A DNA stretch of 64,000 bases from Acetofilamentum sp. (GTDB taxonomy: Bacteria > Bacteroidota > Bacteroidia > Bacteroidales > DYOH01): positions 44,654-108,653 of the forward strand of contig DYOH01000001.1 of assembly GCA_020720625.1 (NCBI GenBank). Direction: 5' to 3'. Positions 1-64,000 of the stretch are shown piece by piece. Position 1 is the first letter of the stretch. Every line of letters starts with the position of its first letter. The position numbers and the translations under genes are program-made. Below the pieces are notes generated by a model. It was not told the DNA's origin. It did no database searches and saw nothing but the letters and a program-made list of their open reading frames with translations.

Positions 1-2
1 AA

Positions 3-1298
3 ACAACCGTGGAAATCAGCATGAAAAATGCCAATAATATGATTATTCCAGCATTGGTTACCATTACACCAATTCTTATTAAACGCGAAGTAAATCTTGT
101 TCTTACAATAAAAGACCTAAGCACCGAAATTAAAGCCATGGAGGAAAAAAAGAAACTCGAAGAACAATTACGCCATGCCCAAAAAATGGAAACTATTGGA
201 ACTTTGGCCGGTGGAATTGCGCACGATTTTAATAATATACTTACTCCTATACTCGGATATACACAAATGGCCATGTCTGATTTGCCAGACCAAAGTCCAT
301 TGCTCGAAGATTTGCAGCATGTTTATAAAGCTGCCGGCAGAGCACGCGATTTGGTAAAACAAATCCTCACTTTTAGCCGTAGATTAGAAACAGAAAAGCT
401 CGTAATTTTTGCACATTTAATTATTAATGAGGTTGTGGGATTAATTACCGCTACAATACCAACCAATATAAGAATTAATAAAAAGATACACGCCAAAAAC
501 GACCAGGTTTTTATTGCCCCTACACAGCTGCATCAGGTAATTATGAATATTTGTACCAATGCCTACCAGGCAATGAAAGAGGATGGAGGCGTGCTTACCA
601 TTGAACTCGATGTATTAGACCAACTCTCCATCGAAGAAACAAGTTCAACCGGTTTGGCAAGTGGCCAATACGTTAGAATGAAAATTGGAGATACCGGAAA
701 GGGAATAGACCCATCCATTATGAGCAGAATATTTGAACCATTTTTTACAACCAAATCAGTAGGAGAGGGCACAGGGCTTGGATTGTCTGTTGCTCACGGA
801 ATAATAAAAGACTCAAATGGTTCTATTCAAGTAAAAAGCACAATCAATTTTGGAACAGAATTTACTGTCTATTTGCCCAAAAGCAAAGAGGAAACAACCG
901 AGATTAAGACTTCGAAATCTGGATTTGATGCAAAAAAATACAAGGCTATTTTAGTCGACGATGATAATGATGTATTATCGCTACTTAAGAAGGTGATGCT
1001 CTCCATGGGATTTTATGTGAGCGATTTCATCAAGTCCGAAAATGCACGTCAATTTATTCAGAAGGATATACACTCGTTTGATTTGCTTATAACCGATCAG
1101 ATAATGCCCGATGTACAAGGAATTGACCTTGTAAAATTGGCTAAGGAGCTTAAACCCGGAATAAAAACAATACTTATCACCGGATACAGCGCCGGTTTAA
1201 CCGACGAAAATGCAAAGAAAAGCGGAGTTGACAAATTTTTATTAAAACCAATAATTATTGATAATTTTGCTGAAACCTTAGCGCAAATATTTAGTTAA
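3..1298 (+). CDS. hybrid histidine kinase, C-terminal part (5' end outside window)
   Basis: The frame is open to the window edge, so the N-terminus, probably with PAS or other sensory domains, is missing; the GTG at 9 is not a convincing start. Numbered from that GTG, a short helical linker leads into a HisKA domain with the phospho-acceptor His72 (GGIAHDFNN), then a HATPase domain with the N box near 173-188 and glycine motifs GDTGKGID and GEGTGLGLS (252-260). A receiver domain follows (about 312-428) with acidic pocket DDDN and phospho-acceptor Asp363 (ITDQIMP). This is a complete transmitter plus receiver in the PAS/HisKA class that is usually cytosolic or soluble at this end. A single-domain receiver protein lies 5 nt downstream, almost certainly co-transcribed, so phosphate may pass from one receiver to the other. 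The input signal cannot be read from what is present. Confidence 0.9.
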   Translation, partial: TTVEISMKNANNMIIPALVTITPILIKREVNLVLTIKDLSTEIKAMEEKKKLEEQLRHAQKMETIGTLAGGIAHDFNNILTPILGYTQMAMSDLPDQSPLLEDLQHVYKAAGRARDLVKQILTFSRRLETEKLVIFAHLIINEVVGLITATIPTNIRINKKIHAKNDQVFIAPTQLHQVIMNICTNAYQAMKEDGGVLTIELDVLDQLSIEETSSTGLASGQYVRMKIGDTGKGIDPSIMSRIFEPFFTTKSVGEGTGLGLSVAHGIIKDSNGSIQVKSTINFGTEFTVYLPKSKEETTEIKTSKSGFDAKKYKAILVDDDNDVLSLLKKVMLSMGFYVSDFIKSENARQFIQKDIHSFDLLITDQIMPDVQGIDLVKLAKELKPGIKTILITGYSAGLTDENAKKSGVDKFLLKPIIIDNFAETLAQIFS

Positions 1299-1303
1299 AT
1301 ATT

Positions 1304-1669
1304 ATGAGTAAAATATTAATCGTCGACGACGACCTGGAGATTTCGGGCTTACTTTTGAAACTGCTTAGCAGGAAAAATTATGAGGTGTTTATTGCTTCAT
1401 CGGGAGCCGATGCCATACAAATTTTTAACTCCAATCAAATTGATTTAATTGTAACAGACATTGTAATGCCCGAAATCGGTGGCCTGGAAGTAATTCGCAT
1501 TGTAAGAGGAATAAATGAGTCGCTGCCCATAATTGCAATGTCGGGGGGCGCACTAATAAATTCGGGAACTTATTTAACTATGGCAAAGCAATTAGGGGCA
1601 AAATATGCTTTTCAGAAACCCTTTGATTTGAACGAGTTTTCGCTTGCAGTGCAAAGTTTGATAGGATAA
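1304..1669 (+). CDS. single-domain response regulator (CheY-like)
   Basis: This 121-residue protein is one receiver domain and nothing else. The acidic pocket is DDD at 8-10, the phospho-acceptor is Asp52 in VTDIVMP, and the conserved lysine is Lys105 in QKPF. It starts 5 nt after the hybrid kinase gene and shares its strand, so the two probably form one two-component or phosphorelay unit. Without a DNA-binding or enzymatic domain it should act by protein-protein contact or as a phosphate sink. The target is unknown. Confidence 0.92.
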   Translation: MSKILIVDDDLEISGLLLKLLSRKNYEVFIASSGADAIQIFNSNQIDLIVTDIVMPEIGGLEVIRIVRGINESLPIIAMSGGALINSGTYLTMAKQLGAKYAFQKPFDLNEFSLAVQSLIG

Positions 1670-1685
1670 GCTAAGTGGGCAAATA

Positions 1686-3974
1686 TTAACTAAGTAGCTC
1701 AATTTTATTTTCTAATTCTATAATTCCGGTATTTACGGCAGCAATCAAATTACTCAGATATTCCGGATAGCTATCGGGTTCTTCTGATTCCTTTGCTTTT
1801 AACTCAAGGGTTTTCATTTCTGTGGCCATTTCGTTCATACCCACAATGGTAAGCGATGATTTTGTTTTATGTGCTATTTCGCTAAGCTGCTTATAATCTT
1901 TGTTTTGCAATGCAGTTTCCAATTCTTTTATGTAGATAGGAATTTGCTCTTTAAAAAGAATTACCATTTCTTTTATAATTTTTATATTACCCCCCGACAT
2001 GGTTTGCAGGTAGCTAAGATTGGTTATAGAGACTTGGTTTTTTGTGCTATTTATCATATTACTATTATCATCACTTTTATAGTTTGAAAGGATTGCCGAA
2101 ATAAGTTCCTCCTCGGAAAATGGTTTTGAAACAAATTTATTCATTCCCACGGCAAAAGATTTATCGATTTCCGCTTTTGTTGCAGCGGCGGTTAAGGCAA
2201 TAATTAATGTGTCTTTATTTTCCGGCGAATATTCTCTAATGTGTTTGGCAACTTCAAATCCATCCTTCACGGGCATGTGCAAATCCAGCAGAATAGCGTT
2301 AAATTTTAGCGAATCGGAGGCCACAATTGCTTCGCCGCCATCGTTGGCGACTGTAAGCTTAACTTTATATTTTTTTAATATCTCTTTGGCCACTAGTTGG
2401 TTTAGTTTGTTGTCTTCGGCCAATAATATATTCATTTGTTGCATTTGATTGAGCAAGCTTTCGGTTAATATAAATTCATTTTTTTCAATCACAGGTTCAT
2501 CAGATAGCTCAAAAGGTAATTCAATGGTAAAAACCGATCCGGCATCAACTTTGCTTTTCAGGTATATTTTGCCTTTCTGCAATTCTACCAGTTGTTTCGA
2601 TATAGATAAGCCTAGTCCGGTTCCACCATATTTTCGGGTGGTTTCGGTACTTTCTTGCTGAAAACTTTCAAATATGGTTTGCTGTTTTTCGGGTTTAATA
2701 CCTATACCGGTATCACTAATAATGAACTGAAGCAAGGTATAATCTGTTTCGGCATAGCTAGAAATTACATCTAAACTTACGCTTCCTTTTTCAGTAAATT
2801 TAATTCCATTTCCAATAATATTTAACAAAATCTGATTCAAACGAATAGGATCTCCCAGCAAATGATTATTCACATTGTCATGTATCAGGTATTTTAGTTT
2901 AAGGCCTTTTTTATCGGCGCTGTATTTTAAAGTATTAAAAACCTGTTTCACAATTTTGTTTAGTTGGAAAGGAATATGCTCAATTTGAATATTCCCGCTT
3001 TGAATCTTCGAAAAATCGAGAATATCGTTTATGATAACCAATAGATTTTCGGCAGATACTTTGATATTTTTCAAGTATTTTAATTGCTCAACTGTTAAGT
3101 TGCTATCCATTAGTATATTGGTCATTCCTAAAATCGCATTCATCGGAGTTCTTATTTCATGACTCATGTTGGCCACAAACTGTTCTTTAATTTTAACCAG
3201 CTCTAAGGCTTCTTCTTTGGCAGAAACCAATTCGTTATTTTGTATTTCGATATGCTCGAGCAAATTATTTACATCTGTGGCTAATTTACCCACTTCGTCG
3301 TTAGTCTCAATTAATGCTCTTAATTTAAAATTGTTGTCGTTTTTTACTTTACTAACAAGTGTTTGAAGGTTTAGCAATGGACTTGTTATAAATCCCTGAA
3401 GCTTAAGAGTTAATAAGAATGCAATTAACGAACTGCTAAATATTACAATGAGAATAATTTTGATGTATTGCCAGAGTCTTATTTTTATTGGCAAATGCGA
3501 TTGTATATAAATTGCTCCAATAATATCTTCAGAGAAATGATTAATATCGCGAAATTTAATCGATTGAAATACGTTTATTGTATTTCCGTCTACCCAACTG
3601 GTATCAATGTTTCTTACTGTGAAATCAAAATTTTTGATATTGTTTTCTTCTATTGCATAATCGGCAAAGAACTTAAATTTATTGTATTCAGCGTTAATAC
3701 TAAAAATGGTAACATTTTTTATTACAGGGCTATTTTTTATAGAAGAGAGATAGGCTTGTGCATTAAAAATGTCTTCAAAAAATATGACCGCCGAGTTACT
3801 TTCTCCAAACACTTTTGCAAAAACGCTCAATTCCGAAATCTGATTTTTTATAAAATTACGATAATCTATGGTGAGAAAAGCAAATGTGGCAGTGATAAGT
3901 GTGAAACCGCCAATAAAAGTAATTAGCAGAATTATTTTTAGTCTGATGGATAAATCTTTAAAAAGCTTTTTCAT
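1686..3974 (-). CDS. CHASE8-like hybrid sensor histidine kinase with receiver and Hpt domains
   Basis: A 762-residue inner-membrane kinase. TM1 (about 13-36) and TM2 (about 170-192) enclose a periplasmic domain of about 130 residues. Its start (ESNSAVIFFEDIFNAQAYL, from residue 58, and the following helix) looks like the CHASE8 domain of YfiN-type cyclases. HAMP (about 192-245), HisKA with His272 (SHEIRTPMN), HATPase (N box about 381-395; GGTGLGLS 450-457), a receiver with Asp564 (LLDLHMP) and a C-terminal Hpt with His702 (AHKTKSS) follow, so all parts of a multistep relay are in one chain. Upstream on the same strand, 121 nt away, is a YfiR-family gene. Inference: YfiR-like inhibition of the periplasmic domain controls the kinase. 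No dedicated output regulator adjoins it; the lone receiver at 1304-1669 converges on it and could be a partner. Confidence 0.9.
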   Translation of the reverse strand: MKKLFKDLSIRLKIILLITFIGGFTLITATFAFLTIDYRNFIKNQISELSVFAKVFGESNSAVIFFEDIFNAQAYLSSIKNSPVIKNVTIFSINAEYNKFKFFADYAIEENNIKNFDFTVRNIDTSWVDGNTINVFQSIKFRDINHFSEDIIGAIYIQSHLPIKIRLWQYIKIILIVIFSSSLIAFLLTLKLQGFITSPLLNLQTLVSKVKNDNNFKLRALIETNDEVGKLATDVNNLLEHIEIQNNELVSAKEEALELVKIKEQFVANMSHEIRTPMNAILGMTNILMDSNLTVEQLKYLKNIKVSAENLLVIINDILDFSKIQSGNIQIEHIPFQLNKIVKQVFNTLKYSADKKGLKLKYLIHDNVNNHLLGDPIRLNQILLNIIGNGIKFTEKGSVSLDVISSYAETDYTLLQFIISDTGIGIKPEKQQTIFESFQQESTETTRKYGGTGLGLSISKQLVELQKGKIYLKSKVDAGSVFTIELPFELSDEPVIEKNEFILTESLLNQMQQMNILLAEDNKLNQLVAKEILKKYKVKLTVANDGGEAIVASDSLKFNAILLDLHMPVKDGFEVAKHIREYSPENKDTLIIALTAAATKAEIDKSFAVGMNKFVSKPFSEEELISAILSNYKSDDNSNMINSTKNQVSITNLSYLQTMSGGNIKIIKEMVILFKEQIPIYIKELETALQNKDYKQLSEIAHKTKSSLTIVGMNEMATEMKTLELKAKESEEPDSYPEYLSNLIAAVNTGIIELENKIELLS

Positions 3975-4095
3975 CCGTATATCATTTTTTGTTGAAGCAA
4001 ATTTGAAATGCCATGCAATTATTTTTTTATAGTTATTCCCTTTTATTCAGGCACATATTTCTACTTTCTGAAATCATTTAATTTTCATCCTTTTC

Positions 4096-4638
4096 TTATT
4101 TATTTGTTGAAATAACTTTTGCTACCGATAGTAGTCTGCTATCAATGATTAAGCCATTTTCGCGAGCCTGCACATAGTTTATTTCAAATTTTTTATCTGT
4201 CGCATTCTCGTTAAAGTTAATAATTCCTCCATTCTCGCAAAAATTTTTGATATTATTACCAATAGTAAGTATGGGGTGATTTTGGCTAATTTTTAAGACT
4301 TGAGCAATTATTTCAGCATCTAAGGTATTAATAAAAACGATGTTGCAACTTAGAATTTCCTCAGGTTTTTTTATATTTGTGATTATCCAATTATTGGGAA
4401 CTTTGCTTCGGGCTTCAAGCATTTGTTTTAGTACATCTCCAAAAATATCTTCTCCTATAATTCCCATCACAACATTTTGATTTTGTACTTGATTTGGCCA
4501 TACTATAAATTTGGTGAAATTTATGATGTAACCAGCTTTAACCTGCTCATTGGTAAAAGTTTGCGCTCTGGCATTTTCTGCCAAGGCGCAAAAAATGAAG
4601 ATAAGAAATACCAAATATATTTTATTCAATTTTTTCAC
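4096..4638 (-). CDS. YfiR family periplasmic protein (DUF4154)
   Basis: 180 residues with a signal peptide (hydrophobic 8-20, cleavage likely after ARA at about 25). The mature start carries the family hallmark QVKAGYIINFTKFIVWP, matching the 'lKaayllnFakFveWP' pattern of YfiR/DUF4154. In Pseudomonas, YfiR is a periplasmic repressor that binds the sensory domain of the cyclase YfiN and is released by the lipoprotein YfiB. Here the gene overlaps the upstream PorE-like gene by 4 nt and precedes the CHASE8-like hybrid kinase, so translational coupling and a shared role are likely. The binding partner is inferred from gene order. Confidence 0.88.
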   Translation of the reverse strand: MKKLNKIYLVFLIFIFCALAENARAQTFTNEQVKAGYIINFTKFIVWPNQVQNQNVVMGIIGEDIFGDVLKQMLEARSKVPNNWIITNIKKPEEILSCNIVFINTLDAEIIAQVLKISQNHPILTIGNNIKNFCENGGIINFNENATDKKFEINYVQARENGLIIDSRLLSVAKVISTNK

Positions 4639-7091
4639 TTTCTGATATCAAAAATCTTGATGATTATAAAATAATATTTATTGTTGTTTTCCGCTGTGAG
4701 CAAATCCGGCTTAAATGTGGTTTGCAGTATAGAATTTTGGCAATCGCAGCCGTTTTTTTGCAGAAATTCATGTACCATCATCGATTTTGATTTTAGGGCA
4801 TTAATTTCCTTTATTCTATCTACTTCGGCATTAAACGAAATTGCCTCAATGCTTATGTATAAATATGGGTTTTCGTTAATTAGCTGTATTACATCAAACA
4901 ATAAATTAAAATATTCCGGTGAAACGCTTGTTTGATTTACATCAATTTTCATTTCGTATTGAAAAACAAGGGTATTTGTCGATTTAGTAGAATCTGCATC
5001 AATAAGCGATTGAATTTGATTTGCACCTGTAATATCTGTAATTCTTTGTGCACTGATGTTTTTAAATGCTTTTAAAGGTGGTGCCGTGAAAATGGTGTCT
5101 CCTTCAATTACTATGAAATGTTTTTTTGTGGCAAGGGAAGAATGATAGCTGTGCGAGTAAATTTCGGTTTTCTCGCTTTTCTCAAATAATTGATTAATGG
5201 TAGCTGTATCTGTATTAATGATGCTGTTTTCGATTAATAATAATAAATCGTTCAATTGCGATTCTGCTCCAATAGTACCATTGCTCTCTTCTGTTTCTTG
5301 ATTTAATGATTGTTTTACATAGCTGTTTATGGAATCTATTTTGCCACTTACGTCATAAAACAGATTTTGCATTTCGCTTAAGTATCCTGTGATGGAATCG
5401 TTGGCCAATTTTCCTAAATCGTAGAAATTGTTTTTTACCGTAATTTCGGCTGCTTCTAATTGAGTACTGTCTGTAAATGGTTGTAAGCTTATGCTTTGAA
5501 ATATTTGATAGAAATATTCCTGTTTAGGAACTTCAATGGTAATTTTTTGCGGTTTATATCCTTCGGCTTCAAAGAGTAAATCATATACCTTTCCGGGCTC
5601 AAATATGATAAAATATTTTCCAAGTGCTTTTTGCGATGTAAAACTGTATTTTATTTTCTCCTTTGTAGATGTTTCAATTACAGATAGCTTTAGGTTTACA
5701 GGTTTTGGCGGATTGCCTGCCTGAAAAGTGCCGTTGAGTAGCGTTAGTGGAATGCTCTCATTTAGTTTTACGCTATATAAATCGTGCAGACGAATATTTC
5801 TTTTCTGATTACTTGAGTAGAATGCCAGGTTATTGGTGGTTGATGTTGTAAATGAGCGGTTGTTACCAACAGTATTTATTGCGAATCCTATGTTTTGTGC
5901 ATTTCCGGTTTTGTTTTTTACCATCGGGCTCATAAAAATATCGAATCCGCCCATACTTTGGTACGACGATGAGCTAAAATAAAGCATCATGTTTTTGCGG
6001 TTAAAAAATGGATCAATTTCGTCGAGGGCTGTATTTATTACTTCCAGATTTACAATAGAATCCCATGTTCCGTTATGTTTTTGGTCTATTTTATATATAT
6101 CATACCCTCCTTTGCCGCCGGCTCTGGAGCTGCTGAAATATATTTCTTTATTGTTTTTTCCAAAAGAAATTCTTCCGTCGCCTTTTTGTAAAAAACTATA
6201 ATTAAGTGGTTGTAGCTCAATTACTTTGTCTCCACTAATTTTGCATAGATATACAGAACTTTCATTGGGTGTGTCTTTATAAATGAGCAAATTTTCCTGC
6301 TCAAAATCCATTCCTGCAATTCTAATATTTTGTACATTTTGCATAAAACTATTCGGAAACTCCAGAATTTTAGATTTTGTCCAGATTCCAAATTCATTCC
6401 TGCTCAGCATTATTTGGTTTCGGTTTTTCTTTAGGGAATCTTTTTCGAAATATAGAATAGTGCCATCAAAATTTACTACAACATTAATTTCGTCGTGGGC
6501 TTCGTTATTTATATTGCCTCTTAGACCACTTATTTCCGAGTATATTGTATCTTTTATTATTGACTGAGCATTTAAGGATGCATTTATCATCATTTTTGTA
6601 TAGCCATAGAACTCGTCTTTGTTGCTAACCTTTTCAAGGTATTTATTAAAGTAATATATTGCTTTAGCAAATTGATAATCTAAATAATATAGCCTGCCTA
6701 AATCTTTATATATAATGGTAGGAGTATTGGAATATCCCGACTCCAGAACGTATTCAATATAGGGTAGGGCGGTTTGCGGATCGCCATTTTTTTCGAGATG
6801 ACATACAGCAATCAGATACTTTACATAAACTTGCTCTATATTAATAAATTGAGAATCAATAAAGAACTGAAAGTTTTCGGAATTTTTCAAAAATTGAGGG
6901 GCTTTTAAAGAATCGAGTTCATATAAAATAGCCAAAGCTTTATCATAGTTTTCTTCGTAAATATAGTCAAGGCTTCTGTAAAAGTTTTTTTCATAAAGCT
7001 TTTTGTCAACCTGTTGAGCGTTTAAAAGCGTTTGGGTAAACAAAAATAGTAATAAAGTAAGCAGCTGAAAAAGATTTTTATTTGGTCCCAT
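4635..7091 (-). CDS. PorE-like TPR / PD40 propeller / OmpA-like envelope protein
   Basis: 818 residues with a signal peptide (about 1-25). In order: TPR-like helices (about 30-180), a PD40/WD40-like propeller (about 230-430; blades with IYFSSSRAGGKGGYDIY and LYFSSSSYQSMGGFDIF), a carboxypeptidase-regulatory-like beta domain (about 455-525), a linker, and a C-terminal region (about 715-818) patterned like OmpA. This order matches PorE of the type IX secretion system and its many Bacteroidota paralogs. In the C-terminal part the usual peptidoglycan-contacting 'GHTD...N..LS..RA' is degenerate (for example EAISFNAEVDRIKEINALKS), so peptidoglycan binding is doubtful. The gene starts 2 nt after the membrane-protein gene ends and overlaps the YfiR-like gene by 4 nt. 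Its role may parallel YfiB, the OmpA-like arm of Yfi systems; that is inference. Confidence 0.8.
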   Translation of the reverse strand: MGPNKNLFQLLTLLLFLFTQTLLNAQQVDKKLYEKNFYRSLDYIYEENYDKALAILYELDSLKAPQFLKNSENFQFFIDSQFINIEQVYVKYLIAVCHLEKNGDPQTALPYIEYVLESGYSNTPTIIYKDLGRLYYLDYQFAKAIYYFNKYLEKVSNKDEFYGYTKMMINASLNAQSIIKDTIYSEISGLRGNINNEAHDEINVVVNFDGTILYFEKDSLKKNRNQIMLSRNEFGIWTKSKILEFPNSFMQNVQNIRIAGMDFEQENLLIYKDTPNESSVYLCKISGDKVIELQPLNYSFLQKGDGRISFGKNNKEIYFSSSRAGGKGGYDIYKIDQKHNGTWDSIVNLEVINTALDEIDPFFNRKNMMLYFSSSSYQSMGGFDIFMSPMVKNKTGNAQNIGFAINTVGNNRSFTTSTTNNLAFYSSNQKRNIRLHDLYSVKLNESIPLTLLNGTFQAGNPPKPVNLKLSVIETSTKEKIKYSFTSQKALGKYFIIFEPGKVYDLLFEAEGYKPQKITIEVPKQEYFYQIFQSISLQPFTDSTQLEAAEITVKNNFYDLGKLANDSITGYLSEMQNLFYDVSGKIDSINSYVKQSLNQETEESNGTIGAESQLNDLLLLIENSIINTDTATINQLFEKSEKTEIYSHSYHSSLATKKHFIVIEGDTIFTAPPLKAFKNISAQRITDITGANQIQSLIDADSTKSTNTLVFQYEMKIDVNQTSVSPEYFNLLFDVIQLINENPYLYISIEAISFNAEVDRIKEINALKSKSMMVHEFLQKNGCDCQNSILQTTFKPDLLTAENNNKYYFIIIKIFDIRK

Positions 7092-7093
7092 TT

Positions 7094-8176
7094 TTATTTT
7101 TTAGAATCTTCTTGTTTTAAGTTGGTTTTTAGAATTGTACTAATGATATTGTCGAAAAGTTTAAAAATAAACTCTACACTGTAACCTGCTAGAAATGCCA
7201 CTGCCAGAGGCGATAAATTGGCGATAAAACTTTGGCTTAATTCAGAGCGATCACCCCAGAATAATCCTACCATTAATCCCAGTAGTGCTCCCAAATTAAT
7301 TCGTAAAGTATAATTTATGCGTGATTCATGTGAGAATAGCATTTTTTCGATTTCGGTTGTAAGATTTCTGAGCACAAAAGCAAATCCGCCCAATAACCCA
7401 TATAGCAAAGGTAGAATATAAATATTGAGAATAAGGTTTGTATTGTTGGCCGATTGAAGCACATCCACCCGTTCCATATATGCTGGGTTTTGCCCAGGCA
7501 TCATCATCATGTCGCCGGAGGCAATACCTCCTTGTTCTATTTGTGTTTCTGGAGTGTCTTTTCTAAATCTGAGAAATTCAAGATTATGCAAGGATTCCAA
7601 TAATTTGATGCTACTATTTTTTTCGTTTTCGAGTTCTTCAAATTCGCTTTGCAGGATTCCAATTTGCAAACTTGTTCTTTTATTGGTCGATTTATCTATC
7701 AGGTTAAGATCGGAAACCTGAACCTCTATTTCCTTCATTCGAATGCTGGCTTTTTCAATGCTTTTGAGCAAAGTGGTGCCAATTACACTATAAATTTGCA
7801 AAATAAGCATTACAGCCATTGATAACAAGGCAAATGTTGTATAGAGTTTTACTGCGGAATGGGCAAGTGCAGGTTTAATTTTTTGTTTTATGAGTTTTTG
7901 CCATAGCGTAGGTGAGTTTATTGGTTGTTCGATGGTTGCTAAAAGGCTGTTGATGGTAACTGGATGAATCAATTTTACCATTTTTTGATAAGTATGCCAG
8001 AATTTAGCTTCCTCTTCGGGAGTCCATTTGTTTTCGCTGTTCAATTGTTTGGCTTTGGTCAGGATATTAATCTGATCTTCACTAATATCAATACCATGTT
8101 CTGCAATGTAGGAGAGTAAAAGCTGGGAATGTTGCACTGCTTCGCTTAAAAGCTGATTATTCACTGTGTTTGCCAT
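7094..8176 (-). CDS. multi-pass membrane protein of unknown function
   Basis: I do not recognise this 360-residue family. The ATG at 8176 (MANTVNNQLL) is preferred over an in-frame GTG at 8203. An N-terminal soluble helical part (1-110) is followed by TM1 (about 112-135), a soluble segment of about 110 residues with a heptad-like helix (about 145-200) and a Met/Gly-rich loop (DMMMMPGQ), then three hydrophobic segments (about 248-268, 292-308, 321-343). The Trp at the third segment (LFWGDRSELSQSF) and helical layout do not match a transporter that I know. It ends 2 nt before the PorE-like gene and is the first gene of the apparent YfiR/hybrid-kinase operon, so it may be an extra envelope component of that system. 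Confidence 0.75.
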   Translation of the reverse strand: MANTVNNQLLSEAVQHSQLLLSYIAEHGIDISEDQINILTKAKQLNSENKWTPEEEAKFWHTYQKMVKLIHPVTINSLLATIEQPINSPTLWQKLIKQKIKPALAHSAVKLYTTFALLSMAVMLILQIYSVIGTTLLKSIEKASIRMKEIEVQVSDLNLIDKSTNKRTSLQIGILQSEFEELENEKNSSIKLLESLHNLEFLRFRKDTPETQIEQGGIASGDMMMMPGQNPAYMERVDVLQSANNTNLILNIYILPLLYGLLGGFAFVLRNLTTEIEKMLFSHESRINYTLRINLGALLGLMVGLFWGDRSELSQSFIANLSPLAVAFLAGYSVEFIFKLFDNIISTILKTNLKQEDSKK

Positions 8177-8260
8177 CGGCCTTTGATTAAATAAAACAAT
8201 CACTACCCAGATGCACTAAGTAGCGTTGATAAGATATAATTTTTTTTGCGAATTTAAGCA

Positions 8261-8713
8261 TTATTTTATGAGAATTTGAAATTTTTTCAGCTCATTAAAT
8301 TCTACCAAGCCATTATCTTCGTATGATATTACTTGTACTTCCCACCATCCGGGTTTTAAATCGCTAATTTTGGATTCTATAGAAACATAATATTTTCCAT
8401 CCCTAATAGTTGATTTTGCAATCCCTTTTATGCTTTGAACAAAAAATCTTTTGGTGCTGGCATACCTGTACCATTGAAACTCAAATTCGGGCAATTTATT
8501 TTGATTAAATTGACTAAAATCGTTTTTTTCAAAGAAAAGCACTAAGGCAAGGGTATCTGGTTTTGCAATACCATTTCTGAAGGCTGTTGGTAAAAATATG
8601 TTTTGATCGTCGGCTTTCCATACTACGTGCGCGGGTTTTAACAAACTGGATGGTTGCGCTGCCGTTACCAGATAGCATACTAAAATACTGAATACTAATA
8701 TAATCTTTTTCAT
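8261..8713 (-). CDS. small secreted protein of unknown function
   Basis: 150 residues with a clear signal peptide (KKIILVFSILVCYLVTAAQ, cleavage near 19). The mature part is beta-rich with aromatic spacing (EFEFQWYRY; LKPGWWEVQVISYEDNG), reminiscent of a small immunoglobulin-like or DUF2914-like sandwich, though I cannot assign the family with confidence. It lies 85 nt upstream of the membrane protein gene at 7094-8176 and 167 nt downstream of guaA on the same strand, so it is either its own unit or the head of the Yfi-like operon. Confidence 0.72.
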   Translation of the reverse strand: MKKIILVFSILVCYLVTAAQPSSLLKPAHVVWKADDQNIFLPTAFRNGIAKPDTLALVLFFEKNDFSQFNQNKLPEFEFQWYRYASTKRFFVQSIKGIAKSTIRDGKYYVSIESKISDLKPGWWEVQVISYEDNGLVEFNELKKFQILIK

Positions 8714-8880
8714 GTGGCAATTTTTTTTCGTTTAATGCAATAGTATCTTATAAATTAAGCCGTTTACAAAAAAATATTTTTTTTATAGAATACGCTGACC
8801 CGTTTTGTAAAAAGTACTCTTGCGGATAATTTTTTGGTTTATCTTTATATTTAAATTTGCAAAATTCGTACCATATCACA

Positions 8881-10407
8881 TTATTCCCATTCAATTGTAG
8901 CCGGAGGCTTTGAACTGATGTCGTAAACTACTCTGTTTACACCTTTTACCCTATTTATAATTTGGTTCGAAATCCGGGCTAAAAACTCGTATGGTAAATG
9001 CGACCAATCTGCAGTCATTCCATCAGTAGAGTCCACGGCCCTGAGTGCCACAACTTTTTCGTAGGTTCTTTCATCGCCCATTACGCCAACAGATTGTATG
9101 GGGAGCAGAATAGCCCCAGCCTGCCATACTTTGTCGTACAAATTTTCGTCTTTTAGTCCTTGAATGTATATTGCATCAACTTCTTGTAGTAGTTGCACTT
9201 TTTCTGGGGTAATATCACCCAGTATTCTTATGGCCAATCCGGGTCCCGGAAACGGATGTCTATTTATCAGATTTAGTGGTATTCCAAGTTTTGCCCCAAC
9301 GCGGCGCACTTCGTCTTTAAACAAAAGGCGTAAAGGTTCAACAATTTTTAGTTTCATATACTCAGGTAATCCTCCCACATTGTGGTGCGATTTTATGGTT
9401 GCCGATGGCCCTTTTACCGAAACAGATTCAATTACATCGGGGTAAATAGTACCCTGTGCGAGCCATTTGGCATTTTCAATTTTATGCGATTCGGTATCAA
9501 AAACATCTATGAATGTTTTGCCAATGGCTTTTCTTTTTTCTTCCGGATTGGTAATATTGGCAAGCGCATTGTAAAATAAATCCTTTGCATCAACTCCAAT
9601 CACATTTAGCCCCATGCCTTTGTATGATTCCAAAACTTCGGGATATTCATTTTTTCGGAGCAATCCGTTGTCAACAAAAATACAGGTAAGATTTTCACCA
9701 ATGGCTTTTTGCAGCAAAACTGCGGCCACCGAACTGTCTACACCGCCCGAAAGGCCAAGTATCACTTTTTCGTTTCCAATTTTGTTTTGAAGCTCGGCAA
9801 TTGTAGATTCTATGAAAGAAGCAGGTGTCCAGTCGGGTTTGCATTGGCAAATATTGAGCACATAGTTCTCTAGCATTTTTTTTCCTTCGTTTGTATGATA
9901 TACCTCAGGATGAAACTGAATGCCATAGGTAGATTCGCCTTTTATTTTGTAAGCACCAATTTTTACATCTTTTGTGCTTGCAATTATCTCATAGTTATCT
10001 GGTATTTTAGCTATTGTATCTCCATGCGACATCCAAACCTGTGTGTTTAACTGAACCGAGTGAAACAATTCGTTCGACTGATCTACAAATTCAAGGTTTG
10101 CCCTTCCGTATTCGCGATGCGCCGAAGGTAGCACTTCGCCACCAAAATGATGCGCCAAATGTTGTGCACCATAACAAATACCCAAAAGTGGTTTCACTTT
10201 TTTGATATTTGATAAATCGGGCATTGGGGCTTCTTTATCGCGCACCGAGAAAGGACTCCCCGATAATATTACGCCTTTTGTAAATTCATCAACCTGAAAA
10301 TGATTATAGGGTTGTATTTCACAGTAAACATTTAGTTCTCTGATTTTTCGAGCAATAAGTTGCGTATATTGCGAACCAAAGTCGAGAATTAGAATTTTAT
10401 CGTGCAT
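8881..10407 (-). CDS. guaA: GMP synthase (glutamine-hydrolysing)
   Basis: Converts XMP to GMP using ATP and glutamine, the last step of guanylate synthesis, in the cytosol. The 508-residue chain has the class I glutamine amidotransferase domain first, with the triad Cys78 (GICYGAQ), His166 and Glu168 (QFHPEVY), then the ATP pyrophosphatase domain with P-loop SGGVDSS (220-226), and the C-terminal dimerisation domain ending in the typical PPATIEWE. Length and motifs are normal for a two-domain bacterial GuaA. Its start is 1 nt after the end of the FAH-family gene, so it is the last gene of an exonuclease-FAH-guaA operon. Confidence 0.98.
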
Positions 10408-10408
10408 T

Positions 10409-11020
10409 TTATTTTATATCAATTTTTAAACATTCCATTCCTTCTATCTTAGCAAGCAGGCCATCTCCAATGGCAATGGGACCAACACCGGCAGGTGTTC
10501 CTGTAAAGATTAAATCACCAATTTTTAGAGTGTAAAATTTTGATAAATAGCTGATTAAATAGTCAATATCAAAAATCATATCGCCTGTGTTTCCTTTCTG
10601 AACATTTTTGCCATTAATATCAAGACTAAAATGAATATTTTTTATATCAGGAAATTTATTTTTTGGAAAAAAATCGCCGATAGGTGCCGAATAATCAAAA
10701 GCTTTGGCTATTTCCCAAGGCAAACCTTTCTTTTTTGCTTCGTTTTGCAAATCTCTGGCGGTAAAATCTATACCAATACCTATTTCGTTGTAATATCTGT
10801 GGGCAAACTGCGGTTCAATATTTTTTCCAATCCGATTAATTTTTATTACAATCTCGGTTTCGTAATGTATATCTTTCGAAAAATCGGGGTAAAAGAAAGT
10901 TGCACCATTTCTCAAAATTGCATTTTCGGCTTTAGCAAAAAACACGGGAGCTTCCGGAACGGGATTATTTAATTCTTTGGCATGATCTATATAATTTCGG
11001 CCAATACATAAAATTTTCAT
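10409..11020 (-). CDS. fumarylacetoacetate hydrolase family protein
   Basis: 203 residues covering a single FAH fold, the size of the YcgM/FAHD1 acylpyruvase group. Visible family marks are the opening [16 protein letters not shown], the metal-binding acidic cluster YETEIVIKI, the segment FTARDLQ and the closing [17 protein letters not shown]1-type enzymes cleave acylpyruvates or decarboxylate oxaloacetate; the exact substrate cannot be read here. It lies between the exonuclease gene (7 nt) and guaA (1 nt), a housekeeping operon with no obvious shared pathway. Confidence 0.92.
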
Positions 11021-11027
11021 ATAATTA

Positions 11028-11804
11028 TTATTTTACATTTCCAAAACCTGATCTTAATTTAATGGCGGTAAGCACTTTTTTTGTGTAAAGTGGAAAATCG
11101 CTATTCATCATCCATGCATAATAGCCTGGTTCCTGATTAAATACGTCTGTAACTTTTTTACCCTTGTGTTTTCCAAAATTAAATAATTCTTCGTCGTCGT
11201 TGCCATAAATAATTCGTCCGGCAAAATCAACATATTTCGATTGTGTGGTAAAAGTGGCCAATTTATCTACTTTTGTGGGTAAATCCTCGTACATATCTAA
11301 TTGAGATTGAAGAATTTCCCAGGTAGCACGTATATCGGCTTCTGCTGAGTGCGCATTTTCAAGTGGTTTTTTGCAATAAAACTCATAAGCAGCTGCAAGT
11401 GTTCTCTGTTCTTTCTTAAAAAAGATTACCTGCACATCTATGAATTTGCTTTTTTTAATATCATAATCTGTTTCTGCTCTAAGTAACTCTTCTGCGAGTA
11501 GCGGTATATCAAACTTATTCGAATTGTATCCGCCAATATCTGATGCTTTAAAAATATCTACAATTTCGGTGGCAATTTCCTTAAATGTGGGTTTATTGGC
11601 CACATCTTTATCTGTAAAGCCGTGTATTTTGGAAGCTTGCGGGTTAATTGGCATTTCCGGATTTATTACCCATGTTTTGGTAAATTCTTTTCCATCGGGA
11701 AAAATTTTTAAAATCGAAATTTCAACTATTCTGTCTTTGGCAACATCTAATCCTGTGGTTTCTAAATCGAAGAAGACAATTGGTTTTGTAAGTTCAAGCT
11801 TCAT
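11028..11804 (-). CDS. DnaQ-like 3'-5' exonuclease with ExoX-like C-terminal domain
   Basis: 258 residues. The N-terminal 180 residues form a DEDDh exonuclease: Exo I FFDLETTGLD, Exo II around GYNSNKFDIPLL, and Exo III HSAEADIRA with the catalytic His. A C-terminal module (about 205-258, FNFGKHKGKKVTDV...YYAWMMNSDFP) resembles the small domain following ExoX-type exonucleases. The protein is probably a stand-alone repair or proofreading-type nuclease rather than a polymerase subunit. It is the first gene of the operon with the FAH hydrolase and guaA; a perfect TAnnTTTG box lies upstream on the minus strand. Confidence 0.9.
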   Translation of the reverse strand: MKLELTKPIVFFDLETTGLDVAKDRIVEISILKIFPDGKEFTKTWVINPEMPINPQASKIHGFTDKDVANKPTFKEIATEIVDIFKASDIGGYNSNKFDIPLLAEELLRAETDYDIKKSKFIDVQVIFFKKEQRTLAAAYEFYCKKPLENAHSAEADIRATWEILQSQLDMYEDLPTKVDKLATFTTQSKYVDFAGRIIYGNDDEELFNFGKHKGKKVTDVFNQEPGYYAWMMNSDFPLYTKKVLTAIKLRSGFGNVK

Positions 11805-11835
11805 TTATGTTTATTTTTTGATATTGATATGGATG

Positions 11836-11843
11836 CAAAGTTA
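11836..11843 (-). promoter_or_regulatory. -7 promoter element of the exonuclease-FAH-guaA operon
   Basis: Read on the minus strand the sequence is TAACTTTG, a perfect match to the Bacteroidota -7 consensus TAnnTTTG, placed about 32 nt before the exonuclease start at 11804. No clear TTTG is seen at the -33 position, so this is a partial match. Confidence 0.45.
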
Positions 11844-11885
11844 TCTTTTTTTTTAGAATTTTTTAGCTTGAGATGGATTTGGCAA

Positions 11886-11923
11886 AAAAAAAGAGAAACA
11901 AATTCTTGTTTCTCTTTTTGTAA
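11886..11923 (-). terminator. rho-independent terminator after the DUF2807 gene
   Basis: An inverted repeat AGAGAAACAA / TTGTTTCTCT with a 4-nt loop lies just after the DUF2807 gene (which ends at 11949). Read on the minus strand, the stem is followed by a run of T residues, the form of an intrinsic terminator. It separates this gene from the exonuclease operon; T-runs on both sides allow it to work in either direction. Confidence 0.8.
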
Positions 11924-11948
11924 ACTGTTTCCTTTTCTGATGTTTGTT

Positions 11949-12638
11949 CTATTCTCCGTTTTCTAAAACACCCAATAAGGATATATCAGAATGAATATTT
12001 GTAGGATTTCCGTAGTAGGTTACAATTCCAATGCCGCTAATATTGGCCGACAAACTCTCGTTAGCGTATACTTTTGCATTTCCGGCACCTGATAAATCGA
12101 TTTCAAACTTTTTGGTAATAAAGTCTTTCGCATCTAATGCACCAGCTCCTGAGATTGATACACTTGCTTTTTGTGCATTTCCGCTCAAATCTACTTTGCT
12201 GGCTCCGCTTAAATCCATTGTAAAATCCTGACAGTTTACATCCCACTCCATACTCGATGCTCCATTTACTTCTATGTTTATTGCTGATAGATTCCAGGTG
12301 TTTTCGCACTCCAAATCCACGGCTCCGTTTATTTCTATTTCTTCTAATACTGGACTTGAAATCCAGATTTCAATTTCGTTGTTGATGCTAATATGTTCAT
12401 TTTCTTTGAATTTGATAATAAGCTTATTCCCATTTTTGCTTACCTCTATAAATTCAAAATCTTCTTCATCTGCTTCAATTTTAAGAGCATAGTTGGCTCC
12501 CTGGGTGAGCTTTACCGAGTAAGCACCATTTATCTCAAGGTTTGTAAACGCTGAAACAGTGTAATTTTTCGTCTTTTGTGCAAATAATATTGGCGCTCCG
12601 GCAAACATTATTACTAATAGAATAAAATATTTTCTCAT
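11949..12638 (-). CDS. DUF2807 (head GIN domain) secreted protein
   Basis: 229 residues with a signal peptide (about 1-20, ending FAQ). The mature part is a run of short beta-strand repeats with Asn/Gly/Ala turns (EINGAVDLECEN, EVNGASSMEWDV, DLSGASKVDLSG, SGAGALDAKDF, DLSGAGNAKVY), the beta-helix-like putative auto-transporter adhesin or head GIN domain (DUF2807) that is common in Bacteroidota. Its function is not established. It has its own terminator and faces the NtrC-type regulator across a 116-nt divergent region containing two palindromes, so it could be a target of that regulator. Confidence 0.9.
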   Translation of the reverse strand: MRKYFILLVIMFAGAPILFAQKTKNYTVSAFTNLEINGAYSVKLTQGANYALKIEADEEDFEFIEVSKNGNKLIIKFKENEHISINNEIEIWISSPVLEEIEINGAVDLECENTWNLSAINIEVNGASSMEWDVNCQDFTMDLSGASKVDLSGNAQKASVSISGAGALDAKDFITKKFEIDLSGAGNAKVYANESLSANISGIGIVTYYGNPTNIHSDISLLGVLENGE

Positions 12639-12699
12639 GGCTTTGTAATTTTATCTTAATATATCATTTTTTGTGCCAATACATTTAAGTAATTGTTTT

Positions 12700-12719
12700 A
12701 TAATTATTTAAATAATTAT
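12700..12719. promoter_or_regulatory. 20-bp AT palindrome in divergent intergenic region
   Basis: A perfect 20-bp palindrome (ATAATTATTT and its complement) centred between the DUF2807 gene (minus) and the NtrC-type regulator gene (plus). It may be an operator or simply part of an AT-rich promoter; its perfect symmetry is visible but its role is not. Confidence 0.4.
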
Positions 12720-12745
12720 TTAAACGAGGTTTTTTGACCAAAAAA

Positions 12746-12761
12746 TGAACAAAAGTGTTCA
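12746..12761. promoter_or_regulatory. 16-bp operator-like inverted repeat TGAACA-N4-TGTTCA
   Basis: A perfect 6-bp inverted repeat with a 4-nt spacer, 66 nt before the chosen ATG (12827) of the NtrC-type regulator. The form is that of a dimeric regulator's binding site. Autoregulation, or control of the facing DUF2807 gene, is possible but not shown. An in-frame GTG at 12755 falls inside this repeat, a reason not to choose it as the start. Confidence 0.45.
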
Positions 12762-12826
12762 AAAGTGGACATAATAGGATGAAAAGTCAGAAAAGTTTAC
12801 TATTTTTAAAACAAAATTATTACACT

Positions 12827-14206
12827 ATGCCTAAGAAGAAAATTGGTAAAATTTTGGCTGTCGATGATAATACCGATATTTTGTTTGCATTAAAATTGTT
12901 GCTCAAAACAGAAGTCGAACTTATAGATACACTCGACGATCCTAATCGATTGGTTTCTAAACTTCAGGAAGATGAATATGACGTAATACTCCTGGATATG
13001 AATTTTACAAAGGATGCTTCGAGTGGACAAGAAGGCTTTTATTGGTTAAATAAAATATTAGAGTTTGATCCGGCGGCAATTGTAATTTTTATTACTGCAT
13101 ATTCTGATGTAAATAATGCAGTTAAGGCTATAAAAGATGGTGCATCCGATTTTATTATCAAACCGTGGCAAAACGAAAAACTTATTGCTACTATTATGTC
13201 GGGTATTAAACTTCGACGTTCGCGCATCGAAATAAATTCGCTAAAGCAAAAGCAGTCGAGTTTAAATACAATAATAAATCAGCCATTTGAAGATTTTTTG
13301 GGTGTATCTCCTTCAATGCAAAAAGTTTTTGAAACAATTAAAAAAGTAGCAAAAACAGATGCCTCAGTTCTAATTCTTGGAGAAAATGGTACAGGTAAGG
13401 AGCTTGTTGCTAGGGCATTGCATACAGAATCTATTCGTTACAACGAAATTTTTGTGAATGTGGATTTAGGTGCCATTACCGAAACTTTGTTCGAAAGCGA
13501 ACTATTCGGACATATTAAGGGCGCATTTACCGATGCCCGTAATGAGCGCATCGGACGTTTTGAATTGGCATCCGGCGGTACAATTTTTTTAGATGAGATC
13601 GCCAATATTAGTTTACCTGCTCAGGCTAAGTTACTTACAGTATTAGAGCGTAGAGAAATTGTTCGAGTTGGCTCAAACAAACCGGTTCCTATTGATATTA
13701 GGCTAATTAGTGCTACTAACGGAAATTTGCCTGAAATGATTTCTTCGCAGGCTTTTAGAGAAGATTTATTGTATAGATTAAACACTGTAGAAATTCATTT
13801 GCCTCCGCTTAGAGAGCGAATGGACGATATTGCATTGTTGGCAAACCATTATTTATCCAAATTTGCCAAAAAATATAATAAGCGCATAAGAGAACTTAGT
13901 GCTCCAACAATCAAACATTTGCAATCTTATAGCTGGCCAGGAAATGTGCGCGAATTGAGACACACCATTGAGAGGGCAGTTATTTTGGCTGAATCGTCGG
14001 TGTTGCAACCATCAGATTTTCAGTTAAACTATGAGAAAAAGGCGGTAGACGAACTTGAATTGGAAAACTACGATTTAGATCATGTGGAAAAAACCATCAT
14101 CGAAAAAGTGCTCAAAAAGCATGGCGGAAATATTTCCTTGGCAGCTAAAGAATTAGGTCTTACACGTACATCTCTTTACCGTAGACTAGAAAAGCATGGC
14201 CTTTAA
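12827..14206 (+). CDS. sigma-54-dependent response regulator, NtrC family
   Basis: 459 residues from the ATG at 12827 (MPKKKIGKILAVDDN); an in-frame GTG at 12755 would add a tail without homology and lie within an operator-like repeat. A receiver domain (1-125; acidic pair in VDDN, phospho-acceptor in VILLDMNF) is followed by a sigma-54 AAA+ domain (about 150-385: Walker A GENGTGKE, sigma-54 contact loop reading GAFTDA, Walker B GGTIFLDEIA, R-finger region) and a Fis-type helix-turn-helix (about 415-459, SLAAKELGLTRTSLYRRL). The loop has Asp where the textbook motif has Gly (GAFTGA). The cognate kinase is the next gene, overlapping by 11 nt, so the two are translationally coupled. Confidence 0.94.
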   Translation: MPKKKIGKILAVDDNTDILFALKLLLKTEVELIDTLDDPNRLVSKLQEDEYDVILLDMNFTKDASSGQEGFYWLNKILEFDPAAIVIFITAYSDVNNAVKAIKDGASDFIIKPWQNEKLIATIMSGIKLRRSRIEINSLKQKQSSLNTIINQPFEDFLGVSPSMQKVFETIKKVAKTDASVLILGENGTGKELVARALHTESIRYNEIFVNVDLGAITETLFESELFGHIKGAFTDARNERIGRFELASGGTIFLDEIANISLPAQAKLLTVLERREIVRVGSNKPVPIDIRLISATNGNLPEMISSQAFREDLLYRLNTVEIHLPPLRERMDDIALLANHYLSKFAKKYNKRIRELSAPTIKHLQSYSWPGNVRELRHTIERAVILAESSVLQPSDFQLNYEKKAVDELELENYDLDHVEKTIIEKVLKKHGGNISLAAKELGLTRTSLYRRLEKHGL

Positions 14207-15551
14207 AAATTATCAGTGGGAAACCATTCTGCTTAGTCTGTTTATTGGATTACTTGCCATTTTGGGAGCTTATGCTCTCATTGCAAAATGGTGGATTAGT
14301 ACCATCTTTTTTTACACTTTGGTGATTATTTTGATATTTAGATTAGTCAGCATTTCTCAAAAACTCGTAACCAAATTGGAGCATTTCTTTAATAGTCTCA
14401 AATTTGAAGACTATACAGTAAGTGTAAGCGAAGATTTTCAGACAAAGGAATTTATGCAATTGAACAAATCGCTCTCGCAAATTGCAGATAATTTTAGAGA
14501 AATGAATTTTCAAAAGGAACGAAACTTGTTCTATTTACAACATATTATCGAGCATATAGATATAGGTATACTCGCCTTTAATCTCGAAGGAAAAATTGTT
14601 TTAATTAATAAAGCATTAAAAACCAGTTTAGGAATAAAGTCTATCGACGATGTATTTGCTTTTCAGGTAATTAATGCCGATTTGTTTCAAGCAATCGAAA
14701 AAATTACTCCTTTCGAACGTTTGCTAATTCACTTTGTATATAACGAAAATACCTACAAATTGGCTCTTTATGCTACTAGTTTTAGCTTTGATAATGAGAT
14801 AGTTAAATTGGTATCGTTTAAAAATATTCGTTCTGAACTCGAAAGGCAGGAATTAGATTCCTGGCAGAAATTAATTAGTGTGCTTACACACGAAATAATG
14901 AATTCAATTGCACCCATATCATCTTTATCGCAAACACTCGATATGATGCTTTCTCAAGTTGACATTAGGACAGATAATGACGAAATTTCGATGGATAAAG
15001 AAATATATCTGGACACAAAAGAGGCTCTTAAAACGATACATAAACGCAGCGACGGATTAATTCATTTTGTTCAAACGTATAGAAATATTACCAAAATTCC
15101 GATGCCTGTTTATAAACTTTTCGCTATAGAAGAGCTTTTTCAAAATGTTACTGGCATATTTAAAACTCAAACTGAAAAACAAAGCATAAATATTGAGTCA
15201 TCTATTCAACCTCTTGATTTAGAGATATCAGCAGATATCAGTCTGATTGAACAGGTATTGATAAACTTACTTAAAAATGCCATTCAGGCAACTAGAAGTA
15301 TTGAAAATCCGCAGATTAAACTTAGTGCTTTAATAAATACAACTGGCAATATAGAGATACAAGTAGAAGACAACGGGCCCGGAATTTTGCCCGAAGTTCT
15401 GGATAAAATATTTATTCCATTTTTTACAACAAAAACAGATGGTTCTGGTATTGGTTTAAGTTTGTCGCGTCAGATTGTAAATTATCATGGTGGTTCGCTT
15501 ACCGTTTTTTCAGAGCCTAATGTAAAAACTATATTTAAAATAATCATTTAA
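14196..15551 (+). CDS. NtrY-like sensor histidine kinase
   Basis: 451 residues. Two close N-terminal membrane segments (about 10-30 and 34-53) have almost no periplasmic loop, so signals are likely sensed in the membrane or cytosol. A PAS-like region (about 105-215) precedes HisKA with His232 (VLTHEIMNSIAPI), and the HATPase domain has its N box (LLKNAIQAT), DNGPGI and GSGIGLSLSRQI. The H-box variant THEIMN with the NtrY-like layout is common in Bacteroidota kinases paired with NtrC-type regulators. The gene overlaps the regulator gene by 11 nt and is followed 12 nt later by ridA. Confidence 0.93.
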   Translation: MAFKNYQWETILLSLFIGLLAILGAYALIAKWWISTIFFYTLVIILIFRLVSISQKLVTKLEHFFNSLKFEDYTVSVSEDFQTKEFMQLNKSLSQIADNFREMNFQKERNLFYLQHIIEHIDIGILAFNLEGKIVLINKALKTSLGIKSIDDVFAFQVINADLFQAIEKITPFERLLIHFVYNENTYKLALYATSFSFDNEIVKLVSFKNIRSELERQELDSWQKLISVLTHEIMNSIAPISSLSQTLDMMLSQVDIRTDNDEISMDKEIYLDTKEALKTIHKRSDGLIHFVQTYRNITKIPMPVYKLFAIEELFQNVTGIFKTQTEKQSINIESSIQPLDLEISADISLIEQVLINLLKNAIQATRSIENPQIKLSALINTTGNIEIQVEDNGPGILPEVLDKIFIPFFTTKTDGSGIGLSLSRQIVNYHGGSLTVFSEPNVKTIFKIII

Positions 15552-15563
15552 TCAAATACTATT

Positions 15564-15941
15564 ATGAAGAATATTATTCACACAGAATTGGCTCCCAAAG
15601 CATTAGGGCCATATAGCCAAGGAGTAGAAATCAATGGAATGCTTTTTGTTTCCGGTCAAGTAGCAATAAACCCCGAAACAGGTAAACTAGTGGAAGGCGG
15701 CATACAAGAACAAACAAAGCAAGTACTCCAAAATATTGCAGCAATTCTTGATGCAGCAGGTTATCAATTTTCTGATGTTGTAAAATCAACTGTTTTATTA
15801 AACGATATGTCGGATTTTGCAGCCATGAACGAAATTTATGCGCAGTTTTATACCGAAAATCAGCCTGCCAGAGCGGCATACTCCGTAAAAGGGTTACCAA
15901 TTAATGCCTTGGTAGAAATTGAGACCATTGCAGTTAAATGA
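15564..15941 (+). CDS. RidA family enamine/imine deaminase
   Basis: 125 residues, the full length of a RidA/YjgF protein. It contains the family start (HTELAPKALGPYSQGVEING), the active-site arginine in QPARAAYSV and the closing PINALVEIETIA. RidA hydrolyses reactive 2-aminoacrylate and related enamines made by PLP enzymes such as serine/threonine dehydratase; a dehydratase-like gene is present elsewhere in the window at 38529-39485. It is 12 nt after the histidine kinase gene and probably read through from it. Confidence 0.93.
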   Translation: MKNIIHTELAPKALGPYSQGVEINGMLFVSGQVAINPETGKLVEGGIQEQTKQVLQNIAAILDAAGYQFSDVVKSTVLLNDMSDFAAMNEIYAQFYTENQPARAAYSVKGLPINALVEIETIAVK

Positions 15942-16200
15942 TAAAAAATCTATAAATCGGACAATTTGGCTTTTTAAAATCAACTTTTATTCTTAAATTT
16001 ACAGAATGAATAAAAATATATCATCGTAAGGTATTTTTTTGAATATCATCAAGAATAAAAAAATAGATAGCGTATACTTGTATTTTTTCTGATTCTTATT
16101 GAAATATTTTACTGATGAAATGAGCATGAATCGATTAAGTAATTGAAATTTGATTTTTTTTTGGCCAGTTTCATGCAACTTTAATATAAATTATGTACGG

Positions 16201-16740
16201 ATGAAAATAGAGTTTATTTTAGATGCCAAATTGTCTAACGACTTAAAAACAAAACTGTATAATCACCTGAAATCTAAAAAACTAAATGGTGTTGAAAGTA
16301 TTGATTGGGTTACTAGCCCTGCAAAACCTGGCGAAATGGGAAATGGAGCCGGTATACAGGCTATTGGCTCATTAATTAGTAATTCGCAAACCGGTATAGT
16401 TGAGCTTTTTAAAACCTTACAGACCTGGATAAACCTATATAAGCAAGAAATTACCATCAAGAGCGATAGTGGATTAACTTTCGCAATTACCACTAGGCAG
16501 TTAGATGATAGTACTTTAAAGGATTTGGTGGAGAAGTTTTTAGCCACAACTCAGGTTGTTGACAAAAAAAAGCCAAAATCCTTGCCAGCTAAAACTGAGA
16601 AGCCCAAGAAGGAACTTCCTCCTGAAAGCAATGCAAAAGAAGTAAAAGAAGAAAAAGACAAAAAATCTAATGTCGAAATAACTCCACTACCAAATACGGA
16701 AATAGTTGAAGATAAAAAGAATAAAACACGCAAAAACTAA
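16201..16740 (+). CDS. EACC1-like protein with basic C-terminal tail
   Basis: 179 residues from the ATG at 16201 (MKIEFILDAK); an upstream in-frame start at 16150 is less likely. Residues 1-115 look like effector-associated constant component 1 (EACC1): a short first strand, a Gly-rich GEMGNGAGIQAIGSL, a helix ELFKTLQTWINLY, then a strand pair (EITIKSDSGLTFAI) and a last helix. Proteins of this family occur in NTP-dependent conflict systems beside or fused to caspase-like peptidases and other effectors. Residues 116-179 are rich in Lys, Glu and Pro and look disordered. No effector or NTPase adjoins it: the next gene is convergent rarA (4-nt overlap). It was not possible to run a profile search, so the family call is from pattern only. 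Confidence 0.6.
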   Translation: MKIEFILDAKLSNDLKTKLYNHLKSKKLNGVESIDWVTSPAKPGEMGNGAGIQAIGSLISNSQTGIVELFKTLQTWINLYKQEITIKSDSGLTFAITTRQLDDSTLKDLVEKFLATTQVVDKKKPKSLPAKTEKPKKELPPESNAKEVKEEKDKKSNVEITPLPNTEIVEDKKNKTRKN

Positions 16741-18008
16741 ACATATTTTTTCCACCACATTTTTAAGCGCTCCAAAATTTTAGCTTCATGGGCATTTTTC
16801 CCCGGATTATAAAAGATTTTGTCTTTTAACTTATCTGGTAAATAGTTTTGCATTACAAAGTTACTATCATAGTTGTGCGGATAGAGATATTCCACCCCAT
16901 AATTCAAACTTTTCATCAGTGGGGTAGGCGCATTGCGCAATTGCAAGGGCACACTCAAATTCTCTGATGTTTTTATAAAATTTATTGCTTCGTCGATAGC
17001 TAGATAGGCCGAATTGCTTTTGGGCGATGTAGCTAAATAGATGCATATTTCGGATAGTATAATTCTGGCTTCCGGATATCCGATTACATGTACTGCATCG
17101 AATGCACTCTGAGCAAGCATTAAAGCGTTTGGGTTTGCTAGTCCGATATCTTCGGCCGCAAGTATTAGCAATCTTCGGGCTATAAATTTTAAGTCTTCTC
17201 CTGCTTCAAGCATTCTTGCCAACCAATATATTGCGGCATTTGGGTCGCTTCCCCTAATGGATTTAATAAAGGCAGAAATAATATCGTAATGCATTTCACC
17301 ATCTTTGTCGTAAGCAGCCATATTTTGCTGTAAACTGTTCTTTACTAATTCATTTGTAATTACTAATTTATTCCCATCCGAAAGATTTTTAAGTAAATCT
17401 AAAATATTCAATGCTTTACGGGCATCACCGCCGGAATAATTTAAAAGTGCATCGGTCTCCAGAAAATCAACTTCGAGCATTTTTAATTCACTGTCTTTGG
17501 CAATCGCCGATTTTAATAAATCCAAAATCTCGCTATTTGATAAATACTCAAGCACATAAACCTGGCATCGTGAGAGCAAGGGCTTTATTACTTCGAAAGA
17601 TGGATTCTCGGTTGTAGCCCCAATAAGTGTTACAATACCTTGTTCTACTGCTCCCAATAAACTATCTTGCTGTGATTTACTGAACCGGTGAATCTCATCA
17701 ATGAACAATATAGCACCTTTCTGAAAATATTGTTGCTTTTTTGCCAGTTCTATTGTTTCTCTTACATCTTTTACTCCACTGTTTATGGCGCTTAAAGTAT
17801 AAAAAGGCAAATCGGTAAGATTAGAAATAATTTTGGCCAGAGTGGTTTTTCCTGTTCCTGGAGGCCCCCAAAGTATCATGGAAGGCACTTTCCCATTTTC
17901 TACAGCTTTTCTTATGGGCCCATTTTCTCCAATTAAATGTTTTTGACCAAAGTAGTTGTTAAAGTCTTTGGGTCTCAGGCGTTCAGCTAGCGGAATATTT
18001 GTGCTCAT
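16737..18008 (-). CDS. rarA: replication-associated recombination protein A (AAA ATPase)
   Basis: 423 residues from the ATG at 18008 (MSTNIPLAERLRPKDF); the longer frame to 18098 would add a non-family tail and run into the divergent OmpA-like gene. The AAA module has Walker A GPPGTGKTT, Walker B ILFIDEIHR, sensor I GATTENPSF and an arginine finger in LLSRCQ. The C-terminal helical MgsA domain (RGSDPNAAIYWLARMLEAGED; SEDIG-like AAEDIGLANP) is complete. RarA/MgsA works at stalled replication forks, loading or displacing factors with SSB. It converges with the EACC1-like gene (4-nt overlap). Confidence 0.96.
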   Translation of the reverse strand: MSTNIPLAERLRPKDFNNYFGQKHLIGENGPIRKAVENGKVPSMILWGPPGTGKTTLAKIISNLTDLPFYTLSAINSGVKDVRETIELAKKQQYFQKGAILFIDEIHRFSKSQQDSLLGAVEQGIVTLIGATTENPSFEVIKPLLSRCQVYVLEYLSNSEILDLLKSAIAKDSELKMLEVDFLETDALLNYSGGDARKALNILDLLKNLSDGNKLVITNELVKNSLQQNMAAYDKDGEMHYDIISAFIKSIRGSDPNAAIYWLARMLEAGEDLKFIARRLLILAAEDIGLANPNALMLAQSAFDAVHVIGYPEARIILSEICIYLATSPKSNSAYLAIDEAINFIKTSENLSVPLQLRNAPTPLMKSLNYGVEYLYPHNYDSNFVMQNYLPDKLKDKIFYNPGKNAHEAKILERLKMWWKKYV

Positions 18009-18089
18009 GGCAGAAAAAAATTTATTATGGTATAACAATTGTACTTTCAAAAGTAAAAATTTTATAGCAATTTTATAGAAAATTCTAAG

Positions 18090-19430
18090 ATGAACCACTT
18101 ATTCCTATACAACTTAATTTTCTTAAGTTTTTTAGTTCCAACATTGCATGCACAACATTCGAATTTAATCCCGAATTATAGTTTTGAAACTTTTTCGGTT
18201 TGTCCGCAGGATTACACTCATTGGAACTCCACTTACCGCACCTTAACCGACGATTGGGTATATCCGACCAAAGGAACTCCAGATTATTTTAATCGTTGTA
18301 GTCATGGAATTGCTGGAGTACCAACTAATTTTGCCGGAATAACAGAACCTTTCGAAGGGAATGCTTATGCCGGAGTAATTGCGAGAGGGAGCAGAGCAAA
18401 TTATCGCGAATACATTGCCACTAAATTAAACGAACCATTGGTTAAGGGGGTAAAATATTGCCTCAAGTTTAAATTTAAACTTTCGAATTATTCGCGCTAT
18501 GCTGTGCAGGATATGGGGGCATATATTTCTAAAACCACCTTGCGAACCGAAGATGACGGTAGCTTTGGCATTAAGCCACAAATAACTAATCCGGAGAATA
18601 ATTGGCTCGACAATAAAATTGACTGGGGAACATTTTGTGGTACATTTGTAGCCGAAGGTGGTGAAATACAGCTTATTCTTGGTAATTTTAATTTAGATGA
18701 TTCTACACAAGTGGTTGAAACAGATATCTCTGATGTTCATCCCAAAAGAGTAAAGGATTATGCATATTATTATATTGATAATGTGGAATTAGTTGCCATT
18801 CGCGATTGCTATGTTTGTAGTTGCAGTTTTGATAATTTTGTAGACGCAACAATAGATGCCAAACCTGTGTCTGTTTTTGGTACAAACGATGGCGCCGCTG
18901 ATTTAAATGTTCAAGTTGGAACGCCTCCTTTTAAATATTCCTGGTCGAATGGGGAAAATTCGGAGGATATTTCGGAGCTATATGCAGGCTACTATTTTGT
19001 GGAAGTGGCCGATGCTAATAATTGTAAATACTCTTTTGATATTACAATAGAGCAGCCAGATACGGTATTTGCAGATATAGAAATGGGAATACCCAAAATT
19101 CTTAAGAGTATTTTTTTTGAATTTGACCAGGATGTTTTTATTACATCGTCGTATAAGCAGCTCAACGATTTGGTAAATTATATGAAATACAACTCCAGTA
19201 TTGAGATACAGATTTCGGGACATACCGATGAAAAAGGTAAAACAGGATATAATCAGGAACTTTCTGAAAAAAGAGCATTGGCGGTAGTCGATTATTTGGT
19301 ACACAAGGGAATAGATGAAGAACGATTAAAATATAAAGGTTACGGCGAAAACCGACCAATTGCAGAAAATACCACAGAAACTGGTCGACAGCTAAATAGG
19401 AGAGTCGAATTTGAAATTATTAAAAAATAA
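18090..19430 (+). CDS. OmpA-family outer-membrane protein with SprB-like repeat
   Basis: 446 residues: a signal peptide (about 1-21, ending LHAQ), an N-terminal beta-rich domain (about 25-235) with Cys and aromatic residues (SFETFSVCPQDYTHWN) resembling carbohydrate-binding-like parts of Bacteroidota OmpA proteins, a Cys cluster (CYVCSC, about 234-239), a SprB-type repeat (about 250-325; PPFKYSWSNGENSEDI and YFVEVADANNC), and a C-terminal OmpA domain (about 335-446; GHTDEKGKTGYNQELSEKRA, NRRVEFEI) with intact peptidoglycan-contact residues. It is probably anchored to the cell wall at the outer membrane. It starts 81 nt from the divergent rarA start and overlaps the convergent LRR gene by 11 nt. 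Confidence 0.88.
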   Translation: MNHLFLYNLIFLSFLVPTLHAQHSNLIPNYSFETFSVCPQDYTHWNSTYRTLTDDWVYPTKGTPDYFNRCSHGIAGVPTNFAGITEPFEGNAYAGVIARGSRANYREYIATKLNEPLVKGVKYCLKFKFKLSNYSRYAVQDMGAYISKTTLRTEDDGSFGIKPQITNPENNWLDNKIDWGTFCGTFVAEGGEIQLILGNFNLDDSTQVVETDISDVHPKRVKDYAYYYIDNVELVAIRDCYVCSCSFDNFVDATIDAKPVSVFGTNDGAADLNVQVGTPPFKYSWSNGENSEDISELYAGYYFVEVADANNCKYSFDITIEQPDTVFADIEMGIPKILKSIFFEFDQDVFITSSYKQLNDLVNYMKYNSSIEIQISGHTDEKGKTGYNQELSEKRALAVVDYLVHKGIDEERLKYKGYGENRPIAENTTETGRQLNRRVEFEIIKK

Positions 19431-20661
19431 GTTCGGTATTTGGAAAATCTGATTTAATTTTACCTCTTTTTATCGAGGGGATATTTGTATTTCTTAGATC
19501 TATCGAATATAATTGTTTGCACTTCATTAAAACTCCAAGTGCTTGCTCGTAATTAAGGTTTGGATTAGAATTTAAATTTACAATGAGTAAATTATCGCAA
19601 TTCGCCATTTCGGATGGTAAGGTTTTTATATTGTTTCCATGTAAATCGATTTCCTCTAGTTGTTTCAGATTTCCAATTGCTGCGCTTATTTCGGATATCT
19701 GACAGGCATAAAAGTTTAGCTTTTTTAAGTTTTCTAATTGCCCTATTTCAGAAGAGATTTTGGTTAATTTGGAATTAAAACTTAAATCTAGTTCGCTAAG
19801 TTTTTTGCATTCGTATACTGCCATCGGTATTTCTGCGAAAGAGTTAATGCCTAGTTTTAATACTTTCAGAAACTGTAAATCTTTAATCTCCGGTGGCAGT
19901 GTTGTTAGAGCATTGGAGCGTAAATTTAGATTCTGTAGTAATTCTAATTCCTTGATTAATGGTAATATATGCGATATTTTGTTTTCGCTTAAGTCTAATG
20001 CCTGAATATTTTTTAAGGTGAAAACTGTTTCCGGAACCGAAATCAATTTTTTTCTGGATAGCCTGAGTATAAATACATCATGTGGCATCAGAACTGCCTT
20101 TTCGAGTTCGGTAAACACAGGAGCCAGAATTAATTCTTCATCTGTTAGTAATGGATGTGATGGTTCAATTAAATCATTCTCACTAAAACTTATTCTACAA
20201 TCGGGCAAACTAAATCTTAGCATATCTTGCTGGCTTTTACTTAGTTTATTGCTTCGCAGATTAAGTTTCCGCAGCGATTCCATCTGTACAATATTTTCGG
20301 GGAGCGTATCTAGTTCGTTGTATGGAATATTGAGCACTTGAAGGTTTTTTAAATGTGCAAATTCGTTTGGCAAACGAGTGATAAAATTATCTTCTAAGTG
20401 CAGTTCGCGAAGTTTTGCCAATTCTCCTATTTCTTTTGGAAGTGTACTTAATTCGTTACCTGCCAAATAGATGACTTCCAAATTTGTCAGATTTTTTATT
20501 TCTGAAGGCAATTCGGAGATACCGGAATATCTTAAATTCAATACTTTAACGTCTTTTGGATTAAGCAAAGCACTGTCTAAACTATAATAAACGCCATTTT
20601 GCCCAAATAAGGAATTAGTAGCCAACAAAAAAATCAGCAACGCCAAATTTTTCTTAATCAT
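19420..20661 (-). CDS. secreted leucine-rich-repeat protein
   Basis: 413 residues from the ATG at 20661, which is followed by a clear signal peptide (MIKKNLALLIFLLATNSLFGQ); the longer frame to 20751 would bury it. Two blocks of about 23-residue LRRs (consensus LxxLxxLxLxxNxLxxLPxxI), about 40-150 and 195-400, are separated by a non-repeat segment (about 150-195). The repeat type is the bacterial/plant-like 'LP..i..L..L..L.l..N' class. LRR arrays bind proteins, but nothing points to the partner. The last 11 nt overlap the convergent OmpA-family gene. The final residues (KRGKIKSDFPNTELIF) are a plain end without a type IX sorting signal. Confidence 0.88.
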   Translation of the reverse strand: MIKKNLALLIFLLATNSLFGQNGVYYSLDSALLNPKDVKVLNLRYSGISELPSEIKNLTNLEVIYLAGNELSTLPKEIGELAKLRELHLEDNFITRLPNEFAHLKNLQVLNIPYNELDTLPENIVQMESLRKLNLRSNKLSKSQQDMLRFSLPDCRISFSENDLIEPSHPLLTDEELILAPVFTELEKAVLMPHDVFILRLSRKKLISVPETVFTLKNIQALDLSENKISHILPLIKELELLQNLNLRSNALTTLPPEIKDLQFLKVLKLGINSFAEIPMAVYECKKLSELDLSFNSKLTKISSEIGQLENLKKLNFYACQISEISAAIGNLKQLEEIDLHGNNIKTLPSEMANCDNLLIVNLNSNPNLNYEQALGVLMKCKQLYSIDLRNTNIPSIKRGKIKSDFPNTELIF

Positions 20662-21487
20662 AAATAGTACCGTTTTAGATAAGCTAATATACAAAATATT
20701 CCAGCAAAAATTGTGCAAATAGCAAAATAGATTTTTTTGCTTGGTGAGCACATTTCAATTCGAATTTTTGCAAAAGGGGAGACTAAATAATCGCAATTAT
20801 TTTTTGTATTCAAGGTAAAAATAGCCATGAGTTATGGTTTGCAGGCTACTGAAAAGCGGCTATAACCAAAAGTTATCAGAGCAAAAATAGCTTGATATAC
20901 GTATTTATCTGATAAAAATGATACTTAAATAACAGATAAAGCTTGCAAATAAGGTGAATTTTGTATATCAATTTTACGTCGATTTGTTAATTATGCCAGA
21001 AGCGCCTGTACTTAACCGATGCCAATGTAGTATAAAGCGCGTGCGTTCTACAAGTGTATATTATGTTAAGTGGAATGAGTAGTAGTATATGTAAAGTCCT
21101 GTATTCTAGTTATTTATATTGCTGTTTATACTCTCTAATTGCATAAGGAATTTTCACAAAAAAAATGATGTTGTAACGTGGATGCAATGGGGAAGTATAT
21201 GGTGTTTTGGATAAATATTATCTTTATATTACTGATTAACAGATATTTAGGCATATTGCTGTTATTCCAAATAAAAAAAGTAACAAAAAAATTTTATAAG
21301 GTTTGTTTACATTGGCTGTATTTCATTTTTTTTTAATAGAAAATTTATCTGTTTCACAAGCTTTACTTTTTTAGTAAAGTTACATATTGTATTTTATAAA
21401 AACAGACGAAATTTCTTTTGCGATACAATCTAATTGAAAAAAAATGCACAAAAAAATCACAGTTTACAATTGTTATTTACAATATTA

Positions 21488-21535
21488 TATACAATTGTAT
21501 ACAAAAAACAGGTCGAAATTATACTGATGTATACA
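21488..21535 (+). repeat. compound inverted element, left copy
   Basis: In order: a TATACAATTGTATA palindrome (21488-21501) overlapping TTGTATACAA (21495-21504), then AACAGGTCG (21507-21515), then TGTATACA (21528-21535). The same parts, in the same order and with nearly the same spacing, occur on the other strand at 22116-22157. Confidence 0.7.
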
Positions 21536-22115
21536 ATTTTGACTAAAAACTTTTTTGTATCGTGATGTATATTTGTAAAATTAGCGGATAGCGTATTTCT
21601 CATATAATGAGCGTATTATATTACTTTAAGTTTATCTTTACATTAGATAATGCAAAATACAACAATACTTGTGTAATGCTAATCTGAAAATCGAGGACGG
21701 AATATATAAATAATAGTTTTTAAGTGTATTAAATAGCATAATGCATATTTTATACCAAAGTAGTAGATATTCTAACGTAATTAGCTTTATAAATCTAGTA
21801 ATATCAAGCTTAATTATTCTATTATGTTGAATTATAGTTAAATAAATGTGAAAGAATATGCGGCTTTTTAATTAGTTTTCATAAGATTGATGGCAACTAT
21901 ATAGAAATAGATGGAATAAACTGCTCCATTATTCTAAAAATTCAGTCAATATTTACTACAATTATTAAATGGGATAGGATTGTACAAATTTTTGCCTTAA
22001 AATCGCTCTATAGACGTGCTGCAAACAGTATATCGCTATATAATTATACCCTACTTAGGAAATAACAGTTCGAAATTTTTTATAGCCATTTTAGAATTTA
22101 TCAGAAAATTACTTA

Positions 22116-22157
22116 TGTATACAAAATTAAACTCCGACCTGTTACAATTGTATACAA
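22116..22157 (-). repeat. compound inverted element, right copy
   Basis: Reverse-complement copy of the element at 21488-21535: TTGTATACAA (22148-22157), AACAGGTCG (complement of 22135-22143) and TGTATACA (22116-22123), spaced 4 and 11 nt against 2 and 12 nt in the left copy. It ends about 90 nt before the XRE-type regulator start, with a further TGTAAACA at 22159. Confidence 0.7.
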
Positions 22158-22212
22158 ATGTAAACACCTAGGTTAAACAAAATTTGTAAAAAAAAATTAC
22201 ATTCGGATACAA

Positions 22213-22239
22213 TTGTAAACAAAATATTCATTACATTTG
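22213..22239 (+). promoter_or_regulatory. operator-like TTGTAAACAA and TACATTTG -7 box before the XRE gene
   Basis: TTGTAAACAA (22213-22222) lies directly upstream of TACATTTG (22232-22239), a perfect TAnnTTTG. The box ends 5 nt before the ATG at 22245, so transcription would begin at or beside the start codon. A proper -33 TTTG at 19 nt is missing; the operator-like site covers the place where it should be. Confidence 0.45.
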
Positions 22240-22244
22240 TGAAT

Positions 22245-22769
22245 ATGATTCAGGATGTAAACAAGCGGGTTGTCGAAATTCAGGACAGATATCAGCTTAC
22301 CAGTGCGCAATTCGCTGCCAGGCTTGGTATTCAGCGTGCTCGACTTTCGCATTTATCTAACGCCCGTAACAATGTTAGTTTGGATTTCCTGCTCACTGTA
22401 CTTACTAAATTTCCTGATGTAAATGCCGAATGGCTCATGCGTGGAAAAGGGTCTATGATTAGAGATACCAACGAAGGTAAATTTGAAAAAACCGCACCAA
22501 AAATCCAGGAGCCTGATCGTAAACCTGAAAAATCGGAGCCTGTAGAAAAGACCCTAATTAATGAAGATAAAAACCCCCAAGTTAATAAACTTGATCAGAG
22601 TATAAACCAAAATAACCGCAATCAAAACCCTGAGCATAGCGAAGCATCCAATGTAATAAATTCGCAGATGGTTAATAATTTTTTTACTCCCCAAACTAAT
22701 GGAAAACGAATAATTAACGTTGTATTAGTATTTTCGGATAATACTTTTAGACCATTAAATCTCGAATAA
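22245..22769 (+). CDS. XRE-type helix-turn-helix regulator
   Basis: 174 residues from the ATG at 22245 (an in-frame GTG two codons upstream is possible). The N-terminal HTH (about 10-65: LTSAQFAARLGIQRARLSHL..ARNNVSLDFLLTVLTKFPDVNAEWLMRGKG) is of the lambda-repressor/XRE kind, as in many small Bacteroidota regulators. It is followed by a Glu/Pro/Lys and then Asn/Gln-rich linker (about 75-140), probably disordered, and a short conserved end (KRIINVVLVFSDNTFRPL). The gene sits beside the cluster of TGTWWACA palindromes, so autoregulation is likely. The next gene is pyrD, 33 nt downstream. Confidence 0.87.
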   Translation: MIQDVNKRVVEIQDRYQLTSAQFAARLGIQRARLSHLSNARNNVSLDFLLTVLTKFPDVNAEWLMRGKGSMIRDTNEGKFEKTAPKIQEPDRKPEKSEPVEKTLINEDKNPQVNKLDQSINQNNRNQNPEHSEASNVINSQMVNNFFTPQTNGKRIINVVLVFSDNTFRPLNLE

Positions 22770-22773
22770 TTTC

Positions 22774-22781
22774 TATATTTG
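22774..22781 (+). promoter_or_regulatory. possible -7 element for pyrD
   Basis: TATATTTG, a perfect TAnnTTTG, lies between the XRE gene and pyrD, 22 nt before the pyrD ATG at 22803. No TTTG is found at the -33 place, so read-through from the XRE gene is as likely. Confidence 0.35.
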
Positions 22782-22802
22782 CTGTTTCTCAAAAATAGCC
22801 TT

Positions 22803-23843
22803 ATGTATAGATATTTTATCAGACCTATTTTATTCAAATTTCATCCTGAGTTTATTCATGATGTTGTAATTTTCGGATTTCGGTATTTATCGAATTTTCG
22901 CTTTATACTTACCATTCTTCGTCGATTTAATAAATTTGATAATAGATTATCCAAAGACATTTGGAATATTCGCTTTCAACATCCGGTGGGATTGGCAGCC
23001 GGACTTGACAAGAATGCAGAAGCCTTTGAGATGTTTGGCGCATTAGGCTTTAGTTTTGTTGAGATAGGCACCATCACGCCTAAATCTCAACCCGGCAATC
23101 CTAAACCTCGTCTTTTTAGGCTTCCCAAGGATAAGGCCCTTATAAACAGGATGGGATTTAACAATCTGGGTGTTGATTTTGCAATAGCAAAACTTAAAAA
23201 GCGCTCGAAAAATGTAATTATTGGTGGAAATATCGGTAAAAACAAGCTCACTCCTAATTCCGATGCTGTAAACGATTACTTGCTTGCTTTTAGAAAGCTG
23301 GCACCTTATGTAGATTATGTGGCAATAAATATATCGTCGCCAAATACCCCCGGATTACGTGATTTACAGCATAAAGACGAGCTGTATGAACTTTTATCTG
23401 CAATTAGTAAAGAGAAGGAGCTTCAATCGCTAAGTGTTCCTCTACTGGTAAAATTGGCCCCCGATTTGTCAATCGTTCAACTCGATGATGCACTTGATAT
23501 AATCCAGAAATGTAAGATGGATGGAGTGATAATTAGCAACACTACAATTTCGCGCGAAAACATTCCGCATTATGATATGGAGACTGTTAACCAAATTGGT
23601 GCAGGCGGTTTAAGCGGTGAGCCAGTTCGCGAAAAATCGACCATTATGATACGACAGGTATATGAAAAAACCAATGGTAGATTGCCCATTATAGGTGTAG
23701 GCGGAATTATGAATCCCCACGATGCTGTAGAGAAATTAGAAGCAGGCGCTAGTCTTGTGCAACTATATACCGGTTTCATATACGAAGGCCCACAACTAAT
23801 TAAAGCTATTAATCGATTATTATTATCTCGCTTTTCAAAATGA
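22803..23843 (+). CDS. pyrD: quinone-dependent dihydroorotate dehydrogenase (class 2)
   Basis: 346 residues from the ATG at 22803; a TTG at 22779 would add eight residues. PyrD oxidises dihydroorotate to orotate in pyrimidine synthesis at the inner membrane. The N-terminal amphipathic helix (MYRYFIRPILFKFHPEFIHD) marks class 2. The FMN-binding barrel motifs are clear: PVGLAAGLDKNAEA, NRMGFNNLG, NISSPNTPGL with the catalytic Ser, VKLAPDLS, SNTT, GAGGLSGEP and the phosphate-binding GVGGI. The last 4 nt overlap the following phosphoesterase gene. Confidence 0.97.
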   Translation: MYRYFIRPILFKFHPEFIHDVVIFGFRYLSNFRFILTILRRFNKFDNRLSKDIWNIRFQHPVGLAAGLDKNAEAFEMFGALGFSFVEIGTITPKSQPGNPKPRLFRLPKDKALINRMGFNNLGVDFAIAKLKKRSKNVIIGGNIGKNKLTPNSDAVNDYLLAFRKLAPYVDYVAINISSPNTPGLRDLQHKDELYELLSAISKEKELQSLSVPLLVKLAPDLSIVQLDDALDIIQKCKMDGVIISNTTISRENIPHYDMETVNQIGAGGLSGEPVREKSTIMIRQVYEKTNGRLPIIGVGGIMNPHDAVEKLEAGASLVQLYTGFIYEGPQLIKAINRLLLSRFSK

Positions 23844-25111
23844 AAAAATCTTTTGTTATGCTTATGATTATTGTAGTAACCTTATTGGTATTGATTATAG
23901 ATATATCGTTGTATTTTAAATATTTGCAGTTGTTCGAGAAATTTAAAGCTTTAAATGCAGGATTTTTTCGTTACCTGTATTGGATTGTTCCTGCAGGCTT
24001 TCTTATTTTTATGTATATTATGTTAAGCAATCCGGATATTTTAAAACAAGCAAATAGTAAAATATATTGGATAAGTGGTAGTTTTATTATTTTGTATGTT
24101 CCAAAGATAATTGCATTGTTTATTGTTTTGCCCGAATACATTTTAAACCTGATAGGCTATTTTATGCGCGAAAATTCCACAAAGCCGGCAGTAGTAAGTG
24201 TAGGTAATACACTTAATCGTATGCAATTTTTATCACAGCTCGGATTTCTATCTGCAGGCATACTTTTTGGTTCCTTACTTTGGGGTGCTCTGGTGGGTAA
24301 AACCAGTTATACTATAAACAGGATAAAGCTAAAATACCGCAATTTGCCTAAAAAGTTTAATGGGTTTAAGATTGTTCAAATAAGTGATTTTCATCTGGGA
24401 AGTTGGTTGCATACCCAAAATTCGATCGATTTTTTTACCGGGGTTGTGGCCGAAATTAATGCTTTAAAGCCTGATATTATTGTATTTACAGGCGATTTAG
24501 TTAATAATAGAGCAGATGAAGCCACCGTTTGGGTAGATTATTTAAATAAGCTTGAAGCTAAGGATGGCAAATATTCGGTATTAGGCAATCACGATTATGG
24601 AAAGTATGCCCGATGGAATACCGAGGAAGAATACAATGCTAATATGCAATTAATGTATGATACCCACAAGAAATTGGGATTCAAGCTTTTAAATAACGCT
24701 AATGAAAGCATTACCAAAGATAATGAAACGATACACATCATAGGTGTGGAGAATTGGGGAAACCCGCCATTTCCGCAATATGGCGACTATTATAAAGCCA
24801 TTTCAGCCATTTCGGCCAACGAATTTCATATTTTGTTATCTCACGATCCATCGCACTGGGATTCCGAAATCAGGCATTTGAACAGTGCTGCCATGCTTAC
24901 GCTTAGCGGTCATACCCACGGAATGCAGTTTGCTCTAAATTTTAATGGAAAAAGCTGGAGCCCGGTTCAGTGGAAGTATAAATTTTGGAGAGGTTTATAT
25001 TCCGAATCTGAGAAAAATTTGTACGTTAATATTGGTTTAGGCAACATTGCTTACCCTGGTAGAGTGGGAGCGCCACCTGAAATTACTTATATTGAATTGG
25101 AAACTATGTAA
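23840..25111 (+). CDS. membrane-anchored metallophosphoesterase (YkuE/YaeI-like)
   Basis: 423 residues. Four hydrophobic segments in the first 165 residues (about 5-27, 43-62, 75-100, 130-150) are followed by a calcineurin-like phosphoesterase (about 175-423). The metal-binding set is complete: QISDFHLGSW, VFTGDLVNN, GNHDYGK and SGHTHGMQ, with an intermediate His in LLSHDPSHW. Related proteins hydrolyse UDP-diacylglucosamine-like or other phosphoester substrates at the membrane; the substrate is unknown here. It overlaps pyrD by 4 nt (ATGA), so the two are coupled. Confidence 0.9.
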   Translation: MKKSFVMLMIIVVTLLVLIIDISLYFKYLQLFEKFKALNAGFFRYLYWIVPAGFLIFMYIMLSNPDILKQANSKIYWISGSFIILYVPKIIALFIVLPEYILNLIGYFMRENSTKPAVVSVGNTLNRMQFLSQLGFLSAGILFGSLLWGALVGKTSYTINRIKLKYRNLPKKFNGFKIVQISDFHLGSWLHTQNSIDFFTGVVAEINALKPDIIVFTGDLVNNRADEATVWVDYLNKLEAKDGKYSVLGNHDYGKYARWNTEEEYNANMQLMYDTHKKLGFKLLNNANESITKDNETIHIIGVENWGNPPFPQYGDYYKAISAISANEFHILLSHDPSHWDSEIRHLNSAAMLTLSGHTHGMQFALNFNGKSWSPVQWKYKFWRGLYSESEKNLYVNIGLGNIAYPGRVGAPPEITYIELETM

Positions 25112-25118
25112 GAAAATT

Positions 25119-27257
25119 TTATTCAGACTTTGATTCGGGTTTTAGTGCAAGAAACAATATTTTGCTAATTTTATTTTCCTGATTGAAAACTGGCTGAACT
25201 GTAGCAATAAGGTAGTGTCGCTCTTTTTGATGTCTAAAATATCCTTCAAGCGAAAAACCAGTTTTTAATTTTAGGAGATTTCTCCATTTAATAGCCATCA
25301 TCTCTTCTAATTCCCTGCTTAAATATGAACTTAATTCCGAATCAGTTATATCTATAAAACTAATACTAAAAGTTTTCAGAAATAGAGGGTTGGCGTAAAT
25401 AATTCGTCCTCTGGTATCTATTTCCAAACGCATGGCTCCATTATTTATGGCCATATCAAGCATTTTCATTTGCGATTCTTTTCTCGAAATTTCTTCTTGC
25501 GTAGCACTAAGTTCCTCGAGGTTCTGTCGAAGCTCTTCTTCTTGGGTTGCAAGCGTTTCGTGCTGCATTTTGGATCTCTCAAGCAAATTCTTCATTTCGA
25601 GTTGATTTCGGTGTGTTGATAGCACCGAAGCCAAATTCTCTGCAATTCTTTTCAGATAGGTTTGATGGTGCTCCTCAAATGGATAAAAAGAAGCTAATTC
25701 AATGGCACCCTCAATTCTCGAACCTAATAGCAGCGGTTGTATATAGAGATATTTAGGCGTGGTTTCTCCAATACCTGAGGTAATAAGCAAATAATTTTCG
25801 GGGATATTGTTTATGTAAACCGGATTTTTTTCATGGATTACATTTCCTAATACCCCTGTTCCTGCTTTAATAATTTTTGCAGTTTGGCGTTCAATATTGT
25901 AGGCATAAGAAGCTCCTAATTCCAGATACTGGCCTTGGTGGTCTTCTTTTATCACAAACAAGCCGCCCTGATTGGCATTAAGCGAATGTATTAATTGTTT
26001 TAATACTTCCATGTACAGATTTTTTTCTCCACCAACGTCAGATTTTCGAAGTATTTCGTTGAATTCGGCTAGGCTTTCATTTACCCAATTAACTTTTTGT
26101 TCCTGCGTTTTTCGAATTTCTGTCTCCTTCAATAGGTTTTGTAAGTTATCTTGCATCAATAAAAGTGCTTGCGAAAATTTGTCGTTTTTTCCTTTATATT
26201 CAAAATTAAGCTTGCTTTGACCAATATTTTTTACAAATTCAAGTAAATCATTTTGTTGCGCGTTTATTTCTACGATATATTGCTGTATTGCGCTAATTTC
26301 TTTAACTACCGAATTTTCTTTAAAATTAAACTCTTTATTGTTTTTTAATGATTTAAGATAATTCAAAGTGATAGTTATTCCCTCGCGGATATGGCGGGTA
26401 CCAATAAACATAAACATCAGTATCCAAATGACTAATATGATAAAAAATGCGATGAACAAGAAGGTGTAAGTTTTAATTTTGCTTTCGAATTCTTCTGATT
26501 TGCTCAAATAATATGAATCTAATTTCAATTTAATTTCAAAAAGCTTGTCGTAGAGTTTAAATTTTTGTTCCTTAAGTTTTGGTTCGAATAACTCTGCCAA
26601 TGCGCCGCTTTCTAATGCATTAAAGAAATGATTCTGTATAATTGTTTGCTGAATATAAGTGGTATCGTAATAAACAGAGTCATTGAGCACCATAGTATCA
26701 ATTTTTAGAGAATCAATGCTAAACCGAAATGTAACGGCTTTGTCGACAATGCTATCTAAAATTGATTCCTGCTCAAATAAAATGATATTATTCTCAGCAT
26801 TAATTTGTTCTTTAAGCAGATAATAAGCATCAAAATAAAGAGATAACAAAGCAGAAGGAAGTTCTACCAACTCTATTTCGTCTTTCATTTTTTTTGGCAA
26901 TAACCGGGTATAGGGCATCTGATGCTCTATTAAAAAATAGTTTACATAGTAATTGTCCCAGTGAAAGGCATAATTTTTTTGAAATGAGCTTGTTAGTTCG
27001 TAATAATAGTTTAGTACCCTATCTTCTTTAAATAATAAATAATTGGCGCTTATATTGGTAAAATTATGCGACAAAATATTTAGGTCGTAAACTAACTCGT
27101 TGGCTTTAAGAATATTATTATTAAGTTTTGTGTAACTTTTATTGTATGAGTTAATTTTGATTACAGAAAAAATCAAAATAAGTACAAAGAGAAAAACACT
27201 AATGGCCGATGCATAAGATAGTTTTATGATTGATATTTTATAAGAAGGAAATTTCAT
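25119..27257 (-). CDS. membrane receptor with GAF and PAS domains, no output domain
   Basis: 712 residues. TM1 (about 14-33) and TM2 (about 263-287) enclose an all-helical periplasmic domain of about 230 residues. A HAMP-like helical part is followed by a GAF domain (about 415-555; LGASYAYNIERQ, GTGVLGNVIHEKNPVYI), a coiled coil (about 555-600) and a C-terminal PAS-like domain (about 600-705; DTRGRIIYANPLF). No histidine kinase, cyclase, methyl-accepting or DNA-binding domain is present, so it must signal through a partner. It is 10 nt downstream of a second receptor of the same plan on the same strand. Confidence 0.86.
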   Translation of the reverse strand: MKFPSYKISIIKLSYASAISVFLFVLILIFSVIKINSYNKSYTKLNNNILKANELVYDLNILSHNFTNISANYLLFKEDRVLNYYYELTSSFQKNYAFHWDNYYVNYFLIEHQMPYTRLLPKKMKDEIELVELPSALLSLYFDAYYLLKEQINAENNIILFEQESILDSIVDKAVTFRFSIDSLKIDTMVLNDSVYYDTTYIQQTIIQNHFFNALESGALAELFEPKLKEQKFKLYDKLFEIKLKLDSYYLSKSEEFESKIKTYTFLFIAFFIILVIWILMFMFIGTRHIREGITITLNYLKSLKNNKEFNFKENSVVKEISAIQQYIVEINAQQNDLLEFVKNIGQSKLNFEYKGKNDKFSQALLLMQDNLQNLLKETEIRKTQEQKVNWVNESLAEFNEILRKSDVGGEKNLYMEVLKQLIHSLNANQGGLFVIKEDHQGQYLELGASYAYNIERQTAKIIKAGTGVLGNVIHEKNPVYINNIPENYLLITSGIGETTPKYLYIQPLLLGSRIEGAIELASFYPFEEHHQTYLKRIAENLASVLSTHRNQLEMKNLLERSKMQHETLATQEEELRQNLEELSATQEEISRKESQMKMLDMAINNGAMRLEIDTRGRIIYANPLFLKTFSISFIDITDSELSSYLSRELEEMMAIKWRNLLKLKTGFSLEGYFRHQKERHYLIATVQPVFNQENKISKILFLALKPESKSE

Positions 27258-27267
27258 ACAATAGTAA

Positions 27268-29310
27268 TTATTTTAGTTCAAGATTTTCTAATCTTCTGTT
27301 CAAATTATCAATAGTCATCTGCTTTTTAACAATCTGCGTTTTGTATTGAAACTCAGCATCTGTATATTCGCGTATGAGTTTACTAAATTTATTTGTCAGG
27401 CTCAATAGTTCCTGTTCAAGTTTATTTTTTTCTTTTTCGAGATATTCAATTTTTTCCTGGCTTTCTTCGAGCATAATGCTTGTTTGGGTGTTTAATCTGG
27501 TAATTGTAATGGTAGATGCAATTGCTTCCGAAATTGACTCAATATAATTAATTTCGGGCAATGTAAACTCATGAAAAGAAGCTAATTCAACAACTCCAAG
27601 TATTCTGTTATCTGCTACAATAGGAGATAACAGAAGGTATTCGGGCGATTTTCCGCCTAAGCCGGATTCAATTCTGATATAATCATCGGGAACACCCTTA
27701 ATATGCATGGTATACTGCTCTTGGGCACAAGCACCTATTAATCCATCACCAATAAGAATTCTTTTTTCTATAAACTTTTTGCGGTCGTAAGCGTAGGCTG
27801 ATAGTAAATCGAGATACTTCTTTTTGTCTTTTCCTTCGTTTACTATAAAAATTCCGCCTAATGGTATTTTTAGAAAATTGATAATTTCCTTTATTAATTC
27901 GTCTCCCAAACCAATAATATTGCTTGAGTGTTCGCGCAGAATGTCAGATATTCTTGATTTTCCTTCGTTAAACCATTTTAACTTTTCATCCTGTTCTTTG
28001 TTTGTGTTTATGGCAATATTCGTTTTTTTGAGTTCCTGCTTTAGTTCAAGTAATTCATTACCAATGATATCTTCTTTGCTTAATACTTTGTAATCTACCA
28101 GAAGGTTTCCACTTTTTAGCTGATTAATAAACTCTGATTTTTCTTTATTTCCTTCATTTATAATGCCCAGATAATTATTCAATTTCTCAACTTCTTTATT
28201 CGATGATTTAGCGCTAATTTCCACAAATTTGCCCAGAGCAACGTCTTCTAATTGCTTTGTTAGGGTTTTAATATCTTTAATAAAGGCACTATTGGCCAGA
28301 TTTATACCAAGAAAAAGAAGTATAATGGCTAAAAAAGTGGCTAAAAACATAAGTAATCTGAAATTATTCAGATTTGCGTAAATTACTTTTAGGGGAATTT
28401 CCAGCGCAAGGTAATGTTCAATCGAAGGTATTTGTATGATGAAAATGTTGCTTTTGTCAAAACTTCCTTTTTGATTTCTAATGGTATTCATTTCGAATGA
28501 ATTAAGACCAAGTTTACTTGGGTTAACAGGAAATTCTGTTCTAAGTTCATTTGTGGAAAATACTAGTTTATCGTTTTTATTAATTAAATTGAGCGTTGCG
28601 CCCGGAGTAATCATAAAATTGTGAATAATTTGCTTAATTTCTGCAAGCTGAAATACTGGTAGTGCTGCAAGAGCAAATCCTTGAGCATTTCCTGAAATAA
28701 AATATGGGCGTGCAGCTGCAAAATGTGGTACTCCATCTAAGGTAATAATTCCTTGATATCTTTCGCCTTTATCTATAATTTTGGATAGCGCATGCGAGTT
28801 TGGGAAAAATACACCAATGGCTTTGTCGGCGCGGCGATTTAGAATTGTAGTGCTTATTTGCACATAGCCACCTTTGGTTTCCTGAAATATTCCAATTTCT
28901 GCTCCGGTGAATAGTTTAAGGTTATCTACTGCCGATGTATTGGTGTGTAATCTAACCCCTTCGTTCATCCATACTTTTACTTCAATGGAAAAACTTTCGC
29001 GGGTAATTTCGTTTTTTGCGTCAATTGTTATGGTTTCATTAATTTCTTTTACCAGTGAATTCTCCTGAAAAGTATAGGAGGTTAGAGCCATTGCCTTTTG
29101 TATATGCTCTTTTTTCTGTTGATTTAAGGTGGCAATATTATTATTTATTGCTTTCAACTGAAATTCGGCACTGCTTGCATAGTTTTCTTCGACTTTTGTT
29201 TTTTGCAGTTCGAGCACAACATATACAAATAGAATAAATACAACAAGTAGCAAAATTGCACTTATTATACTGTTTTTTGTTTGTATGTCGAAATTTCTAA
29301 GTAATCTCAT
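27268..29310 (-). CDS. membrane receptor with double-Cache-like and GAF domains, no output domain
   Basis: 680 residues. TM1 (about 14-33) and TM2 (about 330-350) enclose a large periplasmic sensor resembling the Cache_3/Cache_2 fusion of chemoreceptors (YVQISTTILNRRADKAIGVF; KGERYQGIITLDGVPHF), a small-ligand domain. A HAMP-like segment, a GAF domain (about 460-610; LLSAYAYDRKKF, GDGLIGACAQEQ) and a long C-terminal coiled coil (about 612-680) follow. Like the gene downstream, it has no enzymatic or methylation output. The two are 10 nt apart and their GAF domains are clearly related. Confidence 0.86.
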   Translation of the reverse strand: MRLLRNFDIQTKNSIISAILLLVVFILFVYVVLELQKTKVEENYASSAEFQLKAINNNIATLNQQKKEHIQKAMALTSYTFQENSLVKEINETITIDAKNEITRESFSIEVKVWMNEGVRLHTNTSAVDNLKLFTGAEIGIFQETKGGYVQISTTILNRRADKAIGVFFPNSHALSKIIDKGERYQGIITLDGVPHFAAARPYFISGNAQGFALAALPVFQLAEIKQIIHNFMITPGATLNLINKNDKLVFSTNELRTEFPVNPSKLGLNSFEMNTIRNQKGSFDKSNIFIIQIPSIEHYLALEIPLKVIYANLNNFRLLMFLATFLAIILLFLGINLANSAFIKDIKTLTKQLEDVALGKFVEISAKSSNKEVEKLNNYLGIINEGNKEKSEFINQLKSGNLLVDYKVLSKEDIIGNELLELKQELKKTNIAINTNKEQDEKLKWFNEGKSRISDILREHSSNIIGLGDELIKEIINFLKIPLGGIFIVNEGKDKKKYLDLLSAYAYDRKKFIEKRILIGDGLIGACAQEQYTMHIKGVPDDYIRIESGLGGKSPEYLLLSPIVADNRILGVVELASFHEFTLPEINYIESISEAIASTITITRLNTQTSIMLEESQEKIEYLEKEKNKLEQELLSLTNKFSKLIREYTDAEFQYKTQIVKKQMTIDNLNRRLENLELK

Positions 29311-29539
29311 GAAAATTATTTTTTAGACCAAATATTGCTTGAAATTTACATTATTTATGCCATTTTGAAAAACCACACTAATTGCAAGCTAAAATATAAA
29401 AAAGTTTTGTTCTTTTCAGGTTTCGCAAATTCTTTTTTTCCTTGCTGAAATTTTTTTGCCTTAGACAAATACTAAATACTTGTAAAGAAGCTTATTTCGG
29501 TTAAAAAAAGTTAAAGACAATTATAAACTTTAAAATACA

Positions 29540-29570
29540 TTGCCAGGCAGAAAAACACATTATACATTTG
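29540..29570 (+). promoter_or_regulatory. promoter of the Bat operon
   Basis: TTG (29540-29542), a 20-nt spacer and a perfect -7 box TACATTTG (29563-29570), placed 17 nt before the MoxR-type gene. Layout and boxes fit the Bacteroidota primary sigma consensus. Confidence 0.6.
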
Positions 29571-29587
29571 TGCTAAAATAAATAAAT

Positions 29588-30583
29588 ATGAATACAGCAA
29601 TTGACATTAAAGAAATCAACGAAAAAATTGAACGCGAAAGTGCTTTTATAGATTTATTAAGCTTTGAAATGGGCAAGGTGATTGTCGGGCAGAAACATTT
29701 AGTGGATAGTTTGATTGTTGGTCTTTTGGCCGATGGACACGTTCTGCTTGAAGGTGTGCCAGGCCTTGCAAAAACCTTGGCAATTAGTACATTGGCTAAA
29801 ATTGTAGATGCAAAATTCAATCGTATTCAGTTTACGCCCGATTTATTGCCTGCTGATTTGCTGGGCACACTGATTTATAGCCAAAAGAAAGAGGAGTTTG
29901 TGGTGAAACAAGGACCCATTTTTGCCAATTTTATTTTGGCCGATGAAATTAACCGCGCTCCGGCAAAAGTGCAGAGTGCATTGCTCGAGGCCATGCAAGA
30001 GCGACAGGTTACCTTAGGCGACGTAACCTACACCTTACCAAAGCCATTTCTTGTTTTGGCTACTCAAAACCCTATAGAACAGGAAGGTACTTATCCGCTA
30101 CCCGAGGCACAAGTAGACCGTTTTATGCTTAAAGTAGTTATTAATTATCCGAATAGAGCAGAGGAGCAGCTTATTCTTAAAGAAAATATTGCACAAGAGT
30201 TTCCAAAGCCAAATAAAGTACTCACCCCCGACGACATTATTCGCGCCCGCCAAGTTGTGAAGGATGTTTATATGGATGAAAAAATTGAAAAATATATTGT
30301 AGATTTGGTATTTGCCACTCGTTTTCCGGCAGAATTTGGTTTAGATAATTTAGTTCCGCTTATCAATTATGGAGCTTCGCCACGTGCAACAATCAGTTTG
30401 GCAATGGCTTCTAAAGCGCTTGCGTTTATTCGCAGAAGGGGATTTGTTACCCCCGAAGATGTGCGGGCTTTAGCCAAAGATATTCTGCGTCATAGAATTG
30501 GGCTTAGCTACGAAGCCGAAGCCGAAAATTTGAATACCGACCAAATTATTAATACTATTTTAAACGCTGTTCAAGTTCCTTAA
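29588..30583 (+). CDS. MoxR-type AAA+ ATPase of the Bat operon
   Basis: 331 residues. It has the MoxR form of Walker A (EGVPGLAKT), Walker B with ILADEINRAPAKVQ, the LLEAMQERQVTLG helix, sensor 1 in LATQNPIEQEGTYPLPEAQ, and the lid domain (SPRATISLAMASKALAFI). MoxR ATPases act as chaperones that load or activate VWA-domain partners, and four such related genes follow: DUF58, the BatD-position gene, BatA and BatB. It is the first gene of the operon, with a good promoter just upstream. Confidence 0.95.
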   Translation: MNTAIDIKEINEKIERESAFIDLLSFEMGKVIVGQKHLVDSLIVGLLADGHVLLEGVPGLAKTLAISTLAKIVDAKFNRIQFTPDLLPADLLGTLIYSQKKEEFVVKQGPIFANFILADEINRAPAKVQSALLEAMQERQVTLGDVTYTLPKPFLVLATQNPIEQEGTYPLPEAQVDRFMLKVVINYPNRAEEQLILKENIAQEFPKPNKVLTPDDIIRARQVVKDVYMDEKIEKYIVDLVFATRFPAEFGLDNLVPLINYGASPRATISLAMASKALAFIRRRGFVTPEDVRALAKDILRHRIGLSYEAEAENLNTDQIINTILNAVQVP

Positions 30584-30586
30584 ATT

Positions 30587-31450
30587 ATGGATACTTCCGA
30601 AATATTAAAAAAGGTTAGACGAATTGAAATAAAAACCAAAGGCTTATCTAAGAATATTTTTGCAGGTGAATATCATAGTGCTTTTAAAGGGCGTGGTATG
30701 GCTTTTAGCGAAGTGAGAGAATATCAGTATGGCGACGACGTGCGCTCAATAGATTGGAATGTAACTGCTAGGTTTAACCATCCTTATGTAAAAATATTCG
30801 AAGAAGAAAGGGAGCTTACCATCATGCTTTTAATTGATGTTAGTGCCTCCGGAAATTTTGGTACAATTAAGTCGCTGAAAAAGGAACTTGCCACTGAAAT
30901 TGCCGCTGTTCTCGCATTTAGTACTATACAAAATAATGATAAGGTGGGAGCTATTTTTTTTAGCGACAAAATAGAAATGTTTATTCCGCCCCAAAAAGGT
31001 AGAAAGCACACCTTGCGGATTATTCGCGAAACACTCGATTTTAAGCCCCAAAGTAAAGGTACGGATCTGAATCTGGCATTGAAATATCTAAATAATATAA
31101 TAAAGAAAAGGTGTACAGCTTTTATATTATCCGATTTTTTAGACAATGGATTTTCCGATGCTATTAAATTAGCAAATAAAAAGCACGATATCATTGCCTT
31201 ACAACTGTACGATCAACACGACGAGTTTTTACCTGCCGTTGGCGATTTGATGGTAAAAAATGCCGAAACAGGAAGCGAAATGTGGATAGATACTAGCTCC
31301 GCCAGATATCAGAAGGCCTATATAAAATGGTGGATTGAGCATAATAAATTCATCGATGATGTTTTTATGCGAAGCGGTGTGGATTTCGTTAAGCTTCGCA
31401 CTGATTTGGATTACGTTAAACCATTGCTACAGTTATTTAAACGAAGATAA
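30587..31450 (+). CDS. DUF58 domain protein of the Bat operon
   Basis: 287 residues, with the DUF58 core motif YQYGDDVRSIDWNVTARF and a VWA-like fold with a degenerate metal site (LLIDVSASGNFG). The short form without membrane segments is the type adjacent to MoxR in Bacteroidota Bat operons. It starts 3 nt after the MoxR gene and ends 1 nt before the next gene. It probably links the ATPase to the membrane VWA proteins. Confidence 0.93.
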   Translation: MDTSEILKKVRRIEIKTKGLSKNIFAGEYHSAFKGRGMAFSEVREYQYGDDVRSIDWNVTARFNHPYVKIFEEERELTIMLLIDVSASGNFGTIKSLKKELATEIAAVLAFSTIQNNDKVGAIFFSDKIEMFIPPQKGRKHTLRIIRETLDFKPQSKGTDLNLALKYLNNIIKKRCTAFILSDFLDNGFSDAIKLANKKHDIIALQLYDQHDEFLPAVGDLMVKNAETGSEMWIDTSSARYQKAYIKWWIEHNKFIDDVFMRSGVDFVKLRTDLDYVKPLLQLFKRR

Positions 31451-31451
31451 A

Positions 31452-32453
31452 ATGCCCACAAAGAGAATAGCTTTTATTTCATTTTTTTTGCTCTTTTTTT
31501 ATTCACTTTCGGCGCAACAGCTAAATGCTGAGCTAAGCAAAAACCGCATTATTGTTGGTGATACGCTTACACTTTTACTTTCGGTAGAAGTTGCTGCAAA
31601 TAATCAGGTAATTTTTCCTGTTTTAGTTGATACCGTTGCAAGCGGTGTCGAAATTGTTAGAAGCCCATTGCTTGATTCTATAAAGCAAAATGGAAGAATT
31701 TTGTATACCCAAAGTTTGATTATTTCCGCCTACGATTCGGCGATGTTTCGAATTGGCCCATTAAAAGCAATTGTAGTAAATGGAATAAACATAGACACCA
31801 TTTATTCTAATATTCTTAATTTTTTTGCTGATTATCAGGTATTAAACCAAAATCTTGAAGCTAAGCTGGATACTTCGATTAACGAGCAAATTGTTCGAAA
31901 CAAAGCGAATGTAGAGGCTCCTTTTACTTTCAAGGAATTGTGGTATAGAATCAAAAGTTTTTTCAAGGATTATTGGTTTGTGGTTTTAGCTGCAATTATT
32001 CTTTTGGTTTTTGGATTATACTATTATTATAAAATCCGAAATAAAGCCAAGGTAATAATGGATGCTCCAGAAGTTAGGTTAAAACCCGAAATAGAAGCCC
32101 TGCAATTGCTCGATTCATTAGCAGATAAGAAACTTTGGCAACAAGGAAAACTGAAAGATTATTATTCAGAATTGTCCGTTATTTTAAGGCATTATGTTGA
32201 ACGACAATGGCATATTATTGCGTTAGAGGCAACAACTGATTTAATAAGAAAGCAAATTAAATTTCGAAATTTATTAGAAGCAGAGCAAGAGAAAGAGCTA
32301 AATGAAATGCTAACCCTTGCCGATTATGTAAAATTTGCTAAATATCAGACTTTGCCTGCTGAAAATGATAAAACACTTAAACGAGCTTACGCATTTGTAG
32401 AAGCTACAAAACCAAAAATTGTTTCTCAACCAGAAAATGAAATAGAAAAATGA
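31452..32453 (+). CDS. Bat-operon membrane protein in the BatD-like position
   Basis: 333 residues from the ATG at 31452 (MPTKRIAFIS); an alternative frame start at 31335 lies inside the DUF58 gene. A signal peptide (about 1-22, ending SAQ), a beta-rich periplasmic domain (about 25-165, RIIVGDTLTLLLSVEV like the start of BatD-type domains), one membrane segment (about 178-198) and a cytosolic helical domain (about 225-325). It lacks the length of typical BatD. Its last 4 nt overlap the BatA-type gene. Confidence 0.8.
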   Translation: MPTKRIAFISFFLLFFYSLSAQQLNAELSKNRIIVGDTLTLLLSVEVAANNQVIFPVLVDTVASGVEIVRSPLLDSIKQNGRILYTQSLIISAYDSAMFRIGPLKAIVVNGINIDTIYSNILNFFADYQVLNQNLEAKLDTSINEQIVRNKANVEAPFTFKELWYRIKSFFKDYWFVVLAAIILLVFGLYYYYKIRNKAKVIMDAPEVRLKPEIEALQLLDSLADKKLWQQGKLKDYYSELSVILRHYVERQWHIIALEATTDLIRKQIKFRNLLEAEQEKELNEMLTLADYVKFAKYQTLPAENDKTLKRAYAFVEATKPKIVSQPENEIEK

Positions 32454-33442
32454 TGGGAATAAAATTTGCTCATCCGGAGTTTTTATATTTGCTGATATTA
32501 CTGTTTCCGCTAATATTTTGGTATATTTTTAAATATAGCAAGAGTTATCCCACTATCAGCCTAAGTACAACAAAGGCTTTTTTGAAGCTAAAACCCGGAC
32601 TAAGATGGTATTTACGCCACCTCATGTTTGTTTTTAGAATTTTGGCATTGGCTCTAATTATTTTGGTTTTGGCGCGTCCGCAGGCGCATTATGCAAAGCG
32701 CGATGTAATTACCGAAGGAATTGATATTGTTTTGGCCATAGACGTTTCCAGAAGCATGCTTGCTCGTGATTTTAAGCCAGATAGGATGGAAGCTGCTAAA
32801 GAAGTGGCTATAAAATTTGTGAGCGGACGAATGAACGACAGGATTGGTTTGATTGTTTTTAGTGGAGAAAGTTTTACTCAATGTCCGCTAACAACAGATA
32901 AGGCAGTGTTGGTAAATCTTATAAATGAGCTTGAATGCGGTATGATTGAAGATGGAACAGCCATTGGATTAGGTTTAGCCAATTCTATTACCCGACTCAA
33001 AGAAAGTACAGCCAAAAGCAAGGTTATTATTTTAATTACCGATGGCATGAACAACGCCGGCGAAATTGCACCATTAACGGCTGCTGAGTTGGCTAAGGAT
33101 TTGGGTGTTAGGGTATATACTATTGGCATTGGCACAGTTGGTACTGCTCCATATCCGGTACAAACCATGTTCGGAATCGAATATCAGCAGATGGAAGTAG
33201 AAATTGATGAAAAAATGCTTACCGAAATTGCTGAAGCTACAGAAGGAAAGTACTTTAGAGCTAAATCGAAAATGGAACTTGAGAATGTTTATGAACAAAT
33301 TGACCAACTTGAAAAAACCAAAATTCAGGTGCATCAGTATAGCCAAAAAGAAGAAAAATTTTTCTGGTTTGGCATTGTGGCAATGATATTGGTTGCAATT
33401 GAGATATTGCTTAGGTATACCATTTTACGAAATTTACCTTAA
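32450..33442 (+). CDS. BatA-like VWA membrane protein
   Basis: 330 residues: two N-terminal membrane segments (about 12-30, 58-80), a VWA domain (about 90-275) with an intact MIDAS (AIDVSRSM, Thr in LTTDKA and Asp in ITDGMNN) and a C-terminal membrane segment (about 308-327). VWA domains of this operon are presented to the periplasm or cytosolic face and bind protein partners with MoxR. The family was linked to oxygen tolerance in Bacteroides. It overlaps the upstream gene by 4 nt and precedes the second VWA protein. Confidence 0.93.
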   Translation: MMGIKFAHPEFLYLLILLFPLIFWYIFKYSKSYPTISLSTTKAFLKLKPGLRWYLRHLMFVFRILALALIILVLARPQAHYAKRDVITEGIDIVLAIDVSRSMLARDFKPDRMEAAKEVAIKFVSGRMNDRIGLIVFSGESFTQCPLTTDKAVLVNLINELECGMIEDGTAIGLGLANSITRLKESTAKSKVIILITDGMNNAGEIAPLTAAELAKDLGVRVYTIGIGTVGTAPYPVQTMFGIEYQQMEVEIDEKMLTEIAEATEGKYFRAKSKMELENVYEQIDQLEKTKIQVHQYSQKEEKFFWFGIVAMILVAIEILLRYTILRNLP

Positions 33443-33452
33443 TAGGAATAGT

Positions 33453-34526
33453 ATGGAAGCAGATAGATTTATTTTTGCAGAAAAAAATATATTGATTTAC
33501 GGTTCTATTGTATTGATATTCTTTATATTGTTGTTTTGGTTCTCGGTGATTATTCAAAGAAGAAAGCGCAAGAAATTAGGCGATTCGGCTATTATTGCCA
33601 AAATTATTTCTGGGAAATCTAATTTTCGTCTAATGAGCTCTTTTGTATTTGTTATTTTAGGTTTTGCTTTTATTGTATTGGGTCAATCAAGACCACAATT
33701 CGGAGCAAAATTAACGGAGAGCAAACTCGAGGGGTCTGACATTATGATTGCCCTTGATGTTTCCAATAGTATGAATGCCGAAGATATTAAACCCAACAGG
33801 ATAGAAAGAGCTAAAATGGCGCTTTTGAAACTGGCCGATAAGCTAAACGGTGATCGTATCGGAATTATTATTTTTGCCGGCGATGCTTTTGTGCAATTGC
33901 CTCTTACAAACGATTACGGTGCTGCACGCATGTTTATTTCAAATGTTTCTACAAATATGATTGAAAAACAAGGAACTGCTGTTTCGGCTGCCCTCGATTT
34001 GGCCATGAAATCTTTTCAATCAGAATCCAAAGCCGGTAAATCGATTTTAATTATTAGCGATGGTGAGAATCACGAGGAAGGTGCCTTAGAACTTGCATCA
34101 GAAGCTGCAAAACAAGGTTTTGTAATCCATTCCATTGGTATGGGGCAGCCACAAGGAGCGCCAATTCCTGTGTATAATCAATTTGGACAAAGAGATTACT
34201 GGAAGGATAAAGATGGAAATACCGTTATAAGCAAGTTGAATGAAAACATGCTCATGCAATTGGCTAAGGCGGGAAACGGAATCTATGTGCGGGCCAGCAC
34301 AAGTTCGGCAGGGCTAAATGCACTTTACGACGAGATTCAGAAAATGGAGAAGCAAAAGCATGAATCTAAGCAGTATGCGGAATACAACGAGCAGTTTCAG
34401 TATTTTTTTGGAATAGCTCTTTTGTTTTTATTTTTGGAGTTGTTTATCCTGCAACGCAAACCTAAGAGATTCGAAAATTTTAGTTTATTTAAGTCTGATA
34501 TTATTTCAGCAGTTAAATCGAAATAA
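33453..34526 (+). CDS. BatB-like VWA membrane protein
   Basis: 357 residues from the ATG at 33453 (MEADRFIFAE); the longer frame at 33393 overlaps the BatA-type gene. A first membrane segment (about 13-33), a second (about 60-78), a VWA domain (about 90-290) with MIDAS ALDVSNSMN and ISDGENHEE, and a C-terminal membrane segment (about 312-332). It is a paralog of the preceding gene, 10 nt downstream, and the pair is the usual BatA/BatB arrangement. Confidence 0.93.
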   Translation: MEADRFIFAEKNILIYGSIVLIFFILLFWFSVIIQRRKRKKLGDSAIIAKIISGKSNFRLMSSFVFVILGFAFIVLGQSRPQFGAKLTESKLEGSDIMIALDVSNSMNAEDIKPNRIERAKMALLKLADKLNGDRIGIIIFAGDAFVQLPLTNDYGAARMFISNVSTNMIEKQGTAVSAALDLAMKSFQSESKAGKSILIISDGENHEEGALELASEAAKQGFVIHSIGMGQPQGAPIPVYNQFGQRDYWKDKDGNTVISKLNENMLMQLAKAGNGIYVRASTSSAGLNALYDEIQKMEKQKHESKQYAEYNEQFQYFFGIALLFLFLELFILQRKPKRFENFSLFKSDIISAVKSK

Positions 34527-34538
34527 ATCTTATTATCC

Positions 34539-35258
34539 ATGAGTAGATTAGTGTTATTTATTATTCTGATGAATCTTGGTATTGTAAAAGTTCTGGCACA
34601 AGCAGAGAATGCCCAGATTAGAAAAGGAAACAAAGAATTTAAGAAAGCAAATTTTAGCAATGCACAAGTGAAGTATACCGGTGCGTTGGAAAAAAATCCG
34701 CTAAGTTTTGGTGCAAATTATAATTTGGGAAATACAGCATTTGTACAAAAAAATTACGAAGAAGCCACCAAGCATTTTGCAGAGATAAGCCAATTGAACG
34801 AAAACGCTTCTAACTTAGCGCTTGCCAATTTTAACTTAGGAAATAGCTACATGGCACAGCAAAAATATCAGGAAGCAGTGCAGGCCTATAAAACCGCACT
34901 AAAACATAATCCTGACGATTATGAGGCAAAATACAATTTATCTTATGCTCAAAAAAAATTGAAAGAGAGTCAGCAAAATCAGCAGAATCAGAATAAAGAA
35001 AATCAGCAAGACGAAAATAAGAACGAAAATCAGCAGAATAAGGAGAATAATGAGGAGCAGAATCAGGAGAAACAAGAAAACCAAAATCAGCAAAATAACG
35101 AAAATCAGAATCAAAATCAGCCACAAAAGCAAAAAATTAGTCCGCAGGATGCCCAGCGATTATTAAAAGCAATTGATGAAGCTGATAAAAAAGTGCAACA
35201 AAAATTAGCCAAAGAAAAAGCCAAGGCTAGTAAAACCAAGTTGGAAAAAGATTGGTAG
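34539..35258 (+). CDS. BatC-like TPR protein with Asn/Gln-rich tail
   Basis: 239 residues. A signal peptide or anchor (about 1-20) is followed by three TPR units (about 25-135; NYNLGNTAFVQKNYEEA, NFNLGNSYMAQQKYQEA, KYNLSYAQKKL). Residues about 145-200 are almost only Asn, Gln, Glu and Lys, a low-complexity stretch typical of BatC proteins, and a short basic helix closes the protein. It is the last gene of the operon; a hairpin region follows. BatD and BatE genes, often next in Bacteroidota, are absent here. Confidence 0.9.
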   Translation: MSRLVLFIILMNLGIVKVLAQAENAQIRKGNKEFKKANFSNAQVKYTGALEKNPLSFGANYNLGNTAFVQKNYEEATKHFAEISQLNENASNLALANFNLGNSYMAQQKYQEAVQAYKTALKHNPDDYEAKYNLSYAQKKLKESQQNQQNQNKENQQDENKNENQQNKENNEEQNQEKQENQNQQNNENQNQNQPQKQKISPQDAQRLLKAIDEADKKVQQKLAKEKAKASKTKLEKDW

Positions 35259-35280
35259 TTTGACGCATGTAGGCTGAAAA

Positions 35281-35331
35281 ACGAAAAAAGGGTGAAACGG
35301 ACTTAGACTTTTATACCGTATTCACCCTTAA
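35281..35331 (-). terminator. hairpin terminator between BatC and the PQQ-like gene
   Basis: Stem AAGGGTGAA / TTCACCCTT extended by ACGG / CCGT with one bulged base. Read on the minus strand it is followed by TTTTTTCGTTTTT, the form of an intrinsic terminator for the gene ending at 35344. On the plus strand it could also stop the Bat operon, though its T-run is weaker there. Confidence 0.75.
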
Positions 35332-35343
35332 ATATTTTAAGGA

Positions 35344-36777
35344 TTACTGTTTTCTTCCGAAGCAATATAAATAACCATCACGGGAGGCAAGGTATAAGAA
35401 TCCGTCTACCGCAATAGGAGTGGCATCAATTTCCATATTATCGAGCCTAGCAATAAGTTCCACGCTTGCATTCTTATTTATCCTATACAAAAGCAATCCA
35501 TTGTCTAAGGCCACAATAAGCTTATTTTTTATAAAAATAGGCGTTGAAATAGTGCCTCCAATATACGATTTATACAATAGCTCAGGCATTGGAATCAGTG
35601 TTTTTCCATCTGTTCCGATGCCAAACATTCCTGAAATTTGATCGTGTTGCACAATATGCAAAAAACCGTCTACTCCAACAAAGGCTGCCAAGTGCAAAGA
35701 ATCTGTTGTTGCATCGTTTACTGCTACAGAGCCAATGATGCCACCACGCCAATGAAACCATTTGCGGTTAGCCGTTGGATAGTACCAAACAACTGAATTT
35801 TCGGGTTTTTCTGAAGGATTCAACTTGTATACTCCACCGTTTCCGGGAATATAATCCTTTTCTACCGGAATGAGTAGATTGTTGTCGTAAGTAACCGTTG
35901 GAGTGCCATTTAAATCTGAACCTATATTGAAAACCCATGTAGTATCGCGGGCATGTGTATTATATCCATAAACCCTGCCGCTGCCGGCAGTTGTGTATAC
36001 AAAATTATTTAGGAATACCGGCGCCGATTCTGTTTCGAGATTAGTGCCATGTGTTAAAGTATCACTTAAATTAAAGTATAATATCTCTTTGTAAATAAGC
36101 GGTTCTTTATATTTACCCACTTTGTGTGCTTTGGCCGGATCCGGGGAAAAAATAGTAAAAATTCCATTCTCAAGTGGAATGTAAGCTGTATCGTTTATTA
36201 CTAAAACTGTTGCATCAACATCGCGACTATAGCTAATGGTTTGTTCCACGTTCATGCGCCATAGTTCTTTGCCGCTAAAATAGCTAATTGCCCTGAAACT
36301 ATAGGCTTTATCGGCATCTAACGGATTGTCGGCACCACGGCGGCTTCCTTGCATAATCACATATTTTTCGTTACTATTTTTGGCATTTTGGTTTTCCCAT
36401 ATTGCGGGCGAACCTTTTAATATATCGTCGAATTTGTATTCCCAAACGATTTTTTGAGTTTCGATATCAATCTTTTTTAAGCCATAGTCAAAAGAAGGTT
36501 GAATGAGATAGTTTTTGTCGTTTTCTCTAATAAAAAGAGCTTGTCCTGTCCAACCAGCCCCTTTCCACATTCGGTTTGGGTCTCCATAAGCCGGACTTCG
36601 ACCTTCGCCAAGCCACAATTTCCAAACGAGTGCTAAAGTGTCCGGAGCTTCATTTCCATAATAATTTCTCTTTTCGGAACCCAGATAGCTGCTTACAATA
36701 GGTTCAATATTTTGAGAATAAGTGCGGTGAGATAGAAGAAAAACAAGAATTGAGCTAATAATACTATATTTTATCAT
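35344..36777 (-). CDS. PQQ-like beta-propeller secreted protein
   Basis: 477 residues from the ATG at 36777, with a signal peptide (about 1-21). Repeated blades with Trp/Gly and Ala-rich strands (RIGKELWRMN..., VYGYNTHARDTTWVFNIG, GYLYCFG at the end) make it a member of the PQQ-like/WD40-type propellers. The tryptophan docking motif of true quinoprotein dehydrogenases (AxDxxTGxxxW) is not visible in full, and no catalytic residues are seen, so a binding or scaffold role is more likely than an enzyme. It has its own terminator and no operon partner. Confidence 0.82.
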   Translation of the reverse strand: MIKYSIISSILVFLLSHRTYSQNIEPIVSSYLGSEKRNYYGNEAPDTLALVWKLWLGEGRSPAYGDPNRMWKGAGWTGQALFIRENDKNYLIQPSFDYGLKKIDIETQKIVWEYKFDDILKGSPAIWENQNAKNSNEKYVIMQGSRRGADNPLDADKAYSFRAISYFSGKELWRMNVEQTISYSRDVDATVLVINDTAYIPLENGIFTIFSPDPAKAHKVGKYKEPLIYKEILYFNLSDTLTHGTNLETESAPVFLNNFVYTTAGSGRVYGYNTHARDTTWVFNIGSDLNGTPTVTYDNNLLIPVEKDYIPGNGGVYKLNPSEKPENSVVWYYPTANRKWFHWRGGIIGSVAVNDATTDSLHLAAFVGVDGFLHIVQHDQISGMFGIGTDGKTLIPMPELLYKSYIGGTISTPIFIKNKLIVALDNGLLLYRINKNASVELIARLDNMEIDATPIAVDGFLYLASRDGYLYCFGRKQ

Positions 36778-36965
36778 AATTTTTTGTTTTGGCTGCAAAA
36801 TAGCATTAATTTAAATTTTTTGCATTGTAGCAACAAATTAATTATTGAATTATCACCAAAGGATGTTGTGCCATCTTATATTTCTGTGCGTAATACTCAA
36901 ATTGAAAATAATATTTGCACATGAACCGATAAAATAAGAATTTTGCACTCTAAAATTATCATATA

Positions 36966-38126
36966 ATGAAACGTGTTGTTGTAGGCCTGTCGGGAGGTGT
37001 TGATTCAAGTGTAGCTGCTTATTTGCTTAAAGAACAGGGATATGAAGTAATTGGCATATATATGCAAAATTGGCACGATACCACCGGCCTGCTATATGGC
37101 GATTGTGCCTGGACAGATGATGTGAACTTTGCCACTTTGGTTGCCAAAAGGCTAGAAATACCATTCTATAAGGTAGATTTAAGCCTTGAATATAAAAAAC
37201 GAGTGGTTGACTATATGTTTGCTGAATATGAAAAAGGCAGAACACCAAATCCGGATGTTTTATGCAACAGAGAAGTTAAGTTTGATTTGTTTGTAGAAGT
37301 TGCTCAAAAATATGCGGCCGATTATGTGGCAACGGGGCATTATGCCAGAATTGAAGCATGCGAAGGAAGTGGAATTTTTCGTTTGCTTGCAGGAGTAGAC
37401 AGAAACAAAGACCAGAGTTACTTTTTATGTCAGCTCAATCAGAAACAATTATCTGGTGCGCTCTTCCCGATTGGTCATTTGCAAAAGTACGAAGTTCGTG
37501 AAATTGCCACCAAATTGGGTTTGGCGACAGCACAACGAAAAGATTCTCAAGGTATTTGTTTTGTAGGTCAAGTAGATTTGCCATCTTTTCTGATGCAGCA
37601 GCTAAAACCTCGCGAAGGCGAAATAATAGAGATACCTTTAGATTTTCCACCTTATAGTATTGCATCCAATGGATTAGACGAATTATCGAAAGCCATTGTT
37701 TACAAGAAATCAGATGGCAAACTGGTTGGAAAGCACAGAGGAGCGCATTATTTTACCATTGGACAACGAAAAGGCCTTAATGTTGGTGGAAAAGCCGAAC
37801 CCTTATTTGTGATTGCAACGGATGTGAATGAAAATATTATCTATACCGGTCAAGGTCAAAACCATCCGGGATTGTTTCGAAAGGCTTTATTTATTGAAAA
37901 AAAGGATGAACATTGGGTACGACCCGATTTAAAACTTCGGCCAGAGCAAAGTATGATGGTATTATGCCGCATCAGATACCGACAGCCTTTGCAAAAGGCT
38001 CAAATTCTTTCAGGCGAAAATGGACTATATATTTTATTTGATGAGCCGCAGCGCGGAATAACATCCGGTCAATTCGCCGCCTGGTATATTGACGACGAAT
38101 TAATCGGTTCGGGCGTTATTCAGTGA
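36966..38126 (+). CDS. mnmA: tRNA-specific 2-thiouridylase
   Basis: 386 residues. MnmA makes s2U34 in the anticodons of tRNA-Lys(UUU), Glu and Gln using sulfur relayed from a cysteine desulfurase. The P-loop SGGVDSS is at 9-15, the first catalytic cysteine is Cys100 ([10 protein letters not shown]), the second Cys198 (GICFVG), and the central and C-terminal domains with [13 protein letters not shown] and QFAAWY are complete. It is about 1.5 kb upstream of two tRNA-Lys(UUU) genes, likely substrates. The last 11 nt overlap the convergent thioesterase gene. Confidence 0.97.
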
Positions 38127-38526
38127 AATAGGGTTGGAGCGCATCAATTAGTTCATGCGGTGGACGAATAGGGCGACGGCTTTTACCATCGATAAAAATT
38201 AAGGTAGCGTGCCCTTGGTTTATAAGTTCTCCCTCCTGATTAAACAAATTATAGTGAAACATCATTCTAACGCCGGGTAATTCTCTTACAGTTGTTTTTA
38301 TAGTTATTTCGTCGTCGTAATAAGCAGGCTTAATGTACCTTGAATGAATTTCGAGTACCGGCATAAATATGCCCTGTTTTTCTAATTCGCCATAAGGTAA
38401 GCCTAATCTGCGAATAAGTTCAGTGCGTCCAATTTCGTAGAATTCGGCATATTTTCCGTGATAAACATAGCCCATTTGATCGGTTTCGCTATATCTTATT
38501 CTTACTTTGGTTTCTCCAGAAATCAT
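38116..38526 (-). CDS. YbgC/FadM-type acyl-CoA thioesterase
   Basis: 136 residues, one hotdog fold. The start [26 protein letters not shown] holds the catalytic Asp (ETDQMG) and the YbgC/4-hydroxybenzoyl-CoA pattern, and PIRPPHELI ends it. It hydrolyses acyl-CoA thioesters; the chain length cannot be seen. It starts 2 nt after the dehydratase gene ends, so the two form an operon, and it overlaps mnmA by 11 nt at its 3' end. Confidence 0.92.
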
Positions 38527-38528
38527 AA

Positions 38529-39485
38529 TTAAAATGGTATTTTTGTTAAATCAATATTTCCACCCGAAAGAATTAAACCAATCTTTCGATTTTCAAATAT
38601 ACGTTTATTTTTTAAAACTACGGCAAAAACTACAGCGCTTGATGGCTCAATAATAATTTTCATTCTTTCCCAAATAAGTTTCATGGCATGAATAATTTCG
38701 GCATCGCTTACAGTAAATATATCTGTAACATATTGCATAATAATGGGATATGTTTTGTCGCCCAGAGAAGTAAGTAAACCATCGGCAATTGTATAAGGAT
38801 TTTCGGAAGCTATAAATTTATGTTCTTTAAAACTATTGAATGCATCATTTGCTCCTTCGGGCTCAGCTGCAAATACCAATGTTTTTGGCGAAAAATAGTG
38901 TGCTGCAAGCAAGGTTCCGCTTAATAAACCGCCGCCCCCAACTGGGCATACGATGGCATCCAGATTCGGAAAATCATCTATAAGTTCTTTGGCGGCTGTA
39001 GCTTGTGCTTCAATAATATCGTACATATTGTACGGGTGAATAACATGAGCACCGGTAAGTTTTACCACCTCATTTAGTTTTTCTTCTCTGGCAGCAAGCG
39101 TAGGTTTGCATAGGTATATTTTTCCGCCATAGTCTTTTACGGCATTTTGCTTTACCAGAGGAGCATTTTCGGGCATTACTATATGAGCATCAAAACCATG
39201 TACTTTGGCTGCCAGTGCAAGAGCCTGTGCATGATTTCCGGAACTATGGGTTGCCACAGCTTTTATGCCAGCATTTTTTTCAAGCAATTTTAAAATTGCA
39301 TTGCTCGCTCCACGATATTTAAAAGCACCTACTTTTTGGAAATTTTCGCACTTAAAAAAGAGCTCGGCATGGGCCAATTTATTTAGTAATTGCGAGCTTA
39401 ATACTGGAGTTCGATGTATAAATGGTCTAATTCTTTCGTGAGCTTGAAAAATATTTTCTTGAGAAGGAATTAATATTTCTTTCAT
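38529..39485 (-). CDS. threonine/serine dehydratase-like PLP enzyme
   Basis: 318 residues, fold type II PLP enzyme. The PLP lysine is in FKYRGASNA (about residue 57), the substrate-binding loop is THSSGNHAQA, the phosphate loop is PVGGGGLLSG and the closing motif is LSGGNID. The length without a regulatory ACT domain fits catabolic threonine dehydratase (TdcB-like) or serine racemase; the sequence does not decide between them. Its products, enamine and imine intermediates, are RidA substrates (ridA is at 15564). It is followed 2 nt later by the thioesterase gene. Confidence 0.92.
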   Translation of the reverse strand: MKEILIPSQENIFQAHERIRPFIHRTPVLSSQLLNKLAHAELFFKCENFQKVGAFKYRGASNAILKLLEKNAGIKAVATHSSGNHAQALALAAKVHGFDAHIVMPENAPLVKQNAVKDYGGKIYLCKPTLAAREEKLNEVVKLTGAHVIHPYNMYDIIEAQATAAKELIDDFPNLDAIVCPVGGGGLLSGTLLAAHYFSPKTLVFAAEPEGANDAFNSFKEHKFIASENPYTIADGLLTSLGDKTYPIIMQYVTDIFTVSDAEIIHAMKLIWERMKIIIEPSSAVVFAVVLKNKRIFENRKIGLILSGGNIDLTKIPF

Positions 39486-39562
39486 TTTTAGATAATTAAA
39501 TTGATAAATAAATGAATCAGTAAAATTAATCGGAATTTTCTTAAAAAAAAATGCAACTCAGG

Positions 39563-39593
39563 TTTGGAGATTAAAATAAAGAATCTATCTTTG
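39563..39593 (+). promoter_or_regulatory. promoter of the tRNA-Lys genes
   Basis: TTTG (39563-39566), a 19-nt spacer and TATCTTTG (39586-39593), a perfect TAnnTTTG. It is 27 nt before the first tRNA gene, the placing expected of a tRNA operon leader. Confidence 0.75.
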
Positions 39594-39620
39594 CAACGCT
39601 TTTCGAAAAAAATACGAAAT

Positions 39621-39693
39621 GACTCGCTAGCTCAGTAGGTAGAGCACATGCCTTTTAAGCATGGGGTCCTGGGTTCGAATCCCAGGCGGGTCA
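39621..39693 (+). tRNA. tRNA-Lys (UUU), first copy
   Basis: 73 nt. The acceptor stem GACTCGC / GCGGGTC (one G-T pair), D arm with AGTAGGTA, anticodon stem CATGC / GCATG with loop CTTTTAA (anticodon TTT, Lys) and T arm with TTCGAAT fold as a standard cloverleaf. The CCA end is not encoded; the discriminator is A39693. It is likely modified at U34 by MnmA. Confidence 0.97.
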
Positions 39694-39711
39694 CATTTGT
39701 CGAAAAGCATC

Positions 39712-39784
39712 GACTCGCTAGCTCAGTAGGTAGAGCACATGCCTTTTAAGCATGGGGTCCTGGGTTCGAATCCCAGGCGGGTCA
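39712..39784 (+). tRNA. tRNA-Lys (UUU), second copy
   Basis: Identical over all 73 nt to the copy at 39621-39693, separated from it by 18 nt. Recent duplication or gene conversion explains the identity. A strong terminator follows directly. Confidence 0.97.
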
Positions 39785-39787
39785 CAA

Positions 39788-39816
39788 GTCGATAAGTTTC
39801 TTATCGGCTTTTTTTT
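39788..39816 (+). terminator. terminator of the tRNA-Lys pair
   Basis: A 9-bp stem GTCGATAAG / CTTATCGGC (one G-T pair) with a TTT loop is followed by eight T residues, 3 nt after the second tRNA. It is a textbook intrinsic terminator. Confidence 0.92.
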
Positions 39817-39823
39817 ATTTCTA

Positions 39824-39854
39824 TTTGAAAAAGCAACTTCTTTTCTTACTTTTA
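39824..39854 (+). promoter_or_regulatory. promoter of the first TonB receptor gene
   Basis: TTTG (39824-39827), a 19-nt spacer and TACTTTTA (39847-39854), one mismatch to TAnnTTTG. It is 33 nt before the ATG at 39888, just after the tRNA terminator. Confidence 0.55.
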
Positions 39855-39887
39855 CATCATCAAAGCAACACTTAATAATTACCAAAA

Positions 39888-42275
39888 ATGATGAAAAGAT
39901 TTCTTATCCTCGTTTTCGCGACATTTTTGTCGGGCTACGCTGTATCACAAAATTATACGATTAGTGGTTTTATTTCGGATGCCGGAACCGGCGAACGATT
40001 GGTGAGTGCCACAGTTTACGACGCGAATACTCTAAAGGGCAGTATATCAAATAACTACGGCTTTTTTAGTCTTACCCTTCCTGCCGGAAAAGTGAAATTT
40101 GTAGTTTCATACGTGGGATATTCTGCTTATTCTCAGGAAATTGAATTAAAAGCCAATGTGCAATTAAATGTAGCCATCGAAATGTCTACAGAGCTCGAAG
40201 AAGTGGTGGTTACCGAAAACAAGATTGAAAAACATGTAGAAAGCACCGAAATGAGCGTAGTAGAGCTGCAAATAAAATCAATTAATACACTTCCTGTGTT
40301 GCTAGGCGAAGTTGATGTGATGAAAACAATACAGCTATTGCCGGGTGTGCAGTCGGGAAACGAGGGAACAAGCGGAATTTATGTGCGTGGGGGTGGGCCC
40401 GACCAAAATCTTATTTTACTCGATGGAGTTCCTGTTTATAATGCAAATCATTTGTTTGGTTTTTTTAGTGTTTTTAATGCTGATGCCATTTCAAATATTA
40501 AGTTGATAAAGGGTGGATTTCCTGCTCGCTATGGCGGTAGGCTGTCGTCGGTAATTGATATTAAGATGAAGGAAGGAAATCAGAAAGAAATTGCCGGGGA
40601 TGCCACAGTGGGATTAATTGCCACTAAGTTGACTCTCGAAGGTCCAATCATTAAAGATAAAACATCTTTTATTATCTCTGCAAGAAGAACTTATATCGAT
40701 TTGCTAATTCAGCCATTTATTGCTGCGGCAGCGCTCACAGAGGGGGTTATTGTTAATGCCGGATACTTTTTTCAGGATTTTAATTTTAAAGTAAATCATA
40801 AGTTTTCTGAACGTAATCGTTTATACTTGAGTGCTTATACCGGAAAAGACCGCTTATATGCCAAGACCACAGAGTTGTGGGATGGCTCTGTTTATAAATA
40901 CAATTTTGGTATTCAATGGGGAAATATTACATCTACCTTACGCTGGAATTATGTATTTAGCAATAAATTATTTTCTAATACTACCTTGACTTACAGTAAT
41001 TATACCTTCGAAACCCCACTGGAATATTATTTCAAAGAAAAAATTAACGATGTATTTCAAACGGAGTCTTTTATTTTGAATTTTGCATCAGGCATACGGG
41101 ATTACGCAATAAATGTTGATTTTGATTATATTCCATCCCCAAACCACTATATCAGGTTTGGTGCAAGCAATATCTACCATATTTTTAAGCCAGGGGTAAA
41201 TATTATTAAACAAACTTCGGCATATACCGAAGCCGACTTGGATACAACATTCGGAAATGCCGATATATTTGCTAACGAATATGGATTTTATTTTGAAGAC
41301 GAATTTTCTTTGTTCTCGAATGCCTTAAAAGTTAATGCAGGATTAAGAATGAATGGTTTTTATGTGAAAGGCAAAGATTATCAGTCGTTTGAACCAAGAA
41401 TTTCGGCTCGTCAAAGAATCACCAGAAATTTATCTGTAAAAGCTGCCTATAGCCGGATGAGCCAATATTTACATTTGCTAACATCCAGTACCATTGGCCT
41501 GCCAACGGATTTGTGGGTTCCGGTTACAGATTCTATTCCTCCACAATTTTCGCAGCAATATGCATTAGGAATTTTTTATAATTTTCTCGACAAATACGCT
41601 GTGAGTGTAGAAGGATTTTACAAAAGCATGCACAATTTGATTGAATATAAGGACGGTGCCGATTATTTTAGTCAGAATACAAATTGGGAAAAGAAAATTG
41701 AAATTGGAGACGGGGAAGCCTATGGAATGGAATTTTTTGTAGAGAAAAAACTAGGTAAAACTACCGGATGGATTGGCTATACACTATCATGGAGCACCCG
41801 ACAATTCGAAAATGTGAATTTTGGAAAAGAATTTCCATACAAGTACGACCGCAGACATGATGTAAGTTTTGTACTTACCCATAAATTTAGCGAGCGAATA
41901 GATTTTGGTCTTACATGGATTTATGGTTCAGGTAATACAACCACACTTTCGCTGGAAAAATATATGGCCGGCGGATATTCCAATTACGATTACTATATCA
42001 ACCAAAGCTACTTTGAACCCATTGTGGTCGACTATTACGAGTCGCGAAACAGTTATCGGATGCCGGCATACCACCGTTTGGATTTGAACGTAAATTTCTC
42101 TAAAAAAGTAAAATATGGTACACAGATTATCAGTATAGGTGCCTATAATGTGTATAACCGTAAAAATCCTATGTTTTTAAATCTGGAGTACAGTAATGCG
42201 AGCAAGCAATTCAATTTGGTTCAGTATAGTTTTTTCCCCATAATTCCGTCTATTAGTTATAGAATAACTTTTTAA
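39888..42275 (+). CDS. TonB-dependent receptor with carboxypeptidase-like N-domain
   Basis: 795 residues. A signal peptide (about 1-20), a carboxypeptidase-regulatory-like beta domain (about 22-105, YTISGFISDAGTGERLVSAT), a plug (about 115-230; LPGVQSGNEGTSGIYVRGGG, LLDGVPVYNANHLFG) and a beta-barrel ending in an aromatic residue (SISYRITF). It lacks a visible SusD partner; instead it is followed 10 nt later by a DUF4249 lipoprotein, a pairing common in Bacteroidota. It should carry an unknown substrate across the outer membrane using TonB energy. Confidence 0.93.
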   Translation: MMKRFLILVFATFLSGYAVSQNYTISGFISDAGTGERLVSATVYDANTLKGSISNNYGFFSLTLPAGKVKFVVSYVGYSAYSQEIELKANVQLNVAIEMSTELEEVVVTENKIEKHVESTEMSVVELQIKSINTLPVLLGEVDVMKTIQLLPGVQSGNEGTSGIYVRGGGPDQNLILLDGVPVYNANHLFGFFSVFNADAISNIKLIKGGFPARYGGRLSSVIDIKMKEGNQKEIAGDATVGLIATKLTLEGPIIKDKTSFIISARRTYIDLLIQPFIAAAALTEGVIVNAGYFFQDFNFKVNHKFSERNRLYLSAYTGKDRLYAKTTELWDGSVYKYNFGIQWGNITSTLRWNYVFSNKLFSNTTLTYSNYTFETPLEYYFKEKINDVFQTESFILNFASGIRDYAINVDFDYIPSPNHYIRFGASNIYHIFKPGVNIIKQTSAYTEADLDTTFGNADIFANEYGFYFEDEFSLFSNALKVNAGLRMNGFYVKGKDYQSFEPRISARQRITRNLSVKAAYSRMSQYLHLLTSSTIGLPTDLWVPVTDSIPPQFSQQYALGIFYNFLDKYAVSVEGFYKSMHNLIEYKDGADYFSQNTNWEKKIEIGDGEAYGMEFFVEKKLGKTTGWIGYTLSWSTRQFENVNFGKEFPYKYDRRHDVSFVLTHKFSERIDFGLTWIYGSGNTTTLSLEKYMAGGYSNYDYYINQSYFEPIVVDYYESRNSYRMPAYHRLDLNVNFSKKVKYGTQIISIGAYNVYNRKNPMFLNLEYSNASKQFNLVQYSFFPIIPSISYRITF

Positions 42276-42285
42276 AAATCAGGCA

Positions 42286-43263
42286 ATGAAAACAACATTA
42301 AGAATTATATATCTGGCTATTTTACTCTCTGCAATGACAAATCAGGCATGTAGAAAAATAATTCCCACAGACATAGAGACAAAAGATAAAAAAATTGTAA
42401 TGAACGGACTTATTTCACCTTCGGGAATAGAAGTGCGTGCAAGTCTTAGTTTAGGATTAAATGATATAAGCAACGCAATAGAATATATCAACGATGCCGA
42501 AATGGTACTTTATAAAAATGATGAAGCTTTGGCGGTAATGGTGCGAAATAAATTCGATGATAAAGGTTTATATTATGTGCCTTATTTTACGCCGGAAATA
42601 GGCGTAGAGTACACTGTAAAAATTGAAAAATCGCCATATCAGAGTATTTCTGCCTCCAGCTATATTCCCGAAACAGTAAAGATAGATACAATTACTTATT
42701 TTAAAGAAACTGTTGCAGAAATTGGCTATACTTTTCTGGTATATTCGTTTTACCTTACCATAGACGATCCCAAAGAAACCGAGAATTATTATTTTATTGC
42801 TGACACTTCTGTGGTATATGATTATTATTATGATACATACTTGGAGAAAGACACCATGGTTCAAACTCAACAGGCAATTTACTTGCAATCTACAGATCCG
42901 GTTTTTGAAGGTGAAACAGAATATGCAGAATATTTATTATTTTCGGATGAAACCTTTAATGGCCAGAAACGCTCCTTGAAGGTGAGTATTGATGAGTGGG
43001 CATTCTCTGGAGATACTATTGATATGAAGTTTTATCTCTATTCCATTACCAAGGAGTATTATTTATTTCTAAAAAGCAGAGCCTTACAGTTGCAGCAAGA
43101 CGAAATTTCCAGATTACTGGGGGCTACTCCAGTACAAATTTTTTCGAATGTTGAAAATGGCTTCGGGTATTTTGGTGGACAAAATTATAGTACGAAATCT
43201 ATTGAGTTAGATGGAATGGAGAATAACTCTAAATATAAAAATATAGCAAAAAGGAAAGAATAA
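42286..43263 (+). CDS. DUF4249 family putative outer-membrane lipoprotein
   Basis: 325 residues. A signal sequence with a Cys at about 22 (MTNQACRK) is a possible but imperfect lipobox. The mature part starts with IVMNGLISPSGIEVRASLSLG and has the DUF4249 pattern of beta-rich domains with Tyr/Asp pairs (YYFIADTSVVYDYYYD). DUF4249 proteins usually follow TonB-dependent receptors of this type, as here with a 10-nt gap, and probably help to capture or deliver their substrate. An inverted repeat follows its stop codon. Confidence 0.82.
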   Translation: MKTTLRIIYLAILLSAMTNQACRKIIPTDIETKDKKIVMNGLISPSGIEVRASLSLGLNDISNAIEYINDAEMVLYKNDEALAVMVRNKFDDKGLYYVPYFTPEIGVEYTVKIEKSPYQSISASSYIPETVKIDTITYFKETVAEIGYTFLVYSFYLTIDDPKETENYYFIADTSVVYDYYYDTYLEKDTMVQTQQAIYLQSTDPVFEGETEYAEYLLFSDETFNGQKRSLKVSIDEWAFSGDTIDMKFYLYSITKEYYLFLKSRALQLQQDEISRLLGATPVQIFSNVENGFGYFGGQNYSTKSIELDGMENNSKYKNIAKRKE

Positions 43264-43299
43264 ACACGCCTCTTGTGCGTTATGAAGATAATCTATAAG

Positions 43300-43337
43300 A
43301 ACTTAATATTTTACATTATATTCTATATTAAGTTTTT
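43300..43337 (+). terminator. hairpin terminator after the DUF4249 gene
   Basis: A perfect 10-bp stem AACTTAATAT / ATATTAAGTT, with a 15-nt loop and a following TTT, starts 37 nt after the stop codon. The stem is AT-rich and so weak, but the position suits a transcript end before the thioredoxin gene. Confidence 0.55.
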
Positions 43338-43456
43338 ATGAATTATTGCTTACAGCACCTAATGTAAGGGATAATGCAAAATAAGATATTTTAATTACAT
43401 TAGCCTCTGCAAAAAATAGAGCAGAATATAGTTTAGAACATAAAACAGCAAAAAAT

Positions 43457-44569
43457 ATGAAAAATGGCTTGAGAAAAACAGGTGTACTTATCTTTACAAT
43501 GATACTTGCATCGATATACGTGTTTGCGCAGAAGGAAAATGTAAAAATAGAGGCATATTTTAAGAATAATATCAGCAACGAAATTTCCCAGTATACTTTA
43601 GAAGATATAATCAGTCAGCAGGCATTATCAGCCGGAAATATTGCCAATAACTCAATGACTATTGCTTTAGAACTGGATGAGCCGGGTTTTTACAGATTGG
43701 CATTTTCGCAAAATCTGTATTTGTTATTAGCTATTCATCCCGGGTTAGAAATGAAAATTGTGGTTGATATGGAAAATTTTCTTGAGCCTGTGATTACCGG
43801 AAGTAAAGAAAATGCCGATTTTTACAAGGAAATAGCTGCCATTAGCGTGGTTTCTGTCATTGAGGATAGTATCGAATTTGTTTTTAACTCAAATTATGGA
43901 GTAAACGATACTTTAGCAGCTCAGGCAGTAATGCAATACCAATTACTGGAGATGCAGAAAAGATTAAGTATGCAGAATTTTATTAAGAATAATCCCGGAT
44001 ATTTGGTTTCATTGTATTTTATTGAGCAGTTGTCGATTGAAGAAGATTACGATATTTTTAAACTTTTGGCAGATTCATTGACACAAAAATATCCAAACAA
44101 TGAATTTGTTATCAATCTAAAAACCAGAGTCGAGAAAGAGTCGCGATTGGCAGTAGGAAGTATTGCCCCCGATATTAAACTGCTAAACCCCGATGGAAAA
44201 GAAGTGGCACTATCTTCGTTGCGTGGAAAATATGTATTAATAGACTTCTGGGCAGCTTGGTGCGGGCCTTGTCGCCGCGAAAGCCCTAATTTGGTAAGTC
44301 TTTATGAAAAATATAATCAAAGAGGCTTCGAAATATTTAGTGTTTCGCTTGATCAGAGTCGCGAAGCCTGGCTTAAGGCCATAGAAGACGATAACCTGAG
44401 TAAATGGACACATGTTAGTGATTTAAAATACTGGCAATCGGAAGCGGCCAAAGATTATGGCGTTGAAGGTATTCCTTTTACAGTTTTGCTCGACAAAGAA
44501 GGACGCATTATTGCCAAAAGACTTAGAGGGCAGGATTTATTGGATAAAATGTCGGAACTACTTGATTAG
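43457..44569 (+). CDS. TlpA-like thioredoxin-fold lipoprotein or periplasmic protein
   Basis: 370 residues. A signal peptide (about 1-25, ending VFAQ) leads an N-terminal domain of unknown type (about 26-230, as in DUF4369-like Bacteroidota thiol oxidoreductases) and a C-terminal thioredoxin fold (about 235-370) with the active site WCGPC (268-272) and cis-Pro in GIPFTVL. TlpA/ResA-like proteins reduce periplasmic disulfides. The gene lies 5 nt upstream of a second TonB receptor, so it may assist folding or substrate reduction there. Confidence 0.9.
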   Translation: MKNGLRKTGVLIFTMILASIYVFAQKENVKIEAYFKNNISNEISQYTLEDIISQQALSAGNIANNSMTIALELDEPGFYRLAFSQNLYLLLAIHPGLEMKIVVDMENFLEPVITGSKENADFYKEIAAISVVSVIEDSIEFVFNSNYGVNDTLAAQAVMQYQLLEMQKRLSMQNFIKNNPGYLVSLYFIEQLSIEEDYDIFKLLADSLTQKYPNNEFVINLKTRVEKESRLAVGSIAPDIKLLNPDGKEVALSSLRGKYVLIDFWAAWCGPCRRESPNLVSLYEKYNQRGFEIFSVSLDQSREAWLKAIEDDNLSKWTHVSDLKYWQSEAAKDYGVEGIPFTVLLDKEGRIIAKRLRGQDLLDKMSELLD

Positions 44570-44574
44570 TTAAA

Positions 44575-46995
44575 ATGAAGAGCCTAGTGCTGATTATCAG
44601 TTTTTTTCTTGCTTTTTCTTCCATATCAGCTCAGAATATAATTGTTAAAGGGATTGTTACTGACCAAGGTAAGCAATCCCTTCCGTTTGTGAATGTTTAC
44701 ATCAGAAACACAGCCATTGGTACAATCACGGACCAAAAAGGACGCTTTGCAATATCCGTCCCCGCAGAAAAATTTCCGCTGACGCTTCAATTTTCGCGTA
44801 TTTCGTATCAATCAGAAACAATTCAAATATCATCTATTACTGAAAATTCTGATTTAGAAGTATCATTATTGCTTATTTCGAGCGAATTAGAAGAAGTAAA
44901 TGTTTCAAGTTTACATTTTAGAGCAAGAACTATACAGAGCATTACCCCAAAACTTGGCACAGTTCAAACATCAGCATCATCCGGAGAGATTGAGAATTTG
45001 ATTAAAACTTTGCCTGGTGTGTTTAGCGGAAACAGCATGAGCTATCAGTATTCCGTTAGAGGCGGTAATTACGACGAAAATCTTGTGTATATAAATGGAA
45101 TTGAAATGATGCGCCCACAATTGGTGCAAAACAGTCAGAACGAAGGAATTAGCTTTATAAACGCTAATCTGGTTGGGGCTATTTTTTTTTCTGCCGGTGG
45201 CTTCGATGCCGAATATGGAGATAAACTATCATCGGTGCTTGATATTCGCTATGAAAAGCCACGAGCCCTAAACTACTCATTTCAGGCCGGACTTTTGGGG
45301 GGTACATATTGGTATAAGCAACGTGTTTCCGATAGATTGGCTTTAATGAGCGCATTAAGATACAGAAATACAAAATATTTAAGTAAATTTTTGCCTGAAA
45401 AAGGCGATTACTTTCCCCAATCTTTTGATTTTCAGAATTTAATATATTGGAATTTTTCCAGGAATTGGCTTTTAGAGTTTTTCAATTACACTTCATCGAA
45501 CAGTTATCTGTTTCAGCCAAAAGAAAGAAAATCCGATTTTGGAACTATACAAGAAGCTTACAATATCAATATATATTTTGACGGAAGCGAGCAGAATAAA
45601 TATCTAAATCTGATGAATGCCATTACATTTCGCCACCAAAAGAACGCACTAAAGCTTGATTTTGCTTTTATTTCCAATAACCTTAAGGAATCATTAAATC
45701 AAGACATTATGGCGCAATATTGGCTCAACGAATTAGATAAGGAACTTGGGAGCGAAACATTGGGCGATAGTTTGTTGAATTTGGGAGTTGGAACAAGTCT
45801 TAATCATTTGCGAAATAGTTTATTTGCCAATTTATATACTTTTCAGTCTAATACAGCCTTTATTAAAGACAATTTGATTTTAAAAGCCGGCGTTACGTTC
45901 CGAAAAGAATATTTTATTTCCGATTATAATACTTGGGAAATGATAGACTCAGCGGGCTACAGCTTGCCCGATATGTCAGACCAATTGGCGCTATCCTACA
46001 GTAATAGCTATAGTGTTGATATTGAGCAATTTCGTGTGCAAGGATATTTGCATAGTGAATATGCTGAAAATATTTCGTGGGGTAGATTAATTTTGGCAGC
46101 CGGCCTGCGTTACCACCAGTTAAAATGGCATTCAAAGCCCATTATAAGCCCACGCCTGCGATTGGCCATAAATCCTGAAGCTTGGCCGCAAGCAGTTTTC
46201 CGTGTGTCGGCAGGCTTATATTATCAACCGGCATTTTATAGAGAAATAATAAATCTCAATGGAGAGTTGAATAATAAGCTCCGCGCACAACAATCAATAC
46301 ACCTTGTTTTTGGAAGCGATATAAAACTTAATATTTGGAGTAGGCCATTTTTACTTACAAGCGAATTGTATTATAAAATAATGCCTTATGTGTATATTTA
46401 TGAAGTAAATAATTTAAAAATAGACTATTATCCCAATCAAGAGGCCGGCGCTTATGCTTACGGAGCAGATATAAAATTAAGTGGAGAATTTGTTCCGGGC
46501 ATGGAGTCGTGGTTTAGTATCTCGTATTTAAAAACTGCCGAAAACATACTGAATGATGGTCATGGGAATATTTATAGGCCAATGGATCAACGTATTACGG
46601 CGCATATTTTTTTTCAGGATTATTTACCTGGAAATGAGAGTTATAAAGTAAATCTGAATTTTAATTTTGGAAGCGGCTTACCTTATGGACCACCACATTT
46701 TCCGAGATTTATGTCAACCGGACGTATGCCATTTTACGAACAACTTGATTTGGGAATCAGTAAAAAAATAGAGCGAAACAAATATTCGAAAACCCGTTCA
46801 CATTTTTTGTATAAAAATATTTGGTTAAGTGCAGAAGTATATAATTTATTCGATGCCAATAACGTAATTGGTTATTATTGGGTAAATGTGGCGCCTAACC
46901 AAGCCTTGCTATATAATTCTATCAGCCAGTTGTATCCGGTACCAAATTATGCTGTGGGAAGAATGTTTAATGTAAAAATGCAAATTGAATTTTAA
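44575..46995 (+). CDS. TonB-dependent receptor with carboxypeptidase-like N-domain
   Basis: 806 residues: signal peptide (about 1-19), carboxypeptidase-like domain (about 22-105; VKGIVTDQGKQSLPFVNVYI), plug (about 125-230; LPGVFSGNSMSYQYSVRGGN, NGIEMMRPQLVQNS) and barrel ending MQIEF. It follows the thioredoxin gene by 5 nt. It shows the same overall plan as the receptor at 39888 but with low identity in the barrel, so the two probably import different substrates. No SusD-like gene is nearby. Confidence 0.92.
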   Translation: MKSLVLIISFFLAFSSISAQNIIVKGIVTDQGKQSLPFVNVYIRNTAIGTITDQKGRFAISVPAEKFPLTLQFSRISYQSETIQISSITENSDLEVSLLLISSELEEVNVSSLHFRARTIQSITPKLGTVQTSASSGEIENLIKTLPGVFSGNSMSYQYSVRGGNYDENLVYINGIEMMRPQLVQNSQNEGISFINANLVGAIFFSAGGFDAEYGDKLSSVLDIRYEKPRALNYSFQAGLLGGTYWYKQRVSDRLALMSALRYRNTKYLSKFLPEKGDYFPQSFDFQNLIYWNFSRNWLLEFFNYTSSNSYLFQPKERKSDFGTIQEAYNINIYFDGSEQNKYLNLMNAITFRHQKNALKLDFAFISNNLKESLNQDIMAQYWLNELDKELGSETLGDSLLNLGVGTSLNHLRNSLFANLYTFQSNTAFIKDNLILKAGVTFRKEYFISDYNTWEMIDSAGYSLPDMSDQLALSYSNSYSVDIEQFRVQGYLHSEYAENISWGRLILAAGLRYHQLKWHSKPIISPRLRLAINPEAWPQAVFRVSAGLYYQPAFYREIINLNGELNNKLRAQQSIHLVFGSDIKLNIWSRPFLLTSELYYKIMPYVYIYEVNNLKIDYYPNQEAGAYAYGADIKLSGEFVPGMESWFSISYLKTAENILNDGHGNIYRPMDQRITAHIFFQDYLPGNESYKVNLNFNFGSGLPYGPPHFPRFMSTGRMPFYEQLDLGISKKIERNKYSKTRSHFLYKNIWLSAEVYNLFDANNVIGYYWVNVAPNQALLYNSISQLYPVPNYAVGRMFNVKMQIEF

Positions 46996-47014
46996 ATAAA
47001 AGCCAAATTTTTAT

Positions 47015-47022
47015 TATATTTG
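47015..47022 (+). promoter_or_regulatory. possible -7 element before the unknown gene at 47038
   Basis: TATATTTG, a perfect TAnnTTTG, 15 nt before the ATG at 47038. The -33 position has only a TTAA, so the promoter is weakly supported. Confidence 0.35.
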
Positions 47023-47037
47023 ACAAAAACCAGATAC

Positions 47038-47622
47038 ATGAAATACTTAGGTGTAAAGAAAGAGAGTAATAAACAGATTTTTAAACTGATAAAGCCATAT
47101 TTTAACCAAAAACTAGGTGAATATACTCATCAGAGAATCACCCAGGATTGGCATTTTCACGGTTTAGGTTTTGTAAGAGGCGATATGACTTATGTATTTG
47201 GTATCAATATTGGTTTCTTCCGTCTTGAACCCGGTGAGCATTTTAGTCATTTGGGAATGAATATTCTTGTTAGAACCAACGGAGTAAATCAGGAATTACG
47301 GAGCAAGTACCGTGCTTTTTTTGCTCAACACCTACAAGGATGGAGCCAACAATCGGAAACAAGCTATTCCAGCGACAGGGGTGGAGTAGGTTCGCAGTTT
47401 CCAAAATACGAAGCAATTAATAGTTTTAGTAGTCAGGAAGATATATTAACGTTTCTTCAAAGCTCCATAGACTTTGTATACAATAATGTTTACCCTGCGA
47501 TTTGGGAGAATGAAGGCAATTTGTTCGATGGAGTTGATGTGGCTAGTCCACCATGGGAGACTTCCTTCCTTGAGCTTACAGATTTGCAATTAGGTCGTTC
47601 CAAGTATTCTGCGCGTCAATAA
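47038..47622 (+). CDS. unknown protein preceding a BatA-domain protein
   Basis: 194 residues from the ATG at 47038 (MKYLGVKKES); a start at 47020 would add six. No signal peptide or membrane segment is seen. The sequence begins with Lys-rich helices (NKQIFKLIKPYFNQKL), then mixed strands with conserved-looking aromatic residues (DWHFHGLGFVRGDMTYVFGI) and an acidic C-terminal helix (FVYNNVYPAIWENEG). It vaguely recalls DUF4304-like proteins but I do not assign it. Its stop overlaps the next gene's start by 1 nt (TAATG), so it is coupled to the membrane protein there. Confidence 0.7.
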   Translation: MKYLGVKKESNKQIFKLIKPYFNQKLGEYTHQRITQDWHFHGLGFVRGDMTYVFGINIGFFRLEPGEHFSHLGMNILVRTNGVNQELRSKYRAFFAQHLQGWSQQSETSYSSDRGGVGSQFPKYEAINSFSSQEDILTFLQSSIDFVYNNVYPAIWENEGNLFDGVDVASPPWETSFLELTDLQLGRSKYSARQ

Positions 47623-49679
47623 TGAGTTTTTTATATCCGGGTTTTTTGTGGGCACTTTTTGCACTTGCAGTGCCGATTATTATTCATATAATCAATTTAC
47701 GCTCATACGTAACTGTATATTTCAGTAATGTAGATTTTCTTACGGATATAGAAAAAGAAGCAAAATCCAAAGTTCTGCTAAAAAAATGGCTTTTATTGCT
47801 TATCCGATTATTGGCCTTAGCAGCCATGATAATTGCATTTGCTGTTCCCGTTAAACGAGTGGGTGGGCTTGTTTCATCAACAATAAATCAGAAATATATT
47901 TTTTGTTTGGATAATTCTATGAGCCTTACGGCAAATAGAAATGCCGTTAGATTACTGGATTTTGCCAAAAACAATGCCAATCAGCTGGCAAGTTCATTAA
48001 ACAGGAGTTCTCAATTCTACTTTATCACACACCAAAATACATCTTTTAGTCCGGAACTTACCAAAGACCAATTGCTAAGCGAAATTAAAAAATTGGAGAC
48101 AGCGCCAAAATCGGGTATGATAAGTGATTTACTTAATCGAGCGCAATTAATTGTTCAGCAAGATACAACATCACAATACCAAATATTTTTATTTTCCGAT
48201 TATCAGCAATCAAATACAGATTTTCAGGAGTTTAAAATGGCACGGAATGCTTTTGTAAATATTGTAAATCTTGAACCGGATAAGATTAATAATGTTGCCA
48301 TTGATTGCGTTTGGACAGACAATCCGAACCATTTGTTTATGCAAAGCGAAATTCTGCATATCCAATTACGCAATTACAGTCAGCAACTAATGGAAAATCT
48401 GCAAATAAATCTTTTTATTAATGATAGCAGCAGAGCCTATACCGTTGTTTCAGTAAATGCGAATTCATCAAAAAAAGTGAGTTTTCCGTATAAAAATACC
48501 GATAAAGGCATTGTAAAAGGCCATATTTCTATAAAAGACGATGGTTTTCAGTTCGATAATAAGGCCTATTTCTCTTATTTGGTTAAACCAAAAATCAGTG
48601 TAAAAGTGCTTGCCGAAAAAGAGCAAGACTGGCTTTTGCGTTTTTATGGAGATACCACTTATTTCAGATCATCATTTTACACGACTTTTAGCGAAATGAA
48701 AGCAAAATCGGAAATTAGCGATTTGTTGGTGATAAATGAGTTGCAGTATTTTGGCTTCGAGGAGCAGGAGTATCTTCTTGAGCATTTGCGTACTGGTAAT
48801 TCGGTTATTTTTATTCCTTCGATGCAAAATCACCTTACAACCCGATATAATTCCATATTAAACGAATTAGGTGCATCGTCTATAACTGCTTTCGACACCA
48901 GTACAAAAAATATTGCCTATATCGACTTTGAAAACCCTTTGTTTAATAGCGCTTTAGAAAAGCAACACAACTATATACAATTGCCTTTTGCCAAAAAGAA
49001 GTTTGGATTTAGCGCCCCGCAAGTTAACGAAAGGTATTTGCTCAGGTTTACTGATAAAACGGTTGCGCTATCAGAGATTAAGTACAAAGGTGGAATTTTT
49101 TATTTCTTTAGTTTTTCCTTATCTTCCGAAAATTCCGATTTTATAAATCATCCGATAATTGTTCCAATTTTATTTAATGCCGGTTTTTTAAGTAATTCGG
49201 CACATGCTATTAGCTACAGAATAGATGATGGAATAAATATAAAAACACCTGTTTTGTATGAATCAAGCTATCAAGAAAATATAATATTACGACACGCAGA
49301 AAGCGGTGAGTTTTTTATTCCGGGCATTTCATCATCTTTCGATAACAGGCTAGCGATATCTTTTTACAATCAGCTAAAAGATGTTGGAAATTATTACGTG
49401 ACAAGTAAAAATCAGGATATTTTTTGTTTATCGTTTAATTATCATCCGCGCGAATCAGATAATATATTTCTAAGTAACCAGAAGATTGAAGAGCAATTGG
49501 CCTTAAACAGCTTAGACAATTATGGAATTTTTGCATCTGAGCTAGAGAAGCTTGGAGAAAATGGTGCCAATGAATTAATAGAAAAGAATTTCTGGCATTA
49601 TTTTGTTATTCTGACCATTTTATTATTGATGTTGGAAATGGTATTGGCCAGATATTGGACAAGAAATCAGAAGCTTTAA
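47622..49679 (+). CDS. BatA N-terminal-domain membrane protein with VWA-like core
   Basis: 685 residues. The N-terminal pair of membrane segments (about 4-22 and 55-77) with FLYPGFLWALFALAVPIIIH and FSNVDFLTDIEK is the aerotolerance regulator N-terminal module. A VWA-like region (about 88-235; CLDNSMSLTANR in place of a normal MIDAS, and IFLFSDYQQS) is degenerate, a beta-rich periplasmic part (about 240-640) follows, and one membrane segment (about 655-675) closes the protein. It is a second, distant member of the family represented in the Bat operon at 29588-35258. It starts in the stop codon of the preceding unknown gene. Confidence 0.85.
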   Translation: MSFLYPGFLWALFALAVPIIIHIINLRSYVTVYFSNVDFLTDIEKEAKSKVLLKKWLLLLIRLLALAAMIIAFAVPVKRVGGLVSSTINQKYIFCLDNSMSLTANRNAVRLLDFAKNNANQLASSLNRSSQFYFITHQNTSFSPELTKDQLLSEIKKLETAPKSGMISDLLNRAQLIVQQDTTSQYQIFLFSDYQQSNTDFQEFKMARNAFVNIVNLEPDKINNVAIDCVWTDNPNHLFMQSEILHIQLRNYSQQLMENLQINLFINDSSRAYTVVSVNANSSKKVSFPYKNTDKGIVKGHISIKDDGFQFDNKAYFSYLVKPKISVKVLAEKEQDWLLRFYGDTTYFRSSFYTTFSEMKAKSEISDLLVINELQYFGFEEQEYLLEHLRTGNSVIFIPSMQNHLTTRYNSILNELGASSITAFDTSTKNIAYIDFENPLFNSALEKQHNYIQLPFAKKKFGFSAPQVNERYLLRFTDKTVALSEIKYKGGIFYFFSFSLSSENSDFINHPIIVPILFNAGFLSNSAHAISYRIDDGINIKTPVLYESSYQENIILRHAESGEFFIPGISSSFDNRLAISFYNQLKDVGNYYVTSKNQDIFCLSFNYHPRESDNIFLSNQKIEEQLALNSLDNYGIFASELEKLGENGANELIEKNFWHYFVILTILLLMLEMVLARYWTRNQKL

Positions 49680-49701
49680 AATAAAAAACGATTTTCATAT
49701 T

Positions 49702-49756
49702 TATCGGTTAAATTCCTTTAGAAAATTCAGAAAGAATTCAACCGATATTTTTTTTT
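49702..49756 (+). terminator. intrinsic terminator after the BatA-domain gene
   Basis: A 14-bp stem (TATCGGTTAAATTC / GAATTCAACCGATA, one mismatched pair) with an 18-nt loop is followed by nine T residues. It lies in the 82-nt convergent gap and ends the gene at 47622-49679. Confidence 0.88.
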
Positions 49757-49761
49757 AACGT

Positions 49762-50565
49762 TTACATTTCGGATACTTTCATCATTTTGTCTTCAATATC
49801 GTGCACTAAATCAACAAAATGGGGATTACGTTTTATATCACGGCCTCTATGGAATGGCAAATCCACACTTGTATGGTGCACAATATTACTCGGAGCCGTA
49901 GACATAATGTAAATATCATCACCCAAATAAACGGCTTCGGAAATATCGTGCGTAACAAGAATAATGGTAGGCTGAACTTTTTCCCAAACATCAATAAGAA
50001 AATCCTGCATGTGTAATCTGGTTTTAGTATCCAGCGCACCAAAAGGTTCATCCATAAGCAAAATCTGATTGTTTACGAGCAAACTTCTGGCTATGGCCAC
50101 CCTTTGTAATTGCCCGCCTGAGAGTTTCGGATATTGAGCATATTTTTTTTCGTGCCCTTCTAAACCCACAATCTTAATCATTTCCATAGACTTTTCAGTT
50201 CTTTCGGCTTTGCTCATATTCTGAAACTTTAAACCAAGTGCTACATTATCGAGCACTGTCATCCAAGGAAAAGAAGAATACTGCTGAAAAACCATTCCAA
50301 TACGGTCGTTGTCGTTTCTTGGAACACCATTAATCAAAACAGACCCTGATGTAGGGGTTTGTAATCCAGCAACATATCGTAGTATGGTTGATTTTCCGCA
50401 ACCCGAGGGCCCAAGCAAAATAACAAATTGACCCTGATTGGGTTTATTTTCAATTAATAGATTAAAATCTTGAATAATAAAAGATTTTCCAACATCGTAA
50501 GATTGTGCGGCGGATTTTATATCGATAATATCTGGTAATTCGGTATTTAAAAACTGTACAGCCAT
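49762..50565 (-). CDS. ABC transporter ATP-binding protein (SsuB/TauB type)
   Basis: 267 residues. Walker A GPSGCGKST, Q-loop GMVFQQYSS, signature LSGGQLQRVAIARS, Walker B ILLMDEPFGALD and H-loop LVTHDISEA are all present. The class is that of nitrate/sulfonate/taurine importers. It is the last gene of the minus-strand operon with the permease (4 nt upstream) and the solute-binding/OmpA protein. Substrate is unknown; the operon context (PspA-like and OmpA-fused partners) makes a nutrient import role uncertain. Confidence 0.93.
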   Translation of the reverse strand: MAVQFLNTELPDIIDIKSAAQSYDVGKSFIIQDFNLLIENKPNQGQFVILLGPSGCGKSTILRYVAGLQTPTSGSVLINGVPRNDNDRIGMVFQQYSSFPWMTVLDNVALGLKFQNMSKAERTEKSMEMIKIVGLEGHEKKYAQYPKLSGGQLQRVAIARSLLVNNQILLMDEPFGALDTKTRLHMQDFLIDVWEKVQPTIILVTHDISEAVYLGDDIYIMSTAPSNIVHHTSVDLPFHRGRDIKRNPHFVDLVHDIEDKMMKVSEM

Positions 50566-50569
50566 AGTT

Positions 50570-51865
50570 TTAATATTTATGTGGATTGAGTTTTCTGTCT
50601 AATTTGGCGAATAATAAGTCTTGAACAAAGCCAATAATGATAATAAGTAGCAAGAGGGCAAACACATGGTCGAGCCTGCTGTGTCTGCGGGCTGTAAAAA
50701 TGAGTGCACCAATACCGCTTTCCTTATTAACTGTTTCAGCAACAATAATGTAAGTCCACGAAATAGCTGTCAATACCCTAATATCGTCGAGCAGGCGCGA
50801 AAGCACATGTGGCCAGTATACATATCTAATGGTTTGCCAGCTAGTAGCTCCAAGGGTAAATGCTGTTTGCTTGTATACTTCTTCAACTTCGTAAATCCTT
50901 TGAACTACCACTGGTAAAAGAAAAACAAAAATACCAAAAGCCAAAAATTGAACTTTCATATTTAGGTCGATACCAAACCAGGCAATAAATAATCCGGTAA
51001 CAGCCGCAAGTGGAACAAATCGAATGGCATCAATATATCTGCTTAAAAGGCCGCGAAAGAAGGGGATAAGCGCAATGATAAAACCTACGATAATAGAAAC
51101 TGCAATAGCCTCCAGATAGCCGAGTATATTTAGCAAAACAGAGTATAAAGTGTTGAATAATAGGCTGCTAACGCTAAGTATGCTACTTATCTGAGCATTT
51201 TTCACTACATCAAACTCGTATTTAGCTAAATCAACCGGACTTAATATTTTGCTTAATTCTGCGCTAAAAGCATCCTTATTTCCAAAAGTTTTATCGAGCA
51301 AAGGTGCAAGATTATTTAATATAGTAAGCGGAACACTATCATTTTTGAGCACTTCGATTGAGCTATTGGAAAGCAAATATTTTTGGGAAACCGTAAGATT
51401 AATTTTATCAGCAGCTAATTCTTTAAAAGAAATTAAAACGGCTCCCGGAGCAGGTAAAATACCTTTTTGAACCCACGGCTTTTGATGATAATAATCGAGC
51501 TGTATGCCTGGCAAATCTGATGTTCCGTTTTGAATAAAGTTTTGATTATCTGCAGATTTAGCAGCGTTAAATTCAATTGAGTTTGTTTTTCCGGCTCCAT
51601 CAGTGAGCTTTAGCGTATACTTACCATCTTCAGGTATCTTAAATGTGCTAAGGTTTTGTGCTTCAATAATGCTTTTTTTATCAGCGTTGAGCAGTTCAAA
51701 AGTGTAGGGTGGGTTTCCGCCAACAGCATTAAATTCTATTCGTCGATTTACAAATGGGTAAGTAAATAACCACCAGACAAAAAGAAAGAAGATAAATCCA
51801 GCAAGTTCGATGAGCAGTCTTTTTTTCTTAGAGATACCTGCACCGATTTTAAATAATTCTTTCAT
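50570..51865 (-). CDS. ABC transporter permease with large extracytoplasmic insert
   Basis: 431 residues, against about 260 for usual SsuC/TauC permeases. TM1 (about 18-38) is followed by an extra domain of about 190 residues (about 42-230) before the standard five-to-six-segment BPD permease region (about 232-420) with the EAA loop (YKQTAFTLGATSWQTIRYVYWPHVL). The start of the insert (NAVGGNPPYTFELLNADKK) is beta-rich and resembles a short Ig-like domain; a later part is helical (LDKTFGNKDAFSAEL). It probably contacts the solute-binding/OmpA protein or peptidoglycan. A terminator-like hairpin separates it from that upstream gene. Confidence 0.88.
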   Translation of the reverse strand: MKELFKIGAGISKKKRLLIELAGFIFFLFVWWLFTYPFVNRRIEFNAVGGNPPYTFELLNADKKSIIEAQNLSTFKIPEDGKYTLKLTDGAGKTNSIEFNAAKSADNQNFIQNGTSDLPGIQLDYYHQKPWVQKGILPAPGAVLISFKELAADKINLTVSQKYLLSNSSIEVLKNDSVPLTILNNLAPLLDKTFGNKDAFSAELSKILSPVDLAKYEFDVVKNAQISSILSVSSLLFNTLYSVLLNILGYLEAIAVSIIVGFIIALIPFFRGLLSRYIDAIRFVPLAAVTGLFIAWFGIDLNMKVQFLAFGIFVFLLPVVVQRIYEVEEVYKQTAFTLGATSWQTIRYVYWPHVLSRLLDDIRVLTAISWTYIIVAETVNKESGIGALIFTARRHSRLDHVFALLLLIIIIGFVQDLLFAKLDRKLNPHKY

Positions 51866-51917
51866 AGATAAAAATGTTTTCGATTATTGATGAGCACTAA
51901 ATTACAATAAAATACTG

Positions 51918-51950
51918 AAACAAAAAACCCCATTGAAATATCAACGGGGT
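51918..51950 (-). terminator. hairpin between the SBP-OmpA and permease genes
   Basis: Stem ACCCC / GGGGT plus TTGA / TCAA with one mismatch; read on the minus strand, T-run TTTTTTGTTT follows. It lies inside the operon, between the SBP-OmpA gene (ends 51974) and the permease (starts 51865). It probably acts as a partial terminator, giving more SBP than transporter. Confidence 0.75.
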
Positions 51951-51973
51951 AATAAGAAAATAAAGCGTTTTTA

Positions 51974-53518
51974 TTACTTTGCAAGTAGTTCAAAATCTGT
52001 TCTTCGGTTTTTTGAACGACCATCTGCTGAATTATTGTCTGCAATTGGCTTATCAGGTCCATTACCAACGACAATAAAGCGTTTAGCATCAAATTTGTGC
52101 TCACGTACAAGATAATCTACAACCGCTTGTGCACGTTGCATCGATAATTTTTTGTTTACATCGTAATTTCCTGTGTTATCTGTATTACCTTCGATTCTAA
52201 TTCGGGCATTTCCAAAACCTTTGGCAATATCCAAAAATTCGTTGTCGATAATATACTTAGCATTTTCATCGAGCATATATTCTCCTGAACGGAACGAAAT
52301 AGAAACACGTTTGGTAGAAATAGCTTCGGCTTTTTTTACTTCTTCGCTTGCTTCGGTAAAAGTGGCCACACCTTCGGCACTATGTTCATTTCCGTTTAAG
52401 GATAAGCCTTGAATAAAAGATGGATCGGCAACCAAACGCCAGCTTGGAATACGGTCTTTGATATAACTTATTTGTTGGTATTTTAAATCCATTTTGTTGT
52501 ATAAAGCTTCACCGGTAACACCTGTGTAAGATGGATTTAATCCAAAGAAGTTGATATTATCGCCATAAGTACATAAACGAGTGTTGTTAATTGCATCGTA
52601 GCAGAAATCTTCGGGCTGACCTAAACCAGCGGCAAGTATTTTTGCAGCCTCTTTTTTTGCTTCGTCCGAATTGTTTAATTCTGCGGCACCTCTCATCCAT
52701 CCTTCTACGAAATTGCGCACATCTTGTCTGTTGGCATCAAGATATGATTGTTTGGCAACAAAAACGTCGGCAATAATATGCGATGCGTTTTTGGTGTTTT
52801 GCAAAATTTTTGAACCCGACACTTTGGCAACACAGTCTACGTCGTCGGGGCTCCAAACAACCGCAGCATCTACTTGTCCTTTTTTAAACAAGTCGGCGGC
52901 ATCAATAGCCGATGGCACAATTTTGGTCTGGATATCTGTAGGTTTTAGATTTCCGGCTTCGAGCAGCCATAGTAAAAATGTGTGGCTTGGAGTCATTTCG
53001 GCAAAGGCTATGCTTTTACCTTTCAAATCGGCCACAGAATTAATACCACGGCGAACCACAACTGCATCGCCACCTCTTGACCAGTCGGCCTGAAATACCA
53101 CTTTGGGATTGTATTCTTGTAGGCCGCTAACTTCGGTTGTAAAAGCATCAATAGTTGCCCATAAAAGGTCAACTTTATCCGATTTCCATGCATCTCTGGA
53201 AGCGTTAAAATCGTCGAGCACCAAGAATTCTACATTAAAACCATATTCTTTAAGGAAGCGTGAATTGGCATTTGGTTTAAACCCACGGTTGAAATATTGT
53301 CCGCCGGCGTATCCTCCCCAGGTAACAACGCCAATTCTAATAACCTTTTCTTTTCCGTTATAATCTGTTGCAACATACTCGTTTTCGGTGTTGTTGTTGC
53401 TACCGGTAGAAACATTGCTAAAATCAATCAGTTTAAAATGTTTTACTGCAAATGCTGCGGCAGCAAGCACAACAGCTACTATAAGAAGTTTGGCTAAAGG
53501 TGTCAGTTTTGTTTTCAT
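51974..53518 (-). CDS. solute-binding protein fused to OmpA domain
   Basis: 514 residues. An N-terminal hydrophobic segment (about 9-24) without a clear cleavage site, perhaps an uncleaved anchor, is followed by a linker, a NMT1/SsuA-like periplasmic binding domain (about 55-390; GVVTWGGYAGGQYFNRGF, KVDLLWATIDAF) and an OmpA peptidoglycan-binding domain (about 400-514; EGNTDNTGNYDVNKKLSMQR, RSKNRRTDFELLAK). Both PG-contact Asp and Arg residues remain. Fusion of ABC solute binding to a wall-binding domain is unusual; from memory such 'solute- and peptidoglycan-binding' proteins occur with PspA-type genes. The PspA-like gene is 20 nt upstream. Confidence 0.92.
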   Translation of the reverse strand: MKTKLTPLAKLLIVAVVLAAAAFAVKHFKLIDFSNVSTGSNNNTENEYVATDYNGKEKVIRIGVVTWGGYAGGQYFNRGFKPNANSRFLKEYGFNVEFLVLDDFNASRDAWKSDKVDLLWATIDAFTTEVSGLQEYNPKVVFQADWSRGGDAVVVRRGINSVADLKGKSIAFAEMTPSHTFLLWLLEAGNLKPTDIQTKIVPSAIDAADLFKKGQVDAAVVWSPDDVDCVAKVSGSKILQNTKNASHIIADVFVAKQSYLDANRQDVRNFVEGWMRGAAELNNSDEAKKEAAKILAAGLGQPEDFCYDAINNTRLCTYGDNINFFGLNPSYTGVTGEALYNKMDLKYQQISYIKDRIPSWRLVADPSFIQGLSLNGNEHSAEGVATFTEASEEVKKAEAISTKRVSISFRSGEYMLDENAKYIIDNEFLDIAKGFGNARIRIEGNTDNTGNYDVNKKLSMQRAQAVVDYLVREHKFDAKRFIVVGNGPDKPIADNNSADGRSKNRRTDFELLAK

Positions 53519-53538
53519 AATTTATTTTTGTTTTATTA

Positions 53539-54540
53539 TTAATCAAAAAGATTAGAGTAATTGCTTATGTTTCCTATATCTTTATCTTTTTCTTTATCAA
53601 GTGGTTGAACATCAGATTCGGGCATTTTTGCATCGCCTAAAAGGAATGAAACGCCTTCTTTCTCCATTTTTTCAAGTAGGTCAAGTCCTTCTTGTTCGTA
53701 AATTCCATTCTGAAGGTCAATGCTATCAATAAAGCTACCCGAAATTTCAATAAAGCGTTCCATTTCACCAATTTTGTTGTGAACGTCTTCTGCCAGGGCT
53801 TCTGTAGCCATATCAAAAATCATTTTCTTATCGGTATCACCCTTAATAATATTCATGGCACGTTTCATTGCGTTATGACCGGCTCTGATGGCAATAGCCT
53901 CCTGCTTACGCATTCTTACTTCGTTTTCGGTATCTTTTATCAGATATTCGGAGTTTTTATGAATTTTGCTCAATACTTTGTAGAGTAATTCCATTTTGTT
54001 TAGCAAAACCTGATATTTTTCGTTGGAGTCGCGTAAACGTCCATATTGACGGGTATTGATGGCCACAAGTTCCATATTGCCTTTTTTCTTAGCAGCTTCG
54101 GCTACCTTAAGGCTTTGCTCCATTTCGCTTTGGTTGGTAAGAATAATTCTTTTCAATTTACTCATCTGACCTTTGAGCTTGGCCACATGGGCATCCATTT
54201 CTTTCAAATTTTTATACAAATACTCGATATAAGATTCCAGCACTTTTATTGGGTCTAGTTGCACAAAAAGTCCGGTAATCCAACGCATAAAACTTCTGTA
54301 CATAAACCATATCAGATTTCTGAATTTTGGGTCGAGTATTACATAAAGCATTAGGCCAAGTACAACCAATAGGGCAACAAATGTGATTGTGTTTTGGGTT
54401 AATGCAATTAAAAAAGTAAGAATCGGATTAGCATAAGCAAAAATTAATACAGCTGCTGCTATAAGAAATATCGTTCCGGTAATGCCTTCGGGCCTTTTCC
54501 AAAAGCTTTTAATCTTTTGTGAAGTTTGATCGTCAACCAT
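53539..54540 (-). CDS. membrane-anchored PspA-like coiled-coil protein
   Basis: 333 residues. Two N-terminal membrane segments (about 18-42 and 47-68) are followed by a long helical region (about 95-290) whose pattern matches PspA/Vipp1: LDPIKVLESYIEYLYKN in place of the 'DP..ml..yi' start, then a region with AKKKGNMELVAINTRQYGRL resembling the PspA hairpin, and AIAIRAGHNAMKRAMNII. True PspA has no membrane segments, so this is a modified form. It starts 12 nt after the coiled-coil gene and precedes the SBP-OmpA gene. The family call is from sequence pattern only. Confidence 0.72.
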   Translation of the reverse strand: MVDDQTSQKIKSFWKRPEGITGTIFLIAAAVLIFAYANPILTFLIALTQNTITFVALLVVLGLMLYVILDPKFRNLIWFMYRSFMRWITGLFVQLDPIKVLESYIEYLYKNLKEMDAHVAKLKGQMSKLKRIILTNQSEMEQSLKVAEAAKKKGNMELVAINTRQYGRLRDSNEKYQVLLNKMELLYKVLSKIHKNSEYLIKDTENEVRMRKQEAIAIRAGHNAMKRAMNIIKGDTDKKMIFDMATEALAEDVHNKIGEMERFIEISGSFIDSIDLQNGIYEQEGLDLLEKMEKEGVSFLLGDAKMPESDVQPLDKEKDKDIGNISNYSNLFD

Positions 54541-54552
54541 GTTTTAGATAAT

Positions 54553-55260
54553 TTAGATTTGAATAAATTGTTTAACTTTACTGATATTTGATTTAATTTT
54601 TTCCACCATATATTGGTATGTGGCCACAAATTCCTGTTCTGTTGTTTTTAGTTTAGTTTCTGCTTCAACGATACTTGTTTCCAAAGAAGCAATTTTATCC
54701 TGAGTTTCAGAAATTTCTGCGCTTAATTTTTCAATCATTTTAGCTCTATTCATATTTTCAGCTTTGAGCTTTTCAATATCGCCTCTGTTTTGGGTTAAAA
54801 CGGAGTTCGAACGCTGATTTAGCGCTTCGTAGAATTTTTTATGCTCATTTTCGAGTACTTTTACATAATAATCGGCACTTTCGAATATTTTGTTATAGGT
54901 TAATCCTTTGGTCGAAAGGGTGCTGTAGGCAGTTCTATATTTTAGTTCGTCTGTTAACGGTAAATCTTTTAAAGACTGCACTGCTCCAATAAACTCCAGA
55001 TAATCTTCGCCTGGTAAATCGGAATTTTGAATGGCAATTGAAAGACTTTCTAATATTTTATCATTAAGTTGTGCTTTGGGCGTTACTTCCGTTTCGGATT
55101 TGGTTTGGGGCATCTCAATATTTTTGCCCGAGCGCTTGGTTGCATCAACTACCTGAATGTTTTCATTGCCTGTTTTCTCTTTTTGCTTCTGTGGCTCAGG
55201 TTTTTTCGATTCTTCTTCCTGTTCTACAATAAATAGTTTTTTAATTCTGCTAAAATCCAT
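54553..55260 (-). CDS. coiled-coil protein heading the ABC/PspA-like operon
   Basis: 235 residues, no signal peptide and no membrane segment. A Lys/Glu/Gln-rich, probably disordered N-terminal part (about 12-70) is followed by a helical domain (about 75-140; LPGEDYLEFIGAVQSLKDLPL) and a long coiled coil (about 155-232). I do not recognise it. Being the first gene of the operon and cytosolic, it is a likely regulator or partner of the membrane PspA-like protein, 12 nt downstream. Confidence 0.75.
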   Translation of the reverse strand: MDFSRIKKLFIVEQEEESKKPEPQKQKEKTGNENIQVVDATKRSGKNIEMPQTKSETEVTPKAQLNDKILESLSIAIQNSDLPGEDYLEFIGAVQSLKDLPLTDELKYRTAYSTLSTKGLTYNKIFESADYYVKVLENEHKKFYEALNQRSNSVLTQNRGDIEKLKAENMNRAKMIEKLSAEISETQDKIASLETSIVEAETKLKTTEQEFVATYQYMVEKIKSNISKVKQFIQI

Positions 55261-55280
55261 AATGCATAGTTTATTACATA

Positions 55281-55288
55281 CAAATATA
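55281..55288 (-). promoter_or_regulatory. -7 element of the ABC/PspA-like operon
   Basis: Read on the minus strand it is TATATTTG, a perfect TAnnTTTG, 20 nt before the first ATG at 55260. No TTTG is seen at the -33 position. Confidence 0.45.
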
Positions 55289-55326
55289 ATTAATTGATAG
55301 CAATTAGCTGTAATAATGTATAAAAT

Positions 55327-57039
55327 TTATTTATTAACCAAATTGTTTTCACGCAAAATTGCTTTTGATACCCATGGCTCAGGTATCATTCTCCAGTTAT
55401 TATTTACTTGTAAATCAATATTTTGTATTTCCTTTAGATATTCCATCATATAATAACGTAAATCTTTTTCAGTCGAAAAAACTATGCGCGATGATAAATC
55501 CTGGCGGTTTATTCCGGCACCTTCAGTAAGATGTCCTCCGCCGCCGTTACCTCTGTATGAATTTATGGCCACTTTGTATTTAGTATTCAATTCGAATTTT
55601 GTTCCATCGCTTAGTTTCTCAATTTTGATTCTTTCTCCTGCTTTTTTAGTTAAATCTACAGTGTAATCAATGCCTTCGGCGGAATCGAAATTATAACCCG
55701 GATTTTTTAAATTTTGGCCATTTTCGGCGAATTGCAAAAGTGTATCTTTTTCCGATTGCATTGTATTTACCCATAGAGAATAAGAATATTCAAGATAATT
55801 TTTTATTTCCAGGCCTGATAACTCCATGGTATAGAGCAGATTTTCGTATCTGTACAGATTAAATAGTTCTGACATCAGAATTTTTCCCGGATTTATGTTC
55901 ATTTTGGTTTGCAAGGGCGCTGCAAAAGAGATTTGTGCGTTTCCAATTTTTAGTTGCAAGTTGTGAATCAAATCCATAAATTCATTATCCTTATAAAATA
56001 TGTTTTTTGTAGATAATGTATCATTTAATGTAGCAATTTCCTCGTTCACATAGGCATCAATGCGGGCAATATCTTTAGCAAAATGATTTATAAATCCCGA
56101 ATCGGGCACGAAATCCGAAACATTTATCAAATCGCCGAATGAAAAAAGTTCGTATTCGTGTTTTTTTTCGTTCCACTGCAGGTTAATGCTTAAATGAGCT
56201 AGATTTTGCGCTCGTGATCCGGGGTTGAGCAACCACACAGTATCGCCCGATTGAGACACAATTTTTTCGGCAAGCGGACGGTGGTCATGTCCACAAATTA
56301 CGGCATTAAATCCATCAACCGTTTCTGCAATATGCCGCGCAGCATCTTCGGCCATTTTGGGAGCATTACTTTCTCCGGCACCGGTATGAAAAAGGCCAAT
56401 AATGATATCCGGATCGTGTTTTTCTTTGGCCACTTTTATCCAAAATTCGGCCGACTCCTTTAAATCCATAAATTCAATACCCGAATAAATATTTTGCGGC
56501 AACCAATACGGAATATGGGGTGTAATTAAGCCGATCACAACAATTTTAATTTTACTACGGATTAAAAAAGCATAAGGTTGGAAATAAGGCTGTTTTGTAC
56601 TATCTATCATGGCATTGCCGGCCAGCCATGGGAAATCCGAATGGTCAACAAGTTTATCGTAAACCTGATGTCCGGCTTCAATATCATGATTACCAAGGCT
56701 TGCAGCATCATAGCTTAAATAATTCATTACCCTGGCTACCAAATGAGTATTTAAAGTATCGATAAAATTTGCGAAATATACACTTGGTTGACCCTGAATA
56801 ATGTCGCCATTATCAAGCAATAGCGTAATGGTATCTTTTCTGCTTCTCTGATGATTTAGAAATGTACTTACATGTGCTAATGAAGCATTTAGGCTGTCCT
56901 TTTTTAAATAATCATAGGGAAAAAGCACGCCATGAACATCGGATGTAAAATAAAAATCCAACACATGATTCTTATTTTCCTGTTGACAGCTACTAAAAAG
57001 TAATACTAAACTAAGTAAGAAAAAAAATGTTTTTTTCAT
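55327..57039 (-). CDS. lipoprotein 5'-nucleotidase/cyclic phosphodiesterase
   Basis: 570 residues. Lipobox FSSC (Cys18) after a hydrophobic signal. An N-terminal calcineurin-like phosphoesterase (about 25-290; FTSDVHGVLFPYD, DNGDIIQGQP, GNHDIEAG, GLFHTGA, CGHDHRPL) is followed by the 5'-nucleotidase C-terminal domain (about 330-545; GYNFDSAEGIDYTVDL, NSYRGNGGGGHL). The family hydrolyses 5'- and 2',3'-cyclic nucleotides or other phosphoesters in the periplasm. It lacks UDP-sugar marks and the substrate is unknown. It stands alone on the minus strand, divergent from the kinase-RapZ gene. Confidence 0.9.
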   Translation of the reverse strand: MKKTFFFLLSLVLLFSSCQQENKNHVLDFYFTSDVHGVLFPYDYLKKDSLNASLAHVSTFLNHQRSRKDTITLLLDNGDIIQGQPSVYFANFIDTLNTHLVARVMNYLSYDAASLGNHDIEAGHQVYDKLVDHSDFPWLAGNAMIDSTKQPYFQPYAFLIRSKIKIVVIGLITPHIPYWLPQNIYSGIEFMDLKESAEFWIKVAKEKHDPDIIIGLFHTGAGESNAPKMAEDAARHIAETVDGFNAVICGHDHRPLAEKIVSQSGDTVWLLNPGSRAQNLAHLSINLQWNEKKHEYELFSFGDLINVSDFVPDSGFINHFAKDIARIDAYVNEEIATLNDTLSTKNIFYKDNEFMDLIHNLQLKIGNAQISFAAPLQTKMNINPGKILMSELFNLYRYENLLYTMELSGLEIKNYLEYSYSLWVNTMQSEKDTLLQFAENGQNLKNPGYNFDSAEGIDYTVDLTKKAGERIKIEKLSDGTKFELNTKYKVAINSYRGNGGGGHLTEGAGINRQDLSSRIVFSTEKDLRYYMMEYLKEIQNIDLQVNNNWRMIPEPWVSKAILRENNLVNK

Positions 57040-57179
57040 TTAATAATGTAATTAATTGGTATATATCTTATTTTTGAGTAAAAGCACCCGCAGACCATAG
57101 TTGCACAAATTTTTATACATTTTATGGCATAATCAAAAAGCTGATTGTTTTTTTATACATTCGCAATAATTATTTATTT

Positions 57180-58589
57180 ATGGCCTGTAAAGATATAATT
57201 TTAGAATTAGCTTCGAAAATATTAAATTCAACACAAATAACTTGTTTTGAGTTAAACCCATCTGCGTCAGGTAGAAAATACTACAGGTGCAGCAATTCTG
57301 TTGAATCAATACTTATTGTATATAATCTAGATGTTGATGAGAATAAAGCCTATATCAATTGGACCGGATTTTTAGAGAATAACGGCATAAATGTACCCAA
57401 GGCTTCATTTTTTGAGAATCCTAATTTCTATGTTGTTCAGGATTTGGGAAAAAATACATTATTCGACGAAATAATCGATTCTTTTTCTGGCAAAAATCAA
57501 TTAAATGTTGAACATCTATTACAATTAAGCCTTAGTCAGTTGGCACGACTACAATTTTTACAGGCCGAAGCTCTAAATATTTTTTATCCTATTAAATATG
57601 TAAGCGAGAGAGAATTATATTGGGATTTGAATTATTTTAAGTATAATTTTTTAAAAATTGCTGATGTAGGTTTTCATGAAGCGCATTTACAGGACGACTT
57701 TGATAACTATATTCTACGGATGAAAGAATTTGGGCTTAAGGGCTTGCAATTTCGTGATTTTCAATCAAGAAACATCATTTTGTATGTAAATGATGTATAT
57801 TTTATTGATTTTCAAGGAATAAGAATTGGTGATGTAGTTTATGATGCCGTTTCATTACTGTATCAATCTAGGTTAAAATTGTCCGATAAGCTTATCGAAA
57901 AATTAAAGGAATATTATAAATCAGAATTAGCAAAATATATTTCTTTCGACAAGCAGGTGTTTGAAAAGGATTGGCACCTGCAGGCGCTTTTCAGAAATTT
58001 ACAAACCTTGGGAGCCTACGGTTTACTTGGCATGGTTAGAAACAAGCACATGTTTCAACAACCTTTGCAAAATGCTATTCAGCGGCTTCATTCCTTGTTG
58101 CAAAAGTCCGATTTTGATGATTTTCGCGAAATAAAAAAAATTTCTTTACAACTATTTAATAATAAGCAAATTAAGCAATACATGAACACAGCAAATCTTC
58201 AAGTTAAAATACAGAGTTTTTCTTTCAAAAAAGGGGTTCCATTAGACGAAACCGAGCATGGCGGTGGATACATATTCGATTGCAGGGCGGTTAATAATCC
58301 CGGCAGGGTAGAAGGCCTAAAACAAAAAAATGGCAAAGACCTTGAAGTTATCGAATTTTTGGAAAATGAACCAGAAATGATTGATTTTTTGGGCGATGTT
58401 TATGCTATCGTTTCAAAACATGTGGATAAATATTTGCTTAATCACTACGAGTATTTAAGCGTATCTTTCGGATGTACAGGTGGGCAACACCGCTCCGTAT
58501 ATTCATCAGAAAAATTAGCCCTTTATTTGCAAAAGAAATACGCATCAAAAATATCTATATCATTATCTCATAGAGAATTATCTAAATGA
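57180..58589 (+). CDS. APH-family kinase fused to RapZ C-terminal domain
   Basis: 469 residues. Residues 1-310 are an aminoglycoside-phosphotransferase-like kinase similar to anomeric sugar kinase AmgK: FRDFQSRNIIL with catalytic Asp193 and Asn198, and metal-binding Asp210 in FIDFQG; the usual His of the HxD motif is Phe191. Residues about 340-469 match the RapZ C-terminal domain: FDCRAVNNPGRVEGL, GCTGGQHRSV (431-440) and SLSHREL. In E. coli this domain senses GlcN6P to control GlmS. It overlaps by 4 nt a MurU-like nucleotidyltransferase gene. AmgK and MurU together salvage MurNAc in cell-wall recycling; the substrate here is inferred. Confidence 0.9.
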   Translation: MACKDIILELASKILNSTQITCFELNPSASGRKYYRCSNSVESILIVYNLDVDENKAYINWTGFLENNGINVPKASFFENPNFYVVQDLGKNTLFDEIIDSFSGKNQLNVEHLLQLSLSQLARLQFLQAEALNIFYPIKYVSERELYWDLNYFKYNFLKIADVGFHEAHLQDDFDNYILRMKEFGLKGLQFRDFQSRNIILYVNDVYFIDFQGIRIGDVVYDAVSLLYQSRLKLSDKLIEKLKEYYKSELAKYISFDKQVFEKDWHLQALFRNLQTLGAYGLLGMVRNKHMFQQPLQNAIQRLHSLLQKSDFDDFREIKKISLQLFNNKQIKQYMNTANLQVKIQSFSFKKGVPLDETEHGGGYIFDCRAVNNPGRVEGLKQKNGKDLEVIEFLENEPEMIDFLGDVYAIVSKHVDKYLLNHYEYLSVSFGCTGGQHRSVYSSEKLALYLQKKYASKISISLSHRELSK

Positions 58590-59281
58590 AAGCCTTTGTT
58601 TTAGCTGCCGGTTTGGGCACAAGATTAGGATATCTTACCAATAATAAACCAAAGGCCTTGGTAGAGTACCGGGAAAAAACACTCTTACAGTGGGTTATAG
58701 AAAAGTTGAAAAATGAAGGATTTACGCAAATCATTATCAATATTCATCACTTTGGAGAGCAAATAATTCAGTTTATTGAAGCCAATAATTCATTTGGGCT
58801 AAATATTTATTTTTCAGACGAGCGGGCTATGTTGCTCGATACCGGAGGGGCTATTCTGCATGCAAGTCATTTGCTAAGTGATACTTCAGATATACTAATT
58901 TATAATGTTGATATACTGAGTAATATTTCTTTGGAAAAACTTGTAAATTATCATCTTAGGAATAATGCTTTGGCCACATTATCTTTAAGTAAGCGAAATA
59001 GCAGCCGACAATTGCTTTTTAATACAAACTTTGAGCTAAAAGCATGGAAAAACATACAAACAAATCAAATTAAAGGAAAATATTCCGAGGGTTTAGATGC
59101 ATTTTCATTTAACGGAATCCATATCATTTCGAATCAGATTTTTCGTCAGATTACCGAAAGCGGAAAATTTTCTATCATTGATTTATATTTGCGTCTGGCC
59201 GAAAATCAGTCTATTTTAGGGTATTATACACCTGAATACTATTTTCGTGATATGGGAAAATTAGCTGATTTAATGGAATAA
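58586..59281 (+). CDS. MurU-like sugar-1-phosphate nucleotidyltransferase
   Basis: 231 residues with the nucleotidyltransferase signature AAGLGTRLGYLTNNKPKAL, an Asp in YNVDIL for metal binding and a C-terminal YYFRDMGKLAD. Size and context fit MurU (N-acetylmuramate alpha-1-phosphate uridylyltransferase) or a related NDP-sugar enzyme. It overlaps by 4 nt the kinase-RapZ gene, giving a kinase/uridylyltransferase pair. The sugar cannot be fixed from sequence: MurNAc is the best-supported guess, and a glycerol-manno-heptose or other sugar is possible. Confidence 0.9.
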   Translation: MKAFVLAAGLGTRLGYLTNNKPKALVEYREKTLLQWVIEKLKNEGFTQIIINIHHFGEQIIQFIEANNSFGLNIYFSDERAMLLDTGGAILHASHLLSDTSDILIYNVDILSNISLEKLVNYHLRNNALATLSLSKRNSSRQLLFNTNFELKAWKNIQTNQIKGKYSEGLDAFSFNGIHIISNQIFRQITESGKFSIIDLYLRLAENQSILGYYTPEYYFRDMGKLADLME

Positions 59282-59331
59282 TGCACCTAATTGAGCACAA
59301 GTTAGGTTAATAAGCAAAAAAAAGCAATAGA

Positions 59332-60354
59332 ATGAAGAAAATAATAATAACAGGTTCAGCGGGATTTATTGGCTATCATTTAACCAATCTTCTTGCAAAG
59401 TGCAATAATTATGAGATTATTGCCATAGATAATATAAATTCATACTATGATATACAGTTGAAATTAGACCGCTTGGAACAGCTCGGTATTTCTAAAGATT
59501 TACTAGCCGAAAATCAACCAATAAAAAGCTTAAAATATAAGAATTTAGTTTTTTATAAAACAGATTTAAATAATTTTCATCAGTTGGAGAAAATATTTAA
59601 ATATATTTATCCGGAAGTTGTTTGTCATTTGGCAGCACAAGCAGGTGTTCGCTATAGTATTTCGCATCCCGAAGAATACATTTCGAATAATATTAATGCA
59701 TTTTTTAATATTCTGAAATTGAGCACCGATTTTTCTGTTCATCATTTAGTATATGCTAGTAGTTCAAGTGTTTATGGTTTAACAGGAGAACAAATCTATT
59801 CAGAGCATCAAAGCACCGAAAAGCCAATAAGTTTATATGCAGCAACCAAAAAGAGCAACGAATTATTGGCTCACGTTTATAGTCATATTTACCAGATATA
59901 TACTACCGGATTGCGATTTTTTACTGTTTACGGCCCATGGGGCAGACCGGATATGGCGCCAATCTTGTTTTCAAAAGCAATCTTGTCAGGCGAAGCCATA
60001 CAAGTTTTCAATAATGGTCATTTAGAAAGGGATTTTACTTATATTGATGATATAGTTAAGGGGGTAGAATCAGTTATAAATAAAGATATTAACCTACGAG
60101 ATGAATATTTCAAAATATATAATATCGGACGAGGAAAACCCGAAAAACTGATGCATTTTATTTCGGAGCTAGAGAAAAGTTTTGGAATTACAGCACAAAA
60201 AGAATATTTAGAGATGCAAAAAGGTGATGTTTTGAAAACTTTTGCCGATATTTCGGAATTAAAGAACGATTTTGGGTATTCGCCTCAAACCAATATAGAA
60301 AAGGGAATACCCGAATTTGTAAAATGGTTTAAAATTTACTATGATTACAATTAA
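59332..60354 (+). CDS. UDP-glucuronate 4-epimerase-like extended SDR
   Basis: 340 residues. NAD-binding GSAGFIG at the start, catalytic SSSSVYG, YAATKKSNE with Tyr/Lys, and TVYGPWGRPDMAP, the pattern of UDP-glucuronate 4-epimerase-type enzymes (the 'GRPDMA' motif is typical). It provides UDP-galacturonate or a related sugar nucleotide for envelope polysaccharides. It begins 50 nt after the MurU-like gene and overlaps the deacetylase-like gene by 14 nt. Confidence 0.92.
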   Translation: MKKIIITGSAGFIGYHLTNLLAKCNNYEIIAIDNINSYYDIQLKLDRLEQLGISKDLLAENQPIKSLKYKNLVFYKTDLNNFHQLEKIFKYIYPEVVCHLAAQAGVRYSISHPEEYISNNINAFFNILKLSTDFSVHHLVYASSSSVYGLTGEQIYSEHQSTEKPISLYAATKKSNELLAHVYSHIYQIYTTGLRFFTVYGPWGRPDMAPILFSKAILSGEAIQVFNNGHLERDFTYIDDIVKGVESVINKDINLRDEYFKIYNIGRGKPEKLMHFISELEKSFGITAQKEYLEMQKGDVLKTFADISELKNDFGYSPQTNIEKGIPEFVKWFKIYYDYN

Positions 60355-61678
60355 AATTCCTTCAAATTACCGGGCAGAACGAGCCTATTTGCTGCATATT
60401 ATTTTTGAGGACAGGTTGGGTATAAGCTATGAGGTAGAGCCTGGCTCCGAAAATCATACAATCATTGTTTTGCCAAATGGCAATACCATTATTTTCGAAG
60501 ATCATTTTTTTTCATTGTACAATGAAAATAAGTCCTATTTAAGCGAAGAAAATTTACCTGCACAGGTTGATTTTTTGGTCAATCGGGATTATTTTCAAGA
60601 TGGCCTTGCTGTTTTTTTTGGATTGGCCGAGATGGAGATACAGGAAAACCAAATTTTACTAAAAGCCGATTTACCTGCACAGATATTTTTTCTGCTAAGT
60701 CGCTGGGAAGAAAAAGTAATACAAGAAAGAGATGAATTAGGCCGTCCGAAAGAAAAAAGCCTTTTTGTTGTAAAATTGCATTTAAACGAGCGCCCTTTGG
60801 TCGACGAGTATATCACAGCCATTGCATCGTTAATACAAAAATCTGGTTATGAGAAGTTTAATGTCAAGAAGCATTATCAGGTAATTCCTTCACATGATGT
60901 TGATTTTGTAAAAAAGTGGAGAAATACTTTTCATGCCTGGAAAGAAATTGGGGGTGATACGTTTAAACGAAGAAATATTACGCGGGCTCTCTATAACTTC
61001 ACACTTTGGAGTGCCTCAAAATTGAAACTTTTAGATGAACCCAATAATACCATCGATGAATTGATTCAAAAATCACTGATAAATAATCGAAAAGCAGTTT
61101 TCTTCTTTATGTCCGGTGGAGAAACTCAATGGGATAATTATTTACCAGAGGATGCAGAAATAATTAAACGCTGGGCAGATAAAATAGTGGCATCGAAATT
61201 TAGTCTGGGAATACATCCAAGCATCGAAGCCGCAAAAAATGCCGATTTATTGAAAGAAGAGCTTACAAATTATAAGCAATTGGTTCAGTATCAGATATGC
61301 TGTAGCAGACAGCATTATCTCAAAATGTTAATACCTGAAACATGGAATATGCTCGATGATAATAACTTAGGCTGGGATAGCAGTTGCGGATTTTCACATC
61401 ATGTTGGCTTTAGGTGCGGAACATCTTATCCTTTTAGAGTGTTTGATATAGATTCGCGTAAAATATTAAAATTGAGAGAAAAACCTTTAATCTTAATGGA
61501 TACGGCAATTGTTGAACACATGAAATTGACAGAGAAAGACGCTATTGACAGGGTTAGGGTACTAAAGAGAACCATAAAAACTTATGGTGGGGAATTTGTT
61601 TTTTTATTGCATAATTCATCCTTACGCGCATTTGAGTATCGAAATCACAAAAACTTTTTTGAAGAATTATACAAATAA
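60341..61678 (+). CDS. polysaccharide deacetylase-like protein
   Basis: 445 residues. About 200 N-terminal residues (the DUF7033-like region of large Bacteroidota deacetylases) precede a NodB-like core with the metal-binding PSHDVDF and HPS motif in LGIHPSIEAAKN, and a late EHMKL that may close the site. No signal peptide is seen, so it acts in the cytosol or is anchored by partners. It is the last gene of the kinase-RapZ/MurU/epimerase group, overlapping the epimerase by 14 nt, so it may work on a sugar nucleotide or lipid-linked polysaccharide. Confidence 0.82.
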   Translation: MITIKIPSNYRAERAYLLHIIFEDRLGISYEVEPGSENHTIIVLPNGNTIIFEDHFFSLYNENKSYLSEENLPAQVDFLVNRDYFQDGLAVFFGLAEMEIQENQILLKADLPAQIFFLLSRWEEKVIQERDELGRPKEKSLFVVKLHLNERPLVDEYITAIASLIQKSGYEKFNVKKHYQVIPSHDVDFVKKWRNTFHAWKEIGGDTFKRRNITRALYNFTLWSASKLKLLDEPNNTIDELIQKSLINNRKAVFFFMSGGETQWDNYLPEDAEIIKRWADKIVASKFSLGIHPSIEAAKNADLLKEELTNYKQLVQYQICCSRQHYLKMLIPETWNMLDDNNLGWDSSCGFSHHVGFRCGTSYPFRVFDIDSRKILKLREKPLILMDTAIVEHMKLTEKDAIDRVRVLKRTIKTYGGEFVFLLHNSSLRAFEYRNHKNFFEELYK

Positions 61679-61679
61679 T

Positions 61680-62477
61680 TTACCTTTTTTCAGCAACAAA
61701 CCACGGATTCAATAATTCCGGTTTATTGTAGGTCATCTCAATCCCCGATTCATACTGCCAAACATTGCCACCAGCATATTTTAAAACAGCATGTGCCGCC
61801 GCAGTATCCCATTCCATTGTAGGTGCCATGCGTGGGTAAATGTGCGCGTTACCTTCGGCAATGATGCATAATTTTAGTGAGCTGCCAATTGTTTTGTATG
61901 AAATATTTTTATGCGTTTTTTTCAGATTGTTGATAAATGATTCGGTTTCTTTATTTAAATGGCTTCTGCTGGCAACAACAAAATATTGTCCATTTAGCTC
62001 ATTTATTGGTAATCTATTAGATTTTTGAATTAAATCTATAAAATTATCCGAAGGAATTTTTCCTTCAAACATATAAGAGCCATAGCCACGAGCGGCAAAA
62101 TATGTCTTTTTAAGAATTGGAGCATAAACAACGCCAAGCAAGGGCAAACCATTTTTTATTAATGCAATATTTACAGTAAATTCTCCATTTTTTTTGATAA
62201 ATTCTTTGGTACCATCCAATGGGTCAACCATCCAAAAAAAACTCCAATTCCGCCTTATTTCATATTCAATATTATTACCTTCTTCGCTCAAAATAGGATA
62301 AGGAGTATTACTAAGGAATTCAGTAATTATTTGATGCGCAGATTTGTCTGCTTCGGTTAAAGGTGATTTATCTTCTTTGTATTCTATACTGAATTCTTTA
62401 TGATATATTTCTTCTATTGCTTCACCTGCTTTAAATGCAGCGCTTATGGATAGCATAAGCAGTTCAATAACTTCCAT
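61680..62477 (-). CDS. cysQ: 3'(2'),5'-bisphosphate nucleotidase CysQ
   Basis: 265 residues with the inositol-monophosphatase fold: acidic LSEEGN, metal-binding DPLDGTKEFIKKNGEFTVN and the second Asp in MEWDTAAAHAVLK. It removes the 3'-phosphate from PAP, the toxic by-product of sulfate activation. It is divergent from cysD with two back-to-back promoters between them, which fits shared control of the sulfate pathway. Its 3' end is 1 nt from the deacetylase-like gene, convergent. Confidence 0.94.
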   Translation of the reverse strand: MEVIELLMLSISAAFKAGEAIEEIYHKEFSIEYKEDKSPLTEADKSAHQIITEFLSNTPYPILSEEGNNIEYEIRRNWSFFWMVDPLDGTKEFIKKNGEFTVNIALIKNGLPLLGVVYAPILKKTYFAARGYGSYMFEGKIPSDNFIDLIQKSNRLPINELNGQYFVVASRSHLNKETESFINNLKKTHKNISYKTIGSSLKLCIIAEGNAHIYPRMAPTMEWDTAAAHAVLKYAGGNVWQYESGIEMTYNKPELLNPWFVAEKR

Positions 62478-62491
62478 GCAAATGAATAAGA

Positions 62492-62522
62492 TTTGATTAA
62501 AAACAACTAATTATTACTTTTG
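62492..62522 (+). promoter_or_regulatory. promoter of cysD
   Basis: TTTG (62492-62495), a 19-nt spacer and TACTTTTG (62515-62522), a perfect TAnnTTTG. It leaves a 5' leader of about 75 nt before cysD. The divergent cysQ box starts 3 nt further on. Confidence 0.7.
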
Positions 62523-62525
62523 CAG

Positions 62526-62533
62526 CAAAGATA
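62526..62533 (-). promoter_or_regulatory. -7 element of cysQ
   Basis: Read on the minus strand it is TATCTTTG, a perfect TAnnTTTG, about 50 nt before the cysQ start at 62477. A near-match TTTC is found about 19 nt upstream at the -33 place. It lies 3 nt from the cysD -7 box, on the opposite strand. Confidence 0.6.
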
Positions 62534-62603
62534 AACTATTATAAATATCTTGAAAATATATTTTTTTATAAAAATTTACTTTTAGCAATACATTTAAATA
62601 TAT

Positions 62604-63509
62604 ATGGAAAATTACACGCTAAACCATTTGCGCGAGCTAGAAGCCGAGAGCATCTACGTAATGCGCGAAGTGGCAGCCCAATTTGAAAATCCGGCACTTT
62701 TGTTTTCTGGCGGAAAAGATTCTATCGTGATGGTGCATTTGGCAAAAAAAGCCTTCTGGCCTGCTCGCATGCCCTTTGTGCTTTTGCATATAGATACGGG
62801 GCACAATTTTCAAGAAACCCTTGATTTTCGCGACGAATTGGTAGCAGAATTATCTGTTCGTTTGGTTGTAGGCTCGGTAGAGGAGAGTATTAAAAAAGGC
62901 CGTGTGCAAGACGAAACCGGCTACAATGCCAGCAGAAATGTGGCACAAACCACTACTTTGCTTGATGCTATCGAAGCCGAAAAATTTGATGCAGCCATAG
63001 GCGGCGGACGCCGCGACGAGGAGAAGGCGCGCGCCAAAGAACGTTTTTTCAGTCACAGAGACGAATTTGGGCAATGGGATCCAAAGAATCAGCGCCCCGA
63101 GCTTTGGAATATTTTTAACGGACGCAAAAACATGGGCGAGCATTTTCGCGTTTTCCCTTTAAGTAATTGGACTGAAATGGATGTGTGGCAATACATTTAC
63201 ATGGAAAATATTGCTATTCCAAGTTTATATTACACCCATTCCCGCGAAGTATTTAACCGCGATGGCGTTTGGTTGGCCGTAGCTCCCTTTATGAAGTTGA
63301 AGCCCAACGAAAAAATTGAAGTGAAAGATGTACGTTGCCGCACTATTGGCGATATTACCAATACAGGATTATACCTTTCAACCGCAAATAGCATCGAAGA
63401 TATAATTCAGGAAGTTGCCGCTACACGCATCACCGAGCGAGGTATGCGCGCCGACGATAAGCGCTCCGAATCGGCTATGGAAGACCGTAAAAAAGAAGGA
63501 TATTTTTAA
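62604..63509 (+). CDS. cysD: sulfate adenylyltransferase subunit 2
   Basis: 301 residues. ATP sulfurylase small subunit, forming APS from sulfate and ATP with the GTPase CysN. The PP-loop SGGKDSIVMVHLAKKA (about 35-50) is clear, as are GGRRDEEKARAKERFFSHRD and the end SAMEDRKKEGYF. CysN, its usual next gene, is not within this window; a four-helix-bundle gene and a repeat array lie downstream instead, and CysN may follow beyond. It is divergent from cysQ. Confidence 0.97.
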   Translation: MENYTLNHLRELEAESIYVMREVAAQFENPALLFSGGKDSIVMVHLAKKAFWPARMPFVLLHIDTGHNFQETLDFRDELVAELSVRLVVGSVEESIKKGRVQDETGYNASRNVAQTTTLLDAIEAEKFDAAIGGGRRDEEKARAKERFFSHRDEFGQWDPKNQRPELWNIFNGRKNMGEHFRVFPLSNWTEMDVWQYIYMENIAIPSLYYTHSREVFNRDGVWLAVAPFMKLKPNEKIEVKDVRCRTIGDITNTGLYLSTANSIEDIIQEVAATRITERGMRADDKRSESAMEDRKKEGYF

Positions 63510-63516
63510 TAAATTA

Positions 63517-63540
63517 GTTTATAGTTAAGGGTTTATAGTT
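63517..63540. repeat. two GTTTATAGTT copies upstream of the four-helix-bundle gene
   Basis: GTTTATAGTT occurs at 63517-63526 and 63531-63540, 4 nt apart. It resembles the reverse complement of the CCATAAA repeat beyond the gene (GGTTTATGGTTT), so the gene lies between related repeats in inverted orientation. Confidence 0.55.
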
Positions 63541-63573
63541 GAATGTTGGTAATAAAAAGTTTAAAGAATTGAT

Positions 63574-63924
63574 ATGCAAAATTACAGAAATTTAGAGGTT
63601 TGGAAAAGAGCCATTGAGTTTTGTATAGAGCAATATAAGGTACTTGAGAAATTTCCCGCTTCAGAAATGTATGGATTAGTATCCCAAATGAAAAGAAGTG
63701 TTGTTAGTATTCCCTCAAATATTGCAGAAGGTGCCGGCAGAAATTCAATCGCAGCAGAGTTTAAAAGATTCTTATTTATATCAATAGGATCTGCCGCAGA
63801 GTTAGAAACACAAATAATCATAGCTAATAAACTGAATTTCACGGATAAATCAGTTTTTGATGCCTTGACTGAAGAACTCATTGTGATGCAAAAAATGCTA
63901 TATTCCTTAGTAAAAAAGCTTTAG
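63574..63924 (+). CDS. four-helix bundle protein (S23/IVP family)
   Basis: 116 residues, the full length of the family once named 23S rRNA intervening-sequence protein. The start NYRNLEVWKRAIEFCIEQYK, the segment QMKRSVVSIPSNIAEGAGRN and the end LVKKL are typical. It is all helical, forms pentamers in solved members and has no agreed function. It sits between cysD and the window edge, just where cysN is expected, and its 3' end lies in a perfect 24-bp palindrome followed by a 7-bp tandem repeat. Confidence 0.93.
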   Translation: MQNYRNLEVWKRAIEFCIEQYKVLEKFPASEMYGLVSQMKRSVVSIPSNIAEGAGRNSIAAEFKRFLFISIGSAAELETQIIIANKLNFTDKSVFDALTEELIVMQKMLYSLVKKL

Positions 63925-63946
63925 CTTTTTTACTAAGGAATATAGC
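63897..63946. repeat. perfect 24-bp inverted repeat across the stop codon
   Basis: The left arm (63897-63920) and right arm (63923-63946) are exact reverse complements with a TT loop (63921-63922). The left arm codes for the last residues of the four-helix-bundle protein and the TAG stop is 63922-63924. An AAAAAAG / CTTTTTT core lies near the centre. As RNA it forms a very long hairpin that could serve as a terminator or a stability element. Confidence 0.9.
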
Positions 63947-64000
63947 ATAAACCATAAACCATAAACCATAAACCATAAACCATAAACCATAAACCATAAA
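63946..64000. repeat. 7-bp tandem repeat (CCATAAA)n running off the window
   Basis: After one partial unit (CATAAA, 63946-63951) there are seven exact CCATAAA units (63952-64000), still continuing at the window edge. No spacers are seen, so it is not CRISPR. Confidence 0.95.

Follow-up and report, generated by a model that had tools for sequence, protein, structure and literature searches.

A sugar kinase fused to a RapZ C-terminal domain is widespread in Bacteroidota, probably as a variant of the AmgK/MurU route, and may include a MurNAc-6P phosphatase

Why should a sugar kinase carry the C-terminal domain of RapZ? Could this domain sense an amino-sugar phosphate, or might it act on one? These questions are raised by a gene for a 469-aa protein at 57180..58589 of the window (the whole 64,000-nt stretch of DNA analysed here), in which an APH/AmgK-like sugar kinase is joined to a RapZ C-terminal domain (RapZ_C); all features given lie on the + strand unless marked otherwise. 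The kinase domain spans about residues 1–325 (57180..58154), with a match to PF01636 (APH) over residues 44–250 (31.7 bits, cut-off 23.2). RapZ_C occupies residues 340–467 (58197..58580) and matches PF22740 over profile positions 1–120 of 121 (109.9 bits, cut-off 27). An earlier note on this DNA had called the kinase AmgK-like and its RapZ C-terminal domain complete, with the motif GCTGGQHRSV; both coordinates and motif proved correct. Among NCBIfam models, the fused protein falls into the RapZ and AmgK families, each below the curated cut-off; the AmgK equivalog NF045759 scores 32.9 bits against a cut-off of 550. By these profile matches the kinase is fittingly called 'AmgK-like' and formally falls short of 'AmgK'. 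The next gene (58586..59281) encodes a 231-aa MurU-like sugar-1-phosphate uridylyltransferase and overlaps the kinase gene by 4 nt (ATGA, 58586–58589), as the same note had it. Its best family is NF045761 (MurU; 113 bits, below the equivalog cut-off of 250), and it additionally matches heptose-1P and mannose-1P transferases.

Is the kinase likely to be functional? The HxD histidine is replaced by Phe191 in the catalytic loop FRDFQSRN (residues 191–198, 57750..57773), from which an altered activity had been anticipated in the earlier note. This position is Tyr (25) or Phe (9) in all 34 relatives compared, and D193, Q195, R197, N198, D210, Q212 and R215 are invariant among them, D210 and Q212 belonging to the metal-binding loop IDFQ (residues 209–212, 57804..57815). 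The aromatic residue is thus a family-wide trait, the catalytic Asp and Asn and the metal Asp of an APH-fold kinase are all in place, and we rejected the idea of a damaged enzyme. The nearest solved kinase structure, the AmgK-like 3csv (profile E 2.3e-26; fold E 3.9e-12, TMt 0.77), reads HRDFHAQN at the catalytic loop; the predicted model of the fused protein has a pLDDT of 88.8. With its catalytic residues intact, the kinase looks active, as far as can be predicted from its sequence. The branch leading to the copy at 57180–58589 is among the longest in the family tree (3.98); this is a divergent, fast-evolving member, with many near-invariant non-catalytic positions changed, for example L283, R287 and P295.

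How common is this architecture? A homologue of the fused gene is present in 55 of 60 Bacteroidales genomes, and the match extends across both domains in 50, two of these with one in-frame stop. Kinase and RapZ_C are separate neighbouring ORFs in two genomes (G002, G047), the kinase stands without RapZ_C in two others (G004, G024), and in G011 the gene is cut by the contig end. Scanning with two conserved peptides confirmed at least 594 loci; Phocaeicola, Bacteroides, Parabacteroides, Tannerella MAGs, Carboxylicivirga and Mariniphaga are among the 80 loci listed, and the Tannerella MAG loci L116 and L162 carry the fusion. In a phylum sample of 297 genomes, RapZ_C occurs in 36, fused to the kinase in 27, as a discrete gene of about 133–139 aa adjoining the kinase in seven, and unlinked in two. 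The survey across Bacteroidota that the earlier note had suggested as a check therefore finds the fusion in most Bacteroidales genomes and in most phylum-sample genomes with RapZ_C. The order kinase, RapZ_C, MurU is kept whether the first two are fused or discrete, and a minimum of six switches between fused and split states follows from the kinase tree, many branches of which are weakly supported. The N-terminal domain of RapZ (PF03668) was found in 0 of the 60 Bacteroidales relatives, with controls including E. coli positive, so that in Bacteroidales the RapZ tail is met solely alongside the kinase or encoded by a gene of its own. A canonical RapZ (family UPF0042) elsewhere in the genome was sought and none was found, and conservation across the phylum led us to reject a one-off fusion or an assembly artefact. 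No description of the kinase–RapZ_C fusion was met in the literature searched; it is a widespread variant of the AmgK/MurU route, undescribed in that literature.

In which pathway does this variant take part? AnmK makes MurNAc-6P from anhydro-MurNAc. Two fates of MurNAc-6P are known, a catabolic one through MurQ and an anabolic one through a phosphatase (MupP in Pseudomonas) followed by AmgK and MurU (PMC5371407). Kinase and RapZ_C are both present in each of the 13 AnmK+/MurQ− genomes of the phylum sample, as against 13 of 196 AnmK+/MurQ+ genomes, in which MurQ and RapZ_C are both kept; the other 183 lack both kinase and RapZ_C. Counted by family, with two mixed families entered as half each, the contrast is 7/7 versus 2/43 (p=3.6e-7). 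Among Bacteroidales, 33 of 36 AnmK+/MurQ− genomes possess kinase and RapZ_C, the other three being incomplete MAGs or cases of a contig end, and the three good-quality genomes that lack the kinase (G021, G040, G059) all have a MurQ match, one of them partial. Most Bacteroidales genomes bearing the trio of kinase, RapZ_C and MurU lack MurQ. The source genome (completeness 98.5%) is AnmK+, MurQ−, GlmS+ and MurA+, its AnmK gene lying outside this locus.

The kinase also occurs without RapZ_C, in 66 genomes (64 + 2). All of these are AnmK−, and they represent only three to four lineages; two of those examined (G024, G068) have kinase and MurU side by side. RapZ_C is retained without AnmK in 10 phylum-sample genomes, and on the tree RapZ_C and AnmK show three changes of state, too few for a phylogenetic test. 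One large lineage (f75) lacks AnmK, MurQ and RapZ_C, and in the two genomes read it has the order kinase, MurU, NamZ, Na+ symporter (L193 987–5605, L194 2687–7307). NamZ, an exo-beta-N-acetylmuramidase, liberates free MurNAc. This arrangement is a candidate complete operon for the salvage of free MurNAc, which would need no phosphatase because NamZ supplies the unphosphorylated sugar. The wall-recycling role proposed in the earlier note is thus supported by the kinase–RapZ_C–MurU order, by the complementary distribution of MurQ among genomes with AnmK and by the NamZ operons, and we consider it very probable that the kinase–MurU pair serves anabolic MurNAc salvage, as the Bacteroidota version of that route.

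Could the pair act on a different sugar instead, such as GlcNAc or a glycan precursor destined for the downstream epimerase and VimE-like deacetylase? The scores below the curated AmgK and MurU cut-offs, the heptose-1P and mannose-1P transferase matches and the presence of those downstream genes leave some room for this reading. The operon likely extends over 59332–61678 (+), with an NAD-dependent epimerase 50 nt past MurU and then a VimE-like/DUF7033 deacetylase, which overlaps the epimerase gene by 14 nt (NF053580, 156.5 bits, cut-off 440). Elsewhere, these two genes show no conserved adjacency to the trio. MurU itself is the next gene downstream, in the same orientation, at 54 of 77 loci, at 15 of which the identical 4-nt overlap recurs, and a MurU-like gene was found in 12 of 12 RapZ_C+ genomes checked, non-adjacent cases included; no other conserved neighbour emerged among the 77 loci. 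The MurQ complementarity and the NamZ operon point to MurNAc, and T. forsythia AmgK and MurU have been used in E. coli for the conversion of MurNAc probes (PMC13041923). That use suggests an active Bacteroidales member of the AmgK/MurU pair, fused or not. On this evidence, a sugar other than MurNAc is improbable.

If MurNAc is salvaged, what does RapZ_C contribute? The model of the domain (pLDDT 95.4) superposes on E. coli RapZ (Foldseek, TMq 0.87, rmsd 1.5). Among the pocket residues described for E. coli (PMC5737377, PMC9841335), the equivalents of T248, G249, H252 and R253 are conserved, as is the nearby C247; H190 is lost, which leaves four of the five residues of the full pocket set. Its counterpart, Gly375 (58302..58304), is Gly in 146 of 146 relatives, and the adjoining GGG insertion (residues 361–363, 58260..58268), missing in E. 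coli RapZ, is likewise family-specific and found in 146 of 146. Invariance clusters at C432–S439, D367, R369 and N373–G375. Within the loop CTGGQHRS (residues 432–439, 58473..58496), C432 is kept in 146 of 146 and R438 in 145 of 146 relatives, and in the model a strand ends at C432 and a helix begins at R438 (E89–96/H102–121). The domain thus has a C-X5-R-(S/T) loop between strand and helix, as in protein tyrosine phosphatases (PTPs). Khan & Goerke pointed out a likeness between the E. coli pocket and the loop of cysteine-dependent tyrosine phosphatases and raised the question of GlcN6P hydrolysis by RapZ (PMC7199280), and Islam et al. observed density of a probably transformed ligand in that pocket, GlcN6P being apparently 'chemically transformed' (PMC9841335). 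Foldseek matched RapZ only and no PTP or LMW-PTP fold, so any chemistry shared with PTPs would, judging from the model, be local. The fold relative described for the RapZ C-terminal domain is a phosphofructokinase subdomain (PMC5737377).

These observations suggest the following sequence of steps. AnmK would convert anhydro-MurNAc to MurNAc-6P; the RapZ-type domain would strip the 6-phosphate by means of its cysteine-based C-X5-R loop, taking the place of the HAD phosphatase MupP; C1 of MurNAc would next be phosphorylated by the kinase domain; and the MurU-like enzyme would turn MurNAc-1P into UDP-MurNAc, bypassing MurA and MurB. The fusion, or the adjacent gene, may hold successive steps together. 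Gene anatomy, the recurring trio, the invariant loop and the MurQ complementarity are seen in the sequences, whereas we infer the substrates and, above all, the phosphatase. The phosphatase assignment has, in our estimate, a chance just short of even; it is proposed because RapZ_C is present wherever AnmK occurs without MurQ, because the kinase dispenses with RapZ_C only where AnmK is lacking (in the three to four lineages above), and because the domain carries the C-X5-R loop. Phosphatases of the MupP-type HAD class could supply the dephosphorylation of MurNAc-6P instead, this superfamily being too broad for a decisive survey.

Is RapZ_C a sensor rather than an enzyme? The earlier note favoured a control of the kinase by the amino-sugar level. 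In this reading, the domain would be non-catalytic and would bind GlcN6P (or MurNAc-6P or a UDP-sugar) to tune the MurNAc kinase, balancing recycling against GlmS-dependent synthesis. The E. coli RapZ C-terminal domain does bind GlcN6P (PMC7073468, PMC7199280), the pocket residues T248, G249, H252, R253 and C247 are conserved, and 58 of 60 Bacteroidales relatives have GlmS. Against this stand the universal change of H190 to Gly with its adjoining GGG insertion, and the frequent cases in which the domain has a gene of its own, in two genomes away from both kinase and MurU. In these two genomes (G239, G331), kinase, RapZ_C and MurU are all present and all unlinked (L189 4214–5191, L190 5573–6625, L172 5935–6336, L173 6083–6493). 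A GlcN6P sensor would also leave the constant presence of the domain in AnmK+/MurQ− genomes unexplained, which a MurNAc-6P sensor might explain. We therefore favour kinase control less than a catalytic role on MurNAc-6P, which fits the data at least as well, and regard a sensor as rather unlikely.

A purely structural part, with the domain mediating kinase dimerisation or a docking of MurU that channels MurNAc-1P, has in its favour that the E. coli RapZ C-terminal domain alone forms a swapped dimer (PMC7199280) and that gene order holds the domain beside MurU. We think it has little chance of being right, since the invariant positions are mainly those of the anion-binding loop, plus a few polar ones, unlike what a scaffold needs, and the trio can be unlinked, as in G239 and G331. 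Homology to an sRNA-binding domain further raises the possibility of a relic RNA-binding module that regulates mRNA, as in enterobacteria. The N-terminal domain of RapZ is missing in all 60 relatives, no sRNA family match was obtained within the 64,000-nt window, and H190, the mutation of which to Ala abolishes E. coli RapZ function (PMC9841335), is absent, all of which make such a relic most improbable.

How does the putative route with a RapZ_C phosphatase compare with known systems? It shares with Pseudomonas AmgK/MurU an AmgK-like kinase (nearest structure 3csv) followed in one operon by a nucleotidyltransferase whose best family is MurU, and differs in the extra RapZ_C domain or gene, the aromatic residue at the HxD histidine and the scores far under the equivalog cut-offs. 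Like MupP, the HAD MurNAc-6P phosphatase of Pseudomonas (PMC5371407), RapZ_C is proposed for the slot between AnmK and AmgK, although its fold is unrelated and cysteine chemistry is postulated from its loop. With RapZ/YvcJ it has in common a homologous C-terminal domain and the pocket loop CTGG[KQ]HRS; unlike in RapZ/YvcJ, the P-loop NTPase N-terminal domain (PF03668) is replaced by an APH kinase, H190 by Gly, and the GGG insertion is added. MurK/MurQ of T. forsythia (PMC5790795) provides an alternative fate of MurNAc and MurNAc-6P within the same order, Bacteroidales, which in contrast to the trio is a catabolic etherase route.

The proposal offers a complete MurNAc recycling route for AnmK+/MurQ− Bacteroidota and names a candidate for its MurNAc-6P phosphatase. 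In its widest form, which we advance tentatively as somewhat below an even chance, RapZ_C would constitute a new class of cysteine-dependent sugar-phosphate phosphatases hydrolysing MurNAc-6P, the fused protein would be a bifunctional MurNAc-6P phosphatase/MurNAc 1-kinase, and the 'sensor' domain of E. coli RapZ would descend from, or still be, an amino-sugar-6-phosphatase. This bears on whether the metabolite pocket of RapZ goes beyond the binding of amino-sugar phosphates to their hydrolysis, a possibility suggested by Khan & Goerke for the E. coli protein. As an object for assays, a stand-alone domain of 133 aa in a defined pathway is simpler than the RNA-binding tetramer of E. coli.

Several further observations concern the surroundings of the trio. 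Beside the fused gene, 55327–57039 (−) encodes a divergent 5'-nucleotidase-family protein, and in G002, a genome of the same family, another protein that starts much alike (DVHG-LFP) lies divergent to the split trio (L181 6029–7786). In G009 (L185 711–5794), a 554-aa protein shares its neighbourhood with a GHL10 glycosidase and a MurU-like gene; this protein ends in a MurQ domain, and its N-terminal region resembles a sugar kinase and has no Pfam match. At L054 (G058), a 550-aa ORF begins with a MurU-like domain, a possible fusion to another enzyme.
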